NCBI RefSeq assembly: GCF_000427095.1
Contig: NC_021487.1
Location: 932,266 to 996,265 of the forward strand
Reading direction: 5' to 3'
Source: Chthonomonas calidirosea T49
Lineage (GTDB): Bacteria > Armatimonadota > Chthonomonadetes > Chthonomonadales > Chthonomonadaceae
DNA length: 64,000 nt
Part shown: positions 1 to 64,000 of the stretch, in pieces
Position numbering within the stretch: the first letter of the stretch is position 1
How the letters are laid out: every line of letters begins with the position of its first letter
Program-made: the position numbers and the translations under genes
The notes under the pieces: model-generated
Seen by the model: only the letters and a program-made list of their open reading frames with translations
Told to the model about the DNA's origin: nothing
Database searches by the model: none

Positions 1-7
1 CTTCTTG

Positions 8-468
8 CTACTTGCCTCGGACATAACGCTTCCCCAAATAGCGCAGATAACCGACAGCTAAAACTCCCAACGGGACCTCCAGCACTTGCACCAACCGTAA
101 TGCCCGTATCAGGCTCTGCAACCAATCCGCCTCCTCTCCATTGGCTAGAGTATTGATGTGCGGGTTCGATGGGAGATAGACGATCGGGATTGATTGACCT
201 ACTGCTGGAGAGGCCATTGCGCCCAAAGGGCTCTCACCAGTATATTCGGAACCGTTCACTTGAAACACATAGTGCACCCAATCCCCTGAATGTTGCGTCC
301 ACTCCACCTGGGTCACTTGCCCCTGCACCCGTACGCCGTGCTGTAGGACTTGGTTGACCTCTTCTAAACGATGACTGTCGCGTTGTATTCGAATTGCATC
401 ATGCCTAAAGCTAGTACTAACGCTACAACAAGAACTATCACCACCCGGTTGATATCTCTTTGCTTCAT
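8..468 (-). pseudogene. DUF3592-like membrane protein, apparently frameshifted
   Basis: Two frames on the minus strand together look like one small membrane protein. The first starts at an ATG at 468-466 behind a GGGGCG-type ribosome site and encodes a hydrophobic helix (VVIVLVVALVLALG), ending at a TAG at 366-364. The second frame carries HRLEEVNQVLQHGVRVQGQV and then a beta-rich part with YLPSNPHINTL, which resembles the DUF3592 layout of a membrane helix followed by an R-G-x-x-x-x-G strand and a Y-x-P-x-N-P motif. A -1 shift near 373 joins them. The downstream part is also open from a GTG at 328 (106 residues), so an independent short gene is possible. The function of the family is unknown. 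Not certain: the frame break could be a sequencing error. Confidence 0.5.
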
Positions 469-486
469 CGAAAAACGCCCCTTTCT

Positions 487-1128
487 CTAAATCAGACTCT
501 CTTTCTCAAAATCCGATCCTTCGTCAGCGAGTGGAACCGCATTAGCCGCTGGGGTGCTTTGGGTTGCTTCCGGCTTTGCTGCCTCTTGAGAGCTCGCATC
601 TAAGCAGTTCCGAACCCTTTCCGGCAAACAAGATAAGACAAACGCAATGATCTCTTCACGGTTGGGGTCTATCGGCCAAATGCAAGTGAACTCGGTGCCG
701 TCTGGTCCGTAGATAAGAAAGGTGTCTGGGATGGGCATTACCCCTCCGCCGGTTGTATAGCGGGTCACCGTTTGAACGGCCACCCGTGATACCTCGGCAT
801 AGGGGAGACGCCGCTTTTTGAGACCATTAAACACCACGATCCCGTCGGTATGAAAGCAACGGTAGCCCACCATTCTAGGCCAAGCGAACGCTAAAAGGAA
901 CAGCAGTATCCCGAACGTTTTGATCCGGGCATAGAGCATATTCGGCTCGAAAAAGCTTATTACGTTGACAAACCCAAACAGAAGAAAGATACAGCCGAGA
1001 AAGGCCCACAAGATCACTACGCCAACGGTTCCACAACCAAAGCTAAGCGTACGCCAGTCGCGCAGCACATAAGGCGGATGAAACGGCTCGGTATCGTTCC
1101 TGAGAATAGATTTGTTTTGGGTCTGCAT
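487..1128 (-). CDS. Hypothetical membrane protein with PH-like domain
   Basis: This 213-residue protein is not assigned to a named family. Two hydrophobic segments lie at about residues 33-58 and 68-86, followed by a short beta-rich part (residues about 90-155) that looks like the small PH-like fold seen after paired membrane helices in many bacterial proteins of unknown role. The last 45 residues are polar and low in complexity, probably disordered. It lies on the same strand as its neighbours on both sides; an RHS fragment sits just upstream of it. The role is unknown. An immunity or accessory protein linked to the RHS relic is possible but nothing in the sequence proves it. Confidence 0.6.
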   Translation of the reverse strand: MQTQNKSILRNDTEPFHPPYVLRDWRTLSFGCGTVGVVILWAFLGCIFLLFGFVNVISFFEPNMLYARIKTFGILLFLLAFAWPRMVGYRCFHTDGIVVFNGLKKRRLPYAEVSRVAVQTVTRYTTGGGVMPIPDTFLIYGPDGTEFTCIWPIDPNREEIIAFVLSCLPERVRNCLDASSQEAAKPEATQSTPAANAVPLADEGSDFEKESLI

Positions 1129-1140
1129 GTACCTATTTTA

Positions 1141-1349
1141 CCTCGCTTAAGGCTCCACTTGGACAAATGTGTTTGCTCACCCACTTGCCGAAGACGTATC
1201 CTATCGGATCTCAGGTTAAGAACCTACCAGCAGCCACATCGTAGTACCGAAAACCTCGCAAGCTTAACCCCCTCTCCCAATCCGTTTAGGAACCTATCAG
1301 CCCGCCATAGCCGCCGTACGCACGAAGCGCATCGCTGTAACTCGTTATA
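1141..1349 (-). pseudogene. RHS repeat-associated core fragment (relic)
   Basis: Read on the minus strand in one frame, this stretch gives SDALRAYGGYGGL, a stop, TDWERGLSLRGFRYYDV, AAGRFLT, a TGA, then DPIGYVFGKW. The order G-x-R-Y-Y-D, G-R-F-L, D-P-I-G-Y is the hallmark of the RHS/YD-repeat core C-terminus, where the DPIGY block normally directly follows. Two in-frame stops and no upstream repeats mean that only a relic remains. RHS proteins are large secreted or surface polymorphic toxins whose C-terminal tips vary, so the surrounding small genes may be leftovers of tips and immunity genes. That last point is inference. Confidence 0.7.
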
Positions 1350-1365
1350 GACCAAATCCCAAAAA

Positions 1366-2742
1366 CTATTTCTTCTCCTCTAGCTTCTGTTCCTTCTCCT
1401 CCGCCTCACCGCTCTGAAACGGCTCTGCCTGAGACTCCTCAGCCAAACTAGCACCCCGTAACAGCTCCTCACCCCCAAACCCCACAGGCCTTAACAGATC
1501 CAAGGGCGTCCCCTCCGCAGGGCGCAGGTACTCCTTTACCAAAAGGTGCCGCTGCTGTACGGCGCGCAATTGCCTGACACTGCTCGCTGCTAACTCCTTC
1601 AACTCCTGACCCGTTTCACGTATCAAACAGTCCTCCGACACTATCCACCTCTTTAACCATCCCTCTCCGCGGGAGAGCCGCTCGAGCGCCTCCAAAGCCT
1701 CGGTGCACTCTGCAGCCACACAGAGTTCAAAAACTAATCGGCACAGAACCTGGGCTATCTGAGGTGTGTTAAAATAGTCTTCTTTCAGAAACTCTACCAA
1801 GGCAACGCGCTCCTCCTTGGTAAGCTCTACCGAGGAGGCTTGAAGCTTTTCTTGAAGACTGTGCTGTAACAAACCAACAACGATCTCTTTCCCTGTGGGG
1901 ACATACGAACGCTTGAACAAACGACATGCTTCCTGTATATTAAAAACCATATTTTCATGACCTCGCTCAGTAACCCACTTATAGCAGCTAATCAAGTAGT
2001 TCAGAGGGTAACAGAGTTTTCGGTTTAGATAGAGCCATAGGATGTGTCGAGACAGGTTGTCTTCCAATGGCAAGGCAACATAACAACAAACCCACAAGAC
2101 ACTTCCCGTCACAAGAAAAAAAAGCAGTGGCTCAAAAGACTCCTTGCCGTGAAAATCAAATGGAATGAGTATCAAGCTGAACCACATACACACTGTCCAG
2201 CACATTGCTAGCATCTGCACAATTACAAAGGATAGCAACCACCCCAAAGACATCCATTTCACCAGAGCGGGTGTCATGGTAAACAGCTTACCGGTGAGAC
2301 GTTTCAGGACGCTGTGTCTTTTCGGGTGCCCCTCTTGGGTAGGAGAAGAGGGTGCTTGCTTAGTCTCCACCGCGTCATAAGGCTCCTCTCTCCACCAGAA
2401 GGCTTCGTCCTGAAAGCCCACCCACTGGTACCACTGACCATCCCGGCCCACATAACGAAACAAAGGGAAGGTCGGCTTGCTAAGCGCTTCCTTTCTCTGT
2501 AAGGCTTCTCTTACGATATCTTCCCGAAAACGCCAGTAGACTTTGCATAAGTACTCAAAGATATAGCCACCACCTAGTCCATATAATACATAAGATAGTC
2601 TCTGAAATAGTCCATCTAGTATTATCAAGATCTTGTAGGAAACCTTTCGGATTTTCTCAGAGCGGGTCTTCTTAGGTAAGGTATCTTTTATGTCTTTGCT
2701 ATCCCATCCCATCTTCCTCACCTCGCTGTAGGGTCTAGACAT
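1366..2742 (-). CDS. Hypothetical membrane protein, 458 residues
   Basis: I do not recognise this protein. It starts with a polar, basic region, has a W-Y-Q-W-V-G-F patch near residue 105, then two hydrophobic segments (about residues 163-195 and 205-228) and a long, mostly helical soluble C-terminus of roughly 220 residues ending in a Glu/Lys-rich tail. The layout suggests an inner-membrane protein with a large cytoplasmic helical domain. The gene is followed on the same strand by the RHS relic. The start is the ATG at 2742 (MSRPYSEV); an alternative is the M at residue 11 (MGWDSK). No function can be proposed. Confidence 0.6.
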   Translation of the reverse strand: MSRPYSEVRKMGWDSKDIKDTLPKKTRSEKIRKVSYKILIILDGLFQRLSYVLYGLGGGYIFEYLCKVYWRFREDIVREALQRKEALSKPTFPLFRYVGRDGQWYQWVGFQDEAFWWREEPYDAVETKQAPSSPTQEGHPKRHSVLKRLTGKLFTMTPALVKWMSLGWLLSFVIVQMLAMCWTVCMWFSLILIPFDFHGKESFEPLLFFLVTGSVLWVCCYVALPLEDNLSRHILWLYLNRKLCYPLNYLISCYKWVTERGHENMVFNIQEACRLFKRSYVPTGKEIVVGLLQHSLQEKLQASSVELTKEERVALVEFLKEDYFNTPQIAQVLCRLVFELCVAAECTEALEALERLSRGEGWLKRWIVSEDCLIRETGQELKELAASSVRQLRAVQQRHLLVKEYLRPAEGTPLDLLRPVGFGGEELLRGASLAEESQAEPFQSGEAEEKEQKLEEKK

Positions 2743-3156
2743 TGATACACAGGCGATGATATCTTCCGTACCATTGCTTCATGCTCTCCCGCTCACTATC
2801 GCACGCCAGAAAGCGCATCGTTGAGCTCTTTCAACACGTAGGCCATCGCTTGGAGCCCCGTATCCGTTATGGATGGCAAGCCCGTTCTCTATCAGCCGCG
2901 GTGCATGCGCCTGCCCCCAAATCGCACATGATCTTGAAGAATAGCAGTCACAACCTATCCTTAAATAGACAGTTCTCCATCAACATATCCCTAGCAGGAA
3001 GCCTTTGTATAACGACATGATAGCAAAGCTGCACGGAGTTGTCAAGTGCTTCGCAAAAAAACTGTTTGGCGCAGGGAGTCCTACAAGAACAGCCTACGAC
3101 CGGCAGGAATTGAGGGGACTTTGCATGAAATTAGGGGGTAGTAGAACCTCTTTGGA
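2743..3156. other. Intergenic stretch without a convincing gene
   Basis: No complete gene is visible in this 414-base stretch. On the minus strand a short coding-like end (GLPSITDTGLQAMAYVLKEL, finishing in a double stop near 2810) has stops directly upstream and may be the tail of a lost gene. The right end must contain the promoter of the aldo/keto reductase at 3172, but no clear -35/-10 pair stands out. Confidence 0.4.
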
Positions 3157-3171
3157 GTGAGAAGTCAAAAC

Positions 3172-4179
3172 ATGAAGCTTAAGCGCCTTGGACGCACCGG
3201 CCTGAAAGTCTCTGAAATCTGTCTGGGCACCATGACCTTTGGAATGCAGGCCGATGAAGCCACGGCATTTGCCATTATGGACAAAGCCGCCGAGGCTGGC
3301 ATCAATTTTATAGATACCGCGGATGTCTACCCGGTGCCGGTGACCCCCGAGACAGTGGGACGCACCGAGGAGATCGTCGGGAAATGGCTTAAAAATCGGC
3401 GAGAGGATTTTATTCTCGCCACGAAATGCCGTGGTACCATGGGGCCTAGGCCCTGGGACGAGGGCCTCTCACGTAAACATATCCTGCAGGCCGTGGAGGC
3501 GAGCCTGAAACGGCTTCAAACCGACTATATTGACCTTTACCAGACGCACTCGCCCGATCCCGATACGCCCATTGATGAGACCCTCCGCGCTTTGGACGAC
3601 TTGGTGCATCAGGGAAAGGTACGCTATATTGGCTGCTCCAACTACCAGGCCTGGCAACTGGCAAAGGCTTTGTGGGTCAGCGATAAGTATGGCCTTGCCC
3701 GTTTCGATACCGTGCAGCCGCGATATAATCTGCTGTTCCGCCAGATCGAGTACGAGCTCCTGCCTCTTTGCCGAGAAGAGGAGATCGGCGTGATCACCTA
3801 TAACCCGTTGGCAGGGGGCTTCCTCACCGGCAAATATCGCCGTGACGCCCCTCCCGCAGCCGGATCGCGCTTCGATATCATGCAGGGCCGCTCCCCCCTC
3901 TACCATCAGCGCTACTGGCAAGAGGCGCAGTTTACGGCCGTGGAGACTTTGCGCGCCTTTTTTGAGCCGCGAGGTAAATCGCTGGCGCAAGTGGCCCTCG
4001 CGTGGGTGCTACATCAACCCGACGTCACCAGCGCCATCCTCGGCGCAACGCGCCCAGAACAGCTCGAAGAGACCCTCAAAGCCGTTCATCTGCAGCTGGA
4101 TCAAGAGGAGTTGGAAGTTTGCGACGCCGTGTGGTACAGTCTTCCACGCCCGCGCGACCCCTCCATCGCTGTGCGATAG
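3172..4179 (+). CDS. Aldo/keto reductase
   Basis: NAD(P)H-dependent oxidoreductase of the aldo/keto reductase superfamily, a cytoplasmic (alpha/beta)8 barrel that reduces aldehydes or ketones. Family features are present in order: GLKVSEICLGTMTFG near the N-terminus, the FIDTADVY motif with the catalytic Asp and Tyr (about residues 49-56), the catalytic Lys in ATK, the His in DLYQTHSP, and the GCSNY strand near residue 153. The ATG at 3172 (MKLKRLGRTGL) gives the usual N-terminus; a GTG at 3157 is in frame but adds residues not expected for the family. Length is about 335, normal for the YajO/AKR12-like groups. A second reductase of a different subgroup follows 70 bases downstream. The substrate cannot be read from the sequence. 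Confidence 0.9.
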   Translation: MKLKRLGRTGLKVSEICLGTMTFGMQADEATAFAIMDKAAEAGINFIDTADVYPVPVTPETVGRTEEIVGKWLKNRREDFILATKCRGTMGPRPWDEGLSRKHILQAVEASLKRLQTDYIDLYQTHSPDPDTPIDETLRALDDLVHQGKVRYIGCSNYQAWQLAKALWVSDKYGLARFDTVQPRYNLLFRQIEYELLPLCREEEIGVITYNPLAGGFLTGKYRRDAPPAAGSRFDIMQGRSPLYHQRYWQEAQFTAVETLRAFFEPRGKSLAQVALAWVLHQPDVTSAILGATRPEQLEETLKAVHLQLDQEELEVCDAVWYSLPRPRDPSIAVR

Positions 4180-4249
4180 ATTTCGGGTAAGCACGGACGT
4201 GTGTGCGTTCCCCCCAATATGCTGCAATCAGGAAAGGAAGTGAGAGAAG

Positions 4250-5206
4250 ATGACCTTTGCAATGCCGACACAGCCTTTTGGCCCAGATGGCGTGCACGTT
4301 TCTCGCATCGGGCTCGGATGCATGGGGCTTGCGGGCACATGGAACCCTAACGAGGTGGGGCCGGAACATATTCGGCGTGCCATCGCCGCCTTTGAAGCCG
4401 CCATCGAAAGCGGTATTACGTTTTTTGACCACGCCGACATCTATGGGGGCACCGCCTGCGAATCGATCTTTAAAGAGTGCCTGGCCGCCATCCCAGGCAT
4501 TCGAGAAAAGATTTTTATCGCCACCAAAGTTGGCATCCGCCCCGGCTACTACGAACACGACCCAGACTATATTCGCCAATCCATTCGTGGGTCGCTGCAA
4601 CGCTTGGGTGTTGATTATGTAGACCTCTACCAACTCCATCGTCCAGACCCACTCAGCCACCCTGCCGAGACGGCCAAGGTGTTGGAAGAGTTGGTGCGCG
4701 AGGGGCTAGTGCGCTATGTCGGCGTATCGAACTACTATCCTCATCAAACGCTCGCCCTCAAACGCTATCTCAATATCCCTCTTGTCTCCAACCAAATAGA
4801 GATCTCGCTCTTGCGCCTCGACCCCATCTACGAGGGGGCTGCCGGAGGAGGCGGCGATGGCGTGCTCGATCAGTGCGAGGAGCTGCAGATCACCCCCTTA
4901 GCCTATAGCCCCGTCGGCAGAGGCTGGCTCACCGGAAGGCGAGAGGTGCCCAACGATCACCCCCAGAAAGAGCGCATCGAAAGGATTCTTGCCGCCATGC
5001 GAGAGCTTAGCCCCAACTACGGCGGAGCAACTCCTGCGCAACTGGCCATCGCGTGGCTCTTGCGACATCCCGCAGGCATCCTACCGCTGGTCGGCTCCAA
5101 CAACCCCGACCATATCCGCGAGGCGGCCGGCGCAGCTCAAATTCAACTTACCCGCCAGGATTGGTATAAACTTTGGGTGGCCGCAAGGGGAGAACGCGTC
5201 CCCTAA
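4250..5206 (+). CDS. Aldo/keto reductase, YdhF-like
   Basis: Second aldo/keto reductase of 318 residues, clearly diverged from the upstream one. It carries SRIGLGCMGLAG, then FFDHADIYGG (catalytic Asp and Tyr), IATKVGIRPG (Lys) and DLYQLHRPDP (His), followed by a YVGVSNY strand. The F-D-H-A-D-I-Y-G form is typical of the YdhF-like oxidoreductases. A good ribosome site (AGGAAAGGAAG) stands before the ATG at 4250. It is probably co-transcribed with the reductase at 3172, and a perfect 12-bp stem-loop follows its stop. The substrate is unknown; a sugar or sugar-derived aldehyde is plausible given the secreted glycoside hydrolase next door, but that is only context. Confidence 0.9.
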   Translation: MTFAMPTQPFGPDGVHVSRIGLGCMGLAGTWNPNEVGPEHIRRAIAAFEAAIESGITFFDHADIYGGTACESIFKECLAAIPGIREKIFIATKVGIRPGYYEHDPDYIRQSIRGSLQRLGVDYVDLYQLHRPDPLSHPAETAKVLEELVREGLVRYVGVSNYYPHQTLALKRYLNIPLVSNQIEISLLRLDPIYEGAAGGGGDGVLDQCEELQITPLAYSPVGRGWLTGRREVPNDHPQKERIERILAAMRELSPNYGGATPAQLAIAWLLRHPAGILPLVGSNNPDHIREAAGAAQIQLTRQDWYKLWVAARGERVP

Positions 5207-5217
5207 AGCCCGCTTAG

Positions 5218-5250
5218 GGTTAGGCGTTCCTACACACTGAACGCCTAACC
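5218..5250 (+). terminator. Stem-loop after the reductase pair
   Basis: A perfect 12-bp inverted repeat (GGTTAGGCGTTC and its complement) encloses a 9-base loop just after the stop at 5206. No T-run follows, so it may act as a weak or Rho-assisted terminator or as an mRNA 3' stabiliser. Confidence 0.55.
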
Positions 5251-5301
5251 GACTATGAGGCAAACTTAATGATACGTAGCATTATAGGAGAGAACCGCAC
5301 G

Positions 5302-8300
5302 ATGAACCGATATCGCTTTCAGCACAAGGCCCGCTTCGTGGCCCTTCTGCTCTGCTTGCTGATCGGCATCCTCCCGGCCTGCCATGCCCAAATGGTAGAG
5401 GGAGAGGATATGGCCAACTTTCAACAGACCTTCAACGTTGTGCCCCATCAAAAGAATCGCTTTCTCTCTGTGGTTCTGCTGAAAATGGCAGGGGTCGACA
5501 ACGTGCTGACCCCAGACGAGCAGGCGACGTTTGTCGTACAGATTCAAAACCTTACCGATCAATCGCTTAACACCCTCTGTACCCCGGAGATCATCGGCTA
5601 CGGCACCTATGGCGTTCCTGGCGACATTTGGCTTCCCCATCTCTACCGGATCTCCAAAACCCTGCAAAAGCCGTTCACCCTAACCCTTGCCCCTAAAGCT
5701 TCCGCAACCTATACCCTACAGCCTGATATTCCGTCGCGCTTCGGCGGATACGCGCTCGTCCTTGACTTCGGCAACTACGGAAGGATCTTCGTCACCACCT
5801 GCATCCGCACCTTTGCCCACTCCTCCGAGCGCATTCAATATCCGCACTTTTGCCTGGATGCGGATATCCCCGCGACGGTCTTAAAACGCCTTGGCGTCCA
5901 CGCTGTGCGCTTCGGGGTCGGCTATAAACCGACCACGGACAAAGATTGGGATGAATGGTACAACAATGTGGCCCAACAGCTAAAAACCTTTCAGCAGAAC
6001 GACATCGCCGTGCTGTTCATGGCGGGCGGAGGCGCTCTTTACGGCCCTACGCAACCCCTGGGACGTCCCCGTCCCTGGTTGAATGACCAAGGGGTTATGC
6101 TCGATACGAAGTTCGATATCGCCTGGCTGCCCTCCTATGATGCCGATTTCCAAAAGTGGTGCTATCTCTTCGCCTCTCAATTCGGATGGCCCAAAGGCCC
6201 CATCAACGCCTTTTCGCTGTGGAATGAACCTTGGGAGGGGATATCCATCTCCGGCTGGGGCGCCGACATGCTGCGCTATCGCGATATCTACTGGCACATG
6301 GCGCAGGGAATACTGCAGGCACGAAAAGATGCCGGTGTGCAGGTGCTGGTCGGTGGGTGCGACTCCACCTCCAACGCTGTTGACAAGCTCTTCTGCGATG
6401 GCAAGGATACGTTCACTAACATCTTCGACTTCGTCAGCATTCACTATCAAGGGCTAGACTCCCACGCCACCGTGAAAGCTTGGGTGAACCACAAAGGCCC
6501 CTACGGCCGCGTGCGCATATGGGACACAGAGAGCTGGGTAGCCAACACCGACGATAGAGTGGCCGCCGTTGTGGCTGGCGACAGGGCGGCCGGTTACGAT
6601 CGCGCCATGGGCGTTTACCACGGCAATGTGTGCGAAGTACAAGATCAGTACATCAACACACCGGACGGCAAACGTCAATATGTGCCCAACGACGAGGTTT
6701 GGTCTACAGCGGCCGCCGTGAGCGCTGCAACTCACTTTATTGGAGAGCGTCCCTTTGAGCGCCTGCTCTTTCGGCCAGGCCTCCCTTGGGTGATGGTCTT
6801 TGGTGGTCGCCCGGACTCGGAGGGTCGCTCCGATCCCGAAGATGGCACTGTGGTAGTTGTGGGCGACCTCGGTGCCGAGTTTGGGGCCTACAATCTTCCA
6901 TTCTGGACGGCGCGAGGCTATGCCGAGCTCCAACACAAGGCACAGCTACGTGCCCAACTGGCCGCTCTGCCCCCCAACGCGCCTGCAGCAGAGCGCCAGA
7001 AGCTCATCACCGCTCTCCAAACCCCCGAACCGCTCTCAGGAGCAACGATGACCTTAGAGGTTGGCCCCTATAGCCTCTACGACTTCTATGGGAATCCCGT
7101 GCCACCTCAAAATGGACACATTGTTGTTCCCCTCGATGGGCGGGGCTTCTTCCTGAGAGGAAATGGGGAGAAAGGCTCTTTCGCCGCCCTTCTTCAGGCC
7201 ATTCAACACGCCGATATTCAAGGCTTCGAACCCATCGCAACCGTCGCGCACGATATGACCGCCCCTATCTCACAGCACCCGGTGATGCGCCTTGAACTCA
7301 CGAACCTGCTCAACCGCCCCATAACCGGCAGGCTCGAAGTCCATCTAGGACAGCTTCACATCGCAGCGCCGTCCACGCTCTCGTTCAACCCTAACCAAAC
7401 AAAAGAGGTAGACGTGCGGGTCATCGGTGGCACTCCCACGGCCGATAATACCTATCCTCTGCACCTGGTCTTCGATGCCGGAAAAGACGGAAAAACCGTT
7501 TGGGACGAGCCGATGCATGTCAACTACATCGCCTATCGCACCATCAAGGTGGACGGCGATCTGAGCGACTGGAAAGGCGTGCTGCCCCAGCCTCTTCAAA
7601 GCGACAACAGCAATGCAAGCTCGCTCACTGAGCAGGCCTGGTTTCCCTTTAAACCTCTCCCCCAAAACGTGAAAAAAGGCTTTGCTGTGGCCTACTTGGC
7701 CTACGATAAACACTATTTCTACTTTGCGGCCCGTATCGCCGATGACACCCCAGAGCCAGGTACCCTACGCTTTGCAACCCGCGACGACGATCCGTTCTTT
7801 TACCCCGAAGTCTGCTACTATCCTCAAAAAGATGCGTCCGGCAAGGTGAAACTCGTTCCTCTCCATTGGCCTAAAGGGGTGCGCCGGTACTCTTATCGCA
7901 AAGACCCCATCTTGCCGGCGGGAAACGCCCCCTACTTCGATAACGTCCAGATCGCCTTTAACGTGCTTCCGCAGTCTCTTAAGCCTTGGTACCCTTACCC
8001 CAAAGGCACCGAATTCGGCTTCACAACCTACAAAGATACCGACTACGAGTATGCCTTGAACAAAGTGGCTCCTCAGTACGGCGGCGGCACCGAGATATGG
8101 CGTCTGGAGTACCCAGGAATGCCCCATAAGCATTTCTATCCGCGCCAACCCAAATCGCCCTACGATGGCCCTGTAAAAAACGGGAAACTGGTGATCAAAC
8201 AGGTGGGCAACACGCGCATTGTGGAGTGTGCCATTCCCTGGTCGGAAATTCCTTGGGTCAAAAAGCGCATAGATGCAGGCGAGACCATCAAGTTCTCTTA

Positions 8301-8472
8301 CCGCGTTAACGACGGCGGAAACCCTGGCTGCATGGAGCTCTCGCGCCTTCGAAGTGTGGCCCGCATTAACGGCTCCTTCCACGTGGACTGGGTAGAGCAT
8401 TGGGCGAACGCACTGGAGTTTGGCTGCCAGCCCGCCCCTAAAAAGGCAACACCGCCCGGTGCGCGGCCTTGA
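5302..8472 (+). CDS. Secreted clan-A-like glycoside hydrolase with CBM9-like C-terminus
   Basis: Large secreted protein of about 1056 residues. The N-terminus (MNRYRFQHKARF, then a run of Leu/Val/Ile ending in ACHAQ) is a signal peptide; a lipobox reading of LPAC is possible but less likely. The central part looks like a TIM-barrel glycosidase of clan GH-A: SLWNEPWEG near residue 309 supplies the Asn-Glu pair typical of the acid/base, and RIWDTESW near residue 408 fits the nucleophile. The last 300 residues open with VDGDLSDWKG, the usual start of a CBM9-like carbohydrate-binding domain. The ATG at 5302 is preceded by GGAG and gives the signal peptide directly; an upstream ATG at 5269 is less fitting. 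It likely degrades plant or microbial polysaccharide outside the cytoplasm. The exact GH family is not resolved here. Confidence 0.75.
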   Translation: MNRYRFQHKARFVALLLCLLIGILPACHAQMVEGEDMANFQQTFNVVPHQKNRFLSVVLLKMAGVDNVLTPDEQATFVVQIQNLTDQSLNTLCTPEIIGYGTYGVPGDIWLPHLYRISKTLQKPFTLTLAPKASATYTLQPDIPSRFGGYALVLDFGNYGRIFVTTCIRTFAHSSERIQYPHFCLDADIPATVLKRLGVHAVRFGVGYKPTTDKDWDEWYNNVAQQLKTFQQNDIAVLFMAGGGALYGPTQPLGRPRPWLNDQGVMLDTKFDIAWLPSYDADFQKWCYLFASQFGWPKGPINAFSLWNEPWEGISISGWGADMLRYRDIYWHMAQGILQARKDAGVQVLVGGCDSTSNAVDKLFCDGKDTFTNIFDFVSIHYQGLDSHATVKAWVNHKGPYGRVRIWDTESWVANTDDRVAAVVAGDRAAGYDRAMGVYHGNVCEVQDQYINTPDGKRQYVPNDEVWSTAAAVSAATHFIGERPFERLLFRPGLPWVMVFGGRPDSEGRSDPEDGTVVVVGDLGAEFGAYNLPFWTARGYAELQHKAQLRAQLAALPPNAPAAERQKLITALQTPEPLSGATMTLEVGPYSLYDFYGNPVPPQNGHIVVPLDGRGFFLRGNGEKGSFAALLQAIQHADIQGFEPIATVAHDMTAPISQHPVMRLELTNLLNRPITGRLEVHLGQLHIAAPSTLSFNPNQTKEVDVRVIGGTPTADNTYPLHLVFDAGKDGKTVWDEPMHVNYIAYRTIKVDGDLSDWKGVLPQPLQSDNSNASSLTEQAWFPFKPLPQNVKKGFAVAYLAYDKHYFYFAARIADDTPEPGTLRFATRDDDPFFYPEVCYYPQKDASGKVKLVPLHWPKGVRRYSYRKDPILPAGNAPYFDNVQIAFNVLPQSLKPWYPYPKGTEFGFTTYKDTDYEYALNKVAPQYGGGTEIWRLEYPGMPHKHFYPRQPKSPYDGPVKNGKLVIKQVGNTRIVECAIPWSEIPWVKKRIDAGETIKFSYRVNDGGNPGCMELSRLRSVARINGSFHVDWVEHWANALEFGCQPAPKKATPPGARP

Positions 8473-8502
8473 GTCCCGCGTGGTCGTCGGCGAGATAAGT
8501 CA

Positions 8503-8922
8503 AGGACTGAGGACTGAGGACTGAGGACTCAGGACTGAGGACGGAGGACTGAGGGATGAGAACTCAGTCCTCAGCACTCAGCACTGATGCATGGGAACTC
8601 AGTCCTCAGTCCTCAGCACTCAGCACTGCTGCATGGAACTCAGTCCTCAGCACTCAGCACTGATGCATGGAACTCAGTCCTCAGCACTCAGCACTGAGGC
8701 ATGAGGCATGGAAACTCAGTCCTCAGTCCTCAGCACTCAGCACTGAGGCATGAGGCATGGAAACTCAGTCCTCAGTCCTCAGCACTCAGCACTGATGCAT
8801 GGGAACTCAGTCCTCAGTCCTCAGCACTCAGCACTGATGCATGGAACTCAGTCCTCAGTCCTCATTACTCAGCACTGATGCATGGAACTCAGTCCTCAGT
8901 CCTCAGCACTCAGCACTGAGGG
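8503..8922. repeat. Left heptad-repeat tract (VNTR) at the island edge
   Basis: The tract is built from 7-base modules (TCAGTCC, TCAGCAC and variants). It starts with the modules in the GGACTGA orientation for about 60 bases, then switches to the TCAGTCC orientation, so its beginning can fold back on the rest. The second part is a tandem array of about eight units of 34, 41-42 or 49 bases, each opening with GATGCATGGAAC or GAGGCATG and differing mostly by whole 7-8-base modules. It runs into the last codons of the helicase gene, whose final residues PSVLSAED are encoded by repeat sequence. Similar tracts lie at 22954-23130 and 23559-23820. Confidence 0.9.
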
Positions 8923-11900
8923 ACGACGCGCTTTGAGCAGCTCGACCACCTGGCGGGCACATCCGTCGGCATCGCGCAGGATTGTCTGCCCCCAGAATGC
9001 GAGGACGCCCCAGCCTTTGCGCTGGAGGTAGTTCCGCTTCTTTGCGTCGAGCTCCAATATGTCTGGGTTGCCGTGGTAAGCATAGCTGTCGCAGTAGACC
9101 GCGACCTTGGCATCAGGCCAGGCGAAGTCGGGTACGGTGACGATTCTCCCCTGCTCATCCCGCACCTCGAAGTCCCGGTCTCCGTCCGTGACGCCGAGGC
9201 GCTCGAGTGCCGCCCGCAGCGGCTCCTCGATCACCCCCTTGGGATAGCGGCTGAAGGTTGTGTCCGAGACGCTGCTTCGCGCATCGATCATCTGCTTCAG
9301 TCTCGCTGCTCCTGCTCCGTGGTTCGCTGTCTCGGGCTGTACGCGGTCGAGGTTAGCCATGGCAACCAGCACGTCCCGTACAAGATCCTTGTTGAAGAGC
9401 GAGTGCCATCTCTGGTTGCGATAATGCTTTAGGCACCGATAGCACGCCCTGCTGCAATCATGATCGTACAACACCCGCTGCGCCTCTTGGGCCACCTCGG
9501 GCAGGCGTGCCGCCATCTCTTCAAGGTAGCCAGCGCCACCCGGTACCGTCTCGTAGAACACGATCTGCTCGGTGCCCGATCCCGCAAGCGGCCGGCGCAC
9601 AAAGACACCGAGCTCATCCAATTCCAGCTCTAAGAGTCTTCCCGCACCGGCACGGAGCGCTTCCGCAAGCGTGACAGCCGTCTGCGGGATTATTCTGCGG
9701 CCTATGGGTGCTGCGTCCTCCCGCCCCGGGAGGTTCAGGATCAGGCAGTCAGCCTGGAAGCGATGGGCAAGGACGAGCTGCACGAGTTCGCCGCGGCAGA
9801 AACGCGCGTGATCCTCTCGCCACTGCCTCACCTGTCTTTCGTGCGTCTTGTCCTCGGGATTGTACGGCAAGTGGCGTCCGCAGTCCGGGCAGAGCCAAAA
9901 ACGCCGCCCCTCGCCAGTCTTTCTATCCAGGGGCCCCCAGTTGGTCACCAGAATCTCTGCCAGCTTCAGCAGCTCGACGGGGTGAAGGGCGTACGGGTAA
10001 ACCCGGCACATGACGGCGGATTGAGCCAGCAGCGCTTCGCGCCGGTCGAAAAACTGCCGCTGGCGCGATTCCTCCTCCGACGTGATGCGAAAGCTCTCCT
10101 CCGCCTCGAAGGCATCAACGAACACGACATCGGTAGCTTGCCCTAGGGGGGCAGCACAGCGTGGGCAAGAGTTACGCCCGCTTTCGACCACCTCGTCACA
10201 CGCCTCGCAGAAGTGGAAGGCCTGCAGGCGCCCTGCCGCTTCTGCATCACTGCGGGCGCTCTGCATCGCGGCCGCACCGGGCCCGCCCGGGTAAAGCACC
10301 CGGATGGAACGCAGCTTATGCCCATTGGCATAGATGAAGTTCCCGGGCGCGAATTCTTCGATCGCAATCGCGGCAGCTCGGTAAATCGTCGGGGTGTCCA
10401 CGACACCGGGGTCGAGGCTGAAGGTCTCCACCGGGAACTGGTATGCGGGGAGGAGCTGTTGTGTGGATAGGTAGTTCAGGATGTAGGCCCGCTCTGGGTC
10501 CTGGGTGATCTCGTAGTAGGCACGCTGGCGTGCTTTGGCTTTCCTCTGGTCCTGCCGGGTCGAGCCGATTTTGGAAAACTCCCGGAATTCGCGGTCCAGT
10601 TGCTCCACCCTATGCCACCACCGTTCGAGCACGGCGATGAGTTCGTTCTGAAAACCGTCCACCACGGCCGTTATGTCCTCGCGGCTGTAGCGGCCTACCA
10701 GCCCCAAATCGCGGTCCCGAGCCATGACCTTGAGCAGCTCTTCCACCAGTTCATCCCGCCGGGAGTGGACCTCCCCGAACAGCTGGTCCAGCGCCTCCCG
10801 CCGCCAACGGCTGGGATGTTGGACATCGTCCAACAGCTCTTTGAGCAGAAATGGCAGCTGGGCATCGAGGCGAGATAGCAGGTAGGCTCGCAGATGGCGG
10901 AACACGATCTGTGGGTTGTCGAGCCTGAGCCTGGGAGGCTCGAAGCGCCCCGAGACGAACCACTCGGGCCGCAAGAAGGCGTGGCGGTCGTGGGTCCCAC
11001 CGCTGCAGAAGGTGGAGACGAACCCGATACGCAGCCTCCGGCCCGCGCGTCCCACCCGCTGGGCGTAGTTCGCGGGAGTGGGCGGTGCGTTGCGTAGCAC
11101 CACCGTCAACAGCGGGCCGATGTCCACGCCGAGCTCCAGCGTGGGCGTGCAGACCAGCGCGTCGAGGCGGCCCTCTTTGAAGTCTGTCTCCCGGCGCGTC
11201 CGTTCCTCTTCCCCGATCTGGGCGCTGTGTTCGTCGATTTTAAGACGCCCCGGAGACCGCTCCAAGTACAGGCGAACGTAGTAGTTCTCCCTGTCGAGGA
11301 GCACGGGAACCAGGCAACCGGTTTGGCACTTGGGCGTCGGACATGTCGGCAGCTCGTAAGCCCGCCACGTCTGACAGGCGTTGCAGCGGTACCCTTCCTG
11401 CGTAAAGCGCAGGCGGATCCGGCGTGGATCGACCTGGAGGGCCTGCAGGCCCCGAACCTGCTCCCTTGCCGGAATCGGGAACCTCACGGAAACGAGCACC
11501 TCGTATTCCACCAGCAGCGGGACGACAGCGTGCAGGAAGGCCTCGGCGGGCTCCCGCCCGCCGACGAGGCGCGCCACCAGCTTGTGGGTTGCAGTAAGCT
11601 GGCCCGCGCGGGGATTCTCTTGCACAAAGCCCATCAACCGGCTGCTATTGCGGATGTGATCTGGACGATCCAGGGCGAAGGCCTTAGGGGCCCGGTCCCG
11701 GTCGGGGAAGCGCACGGCGTAGGGTTCGCCTTCCAGTTCCCGGTAGCGGTGTTCCTTGCTCGGATCGATGTATTCCGTGAAGAAGGCAAGATCGGTCCCC
11801 GTCTCCGGGCGGCCGTCGTAGGCGACGGCCCGGTTCTTTCGCATCACGTCGAGCACCGCTTGGACCAGGTTCAGTGCCGTATCTGGCTGAAGGCCGGCGT

Positions 11901-14181
11901 TCTGCGCTGCGGCGAGAAACCGCCCATCTTCGCTGAGTTCTTCGAGGCCCTCGTACTCAACGGCCACCAGACCTAGGTTCTCTAGCGAAGCGCGCTGCCG
12001 GCTGTAGCGGGTGAGCTCATTGGCAACCTGGTAGGTGAGAGCGTCCAACCAGCGCCTCTGTTCGGGACGGGATGGGCGATGAGTAATCAGGCCTATCTGC
12101 AGGAAGCGGTCGAAGAGCCGCTGCGGAAGCTCGGTCAGGTAGAGGCCGTCCGCGCCAGCCTCCCGAAGCTCGTGCGCGAGAACGTGACGCAGGGCAAAGA
12201 CCCGGTGCTTGTCCTTCGTGTAGCCGGCCTGGTGGGCTGCGTCCTGCCGGTTGTCGGTGAACACCAGGAGCTTGCGGTCCTCACCCTGCAGATGGTCGAG
12301 GTGGTGGTTAGCGAGGACCGAGACGGTCGATGCCGTCCCCGTGTGGAGGGGGGTCACGATGTCTGCGCGCGTGTAGCTGTCCCCGCAGGCCGGGCAGGTG
12401 TTGAGCGTGCCGCGGTGCAGCAGCATGCGCACCGTTGCGCGGTTGCAGGAAGGACACGTCGCCCCCGGCTGTGGAACCAGCCTGCCGCAGCCAATGCAAA
12501 CACCGACCTCCGAGAGCCTCCCCTCGGCTTTCTTCTGTCTACGGTCTCTCCGTTCCCGTTCCTGCGCTCTCTCTGCCTCCGCCCTCTCTTCGTCCTCCTC
12601 GTCGAAGGTCCCCGGCCCTTCGTCCAGCTCGCGGATCTCGTGGGTGAGGAACCCGGTGTACTCGCCGCTGAAGAAATCGCTCGTGCCGATCGGCCGATCG
12701 TCATCCTCCCCGGCGAACCGCACCTTTACGAAATCCTGCCCGCAGGTGCGACAAAGAGCGGCGGGATGGGCGACCGATCCGCAACGGGGACATTCGGCAC
12801 CCCCGTGGGGCACCAACGTACGGCACTCAGGATTGAGACAGAGTCCGACGTCATAGACGCCGTGGAAGAAGGTATGGAGCTTCGGCCGCAGGCGCGGCGG
12901 ATGCTCCTCGTCGCCGACGCTTCCCACGAGAAGATAGGCCTCGATCTCCCTCTGTACGCGCTCGGGGTCGGCGTCTTTCCTCTCGGGCAGCGTCTCCCGT
13001 AGGTGCTCGACCGCCTCGGCCACCGTGCGGGGCTCGGTAAAGAACTCCTCCAGGGCGCGCACGACCTTATTGCCCGCAAGCACCGCGCCGACGCGATTGG
13101 CGACCGCCCCCTCAGCGGGACAGCTCCGCCCGGTGAGGGCTTCGGCGAGCGCTATGACCTTCTGCTCGTCGTTGGGATCGAGCGCCAACAGCGCCGCCTC
13201 ATCTAGGTCAGCAAGCGGTGGAGCGTATTCCTCCTCCGCCTCGACCCGCCGCATGTAGGACTCCGCGACGATATCCTCTGGCCGGACCTCCTCGCCGAAA
13301 AGGGTGGAGGCAAACTGCGCCAGGGCTTTCAGGCCATCGCTCTCCGAAGCCACCGTGGCCGAAGTGCCGATGGCGACCAGATCCCCTGAACCGAGGCCCG
13401 ATTGGGTCTTGAGGCGGCGAAGGAGACAGGCGATCTCGGTGGCGAGCGCCCCACGATAGCTGTGCAGCTCGTCGAGCACAAGATAGCGAAGCGAGGGCTG
13501 GAACATGTGTCGGTCTTCGCGGCGCACCAGCAGGAAGTCGAGCTGCTTGTAGTTGGTGAGCAGGACGTCCGGGGGATTCTCACGAATGGCAGCCCTGCTA
13601 AGGCGCTCCGTCTCTGCGGGCTCCTCGCGCAGGGTCAGACTGGCCGAGTCGCTCTCGCCCGTGTAGAGGCCAAAGGAGATGTTCAGACCGGTCCCTCGGA
13701 GCAACCGGCGGAGGCGCTCAAGCTGATCATGGGCCAGGGCGTTCATCGGGTAGACAATGATCGCCTGGAGACCCTCAACGCCCCCGGCCTTGCGGCGAAG
13801 AATGCCGTCCAGCATGGGCAGGAGGAACGCCTCGGTCTTTCCCGAGCCTGTCCCGGTGGTGACCACGAAGGAGCGCCCGGCGCGGCCGATCTGGAGGGCG
13901 CGCTCCTGATGGGCGAACAATTGGCCCTTGCCAAATGGCCAGCGGACCTGGAGGAGACCGGGATGCGCTTCACCCATGCGCACCAGCTCCTCAAGCGTGG
14001 GACCGAGGGCAAAATCCCTGGCGAGCGTGACGTAGGGCCCCTTGACCACCACGTACGCCCGCTCCAGGTGCTCTTCGAACTGCTTGCGGAGGTGCGGGTC
14101 GAGGAACCGGTAGGTCGTGCGCAGGAAGCTGCGGTACTCCTCAATGAGATTGCGAACGGCAAGGGGAATGTTGGGGGTCAT
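8896..14181 (-). CDS. Giant DEAD/DEAH helicase with DUF1998-like and nuclease-like C-terminus (defence)
   Basis: A 1761-residue defence-type helicase. Walker A (TTGTGSGKT) is at residues 108-116, the DEAD-type box is DELH (237-240), and motif VI is QRVGRAGRR. Several Cys clusters follow: C-x4-C...CPRCG...CRTCG at about 448-480, CIGCG/CPSC near 555, another near 950, and CPDCG near 1480. The part with VFYETVPGGAGYLEEM and CSRACYRCLKHY is typical of the DUF1998/DrmB-like region also found in DruE of Druantia. The last 110 residues (VPDFAWPDAKVAVYCDSYAY, then D-x-K-x-x-Y-L-x-x-x-G-W) resemble Vsr/DUF559-type endonucleases. The ATG at 14181 overlaps the upstream methyltransferase stop (ATGA), so the genes are translationally coupled. 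The final residues and stop fall inside a repeat tract, so the natural C-terminus may have been replaced. Role by family: DNA translocation and interference with phage DNA, with the methyltransferase marking self. Confidence 0.85.
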   Translation of the reverse strand: MTPNIPLAVRNLIEEYRSFLRTTYRFLDPHLRKQFEEHLERAYVVVKGPYVTLARDFALGPTLEELVRMGEAHPGLLQVRWPFGKGQLFAHQERALQIGRAGRSFVVTTGTGSGKTEAFLLPMLDGILRRKAGGVEGLQAIIVYPMNALAHDQLERLRRLLRGTGLNISFGLYTGESDSASLTLREEPAETERLSRAAIRENPPDVLLTNYKQLDFLLVRREDRHMFQPSLRYLVLDELHSYRGALATEIACLLRRLKTQSGLGSGDLVAIGTSATVASESDGLKALAQFASTLFGEEVRPEDIVAESYMRRVEAEEEYAPPLADLDEAALLALDPNDEQKVIALAEALTGRSCPAEGAVANRVGAVLAGNKVVRALEEFFTEPRTVAEAVEHLRETLPERKDADPERVQREIEAYLLVGSVGDEEHPPRLRPKLHTFFHGVYDVGLCLNPECRTLVPHGGAECPRCGSVAHPAALCRTCGQDFVKVRFAGEDDDRPIGTSDFFSGEYTGFLTHEIRELDEGPGTFDEEDEERAEAERAQERERRDRRQKKAEGRLSEVGVCIGCGRLVPQPGATCPSCNRATVRMLLHRGTLNTCPACGDSYTRADIVTPLHTGTASTVSVLANHHLDHLQGEDRKLLVFTDNRQDAAHQAGYTKDKHRVFALRHVLAHELREAGADGLYLTELPQRLFDRFLQIGLITHRPSRPEQRRWLDALTYQVANELTRYSRQRASLENLGLVAVEYEGLEELSEDGRFLAAAQNAGLQPDTALNLVQAVLDVMRKNRAVAYDGRPETGTDLAFFTEYIDPSKEHRYRELEGEPYAVRFPDRDRAPKAFALDRPDHIRNSSRLMGFVQENPRAGQLTATHKLVARLVGGREPAEAFLHAVVPLLVEYEVLVSVRFPIPAREQVRGLQALQVDPRRIRLRFTQEGYRCNACQTWRAYELPTCPTPKCQTGCLVPVLLDRENYYVRLYLERSPGRLKIDEHSAQIGEEERTRRETDFKEGRLDALVCTPTLELGVDIGPLLTVVLRNAPPTPANYAQRVGRAGRRLRIGFVSTFCSGGTHDRHAFLRPEWFVSGRFEPPRLRLDNPQIVFRHLRAYLLSRLDAQLPFLLKELLDDVQHPSRWRREALDQLFGEVHSRRDELVEELLKVMARDRDLGLVGRYSREDITAVVDGFQNELIAVLERWWHRVEQLDREFREFSKIGSTRQDQRKAKARQRAYYEITQDPERAYILNYLSTQQLLPAYQFPVETFSLDPGVVDTPTIYRAAAIAIEEFAPGNFIYANGHKLRSIRVLYPGGPGAAAMQSARSDAEAAGRLQAFHFCEACDEVVESGRNSCPRCAAPLGQATDVVFVDAFEAEESFRITSEEESRQRQFFDRREALLAQSAVMCRVYPYALHPVELLKLAEILVTNWGPLDRKTGEGRRFWLCPDCGRHLPYNPEDKTHERQVRQWREDHARFCRGELVQLVLAHRFQADCLILNLPGREDAAPIGRRIIPQTAVTLAEALRAGAGRLLELELDELGVFVRRPLAGSGTEQIVFYETVPGGAGYLEEMAARLPEVAQEAQRVLYDHDCSRACYRCLKHYRNQRWHSLFNKDLVRDVLVAMANLDRVQPETANHGAGAARLKQMIDARSSVSDTTFSRYPKGVIEEPLRAALERLGVTDGDRDFEVRDEQGRIVTVPDFAWPDAKVAVYCDSYAYHGNPDILELDAKKRNYLQRKGWGVLAFWGQTILRDADGCARQVVELLKARRPSVLSAED

Positions 14182-17100
14182 GACATGTCCCTCCTTTCAT
14201 GAGGCAGAAGGCCCATCTTCCGTAGGCCGTCAAGCGCATCGGTGACACGGCCCAGGGTAAACGCCTCCCGCGAGAGTTTCGGCTGCCACACAGGGACGGA
14301 CCGGATGTAGTCCAAGATGGCCTCCGGCGTCACAGATTTACCCTGGCTCTGCAGCTCCACCGCTGCCAGGTGCACAGTGGTCCAGCGCTCGAGCGTTTCA
14401 TCTCTGAAGGTGCGGAACTCTTCCAGAACCCGCTCGGCCGACCTGGTGTCGATATACCACGCAGCATAGCCCCGGGCTTCGTCGATGTTGGGACCTGGTT
14501 CAAAATGGGTGTCGTCCCACGCCACCAGCCAGCCCTTCTCGCGCACGGCGATGTCTTCGGGTCCTTGGTAGCGGAGGCCGGGGTCGTAGGGACCGGCGGC
14601 CTGCTTGGAGAACTCGGTGAAGAGGCCCGTCCCCGTGGCCGCTTCGATGAGGTAGAGCATCTTCTGCGCCCGGAAGCGGCTCACCGGGTAGCCCGGGGAA
14701 TAGAGTTTGTGGACGACCCAGGCAAGGACGGCCGCTTGCTGAAAAGCTGGATTAGCCGGCTGGCGTGCGGGCTTGGTTTCGTAGACCTCCGAGGTTTCGG
14801 CGGCACGGGCAAGCCCCGCTGTCGAGATAGCGTAAACCTTCGCTCCTTCCACCTCCCGCTTCCATTCTTGGACCCGCTCCTGCAGATACGCATAAAACTC
14901 CGGGCGCTTGCGGGCGAAGACGGGGAAGGTGGAGAGGATGTATTCGAAATCGTCGGGCGTGAGGCCGTAGGCCTCGGCGACGGCGCGGTTGGTGAGCCAG
15001 ATGGACGGCCAGAGCTCGCGCAACTCGCTGAGATGGCAGACAGGTTGGCGGGCGACGCTACGGCTGGGTGCAATGGACAGCTCACGGACATTCGATACAT
15101 GCGGCACCGCTGCGCGGGAAACGTGGGTAAAGTTCATCGTGCTGGACACGCGGAACCGGATCATGAAGTCGAAAGCGAGTGAATTGAGCACCGAACTCGC
15201 GATGTCCGTAGCTACTGCTGACGTCGAGACGATCGGGAGCTTGTTGTTCGCACACGACCGCTCCGGCAGCACCGCTGCGATGCAGGTGCGCTCGTTGGTG
15301 TTGCTCGCGATGTCGCGGAAGACGAGCTTGGGGCCGGGGTCGGGGAGCCGGCCGTACTTCTTCTCGCACGCCTCGAGGCTCACCCAGCGCTCGATGGGCC
15401 TGATGTCCACCAGGAACTGCTCGATGTGCTTGCCCTCGTAGAGCGGCCAGAAGCCCGCCTCGGCCATACGGGCGCGGATTTCGGGCCATGCGGCGGGGTC
15501 GTAATAGGGCGGTTGCGAGGTGGTGCCGGAAACGGGGCCGAGGATCTGACGGGGGTTGTAGAGCCTGCCGGTCTCGGAGTCCGTCCACAGGTCCCGGTCG
15601 TTGGTCATGTCGAATTCTCTGTAGAACCGCGCGTTCCAGGTGCCGGGGCCCCGGTCGCCGAGAAGCGGTCGGGGGTTCACCGGGTTTCCTTCCACGTCGT
15701 AGCCGTACATCTTAAGCAGGATCTCCCGGTCCCGCGGGGAGCGGTATTCGAGGAAGGCGAGCGTTCCTGGCGAGAGGCGCTCCAGCTCCCGACGGCGGAC
15801 GGGCACGAACCAGTCCCGGTAGCGGGCGGTGGCGTCCAGCTCCGCCAGGTCGTGGCGCATGAAGGCGGCCTCGAAGCCGTCCTGCTCGGCTCGACCCTTC
15901 CGAAAGACGAGGCTCACGAACTTGTATCTGGAATCGATCGGAAAGATCTTCTTGCGGTTCTCGAACGCGTAGAACCGCTCGATCTGGGCTTCCTCCAAGA
16001 GCAGGTAGCGCAGTCCTGTGCAGCCCTCGTTGTTGTAGATCGCCGAAGGAACCACGAAGCCTACCCGGCCACCCTCGCGGGCAAGTTGCCAGGCGCGCTC
16101 AACGAAGAACTTGAAGGCGTCCGGGTCGCCCCCGGTGCTCTTGCCATCAACCTTCCAATCCTGGAAGTGGAAATCGCCGCCTTTCTTGAGGCAGGCGGCC
16201 AGCGTGTTGATGCGCGCCTCGTGCGCCTTGAACTCCGCGGCCAGTCCAGGGTTCTCGCGCTGGAGCTCGCTGATCCTGCGATCCAGCTCCCCGCCCACGA
16301 AGGCGCGAATGAGGACGTCGTAGCGGCCATAGAACTCCTTGCGGTCGGGCTTGATCTTGTCCCACGGCGGGTTGCCGAGAATCGCGTCGAAGCCGGGTCG
16401 GTCGCCGTCCAGGAACACCTCCGGGAACTCGAGTTCCCAGTGGAAGAAGCGCTCGCGCTCGCGCACTTTCTCGAAATCCTGCCACCAGGGCCGTCTTTCC
16501 GCATAAGCACGAAGGCATTCGGGATCGCGTCCGGGATCGTGGATGTGGTTCGTGAGCTTATCCCATTCGTGCCAAATCTCCGGCACGAAGGCGCTCGCGG
16601 AGCGGAGGTCGAAAAGCAGCTTCGCGGCGGCCAGGGTCTTCTCGGCCTTCGCGCGCAGGTGTTCCTTGTAGCGCTGCTCATCGGTGCTCTCGGGCTCGAT
16701 GCCCTCGCGACGGAGGTCCTCGGGCCGTGCGTCGTCGATAAACCTGCGCAGGCGGGCCGCTTCGCGGATGGCCTCGCGGATGTTTTCCTGGAAGGGGAGG
16801 AAGCCCTGGCTCTGGTCTTTCTTCTGTTTTCCCGGGAGCGGTGGCTGCTCCAGGCGTGCCATCCAGGTTCCCAACAGCGAGTTGCCGCAGCGGATGTGGT
16901 GCTGGAAGTAGGTGAGCGGCCGGTCGCCGGCGAGCGACTCGATCCAGAGCGCCACACGGGCGAGCTCGACCGCCGTCGGGTTCAGGTCCACGCCGAAGAG
17001 GCAGCGTTCGGCGATGCGCCGCTTGCACCAGGCGCGGGCCTCGGAGTTGGCTGCCCGGGCCGCTTCGTCGCTGGCGCGCCAGTTGTCGTCCCACCCTTGG

Positions 17101-18917
17101 CCCGTGGTGGACCGGAACTCGGGCGGCGCCTTGCCGCGATGCTCCTCGACGTAGGCGCGGTGCAGCGCCTGGCCAAGGAACCGCATGGCCTCGACCAGGA
17201 AGTGGGCGCTTCCGCAGGCGGGATCCAGCACACGCAGGCGCTCGATCTCGGCGGCGGTCTTGCCCTCCACCAGCGGTCCCAAGGCGTGGCGCACCAGGTC
17301 CTGCACCAGGGCCCGCGGGGTGTAGAACGACCCGGAGCCCTTCCTGCCCGGGCCGGGAACGAAGTGGAAGGTACCGGGTTCCAGCCGCCGCAGGAGCCGC
17401 GCGGTGCCGCCCCGCTTGAGGCCGTCCTCGGCCCCTTCCTCCGCCTCCGGCTCTTCCACCGCCGCTTCGGGGTCGAGATCCGGCTCTTCCGGCTCGTCTT
17501 CTTCCGCGTCGGCGCCCTCATCCTGGGCCTGCGGATGTAGGGGCTCGGCCGCAGTCCTCTGCACCACGGCGAAGTCGCCCTTGAGGACGAGGTTCTTCTG
17601 CTCGCAGAGTCGAACGAGTTCTTCGGGCGTAAGCACGTACTCGCGCCCCTGAACCCGCGCCTCGATGCAGGTCTCCCGGGCGATGCGGGGCTCGTATTCG
17701 AGGAGCCCCTCGTAGACCGCACCCAGGTTCTCGATGTCCAGTTCCCGGAAGGAGACCCGCTCGCGCCCTACTCCGCGGCGCGGTTGGGTGGTAGCCAAGT
17801 CGAGGATCAGGCGGGCCACCTGCTGGTCGGGCAGGCGGGCCTCGTCCAGGATCCTGCCCGCCGGGGTCTCGCGGCTGAAGAAGTCGCCGCCCCGGGGCGG
17901 GATGTGCTCCCAGGGCGTGATGGACGGTAGGCCCTGGTCGTAGATGCGGAAGAGCGCCCGCAACCGCTCCCAGAGGGCGCAGCGGTTCTCCGGCCATGCC
18001 CTGCTGGGTGTGCGCAGGATCCCCTCCAGCAGGTCGGTGGCCGAGTAGCTTTCGCGGTACAGCTGGTGCTCGTCCAGACGCGGGTCGCGGGCCTCGGCGT
18101 AGAGGATGAAGAGCAGGCGGTAGAGGGCGAGGAGGGCGGCGTCGCGGTAGGCCTGCAGTTGTCTCTCGTCGAGATCTAGGGGTGAGGCGATCACCTTCCG
18201 GGCGACGGCGTCGGCGATGAGGCCCGAGACGAGGGATTCGGCCGCCCGAAAGACGGAGCCCTTCAGGTCCTCAGAAACGCGCTCGGCGTGCGCCCGGCTC
18301 TCCCGCTCGATCGCTTCGATGGGCGGAGGTTCGTCGTCGGCGTACAGGAACGTCGCGGCGGCGAAAAGCTTCATGAAGACGGCGAAGGCCTCCGGATCCT
18401 CCTCGTCATAGAGACCTGCGAGGTCCGCCTCGAGGAACGCGCCGCGCGGGCCGTCGCCGGTGGCGCGGATCAGACGGATCCGCTCGCCGGTAACCAGGAA
18501 CCCGTGGCAAAGCCTTTTCTGGGCCAGGGCCTCGCCCAGCCGGTGCATGGGGTTCGCTCGGCCGCGGCCCGAATCGAGGTCTTCGTCCCACTCGCCGCAG
18601 TAGACGAGAAGCAACGGCCTCTCGCCGGCCTGTTCCGCCTCGGCGCTGGCGAAGAGGGCGTGGATACGCTCCTCACCCGCTCCCAGGTGGAAGCCCAGGA
18701 CATCGCGAAGCAGCGGACGGATGAACCGCTCGCGCGTGGCCGCAGCGTCGGCGACCCGGCCCTCGGCTCGCTCCCGGATGCGCCGGAAACGGGCTTGCGC
18801 GATCTCGATGGCGCGGTCGGCGAGGCGGCCGGCCCGGCCTCGGCGCCCGCCGAAAACGCTGCCGAGATAGTAATCGGAAAAGAAACCCCGGACGTTGCGC
18901 AGGTGCTTCAGATTCAT
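14178..18917 (-). CDS. Eco57I/PglX-like N6-adenine DNA methyltransferase (defence)
   Basis: A 1579-residue DNA methyltransferase of the gamma class. Motif I is VLDPACGSAHFLVEAM (about residue 566) and motif IV is LGNPPW (about 848), the N-P-P-W form of N6-adenine enzymes. The N-terminal 550 residues resemble the helical front part of Eco57I/PglX/DrmMI proteins; an acidic low-complexity stretch lies near 455-485. After the target-recognition region, a C-terminal segment near 1420 (QKMLYLIEA, then KQAAGPYDPGL) resembles a domain found at the end of some restriction specificity subunits. The start overlaps the end of the SNF2 reading frame (ATGA at 18914-18917) and the stop overlaps the helicase start. 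In DISARM- and BREX-like systems the homologous enzyme marks host DNA; whether it also cuts cannot be told. The reading frame appears intact. Confidence 0.88.
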   Translation of the reverse strand: MNLKHLRNVRGFFSDYYLGSVFGGRRGRAGRLADRAIEIAQARFRRIRERAEGRVADAAATRERFIRPLLRDVLGFHLGAGEERIHALFASAEAEQAGERPLLLVYCGEWDEDLDSGRGRANPMHRLGEALAQKRLCHGFLVTGERIRLIRATGDGPRGAFLEADLAGLYDEEDPEAFAVFMKLFAAATFLYADDEPPPIEAIERESRAHAERVSEDLKGSVFRAAESLVSGLIADAVARKVIASPLDLDERQLQAYRDAALLALYRLLFILYAEARDPRLDEHQLYRESYSATDLLEGILRTPSRAWPENRCALWERLRALFRIYDQGLPSITPWEHIPPRGGDFFSRETPAGRILDEARLPDQQVARLILDLATTQPRRGVGRERVSFRELDIENLGAVYEGLLEYEPRIARETCIEARVQGREYVLTPEELVRLCEQKNLVLKGDFAVVQRTAAEPLHPQAQDEGADAEEDEPEEPDLDPEAAVEEPEAEEGAEDGLKRGGTARLLRRLEPGTFHFVPGPGRKGSGSFYTPRALVQDLVRHALGPLVEGKTAAEIERLRVLDPACGSAHFLVEAMRFLGQALHRAYVEEHRGKAPPEFRSTTGQGWDDNWRASDEAARAANSEARAWCKRRIAERCLFGVDLNPTAVELARVALWIESLAGDRPLTYFQHHIRCGNSLLGTWMARLEQPPLPGKQKKDQSQGFLPFQENIREAIREAARLRRFIDDARPEDLRREGIEPESTDEQRYKEHLRAKAEKTLAAAKLLFDLRSASAFVPEIWHEWDKLTNHIHDPGRDPECLRAYAERRPWWQDFEKVRERERFFHWELEFPEVFLDGDRPGFDAILGNPPWDKIKPDRKEFYGRYDVLIRAFVGGELDRRISELQRENPGLAAEFKAHEARINTLAACLKKGGDFHFQDWKVDGKSTGGDPDAFKFFVERAWQLAREGGRVGFVVPSAIYNNEGCTGLRYLLLEEAQIERFYAFENRKKIFPIDSRYKFVSLVFRKGRAEQDGFEAAFMRHDLAELDATARYRDWFVPVRRRELERLSPGTLAFLEYRSPRDREILLKMYGYDVEGNPVNPRPLLGDRGPGTWNARFYREFDMTNDRDLWTDSETGRLYNPRQILGPVSGTTSQPPYYDPAAWPEIRARMAEAGFWPLYEGKHIEQFLVDIRPIERWVSLEACEKKYGRLPDPGPKLVFRDIASNTNERTCIAAVLPERSCANNKLPIVSTSAVATDIASSVLNSLAFDFMIRFRVSSTMNFTHVSRAAVPHVSNVRELSIAPSRSVARQPVCHLSELRELWPSIWLTNRAVAEAYGLTPDDFEYILSTFPVFARKRPEFYAYLQERVQEWKREVEGAKVYAISTAGLARAAETSEVYETKPARQPANPAFQQAAVLAWVVHKLYSPGYPVSRFRAQKMLYLIEAATGTGLFTEFSKQAAGPYDPGLRYQGPEDIAVREKGWLVAWDDTHFEPGPNIDEARGYAAWYIDTRSAERVLEEFRTFRDETLERWTTVHLAAVELQSQGKSVTPEAILDYIRSVPVWQPKLSREAFTLGRVTDALDGLRKMGLLPHERRDMS

Positions 18918-19870
18918 CGTGCAGGTCCCTCCGGCACCAGGAAGAGGGCGCCCAAAGGCCGAGGTGGCGGGGGATCGGACACTTGCTCGAATTCTGCGAT
19001 CTCTGCTGATCGCTGATCGCGGTATTCCCTAACGACCTCGCGGCGTGCGGCAAAGCCATGGTCCTCGAGCTCGGCGAAGAGGCTTTGCTGTCCGGTGCTG
19101 TCGATCATCCCCCGCGCGTGACGCTCCTCCTCGTCGAGTTCCCGAAGCCGGTCCCTGACGTCCCGCTCGAGGTCCTGCCGCAGTATGTCGGCCTGCCGGC
19201 GGCGGTGGGCGCGGAGCTCCTCAGCACGACGCGCGAGCCAGCGCTCGGCCTCGGCTCGAGCCGCCTCGCGAAGCGCCTCGAACCTTCCCTCGAAGAGGCT
19301 GCACAGGGCCTCGCGCGGGACCTCGCCAGCCTCGTCGGGTTCGAGCCAGCGAAGGTTCTCCTCGGGCGCGCCCAGGATTCCGCCGTCGAGACCGACACGG
19401 ATCGTCAGAAGGTGTTCCTCCAAGAGTCCGCCGCCCCCCTCGATCCTGCCGAGCCATGTGAACAGCGCCGAGGGAACCTCTGACGCTGGAACGATCCGGG
19501 CGGCGAGCCGCCGGGGCGGCAGACCTCGAACGTTCGGGTACACCAGGAGCAGCCGCCGTCGGGCGTCGGCCGCGAGGGCCCGGACCAGGGGATGCAGCGG
19601 GGTGATGTACTCGACCTCCTCGGGCCGCGTCCGCGCCGCGACCGAGCGGCGAAAGGTGGCCGCCGGGTAGACGGCTTCCACTCCCTCGCCCCGGTAGGAC
19701 CACGGCACCTCGATCCGGTAGATGCCCTCCGTGCCGGGCACCGGTGTGGCCGCCTTTGCCCCCAGCATCTCAAGGACAAGTCTCTCGAAAGATTCGTCGT
19801 CAGGCAGGAGCGGCTCCGGCGTATCGAGCGCGTCGAGGATGCGCCGCAACTCATCTTCGGACGCCCCCGC
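18914..19870 (-). CDS. SNF2/DrmD-like helicase, C-terminal part (frameshifted off)
   Basis: From the G5 run at 19864-19868 to the stop at 18914, this frame continues the SNF2 protein: GASEDELRRILDAL, a LHPLVRALAADARRRLLLVY block and a long charged coiled region (RAEAERWLARRAEELRAHRR). Such a tail is usual in RapA-like and DrmD-like SNF2 proteins after the second RecA lobe. Removing one G from the G5 run joins it to the upstream part as LLLASGASEDELRR, giving about 1002 residues in total, close to the length of DrmD-type proteins. The same frame is open further up to a possible ATG at 19960, but that extension is an out-of-frame shadow of the helicase. No obvious own ribosome site is visible, so without frame correction it may not be made. 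Confidence 0.7.
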   Translation of the reverse strand, partial: AGASEDELRRILDALDTPEPLLPDDESFERLVLEMLGAKAATPVPGTEGIYRIEVPWSYRGEGVEAVYPAATFRRSVAARTRPEEVEYITPLHPLVRALAADARRRLLLVYPNVRGLPPRRLAARIVPASEVPSALFTWLGRIEGGGGLLEEHLLTIRVGLDGGILGAPEENLRWLEPDEAGEVPREALCSLFEGRFEALREAARAEAERWLARRAEELRAHRRRQADILRQDLERDVRDRLRELDEEERHARGMIDSTGQQSLFAELEDHGFAARREVVREYRDQRSAEIAEFEQVSDPPPPRPLGALFLVPEGPAR

Positions 19871-21920
19871 TCGCAAGCAGGAGAGGTTGCAAGTCACGCA
19901 CGAACTGTTCGGTGCGGTCCTCGAAGGTGCGCACCAACCCCTGCTTTCCCGACTCGGCATCGCCCGCCTCCGCGTCGAGGCGGACCAGTTCCTGCCAAAA
20001 ATCCTGCTGGCCTTGGATCAGTCCCAGGATGTCCGGGGTCGATACCCGATCCGCTGCCATCTGCTCGATCTTCTCGACGAGACGGCGCAGGACATCGTCT
20101 TCAGGGCTATCGGGGTAGTAGAGGAAACGGATGATCGGCTCTCGGCTCTGGCCGTAGCGGTCCACGCGACCGTTGCGCTGCTCCAGCCGGTTCGGGTTCC
20201 AGGGAAGCTCCACGTGGATGACCCGGCGGCAGTGATGCTGGAGGTTGAGCCCCTCGCTCGCTGCGTCCGTGGCGAGCAGAACGCGGATCTCTGGGCGCTC
20301 GAACAGCTCCTGCCGCCGGAGCCGCTGTCCCCGGGTCAGGCCGCCGTGCAGAATGACGTAGTGGTCCGCCAGGTCGGGATCGGCGTCGATGCGGGCGCGG
20401 ATCGCTTCGAGCGTGTCTCGGTATTCGGTAAAGACGATGACTTTTTCCGCCGGGTCGTCGGCGAAGACGCATTTGAGTTCCGCGAGCAGAGCCTCAATTT
20501 TTGCATCCCGATCGGGCAGTTTTTTGAGGCGCGCCCAGATGCTTTTGAGGCTCTGCAGTTCGGAACGGCGGCGTTTCTCGTCCTTCGGGATGGCGGACCT
20601 GAGGATGCGCCGCGCCGTCCGCTCGCTCTGCGATTCGGTGAGGGGAAGATCTGCCTGATAGTCCCGAAGCTCCGCGTGGGAGGGGGCTTCCTCCCGGGCT
20701 TCGGCCTTGGCGAGCGCCTCGAGCCGATTTTCGATTGTGGTAAGCAGTGCCCGGCGGGACGAAAGGGCCCGCTTCTTTACGATCTGCATGGCAAAGCCGA
20801 CAAGCTCCGCCTCGTCGGTCCCTTCGGCCTGACGTGCGGTTCGCGAGCAGTAGGACGAAACCTTCTCGAGGAGCTCCTTTTCGGGCCCTGAGAGAGGAAC
20901 CGGCAGCCCTTCGACCTTGCGCTGAGGGAAAACTGGCACCTCGCCACCGTCGACCCGGCGTCGGATCTGTCGCTTCATCCGCCGGATCATGGCCGTCTCC
21001 ACGCGCCGGCGAAGGTCCTCTGGCGACCCCGAGAACGTGGCTAGGGTCGGTTCCACCAGTTCCACGAGGGAGCGGAAGGCATGCGCGTAGCCGTTGTGCG
21101 GCGTCGCCGTGAGGAGGAGCAGGCTGCGGCTCGCATTCCGGAGCGCCCCTCCGAGGCGGGTCCGCTGCGTGCGGTAGGGATTCTGCGGTGTCCCCGACTC
21201 GGCAAGGGCATGCGCCTCGTCCACGATGATCAGATCCCAGCGCTTGCGCAGCGCCCGGTTCTGCACCGTCTCTTTCTTGAGGTAGTCGATCGAGGTGATG
21301 ACATAGGGAAGTGCATCCCACGGACTCACCCCCGCCGGCAAGGTTTCCTGCGCAGCGGCCAGGTCGGAGGCGTTTCCCACGATCTGGAACACCAGCCCGA
21401 ACTTTTCCAGCAACTCCGCGCGCCACTGCTCCATAAGCCCTGGGGGAGCGACGACCAGCACGCGGCGCACACGCCCGCGGGCCATCAGTTCCAGCATCGC
21501 GAGTCCCGCCTCGATGGTCTTCCCGAGCCCCACGTCGTCGGCGACGAGCAGGCTCGGGCGCGGCTTGGCCAAGAGGCGCAGCGTTGGCGCCAGTTGATAG
21601 GCCTCGAGCGCCACCCGCCCGAAACGGGCTCCCGAAAGGAGACCTGTCTCCCGCACCAGCGTGGCGGCCAGGATTCGGTGGCTGCTCGACCACGATATCA
21701 GGGAATCGAGCTGGCGCAGTTCGAAGCAGAGGTCCTCCGTAGGCAAGGGCTGCGGTTCCTCGGGCGGCACCGACACGGGAAGGCGGATGGGCTCCTCGCC
21801 ATCCAGGGCTTCGAGCGTGAGCAGGTGGTGCCCATCCGCTATCTTCTTCACTTCCCGGACGATCCAGGGTCGGTCGCGAACCACAACCCGAGTGTTCGTC
21901 TCGATCAGCATGTCGGTCAT
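19851..21920 (-). CDS. SNF2/DrmD-like helicase, N-terminal part (truncated by frameshift)
   Basis: The 690-residue ATPase portion of an SNF2-family, RapA/DrmD-like helicase. Walker A is ADDVGLGKT (about 128-135), Walker B is IIVDEAHALAE, motif III is LLTATPHNG, and the second lobe has VIFTEYRDTL, ATDAASEGLNLQ and QRNGRVDRYGQ with the arginine fingers. I chose the ATG at 21920 (MTDMLIETN) because GGAG stands 8 bases upstream; the same frame is open further to 22094, where it overlaps the ATPase relic. The frame ends at a TGA reached only because of the G5 run at 19864-19868. In DISARM class 1, the homologous SNF2 protein partners with an adenine methylase. This copy keeps all helicase motifs but loses the C-terminal 310 residues unless the frame is restored. 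Confidence 0.85.
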   Translation of the reverse strand: MTDMLIETNTRVVVRDRPWIVREVKKIADGHHLLTLEALDGEEPIRLPVSVPPEEPQPLPTEDLCFELRQLDSLISWSSSHRILAATLVRETGLLSGARFGRVALEAYQLAPTLRLLAKPRPSLLVADDVGLGKTIEAGLAMLELMARGRVRRVLVVAPPGLMEQWRAELLEKFGLVFQIVGNASDLAAAQETLPAGVSPWDALPYVITSIDYLKKETVQNRALRKRWDLIIVDEAHALAESGTPQNPYRTQRTRLGGALRNASRSLLLLTATPHNGYAHAFRSLVELVEPTLATFSGSPEDLRRRVETAMIRRMKRQIRRRVDGGEVPVFPQRKVEGLPVPLSGPEKELLEKVSSYCSRTARQAEGTDEAELVGFAMQIVKKRALSSRRALLTTIENRLEALAKAEAREEAPSHAELRDYQADLPLTESQSERTARRILRSAIPKDEKRRRSELQSLKSIWARLKKLPDRDAKIEALLAELKCVFADDPAEKVIVFTEYRDTLEAIRARIDADPDLADHYVILHGGLTRGQRLRRQELFERPEIRVLLATDAASEGLNLQHHCRRVIHVELPWNPNRLEQRNGRVDRYGQSREPIIRFLYYPDSPEDDVLRRLVEKIEQMAADRVSTPDILGLIQGQQDFWQELVRLDAEAGDAESGKQGLVRTFEDRTEQFVRDLQPLLLASGGVRR

Positions 21921-21994
21921 GGTGAAAGCTCCGTTCTCTGGGATAGTGATGCGGCTGACCGCCCAGCGAACGGGCAAGTTGGCCGCCGGTCGGT

Positions 21995-22439
21995 CTAAGC
22001 GAATCGATTCCGCAGCGTTCCGGTGGCCTTGGCGTGGCCGCTCGAGGTAGACGCGAGGTCCAGCGCCGTGGCGTCGTTCGTCAGCGCGGTCCAAAACTCT
22101 TCGCCTGCCTGCCGCGTCGCTCCGCTTTGCGGCGCAGGCAGGTTCGTGTTGGTCAGGCGAAGGAACACTTCATCGGCCTTCTTCTCGTCCTTGAAGCGGA
22201 GATCACCAACATCAGGTGCGACTTACCGGTGCCGTAGTTGCCGACGACAAGCAGTCCTTTGTTATCGACGGCCTGATCGAACTGAAGCTGGGGGATCACC
22301 AGGTGAGTCATTCGTTCGGCCATCTCGTCGGAGGGGACATAGGTGCTGACCAGCTTTTTGCGCTTACGGCTACATCGGCATCCCGTAGCTGGACGACGGA
22401 CTCGATGGGCTCGAATTGGACTAGATTTTCGTACTTCAT
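21995..22439 (-). pseudogene. DUF6079-like ATPase, internally deleted relic
   Basis: The ATG at 22439 follows a strong ribosome site (AGGAGAGG). The start reads [20 protein letters not shown]; after a frameshift near 22385 it continues as [17 protein letters not shown] and [17 protein letters not shown], the N-terminus and Walker A of large DUF6079-type ATPases of defence islands. Right after Walker A, near 22200, another frame takes over ([20 protein letters not shown] up to [16 protein letters not shown] and a TAG at 21995), which reads like the C-terminal end of the same protein. About 1000 middle codons are therefore missing, judging from the usual size of the family. It lies directly upstream of the SNF2 gene in the same operon. 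Confidence 0.75.
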
Positions 22440-22477
22440 CTGTATGGCCTCTCCTATCTCAAACGAGCTGATCAGGC

Positions 22478-22930
22478 TCAATCCTCGAAAAAATCCCGGT
22501 CTATTGATTTCAGCTCATAAACAGATTCGGTAGTTACGCCCACGTTATGTTTGATCATCAAGCGCGCCATGGTCGTCCCATCGATCAGAACGACTCGCGG
22601 CTCCAGCCGATTGACATAATCGCGTGCCTCCCTGGTGAATTCCGAGCTTGTAATGAAGACGCCTTTCTTTGCGCCTCTTCCGTGCAACGCGCCGACAAAC
22701 TTCTGAACTTCAGGACGCCCCACCGGATTGGCCCATTGCTTGGCTTGAACGTAGATGACGTCCAGGCCCAATTCATCTTCTTTGATGCCGCCGTCGATTC
22801 CTTCATCGCCGCTCCCACCCACGACCTGAGCAGCTTGAGGCAGGCCGCCTCCGTACCCCATCGCAACGAGGAGCCGGATCACCAAGCGCTCGAACAACGC
22901 TGGATTTGCCCCGCGCACCTTCTCCAGCAC
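22478..22930 (-). CDS. Mrr-like restriction endonuclease, catalytic domain only
   Basis: A 150-residue Mrr_cat domain of the PD-(D/E)xK fold: LVIRLLVAMGYGG, then GSGDEGIDGGI (catalytic Asp) and VIYVQAKQWANPVGRPEVQK (Q-x-K). Full-length Mrr proteins have about 300 residues with an N-terminal winged helix that binds DNA; here the frame opens only at 22953, where the heptad repeats begin, so the N-terminal half has been cut off. Mrr enzymes cleave modified DNA. It is the first gene of the defence operon in transcription order, 38 bases before the ATPase relic. The listed start is the GTG at 22930; it is doubtful that the fragment is expressed or active. Confidence 0.75.
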   Translation of the reverse strand: MLEKVRGANPALFERLVIRLLVAMGYGGGLPQAAQVVGGSGDEGIDGGIKEDELGLDVIYVQAKQWANPVGRPEVQKFVGALHGRGAKKGVFITSSEFTREARDYVNRLEPRVVLIDGTTMARLMIKHNVGVTTESVYELKSIDRDFFED

Positions 22931-22953
22931 GTCTCCGGTTAGCGACTCGATGT

Positions 22954-23130
22954 TGAGGACTCAGGACTGAGGACTCAGGACTGAGGACTGAGTCCTCCTC
23001 CCTCAGTCCTCATCGCTCAGTCCTCAGTCCTTCCCATCCCTCAGTCCTCATCCCTCAGCACTCAGTCCTCATCTCTCAGCACTCAGTCCTCATCCCTCAG
23101 TCCTCATCCCTCAGTCCTCAGCACTGAGAC
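22954..23130. repeat. Heptad-repeat tract A, right side of island
   Basis: The same 7-base modules as at 8503-8922, here mostly TCAGTCC and TCATCCC/TCATCGC. It begins with about five modules in the GGACTGA/GGACTCA orientation and then flips to the TCAGTCC orientation. It directly abuts the truncated mrr reading frame on its left and the end of the four-helix-bundle gene on its right. Confidence 0.88.
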
Positions 23131-23137
23131 GATCGAT

Positions 23138-23521
23138 TCATTTCCCGCCATCCCTTCGTTGCTTGTCCACAGCAGCTCGCAACCCACCAAGGATGCGAGC
23201 AACTTCTTCTGCCTGTTTCATCAATCGGTCGAAGCTCGTTTGATCAAGATAGCCGACATCAAGGGCTACGTAGAGCTGCGAACGGACCTCTGCACAAGAG
23301 GCCTTGGCGGTTGAAAGAAACTGGTGAAACTCACCACGCCCCCCACGTTCGAATCCTTCCGCGATATTCGACATAATCGAAACCGCAGCTCGTTGAATCT
23401 GGCCACTCAAGCCCAAATCCTTTGCAAAGGCACCTTGCCGCGTCACCTCGTATATGGCCTCCGTAAGTTCCCGCGCCTTCTGCCAGGCAATCAACTCTTC
23501 GAAACGCTCGACTTTCGCCAT
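23138..23521 (-). CDS. Four-helix-bundle protein (TIGR02436/S23, Avd-like)
   Basis: A 127-residue protein of the four-helix-bundle family first known from intervening sequences in 23S rRNA genes and related in fold to Avd of diversity-generating retroelements. The motifs are [18 protein letters not shown] at the start, then [20 protein letters not shown] and [19 protein letters not shown]. The ATG at 23521 (MAKVERFEE) gives the canonical start; an upstream in-frame ATG at 23560 adds 13 residues derived from the repeat border. It lies alone between heptad-repeat tracts A and B, on the same strand as the defence operon. The molecular role of the family is unknown; proteins of this type bind nucleic acid in the Avd case. 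Confidence 0.88.
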
Positions 23522-23558
23522 AAGCAGAGCCTTATCTTGTCCACCATTCTTGAGCAGC

Positions 23559-23820
23559 AAAGCTCAGTGCTGAGTAATGAGGACTGAGGACTGAGTTACC
23601 ATCCCTCATCGCTCAGTCCTCAGTCCTTCCCATCCCTCATCCCTCAGTCCTCATCGCTCAGTCCTCAGTCCTTCCCATCCCTCAGTCCTCAGTCCTCATC
23701 GCTCAGTCCTCAGTCCTTCCCATCCCTCCTCCCTCAGTCCTCATCCCTCAGTCCTCAGTCCCCATCCCTCAGTCCTCCTCCCTCCGTCCTCAGTCCTGAG
23801 TCCTCAGTCCTGAGTAACGA
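23559..23820. repeat. Heptad-repeat tract B
   Basis: A third tract of the same family. It opens with modules in the GGACTGA orientation, then turns to TCAGTCC modules. Inside, a 31-base unit built on TCATCGCTCAGTCCTCAGTC and ending in TTCCCATCCC occurs three times nearly unchanged; a version of it is also in tract A. It ends at about 23820, after which sequence typical of the host resumes. Confidence 0.88.
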
Positions 23821-23901
23821 AACCCCTGTCCGGCCGCTAGGCCGATTGCGTGTCATTGTACCTCATTCAACCATGCTAGCGATGAACACCTGCTTGGAGG
23901 G

Positions 23902-23907
23902 TATAAT
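23902..23907 (+). promoter_or_regulatory. -10 box of the sialate O-acetylesterase gene
   Basis: A perfect TATAAT stands 51 bases upstream of the ATG at 23958. The -35 position (about GCGATG at 17 bases) is weak, so an activator or an alternative spacing may be involved. Confidence 0.45.
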
Positions 23908-23957
23908 GCTGCCAAGAAAGTCCTCCAGCATCTACCTTCCAAGAAGGAGTTTTTGTT

Positions 23958-25478
23958 ATGAAAGCGACCCTCTCTCTGCTCGTGGTCCTGCTGCTCTGTT
24001 TCGCCTTGCGACCCGTTTCTGCTCAGTCCAATGCTGGCAACGCAGATCTCCCTTTGGTGAGTCGCATCTTCAGCAGCAACATGGTGCTTCAACGGGAACG
24101 CAGAGACCCCATTTGGGGCTGGACCACCCCGAACGCCAATGTCACCGTCAGCGTGACCGGTCCCTATTTCCAAGAACATCTGGTGGTCACAGCGGATGAT
24201 AAAGGAGCATGGCAGACACGCATCGGTCCTCTACCGGTTGGCGGGCCCTACCAAATAACAGTTACCGGCCCCGATAACCAAAAGGAACAGTTCGACAACG
24301 TGCTCTCCGGGGATGTCTGGCTTTGCTCTGGCCAAAGCAATATGCAGTTCGGCATTGCCAACGGCCTGAACGCACAGCAGGAGATCGCCAACGCCAACTA
24401 CCCTCAAATACGCCTCTTTTCCGTGCAGCTCTACTCCGTTCCCACCCCCATGGCTTGCTTGAATCCTCCTCAGCCGAACTTGGTAAATCAGTGGGTAGAA
24501 TGCAACCCCCAAAATGTGGCGACGGGAGGTTGGGGTGGTTTCTCTGCCGTTGCCTACTTCTTTGGCCGCGCGCTTTATCAGGCGTTGGGAGTGCCCATCG
24601 GGCTCATCCACTCCTCCTGGGGTGGCACGCCGGCCGAGGCATGGATCAGCGCTCGCTCCATCTCCCAAATTGCCGATCTTCAAGATGCGCTTCGCAAAGT
24701 GGAGAACGACCCGAATGCTAAACCGAACAGCTTTGGGATTATGCCTTCCGCCCCAACCGTGCTCTACAACGGCATGATCGCTCCCCTCGTGCCCTATGCC
24801 ATTCGAGGAGTGATCTGGTATCAAGGCGAATCGAATGTTGGGAGGGCTTATCAGTATCGCACCCTGCTCGCCGCCCTCATTCGCGATTGGCGCTCTGCTT
24901 GGAACGAAGGCAACTTCCCCTTCCTCATCGTGCAGCTGCCTAACTTTGGCCCTCAAAAGCCCGATCCAACAGAAAGCGCCTGGGCGGAACTGCGCGAGTC
25001 CCAATACATTGTCGCCAGCACGGTGCCAAATACCGGCATCGTATGCACGATAGATATCGGCGACGCCAACGACATTCACCCCAAAGATAAGCAGGATGTC
25101 GGAAAGCGCCTCGCGCTCTACGCCTTAGCTAAAGTCTATGGACAAAAAGTGACCTACTCCGGCCCCACGTTCCGCTCGATGAAAGTGGAGGGTCATACGG
25201 TACGGATCTTTTTCGACCATACCGATGGAGGCCTCGTAGCAAAAGGCGGGAAGCTCACTGGGTTTGCGATTGCCGGTTCGGATAAACAGTGGCATTGGGC
25301 CGACGCCCAGATCGATGGCAACAGCGTGGTGCTCTCCTCACCCGATGTGCCTAACCCCGTGGCCGTTCGATACGCATGGGCCGATAATCCCGAGTGCAAC
25401 CTCTACAATGGTGCTGGTCTTCCTGCCTTCCCCTTCCGCACCGATGACTGGACGGAGATAACCCGTAACAACCATTAA
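23958..25478 (+). CDS. Secreted sialate O-acetylesterase (SGNH hydrolase)
   Basis: A 506-residue SGNH/GDSL-like esterase of the sialate 9-O-acetylesterase group, which removes acetyl groups from sugars. It has an N-terminal signal peptide (MKATLSLLVVLLLCFALRPV, cleavage after SAQ), a beta-rich domain, then LCSGQSNMQFG with the nucleophilic Ser (about residue 126), GLIHSSWGGTPAEAW, VIWYQGESN and DANDIHPKDKQ with the Asp/His pair (about 370-375). The ribosome site AAGGAG is well placed. It is exported, and with the glycoside hydrolase at 5302 it fits polysaccharide degradation; the two genes would be near neighbours if the 8.5-23.8 kb island were removed. Confidence 0.9.
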   Translation: MKATLSLLVVLLLCFALRPVSAQSNAGNADLPLVSRIFSSNMVLQRERRDPIWGWTTPNANVTVSVTGPYFQEHLVVTADDKGAWQTRIGPLPVGGPYQITVTGPDNQKEQFDNVLSGDVWLCSGQSNMQFGIANGLNAQQEIANANYPQIRLFSVQLYSVPTPMACLNPPQPNLVNQWVECNPQNVATGGWGGFSAVAYFFGRALYQALGVPIGLIHSSWGGTPAEAWISARSISQIADLQDALRKVENDPNAKPNSFGIMPSAPTVLYNGMIAPLVPYAIRGVIWYQGESNVGRAYQYRTLLAALIRDWRSAWNEGNFPFLIVQLPNFGPQKPDPTESAWAELRESQYIVASTVPNTGIVCTIDIGDANDIHPKDKQDVGKRLALYALAKVYGQKVTYSGPTFRSMKVEGHTVRIFFDHTDGGLVAKGGKLTGFAIAGSDKQWHWADAQIDGNSVVLSSPDVPNPVAVRYAWADNPECNLYNGAGLPAFPFRTDDWTEITRNNH

Positions 25479-25482
25479 CCTT

Positions 25483-25511
25483 AAGGTGCTTTGGGACGTA
25501 CCAAACACCTT
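25483..25511 (+). terminator. Stem-loop after the esterase gene
   Basis: AAGGTG-C-TTTGG pairs with CCAAACACCTT, giving 11 base pairs with one bulged C and a 6-base loop, 5 bases after the stop. No T-run follows. Confidence 0.5.
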
Positions 25512-25567
25512 CCCTGAAAAGGGGAGGAAGAGAGTGCGTACTTGACAAGATGCATTATATTTTTATT

Positions 25568-25667
25568 GGGGGCGGATGGGGTCTGGTGGCCCTCCCGGTC
25601 TTCAAAATCGTGCGAGAGGCGAGCCGATCTCGTCTCTGGTGGGTTCGATTCCCACACGCTCCCGCCA
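25568..25667 (+). tRNA. selC: tRNA-Sec (anticodon TCA)
   Basis: A 100-base selenocysteine tRNA including CCA. The acceptor arm pairs GGGGGCG with CGCTCCC (one G-T; the eighth pair expected for bacterial tRNA-Sec would be a G/A mismatch). The anticodon loop is CTTCAAA with TCA at 25602-25604, the long variable arm has a CGAGA/TCTCG stem, and the T arm is GTGGG-TTCGATT-CCCAC. Discriminator G and encoded CCA end at 25667. The D arm contains the TCTGGTGG form seen in other bacterial tRNA-Sec. It inserts selenocysteine at UGA codons with SelA and SelB, which are not in this window. It lies between convergent protein genes. Confidence 0.92.
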
Positions 25668-25684
25668 TCTGCACCTCAGGATGA

Positions 25685-27649
25685 TCAGGGTTTTTGCACA
25701 ACGAGGGTATCTTGCAAAGCCTGTATTACCTGCCCCCAAAACTGTTGTTCTTTCCCATAGTCCGCCACAGCCACCTCCCCATTCCGTTGAACAAAACGGT
25801 CGGAAATCGTCACCCGGCTCCCATCGTCCGAGAGGGTCACCTTTCGATCGTAGGTTTCTAAAGGCCCCTCGATATGAACCGAGGCGGGCAGGTGCAACAC
25901 ACGACAGCCTTTCGGCAAGGTGACAGAGACGATGTCGCTGACGTGCGAGGGGTGCTCGATGACAATAGGCCAAACGCGCTTCGGTGCGGAGTAGGGACGT
26001 GCATCCACCTGGTTGAGTAGGACAGAGAAGGCCGGCAGTAAAAGGAGATTCCCTGCGTCGCGCCCCACGCTGGCAGCCTGCAGATGACAATCGAGCCCTA
26101 CGGCATCTTGCTCCGGCGCTTTTTCCGAAAGCGTGCATTCGTTGATCTCACCTGAGATTCCGAACTGTTGAATGAGCTGCCCCACAAAGGTTTTCCTGCG
26201 GTCTTCGGTAAGGTCACGCCATGTGCCCCTTACGCTTCGCGCCGTTTCGCCCTCTAAAATCGCCTTCTCCGTAACCGTGGCCGCCCCGTTCGCCCCTATA
26301 ACCATGGTGATGAGGAAATCGGCTCCCTCTTGCTCCGGTGTGCCGATGGGCACGGTTTGCAAGGTTCCCCCGTTTTCCGATACAACCAAAGCCTGTACCC
26401 CCTGATCGGCATCTGGGACTACGCCGTAGGGGCAGTCTTCAGCTGTCGGATCCATCCAAACGCTCTTGCCGTTTACCGAGGCCAAGGCGATGCAGTGGTT
26501 AAACGCGGTGAGCGAGGGTAGATCCGCCGTGAGAGGACGTAAACGGCCAGCATAAAGCAGCGCCGGCTGAGCTTCGATGCCCGCTAATCGCAGCATGGTG
26601 ATAAGCAGAATAACCTTGTCTTTACAGTCCCCATAGAGATTGCGGAACACCGTTGCGGCCGCATGAGGCTTGTAGGCCGAAAGCCCGAACTCTAGCCCTA
26701 CATACCGAACGTGATCGGTGACCCATCGGTAGATCGCGCTTGCACGCGCTTCCGGAGAGGTCAGGCCGGTGAGGAGCTGAGCGACTTTTTGCCTCATCGC
26801 ATCGTCGGACTGCCACTGCGGTGCACACAGTTTGTAAAACCAACGTCCAATCGCTTGCCAATCTGGCAGGCTAGAAATCTCCATCCACGCCCGCACATCC
26901 CCAATGGCCGGCATCGCCGTCTCTATAGGAATAGGGTCGAGAGGCCCCATCTGCCATGTTAACGTCTTGGTGTGCCCATCCTTGGAAATCGTTTCCGAGG
27001 TCTTAACGCCCTCCATATGATGCAGCCGAATGCGCAGATTCGTCATGCTCGCCGGCACATGTAGGGTGTAACGACTTAGCATCACCGGGAACGCATCGTT
27101 AAACCCCCAATAGGCCGTTACAAGCCCAGGGAAAAATGTGGGATGGGTGACGATCTTATAGGTGTAGTCTATAACGCAGTTGTCTTGGATGCCGGGCATG
27201 GAAAACCCGATGGCCACCGCGTCGTCGTACAGGGGGTAGTCGCTCTCCACGCCCTCTTGCCGTAACGAATTGAGAGGGACGGTAAGCACTTTTCCGTCTG
27301 GCTCAATGGTGCGCGCCGAGACAAGAGTTAGCTCCTGGAAGCTACTGTTAAACGGCAGATGCACCTCGGCCAACGCGCGCGCAGCCCTATCAAACAGCTT
27401 GTAGGTCTCGCGATAGATTCCTATGGTTGTGCCATCCGGCTCCACGGTAAGCTCGCCCAGATCTAGCAGTTTCACATAGTGACTGTTAGGCCACCGACTT
27501 TGATCCGGAGCTGTGCGCAACGCCTCCTGCAGGGTGGCATCGAGTGTGGGCGGGATCACCGGCTTTGTAGCCGATGGCGACTGCGCCAAAGCCAGCTGCT
27601 GCCCAACCATCCATCCCATCACAACAAAAACGACATGAGACCATTTCAT
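25685..27649 (-). CDS. DUF3857/transglutaminase-like secreted protein
   Basis: A 654-residue protein with an N-terminal signal peptide (MKWSHVVFVVMGWMVGQQLA, then LAQ), a DUF3857 beta domain and a transglutaminase-like core. The core has YGDCKDKVILLITMLRLAGI with the presumed catalytic Cys (about residue 340), FNHCIALA with the His and WMDPTAED with the Asp. DUF3857/transglutaminase proteins are periplasmic or secreted, and their substrates are mostly unknown; peptide cleavage or crosslinking is the usual guess. The gene converges on the tRNA-Sec gene, ending 17 bases from it. Confidence 0.88.
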   Translation of the reverse strand: MKWSHVVFVVMGWMVGQQLALAQSPSATKPVIPPTLDATLQEALRTAPDQSRWPNSHYVKLLDLGELTVEPDGTTIGIYRETYKLFDRAARALAEVHLPFNSSFQELTLVSARTIEPDGKVLTVPLNSLRQEGVESDYPLYDDAVAIGFSMPGIQDNCVIDYTYKIVTHPTFFPGLVTAYWGFNDAFPVMLSRYTLHVPASMTNLRIRLHHMEGVKTSETISKDGHTKTLTWQMGPLDPIPIETAMPAIGDVRAWMEISSLPDWQAIGRWFYKLCAPQWQSDDAMRQKVAQLLTGLTSPEARASAIYRWVTDHVRYVGLEFGLSAYKPHAAATVFRNLYGDCKDKVILLITMLRLAGIEAQPALLYAGRLRPLTADLPSLTAFNHCIALASVNGKSVWMDPTAEDCPYGVVPDADQGVQALVVSENGGTLQTVPIGTPEQEGADFLITMVIGANGAATVTEKAILEGETARSVRGTWRDLTEDRRKTFVGQLIQQFGISGEINECTLSEKAPEQDAVGLDCHLQAASVGRDAGNLLLLPAFSVLLNQVDARPYSAPKRVWPIVIEHPSHVSDIVSVTLPKGCRVLHLPASVHIEGPLETYDRKVTLSDDGSRVTISDRFVQRNGEVAVADYGKEQQFWGQVIQALQDTLVVQKP

Positions 27650-27739
27650 GTTGCTGAATTCGCCTTTCTACCGATGTTCTCCTGCCTGGGGCCACAGCGG
27701 TAGCCATTAGACTGGTATAATTTTTACGAGGAGAGAGCC

Positions 27740-28480
27740 ATGCGGTGTCAACAGTGCGGACAAGAGATCGAGCCCTTTGCATCCACATGCCCCTATTGTG
27801 GCACCAGGCTACAGGTCTCAAGCTTAACAGTCCCCACTCCTCAGACCACAATCCAGCAGGCCCCTGCGGGCGCAGTGTCTTATTCCACTACGACCTCTCC
27901 TTCCACCATAACGGAACGCTGTCTTGTATGCGGAGCAACGATTCCGGCCCGTAACATAGCGTGCCCCCAATGTCGCACCCCACGAGGGATGGTGGTTGAT
28001 CCCTATGACCCTACCTGTAGCCGCTATCTCTTAGTGGTTCCCCAGTCCATGGCTCCTCGCAGCGTAGCCGATCGCCTTGATACTTCGGTTTTATCAAGCT
28101 GGCACTGGGGAGCGGCCTTCCTTACCCTTTTCTGGGCATAGAGCCAGCGGCTGCGCGCGCATGTGATCATAAGCGTCGTCTTCAACGCGCTCTTCCTGTT
28201 GGTGTTGGGTTACAGTGCCCTCTTTCTATCTTCAAACAGCAAGGCTTCCGACGAAGTGGCCGTCTTCTTTTTGCTTTGGACACTGATCTGGTGTGGATTG
28301 CGCCTCTACTATGGCTTTTCCGGCATGCAGATCGCTCGGCAAAGTGGCCGCTATAGCGATCTGGAAACGTTTCTCGCGGTTCAGAAAAAGTGGCAACGCG
28401 CTGGGCTTATTGCCTTTATCGGCTACACCGTTCTACTTGTTATTGGGCTCGTCCTCATTAATATCAACAATCCCTTATGA
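27740..28480 (+). pseudogene. Double zinc-ribbon membrane protein interrupted by an in-frame TAG
   Basis: The ATG at 27740 has a GAGGAGAG ribosome site and a TATAAT 18 bases before that start codon. Two zinc ribbons (CQQCGQEIEPFASTCPYCG and CLVCGATIPARNIACPQC) are followed by LSSWHWGAAFLTLFWA and a TAG at 28139-28141. The same frame continues without shift: SQRLRAHVIISVVFNALFLL, a second hydrophobic segment (LWTLIWCGLRLYYGF), a Q-K-K-W amphipathic stretch and a final helix, ending at 28480. Zinc-ribbon plus membrane proteins of this shape usually read W-x-W-G-A-F-F-L-x-x-x-W followed by further helices, so one gene of 246 codons with an amber codon (perhaps from TGG) is the simplest reading. 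The function is unknown. It is 13 bases upstream of the aminotransferase gene. Confidence 0.7.
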
Positions 28481-28493
28481 AAGGAAAGATAGT

Positions 28494-29690
28494 ATGCACA
28501 TTTCGCAGCGAGCACGTAACACAGCTCCCTCTCCTACGTTAGCTATCACGGCCCGTGCCAAGGCGCTAGCCGCGCAAGGCAAGGATGTCATAGGCTTCGG
28601 CGCGGGAGAGCCGGACTTCGATACCCCCGACCACATCAAACAGGCGGCCGTTGCTGCCCTGGAGGCCGGCTACACGAAATATACTCCTAGCAGCGGTGAT
28701 GCCGACCTTAAGCAGGCCATCGTTGAGAAACTGGCACGCGATAATGGGCTGCACTATAAGCCCTCTCAAGTCATCGTCTCGTGCGGCGCCAAACACTCCC
28801 TTTACAACATTATGCAGGCGCTGCTCGACCCTGGCGATGAGGTGATCATCCCCGTTCCCTATTGGGTTACCTATCCAGAACAGGTCAAACTTGCCGACGG
28901 CGTCCCCGTCTTTGTACCAACCGACCCGAAAAACGACTTCATGCCAACTCGTGAAGCTCTCCGTCAAGCCATCACCTCACGAACGCGGGCCATCGTGCTG
29001 AATTCACCCTGCAACCCCACCGGTGCCGTGGCGTCGCGTCAAACGATAAAAGAGATCGTATCGTTGTGCATTCAACACCAGATCTATCTTATCAGTGACG
29101 AGATCTACGAGAAGCTGATCTACGATGGCCGCCAACATGTTAGCCCAGCCGCCCTAGGCAGTGAGAGTTTTCAATATACCATTACCGTGAATGGCTGCTC
29201 CAAAGCCTACTCCATGACGGGCTGGCGCATCGGCTATGTGGCTTCGGCGAATGAAGAGTTTATCGCCGCTATGGGGAGACTGCAGGATCAGTCCACTTCC
29301 AACCCCACCTCTATCGCTCAGAAGGCCGCAGTTGCCGCCCTCCTTGGGCCTCAGGAACCGGTGGAGCAGATGCGACAGGCTTTTGAAGCGCGGCGTAACG
29401 CCATGGTGGAACGCCTAAACGCCATGCCCGGCGTTCACTGCCCCATGCCGGGAGGCGCTTTTTACGCCTTCCCCGACATCTCGGCCCTGCTTGGGCGCAA
29501 AGCGGGAAGCAAAGTGATCGCCTCTTCGGACGCGCTGGCCGAATTCCTTCTCGATGAGGCCGGTGTGGCCGTGGTGCCCGGCTCTGGCTTTGGTGCCGAC
29601 ACGCACATCCGCCTCTCTTACGCCACCTCTATGGAGAAGATCGAGAAAGGCCTGGAACGGATGGCTCAGGCTCTTCGCAAACTAGAGTAG
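28494..29690 (+). CDS. aspC: Pyridoxal-phosphate aspartate aminotransferase
   Basis: A 398-residue class I/II aminotransferase of the aspartate aminotransferase Ib subgroup, which moves the amino group of aspartate to 2-oxoglutarate in the cytoplasm. The motifs are GAGEPDFDTP, the NSPCNPTGAV loop, SDEIYEKLIYDG and NGCSKAYSMTGWRIGY with the PLP lysine (about residue 238), and the substrate-binding Arg in HIRLSYA near the C-terminus. The ATG at 28494 (MHISQRARN) is chosen because of AAAGGAAAG just upstream; the frame is open further, into the previous gene. The exact specificity (aspartate or prephenate) is not settled by sequence alone. Confidence 0.88.
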   Translation: MHISQRARNTAPSPTLAITARAKALAAQGKDVIGFGAGEPDFDTPDHIKQAAVAALEAGYTKYTPSSGDADLKQAIVEKLARDNGLHYKPSQVIVSCGAKHSLYNIMQALLDPGDEVIIPVPYWVTYPEQVKLADGVPVFVPTDPKNDFMPTREALRQAITSRTRAIVLNSPCNPTGAVASRQTIKEIVSLCIQHQIYLISDEIYEKLIYDGRQHVSPAALGSESFQYTITVNGCSKAYSMTGWRIGYVASANEEFIAAMGRLQDQSTSNPTSIAQKAAVAALLGPQEPVEQMRQAFEARRNAMVERLNAMPGVHCPMPGGAFYAFPDISALLGRKAGSKVIASSDALAEFLLDEAGVAVVPGSGFGADTHIRLSYATSMEKIEKGLERMAQALRKLE

Positions 29691-29716
29691 GAAGCGCGTG
29701 ATGAGGAGAAGGCCGT

Positions 29717-30466
29717 ATGCTGGATAGAGAAGAGCTCACGGAAAATAGCACCGTCTTACCCTTAGATAAGCTACAACAGCTTGAACAGAGACTGGGGGTA
29801 GATTTTCGTCGAAAAGAGCTGCTCGCACAGGCCATCACGCATCGCTCTGCCGTCTCCTCGCATCAGCTTCAAAGCAACGAACGGTTGGAGTTTCTTGGGG
29901 ATGCCATCATCGGCCTTATCGTGGCAGAATGGCTCTTCAAGCACCATCCCGACGTGACAGAGGGCACCCTCGCTAAGGCAAAAGCCTACGCCGTTAGCGA
30001 GCAGGCCCTCGTCGAAGCCGCACGCCGACTCGGCATCGAGGAGTTTGTCGTTGTCGCCTACCCCGAATCCCTCCTAGAGGGGCGCGGTGGACGCGCGATC
30101 TTGGCCGACGCTTTCGAGGCCATCGTGGCCGCTCTCTATCTCGACCGGGGCCTAGTTGCCACCAAAAAGTTCGTGGAGAGGGCCATGGCCGACATCATTC
30201 AAGAGGCTATTAAAGAGAGCTACCGCCGCGATTACAAGTCCACACTCCAAGAGCTCGTCCAAGCCCAATATCGTCTTACCCCGGTCTATCGCATCCGAAC
30301 GGAGTACGGCAGCGACCACGATAAAACGTTTGAGGCCGAGGTGCTGCTGCACGAGCGCCCGCTGGGGTACGGGGTAGGCAAAAGCAAAAAGGAGGCCGAA
30401 CAAGAAGCGGCCCGTGCGGCGCTAGCTCATTGGAGCCAAATGGAAAGGGAAGACGAAAACAAGTAA
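29717..30466 (+). CDS. rnc: Ribonuclease III
   Basis: A 249-residue RNase III that cleaves double-stranded RNA, including rRNA precursors. The catalytic domain has NERLEFLGDAIIGLIVAEWL (signature with Glu and Asp) and LADAFEAIVAALYLDRG with the second metal ligands. The C-terminal double-stranded RNA-binding domain starts near residue 175 (DYKSTLQELVQAQ) and ends with GKSKKEAEQEAARAAL. Length is normal. It is downstream of aspC by 26 bases with a GAGGAGAAGG ribosome site, so likely in the same transcript. Confidence 0.95.
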   Translation: MLDREELTENSTVLPLDKLQQLEQRLGVDFRRKELLAQAITHRSAVSSHQLQSNERLEFLGDAIIGLIVAEWLFKHHPDVTEGTLAKAKAYAVSEQALVEAARRLGIEEFVVVAYPESLLEGRGGRAILADAFEAIVAALYLDRGLVATKKFVERAMADIIQEAIKESYRRDYKSTLQELVQAQYRLTPVYRIRTEYGSDHDKTFEAEVLLHERPLGYGVGKSKKEAEQEAARAALAHWSQMEREDENK

Positions 30467-30619
30467 AATTGCTGGTTTTTGTTGATAATCTAATGTTTGC
30501 TTGCTTATTACGCTTTCAAGCGATTTGAAGTATGTTAAAATGATCATGGTATCCCACTGGATAAATCAGGCTGTTCAGTAGCCCTCCAGCGATACACTCC
30601 AAGAACGGAAAAGAAGTAG

Positions 30620-31366
30620 ATGAAGCTGTACCCTTATCTGCGATCACGCACAACGTTCTGCCTTACGTTTTGCCTGCTTATCCCCTCGCAACTTGCCCGG
30701 TCGCAGGTCTTTCAACGAGGAGGCACTTTCACTCTCGTCGCCCAAAACGCACCGGATAACTTTACATCCACATTCTCCATTAGCTCCTCCCCTATCACCA
30801 TCTCCGCCGATAACGGAAAGCTGCAGATCACCGAATCGATTCACGCTATCTCTTTAAACTCAGAGTGGCTCGTGCTCGACATCGAAACGACAAACGGCGG
30901 CCCGCTTGCCGGCGATCCAACCCAGCGCTGGAGCTATGACCTTTTCTATCCTTTCCAGCAAACCGCCTTTGTGGACGAAGTAGCCGGCTATTGGAGTTTC
31001 AATGAACAGGCCTACTCCCCCATCACTCCGTTCGGGACGGGCTTTTTGGCCTCCACCGCTCCGAATCCGCTTGATCCCAGCCTTGGGCCGGTTTTCGACG
31101 TTATGCACAACCCGCCGGCAGGCCCTTATCCCCCTTTCTCCTTTCGCCATGGCTCCATCATTCTATCGCCGTACAACATCTTGGCAAATGGAGGGGTGAA
31201 CCCAAGCCAAGCAAACGGTTTCCACTACTTGGTACACGCCTTTAGCGCTGCCGTCCCAGAGTTGAATGGGGCCGCAGCACTTTTGGCGACCCTAGGTTTA
31301 GGCGGCCTGCTGAGCCGTTTACGGAGAAAAAGCCATAGACCGCGGCCTCCACGGCTCTACCGCTGA
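30620..31366 (+). CDS. Exported PEP-CTERM-like protein
   Basis: A 248-residue exported protein with an N-terminal signal peptide (hydrophobic FCLTFCLLIPSQLA, then RSQ) and a sorting-tail-like C-terminus: VPELNGAAALLATLGLGG, then LLSRLRRK. That is the V-P-E, hydrophobic, basic order of PEP-CTERM domains, which an exosortase normally processes. The tail is followed by an unusual 12-15 residue basic Pro/Arg stretch. The middle is beta-rich and not recognised. It is monocistronic, with a terminator-like hairpin 19 bases after the stop shared with the convergent gene. Confidence 0.65.
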   Translation: MKLYPYLRSRTTFCLTFCLLIPSQLARSQVFQRGGTFTLVAQNAPDNFTSTFSISSSPITISADNGKLQITESIHAISLNSEWLVLDIETTNGGPLAGDPTQRWSYDLFYPFQQTAFVDEVAGYWSFNEQAYSPITPFGTGFLASTAPNPLDPSLGPVFDVMHNPPAGPYPPFSFRHGSIILSPYNILANGGVNPSQANGFHYLVHAFSAAVPELNGAAALLATLGLGGLLSRLRRKSHRPRPPRLYR

Positions 31367-31384
31367 GGCCTCTCGCCTAAAAAA

Positions 31385-31406
31385 GAGGGCGCCTAAAGGC
31401 GCCCTC
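31385..31406 (-). terminator. Rho-independent terminator shared by convergent genes
   Basis: A perfect 9-bp GC-rich stem (GAGGGCGCC) with loop TAAA. In the minus direction a run of six T follows directly, so it serves the Fe-S carrier gene; on the plus strand it is followed by AATTATAAG and may act weakly for the PEP-CTERM-like gene. Confidence 0.85.
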
Positions 31407-31441
31407 AATTATAAGCTCACAAACGTCCCTGACAACACCAA

Positions 31442-31852
31442 CTAGTGGCAACCGCAGCCAGGGCCACAACCGCCATCGGCGTCGCTCTCTCCCGCCTCCT
31501 CGGTGGAGAAAGAGCTGCCACAGCCGCAGGTGCGGATGGCGTTGGGGTTATCAATCTTGAAACCGCCCCCCATGACGTCTTCCACATAGTCAATGGAGGA
31601 GCCCTTGATATACTGAATGCTGAGAGAATCTACCACCACTTTAACACCATGGCAGTCGTAGACGAAATCGTCTTCTTCCACCACGTCGTCAATGGCCATG
31701 CCATAGCTTAGGCCGGAGCATCCGCCGCCCTGCACAAAAACGCGCAGAGCTGCGTCGGCCTTTCCTTGACTCTCCAACAGACCACGAATCTCTTGAGCGG
31801 CTCGCTCAGTTAACACGATTCCGGGATTAACCGGAGTATCTATAGAGGCCAT
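31442..31852 (-). CDS. erpA: Iron-sulfur cluster carrier, ErpA/HesB family
   Basis: A-type Fe-S carrier of 136 residues. The three conserved cysteines are present in GGGCSGLSYGMAI and in CGCGSSF, with the usual GGGFKIDNPNA between. Such proteins receive clusters from the scaffold and hand them to targets. A clear AAGGAG stands before the ATG at 31852. The odd feature is a C-terminal tail after GSSFS of about 20 residues rich in Gly, Cys and acidic residues (ADGGCGPGCGCH), which most family members lack. Whether it is ErpA, IscA or SufA in function cannot be decided here. Confidence 0.88.
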   Translation of the reverse strand: MASIDTPVNPGIVLTERAAQEIRGLLESQGKADAALRVFVQGGGCSGLSYGMAIDDVVEEDDFVYDCHGVKVVVDSLSIQYIKGSSIDYVEDVMGGGFKIDNPNAIRTCGCGSSFSTEEAGESDADGGCGPGCGCH

Positions 31853-31948
31853 ACGAACTCCTTATCCTGTTCTACACGGCTTCCGAAAAGAAGCTTCTTG
31901 TGTGTGCGCTAATATCATTTTACGTTAGAGACGCAGAAAAATGCAACG

Positions 31949-34252
31949 TCAGACAGCGCGAAGTTTGTTGATCTCCGATTGAATTCGCACGAGATTCGCG
32001 TATACCCCGTCCTTCTCCATCAGCTCCTCATGCGTGCCCATTTCGACCATCTTGCCCTCCTTCATGACCACAAGCCTATCGGCGTTGCGCAATGTCGAAA
32101 GGCGGTGGGCGATGGCAAAGGTCGTGCGCCCCTCCACCAAACGCGCGATGGCCTCTTGAATCTGCTTTTCGGCCTCCGTATCCACACTGGCCGTGGCCTC
32201 ATCCAAAATAAGGATCTTCGGGTTGTGCAGAATGGCACGCGCTATGGAGATGCGCTGGCGCTCTCCACCGGAAACGCGCTGCCCTCTTTCGCCCACCTGC
32301 GTGTCGTAACCGTCTGGAAAACGCAGAATAAACTCATGGCAGTTGGCAGCTTTGGCAGCACGCATCACCTCCTCGGGGGTCGCCTCCGGATGCGCATAGG
32401 CGATGTTATCGCGAATCGTTCCTGGAAAGAGGAACGGCTCCTGGGGCACGATGCCGAAGTGGCGATGATAGTCCTCTAGCCGAATATCGCGAATATCTAC
32501 CCCATCTATCGTAATGCGTCCCTCAGTTACATCGTAGAAACGCGACAGCAGGTTGATAATGGTCGTTTTTCCAGCCCCACTATGCCCTACGAGACCGATC
32601 ATCTCGCCTGGCTTCACCTCAAGGTTAAAGTTCTCCAGCGCATAGTGCGCCTTGTCGTAAGAGAAGGAGACGTTCTCAAACTTCACCTCGCCGCGCATCG
32701 TCGGCATGGGCACCGAGTTTTCGCTATCGCGAATGTCGGGCTCGGTATCGAGGATCTCAAAAACCCGCTCGGCCGCTGTCATGGAGCGCGTAGACCAGTC
32801 CATTACCTGGCTGAAGTTCATGAAGGGCTGATAAAACTGCATGAGATAGCCGTTAAACATGGTCAACTCGCCGATGGTCATGATGCCGTGGTTTTGCAAC
32901 ACCTTGCTTCCGCCGGCGATCCAGATAATGTAGGAGCCCGCGCTCATTAGCAGCCCCAACAAAGGCCAGTAGGTCGCACGAAATGCGTTTGCCTCAAAGC
33001 TTGCACGGAAAACCGCCTCGGCTCGGCGTCGAAAACGCTCCACCTCCCGATGCTCTTGAGCAAAGGCTTTCACCACCTTAATGCCCGATAGAGCGCTGTT
33101 AAGCGCCGAGTAGAGCTTGCTGATACGATGCCACACCACATGAAATCGAGCGCGAGCGCGCGGCATAAACCAGCGGGTGAGGAAAAAGATGAAAGGCGCC
33201 GGAATGAGCATGAGCAGCGCTAACTGCCAGTTAATGCGGAAAAGAACGAGGCCTATACCCACCAGCGTAAGCGTGTTAGAAACGAGCCACGGTATGCCCC
33301 CCGTAATGAAGTCCCACAGGTTGTCGGCATCGTTGGTGATGCGCGACATCACCGAGCCGGTGCTTCGCTTGTCGTAATACCCCAAAGAAAACTGGCTTAG
33401 CTTGCGGAAAAGCGCCATGCGGATATCCATGCTTACCCGTCCACCAAGCCATGGATTCAGGCGCTGCTGTCCATAGTTGATCGCCGCGCTTAGCACTCGC
33501 ATGCAGGCGAGCAACAAAACCCACATCACAAGCGGTAGCAGGCGATGATCGTTGGCACGAGTCTGGCGAATCAGCAGATCCACCATGCGGCCCACAATGT
33601 AAGGGGGCGTGAGATCGGTCACCGTGGAACAGAGCAGAAGCGCCAACCCCAGCGCCACCAACCCTTTATAGGGTGCGAGGAAACTGAACAGCCGAATGAG
33701 CGTCGCCCGCTTGTCAATACAGGCGGGGCATACATTCGTCTCCGGTGGTAAGATACGATGGCAACGCGGACACAACCTCTTGCGCGTCTCTTTCAGCGCC
33801 TCCAAATGAGGCTCTTCGCCTTTGACCATCGCGTTCAGCTGACGCGCAATGGCGTTTGCCTCCGCCACCACCGAGAGAGAATAACGTAACAACGGAATGA
33901 CGGTTGTATCCGTCTCTAGCTCGATAAGGCCGTTGCCCACCTGCATTTCTGCTGTCACACGGCGTACGCTCGAAAGAGGTATGGCATAGCGTATCTCCGC
34001 CGAGCCTTCGCCATCTGGGGCAAAAACGTAGATGTGCGTATCGTCAACCACCAACCATTCGGTGGCAAACTCACCGGCAACGTTGAGGTCGGTGGCGAAG
34101 GTGATGCGCGGGGTAATTGCAGTTGGGAAACCTGTGTCGGAGCCAAGAAGTTTTTGTAAAGTTTCGTCCGCTTGCTCGTCTTTTAGGTCGCCGGCACGTA
34201 GGGTGCGCAGACTGTTTTCGACCTCTTCCGGCAGCGTTTCGAGAATCGGCAT
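31949..34252 (-). CDS. ABC exporter with N-terminal PH-like domain and zinc ribbon
   Basis: A 767-residue ABC half-exporter. The first 155 residues form a beta-rich domain (WLVVDDTHIYVFA, IELETDTTVIPLL), followed by a zinc ribbon (CPRCHRILPPETNVCPAC, about 160-177). The six-helix exporter domain runs from about 185 to 490 and the ATPase domain from about 515: Walker A VGHSGAGKT (about 552-560), signature VSGGERQR, Walker B ILILDEATA. The core resembles MsbA-like lipid or drug exporters that work as dimers in the inner membrane. The N-terminal extension is not part of that family and may regulate it. It is followed on the minus strand by erpA after an 96-base gap, but they need not be related. 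Confidence 0.88.
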   Translation of the reverse strand: MPILETLPEEVENSLRTLRAGDLKDEQADETLQKLLGSDTGFPTAITPRITFATDLNVAGEFATEWLVVDDTHIYVFAPDGEGSAEIRYAIPLSSVRRVTAEMQVGNGLIELETDTTVIPLLRYSLSVVAEANAIARQLNAMVKGEEPHLEALKETRKRLCPRCHRILPPETNVCPACIDKRATLIRLFSFLAPYKGLVALGLALLLCSTVTDLTPPYIVGRMVDLLIRQTRANDHRLLPLVMWVLLLACMRVLSAAINYGQQRLNPWLGGRVSMDIRMALFRKLSQFSLGYYDKRSTGSVMSRITNDADNLWDFITGGIPWLVSNTLTLVGIGLVLFRINWQLALLMLIPAPFIFFLTRWFMPRARARFHVVWHRISKLYSALNSALSGIKVVKAFAQEHREVERFRRRAEAVFRASFEANAFRATYWPLLGLLMSAGSYIIWIAGGSKVLQNHGIMTIGELTMFNGYLMQFYQPFMNFSQVMDWSTRSMTAAERVFEILDTEPDIRDSENSVPMPTMRGEVKFENVSFSYDKAHYALENFNLEVKPGEMIGLVGHSGAGKTTIINLLSRFYDVTEGRITIDGVDIRDIRLEDYHRHFGIVPQEPFLFPGTIRDNIAYAHPEATPEEVMRAAKAANCHEFILRFPDGYDTQVGERGQRVSGGERQRISIARAILHNPKILILDEATASVDTEAEKQIQEAIARLVEGRTTFAIAHRLSTLRNADRLVVMKEGKMVEMGTHEELMEKDGVYANLVRIQSEINKLRAV

Positions 34253-34473
34253 TGGTATGCGCTTCTCCGAATTAGGTTCATTTCGTAATACTACGTTTCA
34301 AGTTCTGATTTGGTTCGTTAAATCAAAAGTTTTGTGTTCAAAAAAGTTCTCCTCCTTCGCCACTCGCTATACATCTCCCCCTCTGCCGAAGCGACGCGCA
34401 TTTTTGGATGCAGGAAAGAACAGAGCCGATGGCGAAATAAATTTAAAACGTTGTAGAGGAGCTTACCGCTAAC

Positions 34474-35868
34474 ATGCTTACCGGCGTAGAGCGCTTAGTA
34501 GATTTAACCGGACCACAGCAGGTTGGGCTCACCGGGAAAACGCTTGCTGAAGTGCAAGAGGCCGTGCGAACGGGCGACGTGAGCGCGCTTGCCCAAACCG
34601 ATGGACACTTTGCTGTGGTCGCGCGTGAGGGACAGACCGTTCGCTTGGCCCGAACCATTGGCATTCCGTTGCGCTACTTTGTGGCAAAAATGTTTCACGG
34701 CCCTTTTCTGATCGTTGCCGATCGCATAGACCGCATCTTCGAGTGGTGTCAGCAGCATAAAATTGGATGGCAGTTCGATCCCCTCTATACCCGCATGGTT
34801 CCTGCCCACTACCTTATCGAGATCGAACAGATCGGCTGTCCCGATCCGGCCCCTCGCTACCATCGTTTCTTCAGCCCGCCCGTCGAGACAGGTCCAGAGT
34901 CTATCGAAGCATGCGGCATTGCCTACGTACGGGCGGCCTATAACGCGCTTAAGCAGTGGCTCAGCACGCTGCCGGCTCAGGAACCTATCGCCCTCGCCTT
35001 CTCCGGCGGTGTAGATAGCACCTCCGTGCTCCTCATGGCCTATCATGCCCTCCAAGAGCTAGGGCGTAATCCCCAAAACCTACGTGCTTTTACCCTTAAC
35101 CTTGGAGGAGGCGCCGATATGGCTCAGGCCGAACAGGTAGTAACTCAACTAGGGCTTCGCAGTATCTGGGAGCCGATCGAACGGGAGGCCTCGCGCGTGA
35201 ACATGGAAGAGGCCATTCAGCTTATCGAAGACTACCATCCCCTCGATGTCCAGTGTGCTGCCATGGGTATCTGCCTCCTCGAAGGCATTCGCGAGCGCTA
35301 CCCGCACCTGAAATATCTGCTAGATGGTGACGGGGGCGATGAAAATCTAAAAGACTATCCTTTGGAGGATTCCGATCTCACCCTCTCTAGCGTTCTCCGT
35401 AATCCACTGCTCTATCAAGAGGGTTGGGGCGTAGACGCCATCAAACATAGCCTCACCTATTCCGGTGGGCTTTCGCGCTCTTACGTGCGCACCTTTGCCC
35501 CTGCGGCACGTTATGGATTTCATGCCTTTTCGCCTTACACGGTCCGTTCGGTTATTGCGGCCTCTACCGCGATTCCTTTCTCAAAACTCGTCGGTGGCGA
35601 TGTAGAGCGTCTTTACAACCTCAAGGCAGAAGTCGTTCGAGCTGGCGTTCGCGCCCTAATTGGGGTGGATATGCCCACCCCACCAAAACGGCGATTCCAA
35701 GATGGGGTTAGCGATAACAGCTACCGCCACTGGCGCGTAGGCAAGGGCTGGTGTCGCCAAGTGTTCCTACGCCAATGGCAAGAGCGCCTCAAGGACGTTT
35801 GGGACGATCCCTCGGAGAGGATCTCGGGCAACGATCTCAATATTCCCCTACCGTCTTTGAAGCGATAG
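34474..35868 (+). CDS. Asparagine-synthetase-like protein (PP-loop amidotransferase/ligase)
   Basis: A 464-residue protein with the asparagine synthetase B layout. The N-terminal domain looks like the glutaminase fold but lacks the Cys at position 2 needed to release ammonia from glutamine (it starts MLTGVER). The C-terminal domain has the ATP pyrophosphatase loop AFSGGVDSTSVLLMAYHAL (about 175-193) and LLDGDGGDENLKDYP with the second metal/ATP motif. It likely adenylates a carboxylate and attaches an amine, as in beta-lactam synthetase-like or other non-asparagine enzymes. Only 3 bases separate it from the radical SAM gene, so they are surely co-expressed and probably act on one product, which cannot be named. 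Confidence 0.8.
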   Translation: MLTGVERLVDLTGPQQVGLTGKTLAEVQEAVRTGDVSALAQTDGHFAVVAREGQTVRLARTIGIPLRYFVAKMFHGPFLIVADRIDRIFEWCQQHKIGWQFDPLYTRMVPAHYLIEIEQIGCPDPAPRYHRFFSPPVETGPESIEACGIAYVRAAYNALKQWLSTLPAQEPIALAFSGGVDSTSVLLMAYHALQELGRNPQNLRAFTLNLGGGADMAQAEQVVTQLGLRSIWEPIEREASRVNMEEAIQLIEDYHPLDVQCAAMGICLLEGIRERYPHLKYLLDGDGGDENLKDYPLEDSDLTLSSVLRNPLLYQEGWGVDAIKHSLTYSGGLSRSYVRTFAPAARYGFHAFSPYTVRSVIAASTAIPFSKLVGGDVERLYNLKAEVVRAGVRALIGVDMPTPPKRRFQDGVSDNSYRHWRVGKGWCRQVFLRQWQERLKDVWDDPSERISGNDLNIPLPSLKR

Positions 35869-35871
35869 AGC

Positions 35872-36828
35872 ATGCCCACCCTAGGAGACTATCCAGAACG
35901 ACCTGCCGACCGAAACCGCTGGATTGTAAGCCTGCGCGGGCCGAAGAACCCTCTGGATCCTTGGCGGCCATATGCATGGCTCCACGAGGAAGAGCGCGAC
36001 CCAAAAGGCGCTATTGTCTCTTCCAACGTGGTTTTTCTCACCAACAAAGAGTGCCCCTTCCGTTGTCTTATGTGCGACCTCTGGAAAAACACGCTCGATA
36101 CTTCGGTGCCGGAAGGGGCCATACCCACCCAGATTCGATGGGCGCTCGAACAGCTACCACCGGCAAAACAGATCAAGCTCTACAACGCCGGCAGCTTCTT
36201 CGACCCCCATGCCGTTCCTCCCTCGGACGACGACGCCCTGCTAGCCCTGCTCGCCCCCTTCGAGCGCGTGATTGTGGAGAGCCACCCGGTCTTCCTGGGA
36301 AAACGGTGCCTTGCGTTTCAGAAGGGACTTGCGGGCGAGTTGGAAGTGGCCATCGGCTTGGAGACCGCCCATCCACTTGCGCTCGACCGCCTGAATAAGC
36401 GCATGACGGTGGAGGATTTTCGACGAGCGGCTCGCTTCCTTCGCGCGCACCAGATCGCCCTGCGAGTCTTCCTTCTGGTTTTTCCGCCCTTCCTCGATGA
36501 GAAAGAGGGTTATGAATGGGTTATTCGTTCCATGCAGATAGCCTTCGAAGAGGGGGCTACCGTCTGTTGCCTCATACCAACGCGCGGGGGAAATGGCGCC
36601 ATAGAGAGGCTCGCAGCCCAAGGTTGGTATGCACCGCCAACGCTTTCTCTCCTCGAACAGCTCCTTGAAGAGGGATTACGGTGGCGACAGGGGCGCGTCT
36701 TTGTGGATCTTTGGGACATCGAGCGTTTCGCCACTTGCGCCTGTGCGTCGGCACGCATCGCACGGTTGGCGGCTATGAATCGAGACCAGCAGCCGCAGCC
36801 CCCTGTATTCTGCCCTGCCTGCACATAA
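35872..36828 (+). CDS. Radical SAM protein, TIGR01210/RaSEA-like
   Basis: A 318-residue radical SAM enzyme. The Fe-S cluster motif is CPFRCLMC (C61, C65, C68; C-x3-C-x2-C). Further signs are IKLYNAGSFFDP, VIVESHPVFLG, VAIGLETAHPLALDRLNKRM and the C-terminal FCPAC. These blocks resemble the Elp3/MiaB-like TIGR01210 group, which includes RaSEA, the archaeosine-forming enzyme of archaea; a bacterial role is unknown to me. The gene follows the asparagine-synthetase-like gene immediately. The pair could modify a nucleoside, a peptide or a small metabolite. The reading is open to other substrates. Confidence 0.8.
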   Translation: MPTLGDYPERPADRNRWIVSLRGPKNPLDPWRPYAWLHEEERDPKGAIVSSNVVFLTNKECPFRCLMCDLWKNTLDTSVPEGAIPTQIRWALEQLPPAKQIKLYNAGSFFDPHAVPPSDDDALLALLAPFERVIVESHPVFLGKRCLAFQKGLAGELEVAIGLETAHPLALDRLNKRMTVEDFRRAARFLRAHQIALRVFLLVFPPFLDEKEGYEWVIRSMQIAFEEGATVCCLIPTRGGNGAIERLAAQGWYAPPTLSLLEQLLEEGLRWRQGRVFVDLWDIERFATCACASARIARLAAMNRDQQPQPPVFCPACT

Positions 36829-36867
36829 CCACCGCCTTTAGAAGGGCAACCTCGAAGACTTCAAGCC

Positions 36868-38196
36868 TCATATAGAGGACAGAACCTCTAAGAGAGGGCT
36901 TGGAGGCAGAACGACGGGTTCGGCTGCAAAACGGTAGGCCGATAGAAGCATTGTTTTGAAATGGTCTCGTTGCGATGCCTGCGTATCCTGCAAATGCAGG
37001 GTTGCAAGAGGTTCGCCAGCGTGAACCCAAGCACCTCGTTTTTTATGGAGCACAATTCCTACTGCAGGGTCAATTCTATCCTCTTTCGTGGAACGTCCAG
37101 CCCCTAATGCCACAGCCAATAGCCCCACGACACGTGCATCTATCGCTGCAATGAACCCATCCTCAGGCGCCTCTACCCTATAGGTAATAGGTGCACGTGG
37201 CAGAGCGGTCAGTACCGCCTCTAAAGCCTTTGGCCCTCCCTGAGCGCGAATCATTGCCTCTAATTTTGCCGCTCCAGTACCCGACCGCAGCAACTGCTCT
37301 GCTATGTTCTGCGCCTCCTGAGGATTCTTTGCACGTTCGCACGCAAGCAGCCCATGTTCCACCAGCCCCAAACAGAGTGCTAAAAAGCGCGGCTCCGCAG
37401 CATCGGCGTTTTGTAAGACGCGAATGGCCTCCTCAACCTCCAAGGCGTTCCCTACCGTCCACCCCAAAGGCTCCTCCATATCCGTTAGCACGGCCTGCGT
37501 CGGCACCCCCTCTTGAACCCCTATCGTTACGAGTGTGCTCGCCAATGCCCGCGCCTGCTCGAGTTCCCTCATAAAAGAGCCGCTACCAACTTTCACATCC
37601 AGCAGAATACGCTTGGCACCTCCGGCAAGCTTCTTGCTCATGATGCTGCTCGCGATAAGCGGGATCGACTCGACCGTGGCGGTAACGTCTCTAAGAGCGT
37701 ACAACTTGCCATCAGCAGGGGCTAGTTGGGACGATTGAGAAAGAATAGCGAGCCCAATGGAGCGTACCTGCTGCTTGGCCTCCTCCCTCCCTAGGGCGGT
37801 GCGCAACCCCGGTATGGCCTCTAGCTTATCTATGGTGCCTCCGGAAAAACCAAGCCCACGGCCGCTCATTTTTAAAATAGGGATGCCGGCAGCTGCCAAT
37901 AACGGCGCCACAACAAGCGACGTTTTATCCCCCACTCCCCCTGTGCTATGCTTGTCGAGCGTGGGGCCGTTGGGGAGATCGGAAAGGTCTATCCGTTCAC
38001 CCGAATCACGCATCGCACGAGTGAGCGCACAGGTTTCCTGCATCGTCATGCCGCGCAAAAACACCGCCATGAGCCACGCACTTACCTGGTAATCGGGCAG
38101 ACTGCCTTCAGTCACCTTACCGATAAAATCGCGCAGCTCCTCTTCTGTATGCTCACCACCATCGCGCTTCTTGGCGATAAACTCCACAGCGCGCAC
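36868..38196 (-). CDS. deoA: Pyrimidine-nucleoside (thymidine) phosphorylase
   Basis: A 442-residue member of the thymidine/pyrimidine-nucleoside phosphorylase family, which splits thymidine or uridine with phosphate in salvage. The N-terminal helical part ends before LDKHSTGGVGDKTSLV (phosphate/nucleoside site), and the family signature is present as MSGRGLGFSGGTIDKLEAIPG (the usual form has GHTGGT). The C-terminal domain (DGFIAAIDARVVGLLAVALG, then G-A-W-V-H-A-G-E-P-L) is also normal. It lies 11 bases downstream of the UDP-glucuronate decarboxylase gene on the same strand. Whether uridine is also used (Pdp type) is open. Confidence 0.9.
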   Translation of the reverse strand: MRAVEFIAKKRDGGEHTEEELRDFIGKVTEGSLPDYQVSAWLMAVFLRGMTMQETCALTRAMRDSGERIDLSDLPNGPTLDKHSTGGVGDKTSLVVAPLLAAAGIPILKMSGRGLGFSGGTIDKLEAIPGLRTALGREEAKQQVRSIGLAILSQSSQLAPADGKLYALRDVTATVESIPLIASSIMSKKLAGGAKRILLDVKVGSGSFMRELEQARALASTLVTIGVQEGVPTQAVLTDMEEPLGWTVGNALEVEEAIRVLQNADAAEPRFLALCLGLVEHGLLACERAKNPQEAQNIAEQLLRSGTGAAKLEAMIRAQGGPKALEAVLTALPRAPITYRVEAPEDGFIAAIDARVVGLLAVALGAGRSTKEDRIDPAVGIVLHKKRGAWVHAGEPLATLHLQDTQASQRDHFKTMLLSAYRFAAEPVVLPPSPLLEVLSSI

Positions 38197-38207
38197 CAGG
38201 CTTCTCC

Positions 38208-39152
38208 TTAACTAAGGCCTAGTTTCTTTGCAAAATAGGCGATCGTGTACTGGAGACCCTCCTCCAATCCCACTTTTGGCTCCCAGCCCAAAAGCGTTCG
38301 GGCTTTGGTGATGTCTGGACGACGTTGTTTGGGATCGTCAGGCGTTTTAAGCGGCTCAAAAACGATCTCACTCTTACTGTTGGTGAGCTGCTTTATCAGT
38401 TGGGCAAACTCTAAAATGGTGCGCTCCGTTGGGTTCCCGATGTTGATCGGCCCCGTTAGATCCGACAGGGCCAACCGCCAAAAACCCTCTATGAGGTCTG
38501 AACAGTAACAAAAGGAGCGCGTCTGCTTGCCATCGCCGTAGACAGTGATGGGGTCGCCTCGCAGCGCCTGACCAACAAAGTTGGGCACCACGCGTCCATC
38601 ATCGAGGCGCATGCGAGGCCCATAGGTATTGAAGATGCGTACAATGCGCACTGGCACCCCATGATAACGATGATACGCCATTGTCAGCGCTTCTGCAAAG
38701 CGCTTTGATTCGTCGTAAACTCCGCGAATGCCCACAGGGTTCACGTTGCCCCAATACTCTTCACTTTGAGGGTGAACCAGAGGGTCGCCATAGACCTCCG
38801 ACGTGGACGCAAGAAAGAAAACGGCGTTTTTGGCGCGGGCTAGCCCAAGTGCCTTGTGCGTGCCGAGTGCATTTACCTTCATAATCTGGATGGGCTTCGT
38901 GGGAAAGTCCACCGGACTTGCCGGGGAGGCAAGGTGAAACACATAGTCTATGGGACCATCAATGTAGAGATACTCGGTGACGTCGTAGCGCACGAACCGA
39001 AAACGAGGGTTGTCCAGAAGATGAACGATATTATCCGTATTTCCGGTGATCAGGTTGTCCATCGCGATCACCTCAAAGCCCTCGGCGAGCAGCCGATCAC
39101 AGAGATGGGACCCTAAAAATCCGGCCCCACCCGTCACTAATGCACGGGGCAT
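38208..39152 (-). CDS. UDP-glucuronate decarboxylase (UDP-xylose synthase-like)
   Basis: A 314-residue extended short-chain dehydrogenase that resembles UXS, converting UDP-glucuronate to UDP-xylose in the cytoplasm for surface sugars. The NAD site is TGGAGFLGS (residues 7-15), the catalytic Tyr-x3-Lys is in GVYDESKRF (Y146, K150), and UXS-like blocks are [21 protein letters not shown] and [11 protein letters not shown] chose the ATG at 39152 (MPRALVTGG), the usual start; an upstream in-frame ATG at 39173 adds seven residues. It precedes deoA on the same strand. Related 4,6-dehydratases cannot be fully excluded, but the ASPASP block favours UXS. Confidence 0.85.
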
Positions 39153-39237
39153 GCTATGAGTTACCTCTCCCACAAACGATCTCTAAGGCAGTATACCCGC
39201 TAGCCTTCTCTAAAGAAGGACTTGCATTCAACAGAAG

Positions 39238-39267
39238 TTGTTCCCTAAAGGGCGTTTGTGATATAAT
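39238..39267 (+). promoter_or_regulatory. Sigma-70-type promoter of yebC
   Basis: TTGTTC (39238-39243) and a perfect TATAAT (39262-39267) are 18 bases apart, about 90 bases upstream of the yebC start, in the divergent gap with the decarboxylase gene. Confidence 0.6.
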
Positions 39268-39359
39268 CCGAGTTGCGATTAAGTCATTTTTGATAGGAAT
39301 TCCGGGAGCGCTTTTCACCGTGCTCGCCGGTTTGTAGGAGTAAGGAGAACGATTTCACT

Positions 39360-40109
39360 ATGTCGGGACATTCCAAATGGCACAACATTCGCCTGCGCAA
39401 AGGCGCGCAGGATGCAAAACGCGGAAATCTCTTCACCAAACTTGCTCGTGAGATCATCATTGCGGCGAAAACAGGCGGTGGAAACCCAGAAACCAACACA
39501 CGTTTGCGGCTTGCCATTCAAAAGGCTCGCGAACACTCCATGCCCCAAGAGAACATTCGCCGCTCCATCATGCGCGGCACCGGTGAACTGGAAGGCGAAG
39601 CCTATGAGGAGGTCACCTATGAAGGCTACGGCCCCGGAGGTGTGGCGATTTTGGTGGAGTGTGCCACCGATAACCGCAACCGAACGGTGGCCAACCTGCG
39701 TAGCATCTTCAGCAAACATGGCGGGCGCATAGGAGAATCGGGATCGGTGGCCTATCGTTTTAGGCCCATCGGGCTCATTGTCATCCCACGGACGGCAGTG
39801 GAGGAAGACCGACTCTTCGCACTTGCCATAGAAGCCGGTGCGGAAGATATGCGCACCGATGAGGAGAACTACGAGATCGTAACCCAACCGGAAGATTTTG
39901 CCAAAGTGCGCCAAGCTATCGAAGATGCCGGCATCCCGATGCTGCGAGCCGAATACACAATGGAGCCGCTGGACTTGGTTCACCTTGAAGGGAAAGAAGC
40001 CCAACAGATGCTCCGCCTTTTAGAACGCCTTGAAGAAGACGATGACGTTCAACATGTCTATGCTAACTTCGATATTGCCGACGAGGTGCTGGAGGCCTCT
40101 GAGGGGTGA
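39360..40109 (+). CDS. yebC: YebC/PmpR/TACO1-family protein
   Basis: A 249-residue YebC family protein. It begins with the family signature SGHSKWHNIRLRKGAQDAKR and has NLFTKLAREI, YEGYGPGGVAILVECATDNR and a C-terminal alpha/beta part, all collinear with the family. Members are described as transcription regulators (PmpR) or as factors that help ribosomes at difficult sequences (TACO1, YebC2). A ribosome site AAGGAG stands before the ATG. Often next to ruvC; here it is followed by an unrelated operon. Confidence 0.95.
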   Translation: MSGHSKWHNIRLRKGAQDAKRGNLFTKLAREIIIAAKTGGGNPETNTRLRLAIQKAREHSMPQENIRRSIMRGTGELEGEAYEEVTYEGYGPGGVAILVECATDNRNRTVANLRSIFSKHGGRIGESGSVAYRFRPIGLIVIPRTAVEEDRLFALAIEAGAEDMRTDEENYEIVTQPEDFAKVRQAIEDAGIPMLRAEYTMEPLDLVHLEGKEAQQMLRLLERLEEDDDVQHVYANFDIADEVLEASEG

Positions 40110-40261
40110 ATCGGGAACATTGCAAAAAAATGAAACGCACGGCCTTCGTACTTCGTCTGTCCTTTAAACAACAGAACGTTGTTGGCATCCGCCTTTTTGT
40201 CTCTATGCCTTCACCACCGGCCGGCCACCACTAGACTTACGCTTAGGATGAGGGAGGGGCG

Positions 40262-42571
40262 ATGACCCCTAGACGCATTGCAGATCTACGTCCACTTTGC
40301 GTTGCAGTCTTCGGACTGCTGTGGCTAGGGTTGTGCGCGCCTCTCTCCGCCGCGCCTACCATTGCTCTGCAGCCGTTGCTTGGGTTTGGCTCGTTCACCG
40401 GCGGTATCACCTATTACCGCCCCCACTCGTGGAACCTGCTTGCGGTTCACCTGGTCGGAACCGCGCCAAAGGGGGCTACTCAACTGCAAGTCATCGTGCG
40501 CCGTGGTGATCACCAAGACACCTACATTCGTAACCTACTGTTCGACGGAGGCCCGCTTGACCAGACAGAGACGTTCTCTATTGACCTGTCTCCCCTAAAG
40601 CTCGATAACCCCTTCACCTATCCCTTACAGAAGCAAGAGATCAGCGTGCAGTTGATACAGGATGGACACCTGTTGGCAGGCCCAACGCAGGTGCCCCTCT
40701 CCGTGCCGCTAAGCGATATCTCCTATAACCTGCTCGTGCTCGATTCCCATCCGGCCGCACTCCACTTCCTTGCCAACCATCTATTCGACATCGTCCATCG
40801 TGGTCAAGATACAGGCAGCTTAGGAGGTACGTTTCTCGGTTCTGGCAATATAAATGCCATGATCAACCCCATTGTCTTGCTTACCACCTCACCAGCCCTG
40901 CTGCCCTCCTCACCACAGGCCTATGCCCCGGTAGATGCGGTCGCCCTTGGCGACCTCGATCTTGAAAACCATGCCTCGCAAGCGCAGGTGGACGCCCTGC
41001 GCGGCTTCGTATGCTCTGGTGGCACGCTCATCGTCTCCGGCGGCCCCGATATCAACCGATTAAAAAGCTGCCCACTCCACGATCTCTTCCCACTGATTCC
41101 TAATGGCATTCGCACCCTAACCCAACTGCCCACGCTGGTCACACGCTATCAAACTCCTCTTTTGCTACACCACCCCATCGCCCTCACCACCGGCACGCTT
41201 CAACACGATGCCAAAGTACTGCTCACAGATCAACAGGGGAATCCTTTAGTGCTCGAACGCCCCTATGGCAACGGTGTTGTGCTCTTTACAACGTTCGATT
41301 ATATGGATCCCGCCTTCACCACCTGGCCTGCTGCCGCCTCTTTTTGGCGCGACCTGCTTCTTAGCGGCAATTTTGAGGTCTCTCCTGTAGAGATACTCGC
41401 TAATGACGGGATGTGGACAGGCTCAACCAATCTCATGGATGGTCTTCTCGATGCACTGGCCAACCCGCAAGCTACCCAACTTCCCTCTCTCGGCCTCATC
41501 GCTCTGTTTACCCTAGGCTACGTTCTGCTGCTGGTTCCCGTCAACTATCTTGTGCTAAAACGCATGGATCGGAAAGAGCTGGCCTGGCTAACGACCCCGG
41601 CCATCATCCTGCTGTTCTCCATCGGCTCCTACGCCATTGGAGCCAGCATGCGCGCGCATATCGTCTCCTTTAATCGTGTGGCCGTGTTGGAAACACAGGC
41701 CGGTTCCGATCGGGCCTACGGCCTGGCGCAAATGGCCCTCTACTTGCCTACCCCCGCTAATGTGAGCATTACCCTCTCCTCCACCGATGCTACCCCCAAC
41801 AATCGTCTCTACTATCCTCAGTTTATGGCGGTATCCGATCCTTCTCTCCTTCCTAATTCCGGTACCTTGGTGGTGGACGATGCGGGTGTGCAGCTTCGCA
41901 ATGTGCAGGTGCCGTTTTGGAGCACCTGCAACTTTGAAGCGCCGTTTGAACTGGCCTTAGGGGGTAGCGTAGAAACTACGGCGCGCTGGTATACCCCACA
42001 TACTATTCAGCTCAGCATCCACAATGGAACCCGTTTTGCACTCAAAAACGCCGAAGTCTCCGTGCTGCGCCGATCCTATGGTATTGGGGACATTGCGCCG
42101 AACAGTACCGCTCACATTACCCTTCCCATGTCTTCTCTTCTCTATTATTCCGCCAACTACGGGTTTACAAACACGGTCACGGTCTCTCCCCCTCCTCTTA
42201 CCGCGACCGACTCACAAAAGCGACTCCTAACTCAAGCGCTAGCCGACCTCTTAAGCGGCACAAATGTCGCCAACACCATTATGGGGTCTTTTGGGTTCGG
42301 CGGTGCCCCAAATATGTTAGCGGACGATGGCTTTGGCCGGGCCTCTCTACTGCTTACAGCTTGGCTGGATGTACCCGTCGTTCCAGCCCAAATAGACGGC
42401 CACGATGTTGCTGGCGACGAGACGGCGCTGTTGTGCGTACATCTTCCTACGCCTCCAAACGCGCCTAGCAATTTCCCGGGCATCTCTCCGTTTTCAGAAC
42501 AACCCCTGACCGATATTCCCAGCAACCGTCCGGCGGCCACTAATACCATGCCCTTGCCTGGAGGACGCTAA
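40262..42571 (+). CDS. Exported/membrane protein heading an ABC-2 operon
   Basis: A 769-residue protein with an N-terminal signal segment (VAVFGLLWLGLCAPLSAAP), a large extracytoplasmic beta-rich part and a Rossmann-like middle (LRGFVCSGGTLIVSGGPDI) that resembles glutaminase-like folds without a visible catalytic Cys triad. Two membrane helices lie at about 416-436 and 447-467 (LGLIALFTLGYVLLLVPVNY and the segment after it), followed by a second beta-rich domain. It is followed after 2 bases by an ABC-2 permease and shares the operon with a MoxR ATPase. The function is not known; membrane proteins of this build occur next to gliding- or export-type ABC systems. Confidence 0.65.
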   Translation: MTPRRIADLRPLCVAVFGLLWLGLCAPLSAAPTIALQPLLGFGSFTGGITYYRPHSWNLLAVHLVGTAPKGATQLQVIVRRGDHQDTYIRNLLFDGGPLDQTETFSIDLSPLKLDNPFTYPLQKQEISVQLIQDGHLLAGPTQVPLSVPLSDISYNLLVLDSHPAALHFLANHLFDIVHRGQDTGSLGGTFLGSGNINAMINPIVLLTTSPALLPSSPQAYAPVDAVALGDLDLENHASQAQVDALRGFVCSGGTLIVSGGPDINRLKSCPLHDLFPLIPNGIRTLTQLPTLVTRYQTPLLLHHPIALTTGTLQHDAKVLLTDQQGNPLVLERPYGNGVVLFTTFDYMDPAFTTWPAAASFWRDLLLSGNFEVSPVEILANDGMWTGSTNLMDGLLDALANPQATQLPSLGLIALFTLGYVLLLVPVNYLVLKRMDRKELAWLTTPAIILLFSIGSYAIGASMRAHIVSFNRVAVLETQAGSDRAYGLAQMALYLPTPANVSITLSSTDATPNNRLYYPQFMAVSDPSLLPNSGTLVVDDAGVQLRNVQVPFWSTCNFEAPFELALGGSVETTARWYTPHTIQLSIHNGTRFALKNAEVSVLRRSYGIGDIAPNSTAHITLPMSSLLYYSANYGFTNTVTVSPPPLTATDSQKRLLTQALADLLSGTNVANTIMGSFGFGGAPNMLADDGFGRASLLLTAWLDVPVVPAQIDGHDVAGDETALLCVHLPTPPNAPSNFPGISPFSEQPLTDIPSNRPAATNTMPLPGGR

Positions 42572-42573
42572 CC

Positions 42574-43365
42574 ATGTGGGAGAACCCTATTTTTCTACGT
42601 GAGATGCGCATTCGACTTCCAAAACACCGAGGCGTTCGCATCGGGGTTTTGATAATGGCCGCCGTTTTCCTCCTCACCGTCTACCTGCGGATGATCACCG
42701 AGCTGGCTCAACGGAACATCAACTCCGATGCCGACATCCTATGGGCGATTCTGGTATGGGTACAGTTTCTCTTCACGCTCTTTGCTGCGCCTGCCTATGC
42801 GGCCAACGCCTTTTCCCGCGAAAAAGAGCAACAGACCTGGGATCTGCTGTTAACGACTCCGCTTACAGCCTCCGAGATCGTGCTCGGAAAGCTCATGGGG
42901 CGTTTTGCCATTTTTCTCTTGCCCATCGTGCTTATCTTGCCGTTGGAAATTCTCATCGCTTTCGCACTTGGCTACTATACAAACGGTCTTTTCTTTCTCA
43001 CCCTGTTAACACTGCTTATTTTCACCTTCTTCTTCATCTCTCTAAGCCTCTATGCCTCATGGTGCCTCAGTCGCACGCTCTACGCCCAGATCGTATCCTA
43101 TACCGTTCTTATTGGGATACTATGCATCGGCACATCTCTCTTAACGGCCGCCGTACTGGTGCTATCCAGCATCTCAACAGGCACAACAAACAGCTCTTCC
43201 CAACTGCCCTGGCTTTGGCTTAACCCCATCTACCTTTTTAGCCTGCTCTTTGAAAAGCCAACCGATCATCTTTATCAGCTTGGTGTTGGCCTGTTCGTCT
43301 ATCTTGTCTTAGGGACATTAATGATCTATCATATCATCCACAATTTGCGACGCCATAGGGAATAG
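42574..43365 (+). CDS. ABC-2 type transporter permease
   Basis: A 263-residue integral membrane protein with about six helices. The first cytoplasmic loop contains ANAFSREKEQQTWDLLLTTP, the S-R-E-K-E-x-x-T-x-D-L-L-L-x-T-P block typical of ABC-2 permeases that pair with a separate ATPase. It starts 2 bases after the previous stop and precedes the ATPase gene by 4 bases. A second permease of the same type, longer, follows the ATPase, so the transporter may be a heterodimer. The substrate is unknown. Confidence 0.85.
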   Translation: MWENPIFLREMRIRLPKHRGVRIGVLIMAAVFLLTVYLRMITELAQRNINSDADILWAILVWVQFLFTLFAAPAYAANAFSREKEQQTWDLLLTTPLTASEIVLGKLMGRFAIFLLPIVLILPLEILIAFALGYYTNGLFFLTLLTLLIFTFFFISLSLYASWCLSRTLYAQIVSYTVLIGILCIGTSLLTAAVLVLSSISTGTTNSSSQLPWLWLNPIYLFSLLFEKPTDHLYQLGVGLFVYLVLGTLMIYHIIHNLRRHRE

Positions 43366-43369
43366 GTTC

Positions 43370-44365
43370 ATGACGGCTATCGTGCAGGTAAAAGGGTTGG
43401 AAAAGGTCTATCGTGTGGGGCGCCAAAAGCTCCATGCGGTGAAAGGAATCGATCTCGAGCTGGAGCAGGGCGATATCTTCGGCTTCATCGGCCCCAACGG
43501 CGCAGGAAAAACAACAACCCTGAAAATCTTGGCCACCCTTCTTCCTCCAACAGCCGGCACGGCTCTTATCGCAGGTCATGACGTTGTCGCCGAACCGGAT
43601 GCCGTGCGCGAGGTCATTGGCTACATGCCCGACTTCTTTGGGGTCTATGACGATATTAAGGTGTGGGAGTATCTCGACTTTTTTGCCGCCGCCTATCGCA
43701 TCCCTAAAGCACACCGAGCGGGCATCATTGATGATGTGCTTGCTCTTACCGATCTCACTGATAAGAAGGATTCTTACGTTGAATCGCTATCCAGAGGAAT
43801 GAAACAACGGCTCTGTCTAGCGAAAACGCTTATTCACGATCCCAAAGTGCTGCTGCTCGACGAGCCTGCCTCCGGTCTCGACCCACGCGCGCGCATCGAG
43901 CTGAAGGAACTGCTCAAAGAGTTGCAGGCGATGGGCAAAACCATCATCGTCTCTTCCCATATCCTTCCAGAGATGGAGGAGTTCTGCAACAAGATAGGCA
44001 TCATCGAGCGGGGAGAGATGGTAGTGGCCGGAGATGTACAGCAGATCGCGCGCCAGATACGCGGCCAGCAGTTTATCGAGATCACGATCGCGGATGGCTT
44101 GCCAACCGCCGAGCAACTTCTGCAAAATATGCCGGAATGGGTACACTCTGTGCAACGGTGCGGTGTGGATATGGCCAATGCGGATGTCTCCGCCCCGCCT
44201 CCGCTGCGGGGAACGTTGCGCATCGGTTATATCGGAGAGCCCGAAGGCGAATACGAGGTGCTGACCGCTCTGGTGCAGGCCGGAGTCAAAGTGCGAGCCT
44301 TCCACCCCGTGAAAACCGACCTCGAAGACGTGTTCTTGCGCTACACCAAGGGACAGGTAGCATGA
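43370..44365 (+). CDS. ABC transporter ATPase
   Basis: A 331-residue ABC ATPase. Walker A is GPNGAGKTTTLKI (about residues 43-55), the signature is SLSRGMKQRLCLAKTL, Walker B is VLLLDEPASGLD and the switch His is in IIVSSHILPEMEEF. The 100 residues after the ATPase core are an extra domain often seen in ABC-2 exporters. The stop overlaps the next start (ATGA). It energises the permeases encoded on either side. Confidence 0.92.
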   Translation: MTAIVQVKGLEKVYRVGRQKLHAVKGIDLELEQGDIFGFIGPNGAGKTTTLKILATLLPPTAGTALIAGHDVVAEPDAVREVIGYMPDFFGVYDDIKVWEYLDFFAAAYRIPKAHRAGIIDDVLALTDLTDKKDSYVESLSRGMKQRLCLAKTLIHDPKVLLLDEPASGLDPRARIELKELLKELQAMGKTIIVSSHILPEMEEFCNKIGIIERGEMVVAGDVQQIARQIRGQQFIEITIADGLPTAEQLLQNMPEWVHSVQRCGVDMANADVSAPPPLRGTLRIGYIGEPEGEYEVLTALVQAGVKVRAFHPVKTDLEDVFLRYTKGQVA

Positions 44366-45933
44366 TACGCAATGTGCTAGCAGCTCTTACAGACCAACCC
44401 CTGCTCGTGCGCGAGATGCGCACACGTATGCGAGGAACGCGCGCCTACTGGACTCTATTTGGCTATCTGCTGATCCTTGTGCTGTTTGTGCTCTTCACCT
44501 ACTGGGGGCTTCTCATTCGACTCAACTCGCCAACAACAGGCCATCTACGCGCCGCCCACGAAATGAGTAACAGCATCTTTAACACCACCATTGCCGTGCA
44601 GTTCTTCCTGATTCTCTTTATTATTCCGGCCATTACCAGCAGCTCCATCGCGCAAGAAAAAGAGCAGCAGTCCCTCGACCTGCTGCTAGTCACCCCTCTC
44701 TCACGCGCCCGCATTGTCTACGGCAAGCTGCTCTCCTCCACCGCCTTTGTCTTGCTGATGATCGCCACGAGCCTGCCGATCGTTTCCATCTGCTTCCTAT
44801 TTGGCGGTGTCTCCAGCCTACGCGTGGCAACCTACTACATTTTTCTGATCAGCTTTAGCCTCCTTAGCAGCGCCTTAGGGCTGATGTGGTCTTCCCTTAC
44901 AAAAACCTCGGCGCAGGCGGCTATTTTCACCTATCTTTCAGCCATTCCGATCAGCATTTATAGCTTTTTTTATGTGACCACCTACACCGTTGCCATTTTC
45001 GTCACCAGCAATGAGTCCATGCTTTTTAAATTTGCCCTCGAATACCTCTTCATCGTCTCTATACCCGCATCCCTCTGCATGAATGCGGTTACCCTGTCAC
45101 GACTCTATGCAGAACCGGCCGATCATGCTGGCTGGCCACGCCTCCTTTTTCTTTTACTGAACCTCCTCTTCATCGTATCTATCGCATGGATGTTGCAACA
45201 TTGGCCAAACTTACCCATCGTCTCTCCCTTCGCTATCAGCTCAAGTCCCCTCCAAAACAACTCCAACGTTCTGTCTACGTTGCTACAAAAGCTTTTTAAT
45301 CGATTCACCGGCATCTGGTGTGCTTATCTTTTGATTCTCGTTCCCTGCTGTGCAACCAGCGCGCTCTATCCTGAAGATATCGCGAAGCTTGGCTTCGGCC
45401 GCTATCTCCTTTCCGGTTGGACATGGCGCGGCCTTCGACGTGCCTATCCAGCATCGGGCACAGCCTATGTCACCATTTTAACCCTCCTGGCCTTCCTTAC
45501 AATCTGTCTCTGTCTTAGTTGGGTGTATGGACTTCACAATGTGATAGACGCAGCGTTTGGGCCGTCATCGTCTTTTTTAGCGCTCTTGGGGCTTACCTTC
45601 GCCTACATCTTTGGCCTCTCGTTCGTGTGCCTGTTTCTCTCATTCTATGTACAACGAATTGCCATTCTAGCGATATGGTTGTTCTTTGGCATTCCCTGGC
45701 TGCTGCCTTTTTCTGGCTTGCGCGAGGCCATTCTACAGCTCTTGCCAAGCTACCTCATCTTCGAAAATCTCCGCACTCTCGACCCGAACACCCTCCTCAA
45801 CATCGCCACCGCTTGGGTTCTCATTGGCGTTGTCTCTTTCACGCTCTGCCTGCTCGTCCTACGTAGGCATCGAATCGCTCAAAAATCTGACTTTCTGACC
45901 TTGTCGGAGGTTCCTCATGAGCCTACAAGCTAA
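44362..45933 (+). CDS. ABC-2 type transporter permease, long form
   Basis: A 523-residue membrane protein with about 12 hydrophobic segments. After the first helix it carries SSIAQEKEQQSLDLLLVTPL, the same signature loop as the shorter permease upstream. I place the start at the ATG at 44362 (MIRNVLAALTDQ), overlapping the ATPase stop by ATGA; the frame is open further upstream but that part lies inside the ATPase gene. The doubled length suggests two fused permease halves or an added C-terminal membrane domain. It overlaps the next gene by 17 bases. Confidence 0.85.
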   Translation: MIRNVLAALTDQPLLVREMRTRMRGTRAYWTLFGYLLILVLFVLFTYWGLLIRLNSPTTGHLRAAHEMSNSIFNTTIAVQFFLILFIIPAITSSSIAQEKEQQSLDLLLVTPLSRARIVYGKLLSSTAFVLLMIATSLPIVSICFLFGGVSSLRVATYYIFLISFSLLSSALGLMWSSLTKTSAQAAIFTYLSAIPISIYSFFYVTTYTVAIFVTSNESMLFKFALEYLFIVSIPASLCMNAVTLSRLYAEPADHAGWPRLLFLLLNLLFIVSIAWMLQHWPNLPIVSPFAISSSPLQNNSNVLSTLLQKLFNRFTGIWCAYLLILVPCCATSALYPEDIAKLGFGRYLLSGWTWRGLRRAYPASGTAYVTILTLLAFLTICLCLSWVYGLHNVIDAAFGPSSSFLALLGLTFAYIFGLSFVCLFLSFYVQRIAILAIWLFFGIPWLLPFSGLREAILQLLPSYLIFENLRTLDPNTLLNIATAWVLIGVVSFTLCLLVLRRHRIAQKSDFLTLSEVPHEPTS

Positions 45934-47776
45934 TCTCTCTCCGCGATACGTTCCTTCACCGCTTAACGTGCTTCTTCGCAGAGCCACGTTGCGTATACGG
46001 GCGGCACGGCTGCTCCGCTTCGGCACAGCCGGGCTCTGCGCGGGCAGCTGGCTCGCCGTTCTCTTGTTAGGTGCTAGTAAACTTCGTCTGCTTCCGCCCG
46101 TACTCTGGCTGGAGTTCGGCCCTATTCTTCTCGGTCTGTTCATTGGCGCCGCGGTTGCTCTGCTACCTCGCCTCTCTACTCTCTCCGTGGCGCGCCTTAC
46201 CGAGCAGCGCGCCGACCTCAAAGAGCGGCTCAGCAGCGCCATCGCGCTCGAAACCTCCGACAGCATGTCGCCCTTCTACCCCGCGCTGCGTGACGATGCC
46301 GAGCGCCACGCCGCCAGTGTCGATCTGAAAGCTATCTATCCGCTGCGCATTCCTCGCACGTTTTGGCTTAGCCTGCTGGCTTTGGCTCTGTTGGCCGGTG
46401 TCACTCTATTGCCGTCCCTTCCGCTCTTTTGGTCAAAGGAGAAAAAAGCCGAGATGAACGAGGTGAAGAAGGAGGGCGTTCGCATTGTGCGCCTGGCACA
46501 ACAGGCAGAAAAAGAGGCCACCCAAAAGCATCTGCCGATGACCAAGCAGGCCGCAGAGGAGCTGAAAAAGCTGGGGACGAAGATGCGCGAGGGCAAGTTG
46601 GACAAAGTCCATGCCATGGTGGCCATGAATAAGCTCACTCAAAAGCTGGCTGAGCAGCAGCGTCGACTGGCCGCTCAGAAGCAGAACGCCGCCCAAGCGC
46701 AGCAGGCCGCACAGCAGCTGAAGCAGTCACTGCAAAAACTAGATAAGCAGCTTCAACAGCGTCAACAAGTTCTGCAACGGATGGCGGCAAACCAACAGAT
46801 GAACCCCAACAACGCCCTCCGCAATGGTCAGCAAGCTCGCCAACAACATGGCGCTCAGAAAAACGGCTTGGACGCCCTTAAGAAGCACGCAGAACAGATG
46901 CAGCAGCTTAAAAAGGAGCTGGCCAGCCTACAAAAAATGCAGCAAGCCCTCCAAGCTATGCAGCAGGCTCTGCAGATGCAGAACAGTCAGGCCATGCAGC
47001 AGGCGATGCAGCAGCTATCGCAACTTGCTCAACAGAGCATGGGAAACCCTCAACTCGCCCAACAGATGGGGCAACAGCTCCAAAGCCTCGCGCAGGCACT
47101 GCAGCTGGCCGGCTTAAATCGCACCGCTCAGCAGCTGGCTCAAATCGCAAAAATGCTCCAGAACGCGCACAGCCTCAACGCAGAGCAGCTGGCATCTCTT
47201 CAAAAGCTCCTCGCCCAAATTGCCAGTATGTGCCTAGGAGAGTGTCAAGCGCAATGGTGGCAGATTAGTCCTCTCGACCAAGAGGCGCTCTTGGCTCTGC
47301 TTGCGGCTTTTCAGAAGAACGGAAAGTTTGGGTTTGGTATTCCTGGGTTAGGCCTTATCCCAGGCGGTATGTCGAACGGGGCGGCCCTTTTCGGCAGCCA
47401 CCGACGCTTCTCCGCCATGAAAGACCCAGGAAAAACCAAAGCGCATCTGCTGATCGCCAACAGCAAAAGCGATAAAATGGGACAAGGGAAATCCGGCTCG
47501 CTGCAAGAGTTTATCCACTACCTGGCCATGCATCCTCACACGCCCAGCCATGCGCCCAACGGCATGATTCTGGGTACACGTACCCAGAAGGGCAACGAAC
47601 TCTCCATCCAGTTTTTAGGTGATCCCGAAGGGGGCGTGGCCTCACAGCCCTACTACCAAGCCCTGATCACAAACCAGCGCCAAGCTGAGAGCGTGCTCAA
47701 CCAAGAGCATGTTCCGGTAACGCTGCGGCAGCAAGTACGCGCCTATTTCGATACCCTCCATGGAGAAGGAAAGTAG
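45917..47776 (+). CDS. Membrane protein with Gln-rich coiled-coil region
   Basis: A 619-residue protein with two or three hydrophobic segments near the N-terminus (about 44-85 and 138-160), resembling DUF4175-like proteins, followed by a long Gln/Lys/Leu-rich coiled coil (about 190-440; many QQ and QAM repeats). The C-terminal 150 residues are globular. In DUF4175-containing operons such proteins accompany MoxR and von Willebrand-type genes, and here a MoxR ATPase gene follows 4 bases after the stop. The role is unknown, possibly assembly of a membrane complex. Low-complexity Gln runs make the middle region prone to variation. Confidence 0.65.
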   Translation: MSLQANLSPRYVPSPLNVLLRRATLRIRAARLLRFGTAGLCAGSWLAVLLLGASKLRLLPPVLWLEFGPILLGLFIGAAVALLPRLSTLSVARLTEQRADLKERLSSAIALETSDSMSPFYPALRDDAERHAASVDLKAIYPLRIPRTFWLSLLALALLAGVTLLPSLPLFWSKEKKAEMNEVKKEGVRIVRLAQQAEKEATQKHLPMTKQAAEELKKLGTKMREGKLDKVHAMVAMNKLTQKLAEQQRRLAAQKQNAAQAQQAAQQLKQSLQKLDKQLQQRQQVLQRMAANQQMNPNNALRNGQQARQQHGAQKNGLDALKKHAEQMQQLKKELASLQKMQQALQAMQQALQMQNSQAMQQAMQQLSQLAQQSMGNPQLAQQMGQQLQSLAQALQLAGLNRTAQQLAQIAKMLQNAHSLNAEQLASLQKLLAQIASMCLGECQAQWWQISPLDQEALLALLAAFQKNGKFGFGIPGLGLIPGGMSNGAALFGSHRRFSAMKDPGKTKAHLLIANSKSDKMGQGKSGSLQEFIHYLAMHPHTPSHAPNGMILGTRTQKGNELSIQFLGDPEGGVASQPYYQALITNQRQAESVLNQEHVPVTLRQQVRAYFDTLHGEGK

Positions 47777-47780
47777 AACG

Positions 47781-48788
47781 ATGTCGGATATTACACAGCA
47801 AGTGGAACAGTTTCAACATGCTTTTGATGAGATACGCACCGAGATCGGACGGGTTATCGTCGGCAACAAGGAGATCGTAGAGGGCGCGCTTATATGCCTC
47901 TTCATGGGCGGGCATGCGCTCCTTGAAGGGGTGCCTGGCCTTGGAAAAACCCTCTTGGTACGCACCCTCGCCGAAACCGTACGCTTGAAGTTTAACCGAA
48001 TTCAGTTCACCCCCGACCTCATGCCTGCCGACATCACCGGCACGACCATCCTCTCAGAAACCCCCGATGGGAAACGGGAATTCCGCTTTCAGCCTGGCCC
48101 CGTATTTGCCAATGTGCTCCTCGCCGATGAGATCAACCGGGCGACCCCCAAAACCCAGTCCGCTCTGTTAGAGGCCATGCAAGAGCGTTCCGTTACCGTT
48201 GGCGGCGTCGTTCACAAACTTGAGGAGCCGTTCCTCGTGCTGGCCACTCAAAATCCTATCGAGATGGAAGGAACCTACCCTCTGCCGGAAGCACAACTGG
48301 ATCGCTTCCTTTTTAAACTGCTGGTCTATCCGCCCAACTTCGAGGAGCTTTCGGCCATTGTAGACCGCACAACCGGCGAGAAAACAGAGACGGTACGCCC
48401 TGTGCTTGACGGGCCCACCATTCTACAGTGGCGCCAGTTAGCACGCGCTGTGCCCATTGCCCCCAACGTGCAAGAGTTCGCACTACGCCTTATTCTCGGC
48501 ACTCATCCCACGAACGACGAGGCCCCTCGCATGGTGAAGCAGTTCGTGCGATTCGGCTCTAGCCCCCGTGGCGCGCAAGCGCTGATTCTGGCCTCTAAAA
48601 TTCGTGCGCTCACCAAAGGGCGCTATAACGTGGCCATAGAGGATATCGTTGAGATAGCAAAACCGGCTCTTCGACATCGCATCCTTCTTAACTTCGAAGG
48701 TCAGGCCGAGGGCATTGTGACGGATAGCATCATTGAGGAACTGATTGCCCATACTCAAGAGGCCTTGAAAATCTCGGTAGGCGTCTGA
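47781..48788 (+). CDS. MoxR-family AAA+ ATPase
   Basis: A 335-residue AAA+ chaperone-like ATPase of the MoxR type. Walker A is EGVPGLGKTLLVRTLAE, Walker B is LLADEINRATPKTQSALLEA, and sensor and GTQNPIE-like motif appear as LATQNPIEMEGTYPLPEAQL. MoxR proteins help fold or activate partner complexes, often with von Willebrand A or DUF58 proteins; none of those is visible downstream here. The ATG at 47781 (MSDITQQVE) is preceded by GGAGAAGGAAAG; an upstream in-frame ATG at 47760 lies within that site. It is the last gene of the operon that starts at 40262. Confidence 0.9.
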   Translation: MSDITQQVEQFQHAFDEIRTEIGRVIVGNKEIVEGALICLFMGGHALLEGVPGLGKTLLVRTLAETVRLKFNRIQFTPDLMPADITGTTILSETPDGKREFRFQPGPVFANVLLADEINRATPKTQSALLEAMQERSVTVGGVVHKLEEPFLVLATQNPIEMEGTYPLPEAQLDRFLFKLLVYPPNFEELSAIVDRTTGEKTETVRPVLDGPTILQWRQLARAVPIAPNVQEFALRLILGTHPTNDEAPRMVKQFVRFGSSPRGAQALILASKIRALTKGRYNVAIEDIVEIAKPALRHRILLNFEGQAEGIVTDSIIEELIAHTQEALKISVGV

Positions 48789-48823
48789 AACGCCTCTTTT
48801 CGACGTCCTCCTAGGAATTAGAG

Positions 48824-48829
48824 TATAAT
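48824..48829 (+). promoter_or_regulatory. -10 box of the SRP RNA gene
   Basis: A perfect TATAAT lies about 20 bases upstream of the first paired base of the SRP RNA, a fitting distance. A TTCGAC at 48799 could serve as -35 but its 19-base spacing is long. Confidence 0.5.
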
Positions 48830-48850
48830 AAGTGTGTCTACGTTCTGACA

Positions 48851-48978
48851 GCGCAGGGCGTTGAGAGCCGGGCCAGCTGCACAGGTAGGCAATCGAACCA
48901 GGTCAGGTTCGGAAGAAAGCAGCCTTAAGATTAGCCTGCCCGGTGCGGCCTGTTCACCCGGCTCTGAGCGCCCTGTGC
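48851..48978 (+). ncRNA. ffs: Signal recognition particle RNA, small bacterial type (4.5S)
   Basis: The conserved apical part GGTCAGGTTCGGAAGAAAGC (48901-48920) followed by AGCC is the Ffh-binding domain. The ends pair over 10 bases (GCGCAGGGCG with CGCCCTGTGC) and the stem continues with GAGAGCCGGG against CCCGGCTCT. The molecule targets nascent membrane and secreted proteins to the translocon with Ffh. Its place just before dnaX is the same as in Firmicutes. The exact ends are inferred from pairing and could differ by some bases. Confidence 0.93.
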
Positions 48979-49017
48979 CCTTTCCAGTGCCTACTGTGGG
49001 GATAGGATGGGTGCCCT

Positions 49018-50919
49018 ATGGCCTACGTTGCGCTCTATCGCAAATACAGGTCGCAAAATTTTGAGGAACTGATGGGGCAAGATGCCGTCACAACGACCCT
49101 CCGTAACGCCATCGCCACGAAACGATTTGGGCATGCCTATCTCTTCTACGGCGCGCGCGGATGCGGAAAAACCTCCACAGCCCGTCTATTCGCCCGTGCC
49201 CTGAACTGCGAAAAGGGTCCAACCCCCAACCCCTGCGGAACCTGCCGATTCTGCGTGGCCATTCGCGAAGGAACCTGTCTCGATGTCGTCGAGATGGATG
49301 CCGCCTCGGAAACGGGCATTGACGACGTTCGTGAAAAGGTCATTGAAAACGTGCAGTACGCCCCAACCGAGGCGCGCTATAAAGTTTACATCATTGACGA
49401 AGTGCACGATCTCTCGGCTAAAGCCTTTGATGCCCTCCTAAAGACCCTCGAAGAGCCCCCCGCTCACGTCGTGTTCATTCTCGCGACCACCGAGTTTCAT
49501 AAAGTACCGATCACGATCCGCTCTCGCTGTCAATGCTTCCAGTTCCGACGCGGCAGCCTACAAGACCTTGGTACCGCCATTGAGCGTGTGGCGAAAGCCG
49601 AGGGGTTTCAAATTGAGCGGGATGCCGTCTACCAAATTGCTCGCGCGGCCGAAGGCTCCTGGCGCGATGCGCTCTCCCTCCTCGAGCAGATCATGGCCTA
49701 TTCCGAAGGAACCATCACCGCACAGACCGTGCAGCAGGCCATTGGCGCAGTGGACTTCCATACGCTCGCCCATGTTACACAGGTGCTCGTTACAGAAGAC
49801 CTCGGCGCCGTTTTCAGCCTAGCCGGTGAGCTGCTGGAGGGAGGTGCGGATGCACGTCAGCTGCTTGCTTCTCTTCAGGGGCATCTGCGTGACTTGGCCG
49901 TTCTCGCGGCAGGCGCTAAACAGGCTGCACTGCAGGAGATGGGCGAAGAAAGGGTAAAATGGTTAGAGCCGCAAGCCAGCCTCTTCTCCACCAATACCCT
50001 CCTCGAGATGATGCGCGTGCTGGCCGAGGCGGAACAAGAGGTGCGATTCAGCAATCATCATCGTTGGATCATTGAGCGCGCGTTCGCAACCCTCCATCGG
50101 CTTGCACGGGAATCGCTTTCTACAGCGTCTGGTCCACAATCCGCGCCAGCCGAACCCGTCAGCACAAAAGAACCCGCTCCTTCTAGGTCAAGCCTTCCCC
50201 CAACCTCCGCAACGGCTACCCCTGTGCCAAAACCGACGTCGCTTGGCACCCCTCAAACCCCATCGGAAAAAACATCACCTGCCGATGAGTCCGCGGAGGC
50301 GCCATCTTCCGAGCCATCGCCCAAGACCGAGGCCTCCGACCCTCGCTTTGCCGAAGAGATAAGCCTTGAGGTCATTCGCCGTGCTTGGCCAACGGTCGTG
50401 GAGCGATTCGGGAAAACAAGCCCGGCCGGCAAAGCCTTTCTCGAAAAAGGGGAAGTGATTGACCTGCAAGGCCATCAGGTGGTGCTCGCTTTCAAGGACG
50501 ACTTCGCCAGAGAGCGCATACACACCAAAGGGCGCGACCTGCTCATCAAAAAGATCAACGAGGTGTTGCGCACACAGGGAATTCAGGTCGTCTGCATTCC
50601 CTCATCAGAGCAGACTTCCCTTCCCACAGCACGAGCGCAGTCGCCATCGCCTTCTACCCTATCGCTCGCGCCCTCACTGCAACCGGGAGCACCTCGTTCG
50701 CCCTTAGAGCACACCGCTCCTTCGGCTGAAACACCTGCCCAAACACCCCCAGCGGAAACGAGCGAGGTGTTGGCCACACCCCCCGATCCAAAACCAGAGA
50801 CCGACCCTTTCCTCGCGGAAGTCTGCAAAGTTTTTCCCGTCGTTGAAGTAAAAGAGGAGCCGTTAACTCGTAACGGAAAACAGAACCCTAACGCTACACA
50901 AGGAGACCAAGAATCATGA
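49018..50919 (+). CDS. dnaX: DNA polymerase III subunits gamma/tau
   Basis: A 633-residue clamp-loader ATPase. Walker A is YGARGCGKTST (about 44-54), zinc ligands C64, C73, C76 and C79 follow, Walker B is YIIDEVHDL, and the SRC motif is SRCQCFQFRRG. A Pro/Ser/Thr-rich linker (about 365-440) leads to the tau C-terminal domain (LEVIRRAWPTVVERFGKTSP). In the linker, an A6 run (50267-50272) lies just before a -1-frame TGA (50286-50288). A -1 slip there would give a form of about 423 residues, similar in size to the gamma subunit of other bacteria. The stop overlaps the next start by ATGA. Confidence 0.95.
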   Translation: MAYVALYRKYRSQNFEELMGQDAVTTTLRNAIATKRFGHAYLFYGARGCGKTSTARLFARALNCEKGPTPNPCGTCRFCVAIREGTCLDVVEMDAASETGIDDVREKVIENVQYAPTEARYKVYIIDEVHDLSAKAFDALLKTLEEPPAHVVFILATTEFHKVPITIRSRCQCFQFRRGSLQDLGTAIERVAKAEGFQIERDAVYQIARAAEGSWRDALSLLEQIMAYSEGTITAQTVQQAIGAVDFHTLAHVTQVLVTEDLGAVFSLAGELLEGGADARQLLASLQGHLRDLAVLAAGAKQAALQEMGEERVKWLEPQASLFSTNTLLEMMRVLAEAEQEVRFSNHHRWIIERAFATLHRLARESLSTASGPQSAPAEPVSTKEPAPSRSSLPPTSATATPVPKPTSLGTPQTPSEKTSPADESAEAPSSEPSPKTEASDPRFAEEISLEVIRRAWPTVVERFGKTSPAGKAFLEKGEVIDLQGHQVVLAFKDDFARERIHTKGRDLLIKKINEVLRTQGIQVVCIPSSEQTSLPTARAQSPSPSTLSLAPSLQPGAPRSPLEHTAPSAETPAQTPPAETSEVLATPPDPKPETDPFLAEVCKVFPVVEVKEEPLTRNGKQNPNATQGDQES

Positions 50920-51272
50920 CTCGTTTTGGTGGATTGCCGGGTGGCTTTGGCATGGGCGATTTTCAAAAGCTGATGCAACAGGCCAAGCAGATGCAAGAGA
51001 ATGTAGAAAAGATGCAGGAGGAGCTGAAGAACGCTCAGTTTTCCGCCGAAGCCGGCGGGGGCATGGTCACTGTGACCGTCAACGGCTATGGGCATCTCGT
51101 TGGAGTGAAAATTAAACCCGACGTCCTCCAGATGGGCGACGTGGAGCTGCTTGAAGACCTCATTGTTACCGCCAGCAAGGAGGCCGCTCAACTCGCTCAA
51201 AACGAACAAGAGGCCCGCGCCCAAGAGATTACCGGAGCACTCGGCTCTATTCCACCAGGACTGCTAGGTTAA
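50916..51272 (+). CDS. ybaB: YbaB/EbfC-family nucleoid-associated protein
   Basis: A 118-residue DNA-binding protein of the YbaB/EbfC family, with a Gly-rich start, FQKLMQQAKQMQENVEKMQE and MVTVTVNGYGHLVGVKI. It binds DNA as a dimer. It lies between dnaX and recR, as in most bacteria, and overlaps the dnaX stop by 4 bases. Confidence 0.93.
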   Translation: MTRFGGLPGGFGMGDFQKLMQQAKQMQENVEKMQEELKNAQFSAEAGGGMVTVTVNGYGHLVGVKIKPDVLQMGDVELLEDLIVTASKEAAQLAQNEQEARAQEITGALGSIPPGLLG

Positions 51273-51279
51273 GAGACGG

Positions 51280-51876
51280 ATGCTGCACTACCCAAAACCA
51301 CTTGCAAAGCTTGTGGCTGAGTTAGAGCGTTTGCCGGGAGTTGGCCCCAAATCGGCGCAACGTATGGCCTTCTACCTTCTGCGCCAGCCGAAGGAAGAGG
51401 CCGCTAAACTTGCAGAAGCCATCTTGCAGGTCAAAGAGACCATTCGCCTTTGCAAAGAGTGCTCGAACTTTACCGATCAAGAGCTTTGTGAAATATGCCG
51501 TGATCCGAAAAGAGACCGCTCTCTGCTTTGCGTCGTTGCCGAAACCCGCGACCTGATCGCCATGGAAAAAACCAACGAGTACAACGGCCTGTACCATGTT
51601 TTGCAGGGGTTGATCTCGCCGATGGATAACATCACCCCGGAAATGTTGCGCATTCGGGAGCTTTTTCCACGCGTGGCCAACGGCGTTCGAGAGGTGATTC
51701 TCGCTTTTAACTCAACGACCGAGGGGCAAACAACGGCACTCTATCTCGCCAGTCGCCTGAAACCGCTTGGGGTCAAGGTAACTCAAATCGCCCATGGACT
51801 GCCGGCAGGAGGGGAGTTGGACTATGCCGACCAGGCAACCCTTATCTCGGCTCTCCAGTGGCGTCGAGAGATCTGA
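51280..51876 (+). CDS. recR: Recombination protein RecR
   Basis: A 198-residue RecR that acts with RecF and RecO in loading RecA at single-strand gaps. The N-terminal helix-hairpin-helix is RLPGVGPKSAQRMAFYLL, the zinc finger is CKECSNFTDQELCEIC, and the Toprim motif starts at SLLCVVAETRDLIAMEK. Length is normal. It follows ybaB by 7 bases. Confidence 0.95.
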   Translation: MLHYPKPLAKLVAELERLPGVGPKSAQRMAFYLLRQPKEEAAKLAEAILQVKETIRLCKECSNFTDQELCEICRDPKRDRSLLCVVAETRDLIAMEKTNEYNGLYHVLQGLISPMDNITPEMLRIRELFPRVANGVREVILAFNSTTEGQTTALYLASRLKPLGVKVTQIAHGLPAGGELDYADQATLISALQWRREI

Positions 51877-51979
51877 GAGTGGCCAATCCTCCTTAACCAC
51901 CTGTGTTTGAACCTACTCTCTTGTTCTAACGTAAGCTAATTTAAAGATGATCGTTCAACAGCGGTTTGGAGGCTATTAC

Positions 51980-53254
51980 ATGGCATTTAACACCATTGAA
52001 GAGGCAATTGAAGACCTGAAGCAGGGTAAGGTGATCATCGTCGTGGACGATGAGGATAGGGAAAACGAAGGAGACTTCGTCGTCGCCGCAGAAAAGTGCA
52101 CCCCAGAGGTGATGAACTTTCTTATCACCTATGGCAAAGGCATTCCTTGTGTGGCCACCACCCGAAAACGGCTTGAAGAGCTGCAGTTGCCCCCAATGGT
52201 GAGCGAAAACACCGCACGTCTCGGCACCGCCATGAGCGTTACCGTGGATGCACGCCACGGCACCACCACCGGCATCTCTGCCTACGATCGCGCCCGCACC
52301 GTGGCCGTTTTCACAGATCCTCACGCCAAACCCTCCGACCTCATGCGCCCAGGCCACATCATCCCCCTACAGGCCGTAGAGGGTGGAGTGCTGCGCCGCG
52401 CAGGGCATACCGAAGCGACCGTAGATCTCTGCCGGTTGGCTGGGTTTCAACCGGTTGGCGTGCTGTGTGAGATCGTCGGCGAGGACGGCAGCATGGCGCG
52501 ACTGCCGGAACTGCAAAGGCTCGCCCAGCGCTTCGATCTCAAGATCATCACCGTAGCCGATCTCATTGCCTTCCGCCGTCGTACCGAACGCCTTGTCCGT
52601 CGCGTGGCCACAACACGACTTCCTACGCAACGCTATGGCGAACTTATTGTTCATGCCTATGAAACCGACTTAGAGCCTACCGCTGTCGTGGCCTTCGTAA
52701 AAGGCGATCTGCAAAGCGTGGAAGCTCCTCTTGTGCGCGTACACTCCTCTTGTGTGACCGGAGACCTTCTCGACTCGCTCCGTTGCGACTGCGGTAGTCA
52801 GCTTCAGCTCGCGCTACAAAAGATCACCGAAGAGGGCTGTGGGGCGCTGATCTACCTCGAACAGGAGGGACGTGGTATTGGGCTGATTAACAAGCTGCGT
52901 GCCTACGAACTGCAGGAAAAAGGGGCTGACACGGTAGAAGCCAACGAGATGCTCGGCTTTAAACCCGACCTGCGCGACTATGGCATCGGTGCACAGGTCA
53001 TGGTAGACCTAGGGCTGAAGAAGATTCGTTTCATGACCAACAACCCGAGAAAAGTGGCTGGGCTAGAAGGGTATGGCCTTTCTATTGTGGAGCACGTCCC
53101 GCTGCGCGTTCCTCCCAACCCACATAACATCGCTTACCTGCGCACTAAGCGCGAGAAGCTCGGCCACATTTTCACCCCGGAAGACCTTGTTCTTCGTGAC
53201 AATACCGCCGAGTCGCCCACGGTTGAGGCGGTTGCAACAAAGGAGGAGAAATAA
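51980..53254 (+). CDS. ribBA: Bifunctional 3,4-dihydroxy-2-butanone-4-phosphate synthase/GTP cyclohydrolase II
   Basis: A 424-residue fusion enzyme that supplies both precursors of riboflavin. The first 200 residues are the RibB part ([48 protein letters not shown]) and the rest is RibA ([20 protein letters not shown] with the zinc cysteines, [27 protein letters not shown]). The ATG at 51980 (MAFNTIEEA) is preceded by GGAGG at 8 bases, better than the in-frame ATG at 51947. It overlaps ribH by one base. There is no room for an FMN riboswitch in the 103-base gap to recR. Confidence 0.95.
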
Positions 53255-53769
53255 TGAGCTTGCCACCCACCTATCGCACCATCGAGGGGCACTTGTCCGC
53301 CCAAAACCTGCGAATCGGCATTGTGGTGAGCCGCTTTAATGAGTTTATCACCAAGCAACTTCTGGAGGGAGCGCTCGACACTTTAAAACGGCATGGCGCC
53401 CAAACCGATAAGATCGAGGTCGTGACCGTACCGGGGAGCTTTGAGATATCCTTGGCAGCCCATGCGATGGCACGTACTGGCCGTTTCGATGCCCTTATCG
53501 CCCTCGGATGCATCATACGGGGCGCCACCGATCACTACGAATATGTGGCCTCTTCCGTGGTGAACGGTCTCAATCGCGTGATAGAACGCACCGGCCTACC
53601 GATCGCCTTCGGAATCCTTACCGTGGAGAGTATCGAGCAGGCCATTGAAAGAGCAGGAACGAAAGCGGGTAACAAGGGGGCAGAAGCCGCCCTCGCCGCC
53701 ATTGAAATGGCTAATCTCTTACGTACCATCCTTTCAGAAGGAAGTTCGGGTGAAAGAAAAACGGTATGA
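53254..53769 (+). CDS. ribH: 6,7-dimethyl-8-ribityllumazine synthase
   Basis: A 171-residue lumazine synthase, the next-to-last step of riboflavin synthesis, forming 60-mer or pentamer shells. Motifs are [53 protein letters not shown] and [20 protein letters not shown] with the catalytic His. It starts inside the ribBA stop (TAATG) and overlaps htrA by 4 bases. Confidence 0.95.
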
Positions 53770-54941
53770 AAACAGCACGTTATCTCCCAACGCTCATCGG
53801 CTTTATCATCGGTACCCTCGTCGGCGCTCTTGTTCTCTATCTGGTTTCTCCACACCCCCTGGCTCTCGACCAGGCGCGTCGGCGCGCCATCGCCATCCTC
53901 TCGCAACCGCCGCGTGAGGTGCCTACCGAGGAATCGCCCATCGTCACCGCCGTACGGCGCATCGCCCCGGCTGTTGTTAGCCTCGACACCGTGGGCAAGG
54001 AATCGGCACGAGATGACCGTGGACAGCCTTTTTACATCGATCGGGAGGTGCGCAGCCGCGGGTCGGGGGTCGTTATCTCCCCCGATGGGTTCATCGTTAC
54101 GAACGATCACGTTATTGATGGAGCGGAACGCATTCGTGTGGTCTTCCCCGACGGACGCGATTACTACGCACGCGTCATTGGCCGTGATCCCTCTAACGAC
54201 CTCGCGGTGCTACGCGTGCCGGCTTCGCACCTTATTGCAGCCGAGTTTGGCGACTCCGATCGGCTCGAAGTGGGGCAAACCTGTGTCGCAGTTGGCAACC
54301 CACTTGGGCTAGGTTCCACCGTTACCGCCGGCGTGATCTCGGCGCTGCATCGGCAGCACCTTCAGCTTAGCGAAGGGCGCTATCTCGACGGTGCCATTCA
54401 AACCGACGCCCCCATCAATCGAGGGAATTCGGGAGGCGCTCTCGCCAACACAGCCGGCCAACTCATCGGCATCACCACCGCCATCCTTAGCTCGGACCCT
54501 AACGGTGGCAACATCGGTTTAGGCTTTGCCATCCCTTCAAACAAGGTGCGAAAAATCGCGCTACAACTTATTGAGCATGGGAAACCGTCGGAACCCCCCA
54601 GCAAACGCCCTTGGCTGGGTGTCGTGCTAGGCCCGGTGCCGGAAAACTTGGCCAGAGAGCTTGGGCTCGGCTCCGATCAGGGTGCCTTTATCGCCCGCGT
54701 TGCGCCGGAATCCCCGGCAGACACGGCCGGTTTAGAGGAAGGCGATGTGCTTTTGAAAATAGATGGTCACGCGGTGATGGGCGTAGAAGATGGTGTAGAG
54801 GTCATTCAGCAACACAAACCTGGCGATAGGGTGCAACTACTTATTCTGAAGCCCGATGCCCGCGGCGAACGGAAAGTTACCGTTACCCTCCAACCTTTCC
54901 CCCAAGGGGTCATCGCCGACCCTGACCTCGAAAACCCTTAG
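53766..54941 (+). CDS. HtrA/Deg-type serine protease with PDZ domain
   Basis: A 391-residue membrane-anchored protease that handles misfolded proteins outside the cytoplasm. An N-terminal membrane helix ([18 protein letters not shown], about 10-27) is followed by a trypsin-like domain with the triad in [11 protein letters not shown] (His, about 114), NDLAVLRV (Asp, about 145) and [15 protein letters not shown] (Ser, about 222). One PDZ domain covers about 280-375 ([27 protein letters not shown]). It overlaps ribH, so it is read with the riboflavin genes, though no functional link is apparent. A stem-loop follows. Confidence 0.92.
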
Positions 54942-54991
54942 CACGTTCTAGAGAGCTCTTCCTAAATAACGCCCCGCAACACGCGCCTCCT

Positions 54992-55010
54992 CGAACCTCC
55001 TTAAGGTTCG
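54992..55010 (+). terminator. Stem-loop after htrA
   Basis: CGAACCT and AGGTTCG form a 7-bp stem with loop CCTTA 50 bases after the htrA stop; a short ACTTTTAT follows some ten bases later. A weak terminator is plausible. Confidence 0.4.
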
Positions 55011-55097
55011 TGTGGTACACTTTTATCGCATGAAATTCGTTATCGAACTGCTAAAATAAAGTTCCCTGCAATCTTGCAGGAGGGTTAGGGCGGATGA

Positions 55098-55357
55098 CGC
55101 GAAAAAAGCAGACGGAATCCCATTGCGATTTTTGGTTCAGCCCTGCGCCCAGACTTTTCTGCCGATAGCGATATGGATGTGCTGGTGGAGTTTCATCCCG
55201 ATCGAATCCCCACCCTTTCGGCATTGCAGGGATGGAACAGGAGTTATCGGACCTGTTTGGTGGGCGGAAAGTGGATTTGCGCACTCTAGGTGATCTAAGC
55301 CGCTATTTCCGCGAGAAGGTGTTGAAAGAGGCCGATGTTCAGTATGCGGAGGGTTGA
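55098..55357 (+). pseudogene. MntA-like nucleotidyltransferase antitoxin, broken
   Basis: One frame gives [35 protein letters not shown], which is the minimal nucleotidyltransferase core (GS...DxD). Near 55230 the frame shifts by -1 and continues as [20 protein letters not shown] and [19 protein letters not shown] with a stop at 55357. The N-terminal helix has no clean start codon. Intact MntA adds AMP to its HEPN toxin HepT; here the gene is clearly dead. The HepT relic follows directly. Confidence 0.8.
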
Positions 55358-55563
55358 TCGCATAAGGCTACAACCATATGCTGGACACCGCGCAGCATGT
55401 GTAGGCATTTGCGCGAAATAAACGTAGAAACAAAAGCTCAAATTTCTGCGATCCCTTGGCGAAAGATCACGGACATGCGCCACCGGTTGGTCTGTACCTA
55501 TTTTGACATTGATCTAACATTCACTGGAGAACTATGCAAGATGGTCTTCCGCCTTTAATCGCA
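55356..55563 (+). pseudogene. HepT-like HEPN toxin, broken
   Basis: Pieces of a DUF86/HepT protein appear in changing frames: DRIRLQ then HMLDTAQHV, a TAG, AFAR (start of the protein), then after a large missing middle IPWRKITDMRHRLVCTYFDI (normally R-x-x-x-x-H in G-M-R-H-R-L-V-H-G-Y-F, here the His of the R-x4-6-H motif reads Cys) and finally WRTMQDGLPPLIA in yet another frame. The arrangement MntA then HepT is the standard order. Several lesions make it non-functional. Confidence 0.75.
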
Positions 55564-55574
55564 ATATAAGCCGT

Positions 55575-55952
55575 GTGCAAGGACTAAAAAATCCCACATC
55601 AACGTCTGTGTGTACGGCAACACCCTGGGAAGCGTCGGATGCCTTCGCGCTAGATAATAGCGACGCGGTGGCCACCGAGGCAAAGAACGATCACCTCGGT
55701 TTTGAGGTACTCTATGTCTATGGCGGTGTGGTGCACAAGTACCGCCCCGATTTCCTCGTGCGGCTTAAGAGCGGCAAAATGTTGATCTTGGAAACGAAAG
55801 GACAGAACACGGAACAGGATCGGGGGAAGCTTCAGTATCTCGGCGAATGGGTTCGGGCCATCAACGCACATGGCGGCTTCGGCTGCTGGCGTTATGACGT
55901 CGCGAAAAACCCAGGGGAGATTCGAGACATTCTTGAACAAACAATGCCATGA
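55575..55952 (+). pseudogene. C-terminal fragment of a type III-like restriction endonuclease
   Basis: The 125-residue frame reads ATPWEASDAFALDNSD, then KNDHLGFEVLYVYGGVVHKY, RPDFLVRLKSGKMLILETKG and WVRAINAHGGFGCWRYDVA. The RPDF...E-x-K pattern is a PD-(D/E)xK nuclease core found at the C-terminus of large type III-like/BPTD_3080 restriction subunits of about 900-1000 residues. Nothing of the helicase part remains upstream. A GTG at 55575 opens the frame, but no ribosome site supports it. Confidence 0.75.
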
Positions 55953-56015
55953 GGCCAAATAGCATCTAGAGCTCCTCAGCAAAGCGCCACCGCTAGACTG
56001 CCAACTTGCCATAAA

Positions 56016-57254
56016 ATGAAAATCGCCTTTATTAGCTACGAGTATCCACCAGACACCGCAGATGGCGGCATCGCCACCTATGTGCAGCAAGCGGCCACGC
56101 TCCTAGCTCAACGTGGGCATCATGTAGAGGTGTTTGCCGCAAGTCGTCAACGCACTTGCTCCACGCAGGAACAGGATCTCTACGTTCATCGCTTGCTTAC
56201 CCCTGACCGCGCCGAATTTCCCCGCCTCGTTGCGCCCGTCTTTCTGCAGCGACATCGTGAGGTGAACTTCGATGTGCTTGAAGGGCCCGACTATCAGGCG
56301 GAAGCCTACGAGGCCGTCCGCGCGGCCCCTAATATTCCGTTTGTGGTGCGACTGCATACCCCCAACTTTCTCGCACGCCGCGTAAGGGATGCGCAGCTGC
56401 CCTTGTGGCGGCGAGCGCGTCTTCGCCACCGCGCTGTGCGTCATGGACAGAAGCCAACGTGGAACCCCTATAGCGAACTCCATCGCATTGAGCGCATCTA
56501 TCTCCATCAAGCCGACGAGATCGTGGGCATCTCAGAGGCCATAACCAACCTCGTCACTAAAATGGCTCACCTCGATCAAAGCCGCATCCATCGCATTCCT
56601 AACCCCTATGTACCAAGCCAGGAGCTTCTTCATATCCCTCTAGACACCTGCACACATACCATCACCTTCCATGGACGCCTGCAACTTCGTAAAGGGGTGC
56701 TCGATCTGGCGAAAGCCATCCCTAAAGTGCTGCACCGCTTTCCACAGGCGCGCTTTCGTTTTGTGGGGAGGCCGCTCGAATCGCCTTGTCCCACACTAGA
56801 TATGCGCGCCTACCTTATGCGACAACTCTGGGCATGGCGCGATCGTGTGGAGTTTCACGACCCAGTTCCTCTCCAGCAAATCCCCGCTCTGCTCGCAACA
56901 ACCGACCTCTGTGTGTTTCCAAGCCTGTGGGAAAACTTCCCTTATGTCTGCCTAGAGGCGATGGCGGCCGGTAGAGGCGTTATAGGCAGCTATGCCGGAG
57001 GAATGAAAGAGATTTTAGCCAATGGAGAGGTTGGCCTGCTCGTGCCTCCGAATCGCCCGGATAGGCTGGCACAAGCGATCCTGAAACTTCTCCAAAACCC
57101 CTCTTTGCGCAGCGAGCTAGGCGCAAAAGCAAGAATGAGGGTGCTCCAAGAATATAGTGCCGAGCGCATTGGCCCTCAGCTCGAAGCGAGTTACCTACGC
57201 GCCATTGCAAGACGACGGCAACTGGGCCCGCGTCTAGACCTCCTTGTTGATTAG
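56016..57254 (+). CDS. Glycosyltransferase family 4 protein
   Basis: A 412-residue GT-B fold retaining glycosyltransferase. The N-terminal domain starts with MKIAFISYEYPPDTADGGIA, a typical GT4 acceptor-side start, and the C-terminal domain has HGRLQLRKGVLDLAKAIPKV and CVFPSLWENFPYVCLEAMAA with the E-x7-E motif, ending in GEVGLLVPPNRPDRLAQAI. It probably transfers a nucleotide-activated sugar in surface glycan synthesis. It is transcribed alone and converges with the DUF1501 gene. Confidence 0.9.
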   Translation: MKIAFISYEYPPDTADGGIATYVQQAATLLAQRGHHVEVFAASRQRTCSTQEQDLYVHRLLTPDRAEFPRLVAPVFLQRHREVNFDVLEGPDYQAEAYEAVRAAPNIPFVVRLHTPNFLARRVRDAQLPLWRRARLRHRAVRHGQKPTWNPYSELHRIERIYLHQADEIVGISEAITNLVTKMAHLDQSRIHRIPNPYVPSQELLHIPLDTCTHTITFHGRLQLRKGVLDLAKAIPKVLHRFPQARFRFVGRPLESPCPTLDMRAYLMRQLWAWRDRVEFHDPVPLQQIPALLATTDLCVFPSLWENFPYVCLEAMAAGRGVIGSYAGGMKEILANGEVGLLVPPNRPDRLAQAILKLLQNPSLRSELGAKARMRVLQEYSAERIGPQLEASYLRAIARRRQLGPRLDLLVD

Positions 57255-57265
57255 GCCATAAGGGT

Positions 57266-58621
57266 CTACACGGCTTTTGGCAGGCTAAGCCCCAATAGGT
57301 GAGGCTCAAAGTTTGGAAACACGCTGCCTATCTGTGCATTTCGTAAACGGTGAAGCAGAATGTCGGCCAGGACATCCCGGTAATCCGTGGTAACCTTTAG
57401 GTCTCCAGGCCCTTCTAACTGTTCCGTTTGAAGCCCAGGCCACTTCGCAAAAACTTTTCCGCCACGTATCCCTCCACCCATCACCATCATCACCCCAGCT
57501 CGGCCATGATCGGTGCCGCCCGCAGCGTTTTCATAGGCCCGACGACCAAACTCGGTCATAACAACCACGGTTACCTCGGCCATCAGCGCCCCCAAATCAC
57601 GCCAGAATGCGGCCAAAGCCTTCGCCAAAGCGCTCAGACGCGATGCCTGCCAGCCTACAGCCCCTCCCTGTTCTACATGAGTATCCCACCCGGTCGTATC
57701 TAGACAGGCGACCTCCAAGCCGATACGCCCCTTAATTAAGCAGGCCACTTGCTGTAACCCGTGCCCTATATCGTCTTTGGGATAGACCGCCCCATGATCG
57801 GGCCGATAGTGTTCAGGATCAAGCTTCTGAATGGCCTCCATGGCCTTCAGCGAGGCCGTTCCCGCTTGCATGAGAACTCGTTCCTCCGATGACTGAGCAC
57901 CTGTGATGTCGTACATCTGATGCAATGTCTGCTGTAGGGCAGCTAACCGCTCGGCTTGTAACTCTTTATGAAAAACTCTGTTATGACTGCCTGTAGGCAG
58001 AGAATAGGCATTAGATAACGAGAAATCGGCTAGGGATTGGAGCACGGTAGCCCCCGGCGCCCCTCGTAACGATTCAGGAAGGGTGTCGGAAACGGCTACA
58101 GCGCGTAACGGAGCCGCCTCTTTTCCTTCCGTCGTCAGCAGATGCCGCGCCAACCATCCGCTTGCCGCTCCACCTCCATCCTCGGCAAGCCCCCTTTCCA
58201 TGGCAGCCATCGCTTGGAAATGAGAGCGCGTATGGTCCCCAGAGCCTACCGCATGAACCAGGGCAAGCTGCCCCTCCCGCCAGGCCGGCAACAGCGGTGC
58301 AAGCGCGGGATGGAGACCAAAGAAATCGTCGAGCGGTAGGGCACACCCATTGAGGCTGCCCTGAGAACCTCTCGCTTTCGGAATGGCAAGGGTAGGACGT
58401 AGCCGATAGTAGTCCTCGTCACCATAAGGCACAACGATGTTGAGGCCATCGGCACCGCCACGCAAAAAGATCACCACGAACGTATCGGGGTTTACCAAAT
58501 GCGCACGCGGCCCAAGGGTTACGCTCGTCAAAGCGGAGCTGTCAGCTCTCGCCCCCTCCTCTGTGGCCGAGCGAAGGGCTGAGCCACTTAGCGTCTCTCG
58601 ATAAGAAAGCGACTTCGGCAT
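57266..58621 (-). CDS. DUF1501 protein (sulfatase-like fold)
   Basis: A 451-residue DUF1501 protein. The typical blocks are VVIFLRGGADGLNIVVPYGD, YYRLRPTLAIP, HAVGSGDHTRSHFQAMAAME, DTTGWDTHVEQGG and VVVMTEFGRRAYENAAGGTD, HGRAGVMMVMGGGI. The family is secreted and related in fold to sulfatases; its substrate is unknown. It follows the DUF1800 gene by 7 bases on the same strand, the usual pairing. A clear signal peptide is missing at its N-terminus. Confidence 0.9.
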   Translation of the reverse strand: MPKSLSYRETLSGSALRSATEEGARADSSALTSVTLGPRAHLVNPDTFVVIFLRGGADGLNIVVPYGDEDYYRLRPTLAIPKARGSQGSLNGCALPLDDFFGLHPALAPLLPAWREGQLALVHAVGSGDHTRSHFQAMAAMERGLAEDGGGAASGWLARHLLTTEGKEAAPLRAVAVSDTLPESLRGAPGATVLQSLADFSLSNAYSLPTGSHNRVFHKELQAERLAALQQTLHQMYDITGAQSSEERVLMQAGTASLKAMEAIQKLDPEHYRPDHGAVYPKDDIGHGLQQVACLIKGRIGLEVACLDTTGWDTHVEQGGAVGWQASRLSALAKALAAFWRDLGALMAEVTVVVMTEFGRRAYENAAGGTDHGRAGVMMVMGGGIRGGKVFAKWPGLQTEQLEGPGDLKVTTDYRDVLADILLHRLRNAQIGSVFPNFEPHLLGLSLPKAV

Positions 58622-58628
58622 CGTTCTT

Positions 58629-60203
58629 CTATCCTTTCCACTGAAACTCCGGTGCGGCGAGCATCAACGCCACAAGCTCCGCCTTACATACCTCGTCTGG
58701 GACACCAGCTGATCGGGCGCGCCGGAAATGACCATGCAGTAGTCCGCGTACCCTGGCAAGCTCTTGAGCCTCTGCCGGACGCCCAAAAACGGCCTCCACA
58801 TAGACATCCACCATCTGCGCCTCTCCACCCTTTCGCGCTTTCAATGGCGCCTCTAGATCGATTCGAGTGCGCGGGATACCCTGTGTGGCCAGGGCAAAAG
58901 CGAACTGCCACCTCGGCAACAAGGCACTCGCCCAAGCCGATGTCTTCTCTGGGAAACCGTCGGGCATTGGCCATTGGTAAAGAGGTTGTCCCATATTCGC
59001 TAGATGGGTTTGTAAACCGTCTCCTGCATCGGTCTCCGCAGCGAAACATCGCAGAGCCGAGACCACCAGATCGAGAGGACGCTTCAAAACCGGCTGACAC
59101 AGATCGGCATTTGTCAGCCCATCTAGCAAAATGGGACGCAACAAAGCGCGGATGGAGGTATCGCTTTTTAGATAGGCCCTGGCTGCTCGTTCTACCAGAG
59201 CTGGGGGCTCACTGCCGAGAAAATGCCGGCACAGTTTGGCGGCAAGGAAGTGTGCGGTGGCAGGATGGTGCGCAAGCGCGCTGAGCACCTTCTCACCATC
59301 GCGTTGTCCGCCATTAGGGGGGAGCGAGAGATGTAGAAAAGGTACCTGCTTGGCGCCCTCATCGTGCCACTGGGGTCTAAAAACGAACTGCGCCTCTCGA
59401 AACCCACTGCCAACGCTCCACCCTGTAAAACAGCGCGCAACCTGCATGATGTCGTATTGGGTATAGCCACTGTGCACCCCCACCGTATGAAGCTCCATCA
59501 GCTCTCTTGCATAGTTCTCATTGGGGATGCCCTTTTTATTGTCCCGGTTATCCAAGTAGGTCAGCATGGCGGGGCTACGCGCAGAGGCTTGCAACATCTC
59601 CTCAAAACGACCAAAGACATGCCGTCGAATCACGCGCTCGGTGTCGGTAGGAATAAGGGCCCTCCCGTCGAGTTTCAATGCGTAGATATTGAAATGGTTC
59701 GCCCAAAAATCGGCCATTACCTCTCTCAACTGATGACGGCTGTAGATGGCTCGCAACAGAGCGGCCTTTCCCGTCTCGATCACCAGTTGCTCGTTTGGCT
59801 CTGCGAACAGCTCATTGGGATCATCCTGCTCGGTTTGAAGGGTATCTAAGCCGCTTACATGCCAGGTGAGATAGGGGTCTTCGGGCATCGCATCGGCCAA
59901 CTGATCCTCGAGCCAATGGGCGATGCCGATGTCGGCGACGGCAGCAACCAGCCCTGGTGTGGGGCCGAAGGCAGCGCGATTCAGCACCCGCCAAACGTCG
60001 GTGGAAAGCCGGGCGGCGCGGGGAGGCGGCAACCATTGGGGTGAAGGTGCAACGATGCCAAGCGATGTAGGCGTTGGAAAGTGGCAGCCGGCTCCCAACA
60101 GCAACGCCCCAGACGCAGCCCCTCCTGCTTGCAAACAGCGCGTAAACCACTCTCGCCGCGAAAGCTTCAAAGCGCGGTGATCCCTCTGTACATCCGTTCC
60201 CAT
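58629..60203 (-). CDS. DUF1800 protein with Tat-like lipoprotein signal
   Basis: A 524-residue DUF1800 protein. Near the N-terminus SRREWFTRCLQAGGAASGAL followed by LLGAGC suggests a twin-arginine signal with a lipobox. The conserved part begins with RVLNRAAFGPTPG and contains MADFWANHFNIY, NENYARELMELHTVGVHSGY, YTQYDIMQVARCFTGW and AKLCRHFLG. Function unknown; in other phyla it is always found with DUF1501, here directly downstream. Confidence 0.9.
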   Translation of the reverse strand: MGTDVQRDHRALKLSRREWFTRCLQAGGAASGALLLGAGCHFPTPTSLGIVAPSPQWLPPPRAARLSTDVWRVLNRAAFGPTPGLVAAVADIGIAHWLEDQLADAMPEDPYLTWHVSGLDTLQTEQDDPNELFAEPNEQLVIETGKAALLRAIYSRHQLREVMADFWANHFNIYALKLDGRALIPTDTERVIRRHVFGRFEEMLQASARSPAMLTYLDNRDNKKGIPNENYARELMELHTVGVHSGYTQYDIMQVARCFTGWSVGSGFREAQFVFRPQWHDEGAKQVPFLHLSLPPNGGQRDGEKVLSALAHHPATAHFLAAKLCRHFLGSEPPALVERAARAYLKSDTSIRALLRPILLDGLTNADLCQPVLKRPLDLVVSALRCFAAETDAGDGLQTHLANMGQPLYQWPMPDGFPEKTSAWASALLPRWQFAFALATQGIPRTRIDLEAPLKARKGGEAQMVDVYVEAVFGRPAEAQELARVRGLLHGHFRRARSAGVPDEVCKAELVALMLAAPEFQWKG

Positions 60204-60226
60204 GGCGCCTCTCCCTTAAGACAACC

Positions 60227-60769
60227 TTAGTGGTTTAACCCCTCTTGCGTCGGCCCACCCCCTGAAATAACGGGCGGCAGCGTTTTAGGCGCTAGCCGAC
60301 GCTCCGGCCATACCGCTAAAAGACCGGCCCCTAATGCAAAAACAACGGCCAATGGAGCAAACAAAAACCATCCAATAAAGGGAAACCCCATAGCTAAGCT
60401 TAACGTGAGGCTGCCACGAAGCAGGTTACGAAAGTTTGGCTGTCCGACTTCCGGTTCCCCCCGTCGCCCAATAAGCTGCGCAATGCCTGCCGCCCCCAAC
60501 ACCAACAAGGCGCCGAAAAGCTCAAGACTGGCAAAACCTAACAGCTTAGCAACAGGGCTTCCGGCCCGAAAAAGGCTAAAACCGATCGCAATGCTGATGA
60601 GAAGCCCCAAGCCCAGAAGAAACGACCGAACTTTCGAGGTCTGTAAATGGTGTTCTGCAACCTGTGTGGCAGCTGGCAGCAGAAGCGCCACCGCCATGAG
60701 CAGGCCGGTCCATGTAGCCATTAAGGTCAATAACGTTACCACCGTTGCTTGCACCGCCGCAGTTGTCAT
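60227..60769 (-). CDS. Hypothetical integral membrane protein
   Basis: A 180-residue protein with four to five hydrophobic segments (about 9-30, 47-68, 74-95, 120-150). I chose the ATG at 60769 (MTTAAVQAT) because GGGAGGAG precedes it and it leads straight into the first helix. No family is recognised. It precedes the DUF1800 gene on the same strand by 24 bases and could share its transcript. Confidence 0.65.
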   Translation of the reverse strand: MTTAAVQATVVTLLTLMATWTGLLMAVALLLPAATQVAEHHLQTSKVRSFLLGLGLLISIAIGFSLFRAGSPVAKLLGFASLELFGALLVLGAAGIAQLIGRRGEPEVGQPNFRNLLRGSLTLSLAMGFPFIGWFLFAPLAVVFALGAGLLAVWPERRLAPKTLPPVISGGGPTQEGLNH

Positions 60770-60938
60770 CTGTTTCTCCTCCCTTATTCCCAACCGAGTC
60801 AGGTTATAGAGACTACCTAACTGCCTCGCCTTCGGTTTCGTGAATATTTGGCAGGCCGTCAAAATTCAGCAAAACTTTCAGGCGACTTCTTAGTCTATAT
60901 TTGGCGAAAGGGTTAGCAGCTCCTTTCAGCTACACACC

Positions 60939-60984
60939 ATGGAACCAACTCTATTTTCTCAATGGAACCAACTCTATTTTCTCA
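60939..60984. repeat. Perfect 2 x 23-bp tandem repeat in a 5' leader
   Basis: ATGGAACCAACTCTATTTTC plus TCA occurs twice in direct succession just before the ribosome site of the Spy-like gene. It may be a recent duplication; a regulatory role is possible but not shown. Confidence 0.9.
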
Positions 60985-60999
60985 AAGGAGGGAAAATCT

Positions 61000-61470
61000 A
61001 TGAACCGTAGATCGTTTCGCAATGGGCTAGCGGTCCTTGCCTTTACCTCACTGGCGCTGTTGGGCTTTGCCGCACCGAATGCGCGTGCGCTTCAAGGTCA
61101 GCCGCCCGCTGCACCCACTGGTCAACAACAGCGCCCAAATCGCCGTCAGAACGGGTTTCTGCAGTTCCTCAACAGCCTCAATCTCACCGCCAGCCAGAAA
61201 CAGCAGATCCAGGATATCATGAAAAAGCAGCGCGAACAGATGCGCCAGCTTCGCCAAGACACCTCTTTAACTCCCCAACAGCGTCGCCAAAAGTTTATGC
61301 AGATTCGTAAGAACACCGACGCGGCTATTCGTAAAGTGCTGAACGCCGACCAACAGAAAAAGTTCGACGAATGGCTCAAGCAACAGGAGCAGAATTGGCG
61401 TAACCGTCAGCGTAATCGGAACAGGGGACAGCAGAACCCAAATCCCAGCGGCGGCAATAACAACAACTAA
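61000..61470 (+). CDS. Spy/CpxP-like periplasmic protein
   Basis: A 156-residue exported protein. The signal peptide (MNRRSFRNGLAVLAFTSLAL, cleavage after ARA) is followed by a helical region with LTASQKQQIQDIMKKQREQM and SLTPQQRRQKFMQIRKNTDA, the LTxxQ pattern of Spy/CpxP chaperones. The C-terminus is a low-complexity Gln/Arg/Asn tail. The ATG at 61000 has AAAGGAGGG upstream. It likely acts as a stress chaperone in the periplasm; the family assignment rests on the motif and length. Confidence 0.75.
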   Translation: MNRRSFRNGLAVLAFTSLALLGFAAPNARALQGQPPAAPTGQQQRPNRRQNGFLQFLNSLNLTASQKQQIQDIMKKQREQMRQLRQDTSLTPQQRRQKFMQIRKNTDAAIRKVLNADQQKKFDEWLKQQEQNWRNRQRNRNRGQQNPNPSGGNNNN

Positions 61471-61494
61471 GCTTCCCTTTCCTTCTTCAGTCCT

Positions 61495-61526
61495 CAAGAG
61501 CAGGTTGTTTTTGCAGCCTGCTCTTG
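61495..61526 (+). terminator. Rho-independent terminator after the Spy-like gene
   Basis: A 10-bp stem (CAAGAGCAGG with CCTGCTCTTG) encloses a 12-base loop and is followed by TTGTCTTCC, 25 bases after the stop at 61470. Confidence 0.7.
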
Positions 61527-61598
61527 TTGTCTTCCAATCTTCTCTTCCTTACCCAGAAAACAACCGTCTTGCGAGCTTGAAGTCCGCTCCGAAATCAT

Positions 61599-61628
61599 TT
61601 GACCCCTAAGCCGCTCATAAGCTATACT
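61599..61628 (+). promoter_or_regulatory. Sigma-70 promoter of purL
   Basis: TTGACC (61599-61604) and TATACT (61623-61628) are 18 bases apart and 72 bases upstream of the purL start codon. Confidence 0.65.
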
Positions 61629-61699
61629 TAAAGGGATGTTAGTTACGGATCGTTAGGGCACAGGGAGGCGTAACGACGAGAGAGGAGGAGAGTATTCGC

Positions 61700-63967
61700 G
61701 TGATAGAGCCGCAAGTTGTGCGGGAGATGGGCCTAAACGACGCCGAATATGCCCGCATTTGCCAACTGTTAGGCAGAACCCCAACCCTTACGGAATTGGG
61801 TATGTTTTCCGTGATGTGGTCGGAACATTGCGGTTACAAATACTCCCGCCCAATTTTAACCCTCTTTAAGAACTACCGTGAGGCACAAGAGCGCGGCGCT
61901 TTGGAAAACGCTGGTGTGGTGCCCTTAGATGAACAGCTCGGCATTGTGTTTAAAGTTGAATCGCACAACCATCCCTCGGCAGTGGAACCCTTTCAAGGCG
62001 CGGCGACCGGAGTAGGCGGCATTCTGCGCGACATCTTTACGATGGGTGCTCGCCCTGTTGCTATTCTCAATTCGCTGCGATTCGGCCCGCTCGACGAGCC
62101 GCGTAACCGCTATCTTTTTGAGCACGTGGTGGCGGGGATCAGCCACTACGGTAACTGCGTTGGCGTTCCCACGGTAGCCGGTGAGGTCTACTTCCATCCC
62201 TGCTACAGCGGTAATCCGCTCGTTAACGCCATGGCTGTGGGCGTGGTGGAGCGCAGAAAGATCGCCCGGGCTGTCGCTGAAGGCGTGGGTAATCCCGTGA
62301 TCTATGTTGGTAGCAGTACAGGGAAGGACGGTATTCATGGTGCCACCTTCGCAAGCGTGGAGCTGGGGCCGGATAGCGAAAGCAAACGCCCTAATGTGCA
62401 AATGGGCGACCCCTTTATGGAAAAACTGCTGATAGAGGCCACGCTTGAAGCGCTTGCCTCTGGTTGCATTGTGGGAATTCAGGATATGGGGGCGGCAGGC
62501 CTCACCTGCTCCACATGCGAAACGGCTTCGAAAGCAGGCACAGGGATAGAGATTGATGTTCGGAAAGTGCCCCTTCGCGAACCCAACATGACCCCTTATG
62601 AGATTATGCTCTCCGAATCGCAGGAACGGATGCTCTGCATAGCTCGTAAAGGAACGGAGGAGAACGTCCTTGCTATTTTTCGAAAATGGGGGCTTCACGC
62701 TGTTGTTATTGGCCACGTTACAAACGATGGCCTGGTACGGGTGCGCGATGGGGAGACCGTAGTGGCTGAAGTGCCCGCTAAAGCGCTTACCGATGCTTGT
62801 CCTACTTACTACTTGGAGACCGAAGAGCCTGATATGGTGCGCGCTCTCCAGCAGTTTGACCCCCTCTCCTTGCCAGACCTGCGTGCTGAAGAGGAGGGAG
62901 GTGATGGCCCTTCCTGCTCGGAGTGCCTGCTGCGCCTCTTGGATAGCCCCTCCCTTGCCAACAAAGAGTGGGTTACCCAGCAGTATGATAGCATGGTTCA
63001 AACCCAAACGGTCTATGCTCCTGGGGCCGATGCGGCCGTGTTGCGTATTCGTGGGAGCAAAAAGGGAATCGCGCTCACAATAGATGGCAACGGCCGCTAC
63101 TGTTATCTTGATCCCTTTATCGGGGCGCAAATCGCCGTGGCGGAGGCGGCAAGAAATGTCGTTTGTGTCGGTGCGCGCCCCGCTGGCATTACCGATAACC
63201 TGAACTTCGCCAATCCGGAAAAGCCAGACCGGTTCTGGCAATTTCGACGCGCGGTGGAGGGCATTGCTGCGGCCGCCGAGGCCTTCCAAATACCCGTGGT
63301 CTCCGGAAATGTCTCTTTCTATAACGAAACACCCGACGGCCCCATCTATCCCACACCGACCATTGGGATGCTGGGCATCCTCGACGATCTCAGTCGTCGT
63401 TGCCAGCCCGCGTTTCGACGCGAAGGGGATATCCTCCTGCTTCTAGAGGCCTACCAAGACCCCTCCGGCGGTCTCGGAGGCAGCGAATACCTAAGCCTGA
63501 TTCATGGAAAAGAGGCAGGCCGCCCACCGCACATAGATCTGTCGGGCGAAGAGCGGTTGCATGCCCTTCTGCTTCACCTCATCGGCGAGCGCCTGATCGC
63601 CTCTTGCCACGACATTTCCGAAGGAGGACTGGCCGTCTGCCTGGCCGAGTGTGCCATTTTAGGAAACTTGGGCGCCCGTGTGCTGCTTGCACCCGCTGAA
63701 TTTACCCTGCCACGCGCTGCCGTTCTTTTTGGGGAGGCCCAAGGACGCGTGGTGATCTCGGTAAAGGACGATAAAGCGCTTAAACGGGTTGAGCATCTCG
63801 CCGTTGAGTTCGACGTACGTCCCCGCTGGATTGGAACGGTCGGCGGCGATCGTCTTTACATCGCGCATGGAACCACCGATCTGATTGACCTGCCTATCGC
63901 GCAGTTAGCGCAAGCATGGCATCAAGCCATTCCCCGACGAATGCAAAGCGCCCATTCTGTGGCTTGA
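61700..63967 (+). CDS. purL: Phosphoribosylformylglycinamidine synthase subunit PurL
   Basis: A 755-residue small-type PurL, which makes FGAM from FGAR and ATP with ammonia from PurQ. Seen are [35 protein letters not shown] with the catalytic His, [16 protein letters not shown], and [20 protein letters not shown]. The second half repeats the fold ([34 protein letters not shown]). The start is a GTG at 61700 behind GAGGAGGAG. PurS and PurQ are not in the window. Confidence 0.95.
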
Positions 63968-63987
63968 GAAACGCTAAGGAAACAGAG

Positions 63988-64000
63988 ATGGATAACTTTT
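63988..64000 (+). CDS. Start of a further gene (partial)
   Basis: An ATG at 63988 (MDNF) follows AAGGAAACAGAG, 20 bases after purL; it is cut by the window end. By position it may be another purine gene such as purF, but four codons cannot show it. Confidence 0.35.

Follow-up and report, generated by a model that had tools for sequence, protein, structure and literature searches.

Is the small four-helix-bundle gene of Chthonomonas calidirosea T49 that lies embedded in arrays of a heptanucleotide part of a mobile unit, as an earlier note on this locus proposed, and if so, to which kind of element does it belong? Genes of the TIGR02436/PF05635 family are annotated in many genomes without a function, and they are called ribosomal only because some of them lie in intervening sequences of 23S rRNA. 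The window analysed here is a stretch of 64,000 nt of contig NC_021487.1 (positions 932,266-996,265), taken from a genome of 3.44 Mb in one contig, and all coordinates below are window positions. Matches to CTCAGTCCTCA with at most one mismatch number 50 in the window, where 1.2 are expected and 100 shuffles gave a maximum of 5; apart from one stray single match they fall at 8508-8905, 22954-23120 and 23578-23813, which bears out the proposal that a common array flanks the gene on both sides and recurs in a third tract. A 15-mer of the TCAGTCC-type word occurs 26 times in the whole 3.44-Mb genome, always inside these three tracts, and its reversed control pattern occurs 0 times in the same sequence. 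The gene itself (23138-23560, minus strand; an open reading frame of 140 aa) sits between two of the tracts and is the sole match to TIGR02436 in the genome by profile search (E 5.9e-33), and it also matches PF05635 23S_rRNA_IVP (E 2e-36).

The putative unit runs from 22954 to 23815, about 862 bp with no strand assigned, within five bases of the span 22954-23820 originally given for it. Every tract is inverted internally, with a short GGACTGA arm followed on the plus strand by a long TCAGTCC arm. Read along that strand, the unit begins with a left terminal arm of GGACTGA/GGACTCA words, G-rich at its 5' end (22954-22992), and continues with the left tract's inner TCAGTCC array (22993-23120), which lies downstream of the gene. 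The gene, with its S23/Avd fold, is followed by the right tract's short inner GGACTGA words (23578-23595), a long TCAGTCC array upstream of the gene with a 45-bp higher-order period (23604-23781), and the right terminal arm (23782-23815). The outermost 34 nt on either side (22959-22992 and 23782-23815) are 97% complementary, and the unit therefore has terminal inverted repeats; homologous units elsewhere insert with their ends at their arrays. The third tract (8503-8919) holds no gene and consists of a GGACTGA arm at 8503-8554 and a TCAGTCC arm at 8563-8919; because it has the 25-mer GAGGACTCAGGACTGAGGACGGAGG in common with the unit's right end, it looks like, and probably is, a gene-less relative. 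Beyond a single full unit and a single tract lacking the gene, the C. calidirosea T49 genome has no other copies. Adjoining the unit, at 14178-22930, is an island that encodes an Eco57I/MmeI-type N6 methylase, an open reading frame without Pfam match, an SNF2-type helicase and a gene with an Mrr-type nuclease domain, and that on these predicted domains resembles a defence island of the restriction or DISARM-like kind.

The earlier note had also stated that related genes in other genomes lie beside repeats of this kind, and this stands in part: arrays flank most relatives, but TCAGTCC is chiefly the word of a single protein clade, and most of the other copies have their own. This was found in a gene-first sample of 90 loci, comprising 30 from a phylum search for TIGR02436 made blind to repeats and 60 taken by coordinates, chosen by score and from multi-copy genomes, many of them metagenome-assembled. 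The literal TCAGTCC word is absent from the first 30 (0/30), and a refutation on this ground was dropped because a tandem-repeat search revealed locus-specific words, among them the inverted pairs TCGGTAG/TACCGAC, GAGTCTT/CTCAAGA and GGTGTTG/CACCCAA. For most TIGR02436 genes the word is a unit of 7 bp, sometimes 8-10 bp, private to each copy (array period 7 in 64/86 and 8 in 14/86), although some loci have no detectable arms. Arrays scoring at least 14 lie within 300 bp upstream of 48% and downstream of 48% of the 90 loci, compared with 2.7% of 220 control stretches taken from the same 90 loci. The arms of one locus match each other in inverted orientation with a median score of 20, as against 4 for arms of other loci and 4 for direct orientation, and in 44 loci the own partner arm is the best of 59. 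Base composition is polar as well, with G exceeding C in 86/98 upstream arms and C exceeding G in 92/103 downstream arms. From these matches, the two arms of one copy evidently carry one common word.

The predicted enrichment of repeats near this gene family was borne out against controls. Two control families of about 30 loci each, ParE and GxxExxY (TIGR04256), were considered; the latter was rejected as a negative control since it bears inverted short-unit repeats of its own, and ParE was chosen for that reason. Strong inverted flank repeats occur at 49/88 TIGR02436 loci and at 0/30 ParE toxin loci (p=3.6e-9), and outside the original phylum an inverted-flank score of at least 13 is reached by 41/48 TIGR02436 loci, compared with 2.5% of mismatched pairs.

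The words differ among the copies of a single genome, as in a genome (G125) in which seven copies carry seven words, and a REP-like single word per genome was rejected on this account. Across genomes the word goes with the protein: it is shared by 60% of protein pairs at a normalised score of 0.7-0.8 and by 0.4-1% of pairs below 0.5. When the TCAGTCC loci are excluded it is shared in 14/71 similar pairs (permutation mean 0.67, maximum 5), and sharing is then partial, at 40% of the most similar protein pairs. The eight TCAGTCC loci require four changes on the protein tree, with seven of them clustered in a single group of nine. Four of these loci were located by their word, but their protein similarity was not a selection criterion. 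Among the hosts of these loci are Armatimonadota, Nitrospirota, Acidobacteriota and sulphate-reducing lineages. At an argF/argG-type junction (gene names from sequence), two species have related units with the words GTGGAGA and GTGGAAA, each alike in both arms. By these comparisons the word demonstrably follows the protein's lineage and crosses phyla together with it.

The TCAGTCC word also occurs in many places that have no gene. In a word-first sample, for which one genome per species was scanned with an 18-mer of the word, at least 116 loci were found in many phyla, and the gene is present in only four of them, in all four directly beside or between the arrays. Among the loci listed, the recurring anatomy is a GGACTGA arm separated by 21-210 nt of spacer (median 63) from the TCAGTCC arm that follows it; the arms stand in this order 30 times and in the reverse order once, alongside many single arms. 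The ends of the gene-less units are sharp, with A before GGACTGA in 25/27 and T after TCAGTCC in 26/27, and none of the 27 has a target duplication of three or more bases. TIGR02436 genes are present in 43 of the 50 host genomes of the word that were searched, often many per genome. In one Blastocatellia genome a TCAGTCC doublet gives 165 overlapping matches and the reversed pattern 0, the forward matches listed falling in about 31 separate places. The same genome carries a four-helix-bundle gene framed by TCAGTCC arms (L259), and a second gene copy lies in GAATTGA arms (L263) with four gene-less GAATTGA doublets alongside. In two genomes spacers that are 79-95% alike recur in largely different flanks, which indicates that arms and spacer move as one. 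The existence of gene-less copies explains why some genomes have far more TCAGTCC arrays than genes, as is likewise the case for REPINs. In one genome (G238; L386-L394) the gene-less units have in common a spacer that contains inverted words resembling CTTGACA...TGTCAAG, a possible promoter or protein site.

Empty sites, which the earlier note had suggested looking for in close relatives, are present in Nostoc plasmids and at a groES-groEL junction, and such pairs of filled and empty sites are what is expected of a mobile element in general. In a conserved operon of Nostoc plasmids, three plasmids carry a four-helix-bundle unit with AGTCAGA arms between two genes, and in five homologous operons the unit is absent and the same junction is a 3-nt gap. 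One gene further in this operon, one plasmid has a second unit, whose arms are of the GGGGAAAA type, and eight lack it. In plasmid pNPM1 of strain N6 the four-helix-bundle gene is itself interrupted, between GAGCAG and ATAAAG, by a gene-less unit whose word is of the same type. There is no target duplication at this insertion and none is evident at the Nostoc junctions. A pair of Calothrix plasmids was rejected as a case of fresh transposition, since their common neighbours point to segmental duplication. In one genus of Armatimonadota the groES2-groEL2 junction holds arm-bounded units of at least four arm kinds in six species and is empty, at about 12-90 bp, in five others. A further six species of that genus (L357, L360, L362, L368, L375 and L380) have, near groES2, an armless and divergent four-helix-bundle relative, with mutual identity of 55-95%, which is possibly a domesticated copy.

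The filled and empty junctions demonstrate, as far as aligned genomes can, that full and gene-less copies insert whole, with their ends at the arrays and with no target duplication, and the unit bounded by arrays is very probably mobile. That heptads arose by replication slippage, with the gene adjoining by accident, is barely credible. Variation in array length, the higher-order repeats, and the presence of the TCAGTCC word without the gene in most of the at least 116 word-first loci would suit such an origin, which is refuted by the inverted, privately matched arms and the empty sites and is opposed also by the 0/30 of the ParE control, the exact ends and the 30:1 polarity of gene-less pairs. 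Carriage by phage was likewise rejected, with no match in a phage collection. Overall the best explanation, and a probable one, is a small and widespread mobile element in which inverted word arrays surround a four-helix-bundle gene.

What the encoded protein contributes is a separate matter. For the TIGR02436 protein, structure prediction gives a helical bundle with high confidence (mean pLDDT 91.8). The solved structures closest to it are 2GSC and 2RLD of the S23 family; next come Avd from the retroelement of a Bordetella phage (4DWL; E 0.012, TM-score up to 0.84 when scaled by target length) and the complex of Avd with reverse transcriptase and RNA (8UB7). That PF05635 and Avd are homologous has been noted before (PMC10053308). 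Across 36 diverse sequences R57, S61, N65, E68 and E91 do not vary and Q54 and S88 hardly do, a strong conservation of polar residues. No nuclease, recombinase or transposase domain was recognised in the protein, which matches only PF05635 and TIGR02436-type models, and it appears unlikely that the protein is itself the catalyst. The evidence leans modestly toward a word-specific mobility factor. The element is bounded by a pair of inverted arrays of a short word, of which the 5' array is G-rich and the 3' array its complement, and these enclose one S23/Avd-fold gene in a full copy and a spacer of 20-100 nt in a gene-less one. In the scheme proposed, the protein would, by homology and predicted fold, be a nucleic-acid-binding pentamer like Avd, and it would recognise its own word once a transcript or single strand had folded into a hairpin of arm upon arm. 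Such recognition would allow full and gene-less copies of the same word to insert elsewhere, presumably mostly in sense orientation within transcribed operons; the scheme allows either that the protein performs the chemistry itself or that it recruits a host nuclease, polymerase or transposase.

Two features of the loci can also be read in terms of RNA. Neighbouring genes are co-directional with the element's gene in 84/97 cases upstream and 63/80 downstream (both in 43, neither in 1), figures that have no genome-wide baseline and must be read in the knowledge that ordinary genes sit in operons too, and the transcript can fold strongly on itself (z -8.9). Both would be expected if the arms were a transcript hairpin that is cut by RNase III or stops transcription, insulating the gene in operons, and if the arms matched because pairing is selected; 23S intervening sequences, moreover, encode proteins of this family and have a terminal stem that RNase III cleaves (PMC4990558). 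Pairing alone, however, needs neither tandem words nor a fixed G-rich 5' arm, and neither the same word in gene-less copies nor a word that follows the protein. Processing of this kind, which would account for retention but not for spread and may hold alongside mobility, is quite unlikely to be the explanation.

It is also conceivable that the gene is cargo in a hairpin-ended unit moved by another enzyme, such as a Y1 HUH transposase of the IS200/RAYT type or a reverse transcriptase, and that the protein helps only its own unit or the host. The missing target duplication is consistent with Y1 chemistry, genomes that have the gene contain Y1_Tnp more often than those without it (78/103 and 46/98, p=4e-5), and likewise RVT_1 (p=0.007), and three Y1_Tnp genes are found in the C. 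calidirosea genome. On the other hand, neither domain was found in 20 of the 103 genomes with the gene (many of which are incomplete), and a general enzyme would leave both the link between word and protein lineage and the differences of word within one genome unexplained. A reverse transcriptase as a needed partner was rejected, there being no RVT_1 match in the C. calidirosea genome or in 66/103 genomes with the gene. Movement by such an enzyme with the gene as a passenger is accordingly considered unlikely, and a mobility factor that recognises its own word is preferred.

Comparison with known systems places the element near several of them. The analogy to REP/RAYT partnerships drawn in the earlier note holds: in both cases a few- or single-copy protein gene is flanked by an inverted repeat, gene-less inverted doublets of the same repeat with a short spacer are dispersed (in other genomes; C. 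calidirosea has one tract), target duplication is missing, and repeat and protein lineage go together. Membership fails, since the element has no Y1 HUH transposase and no common REP sequence; its protein, a four-helix bundle of the S23/Avd kind, contains no HUH or Y1 (PF01797) motif, and its ends are tandem 7-bp words that vary by copy, with several word types per genome. The 23S rRNA intervening sequences of Coxiella and Leptospira that bear an S23 open reading frame have terminal inverted repeats forming a stem around it and are held to be selfish and possibly once mobile (PMC4990558). The present unit likewise has a PF05635 open reading frame (E 2e-36) and stem-forming terminal inverted repeats, but it lies between protein genes, its arms are tandem words and gene-less families of it exist. 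None of the sampled TIGR02436 loci overlaps 23S by blastn with the C. calidirosea 23S gene, and a direct tie to 23S rRNA was rejected; the intervening sequences may nonetheless be special cases of the element. With diversity-generating retroelements it has in common the Avd fold of its protein (4DWL, 8UB7), but the unit includes no reverse transcriptase and the C. calidirosea genome has no RVT_1. TAACTGA heptad repeats are known from Beggiatoaceae, cyanobacteria and Bacteroidetes, and a mobile repeat-binding protein has been suggested as one possibility for them (PMC4679880). These and the cyanobacterial STRR repeats are, like the arrays described here, intergenic tandem 7-bp words with a patchy distribution across phyla, although they are described mainly as direct repeats with no gene family linked to them, whereas in the element the arms are inverted, a protein family is linked to them and empty sites are seen. 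The TAACTGA repeats may be gene-less forms of it. MITEs and DNA transposons, finally, also have terminal inverted repeats and both autonomous and non-autonomous copies, but the element's full copies have no known transposase, it makes no target-site duplication and its ends vary by copy.

A literature search, which covered few subscription papers or preprints and leaves an earlier description possible, found no paper that links heptad arrays with S23/four-helix-bundle genes. Because the tests of membership failed and this limited search found no precedent, the element is provisionally seen as a new class; were rRNA intervening sequences to prove to bear word arrays, the unit would be better seen as a form of that known system. 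Tentatively, and with a little less than even confidence, it is proposed that the units form an unrecognised class of transposable element in many phyla, in which an S23/Avd-fold protein, the sole mobility factor encoded, recognises a short word that is specific to its lineage and repeated in both terminal arms, protein and word change together, the 23S intervening sequences are members that landed in rRNA, and the TAACTGA and STRR repeats are gene-less derivatives. S23/IVP proteins are now tied to a concrete anatomy of matched inverted word arrays, filled and empty sites and non-autonomous copies, and two old puzzles, the role of these proteins and the origin of orphan heptanucleotide repeats, become testable. 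If the proposal is true, ends that are private to a copy, identical in both arms and tied to a lineage would be a new way of keeping ends recognised, and the natural pairs of protein and word would be a ready set.

Some repeats in the sampled genomes depart from this anatomy. Arrays in Okeania (L081, 3517-3730) are spaced exactly 100 bp apart, unlike inverted pairs, and an Okeania genome (G204) contains 19 matches to TIGR02436, of which several have internal stops. In the Blastocatellia genome (L108, 318-460) a stretch of about 100 bp that contains a GGACTGA array has been duplicated in tandem. The GxxExxY genes (TIGR04256; L292-L320) have inverted repeats in 18/29 loci, made up of roughly three ACCACAGAGGACACAGAGA-type units, each 8-10 bp long, with a core that recurs across loci, and on this arrangement they are probably a sister type of element.
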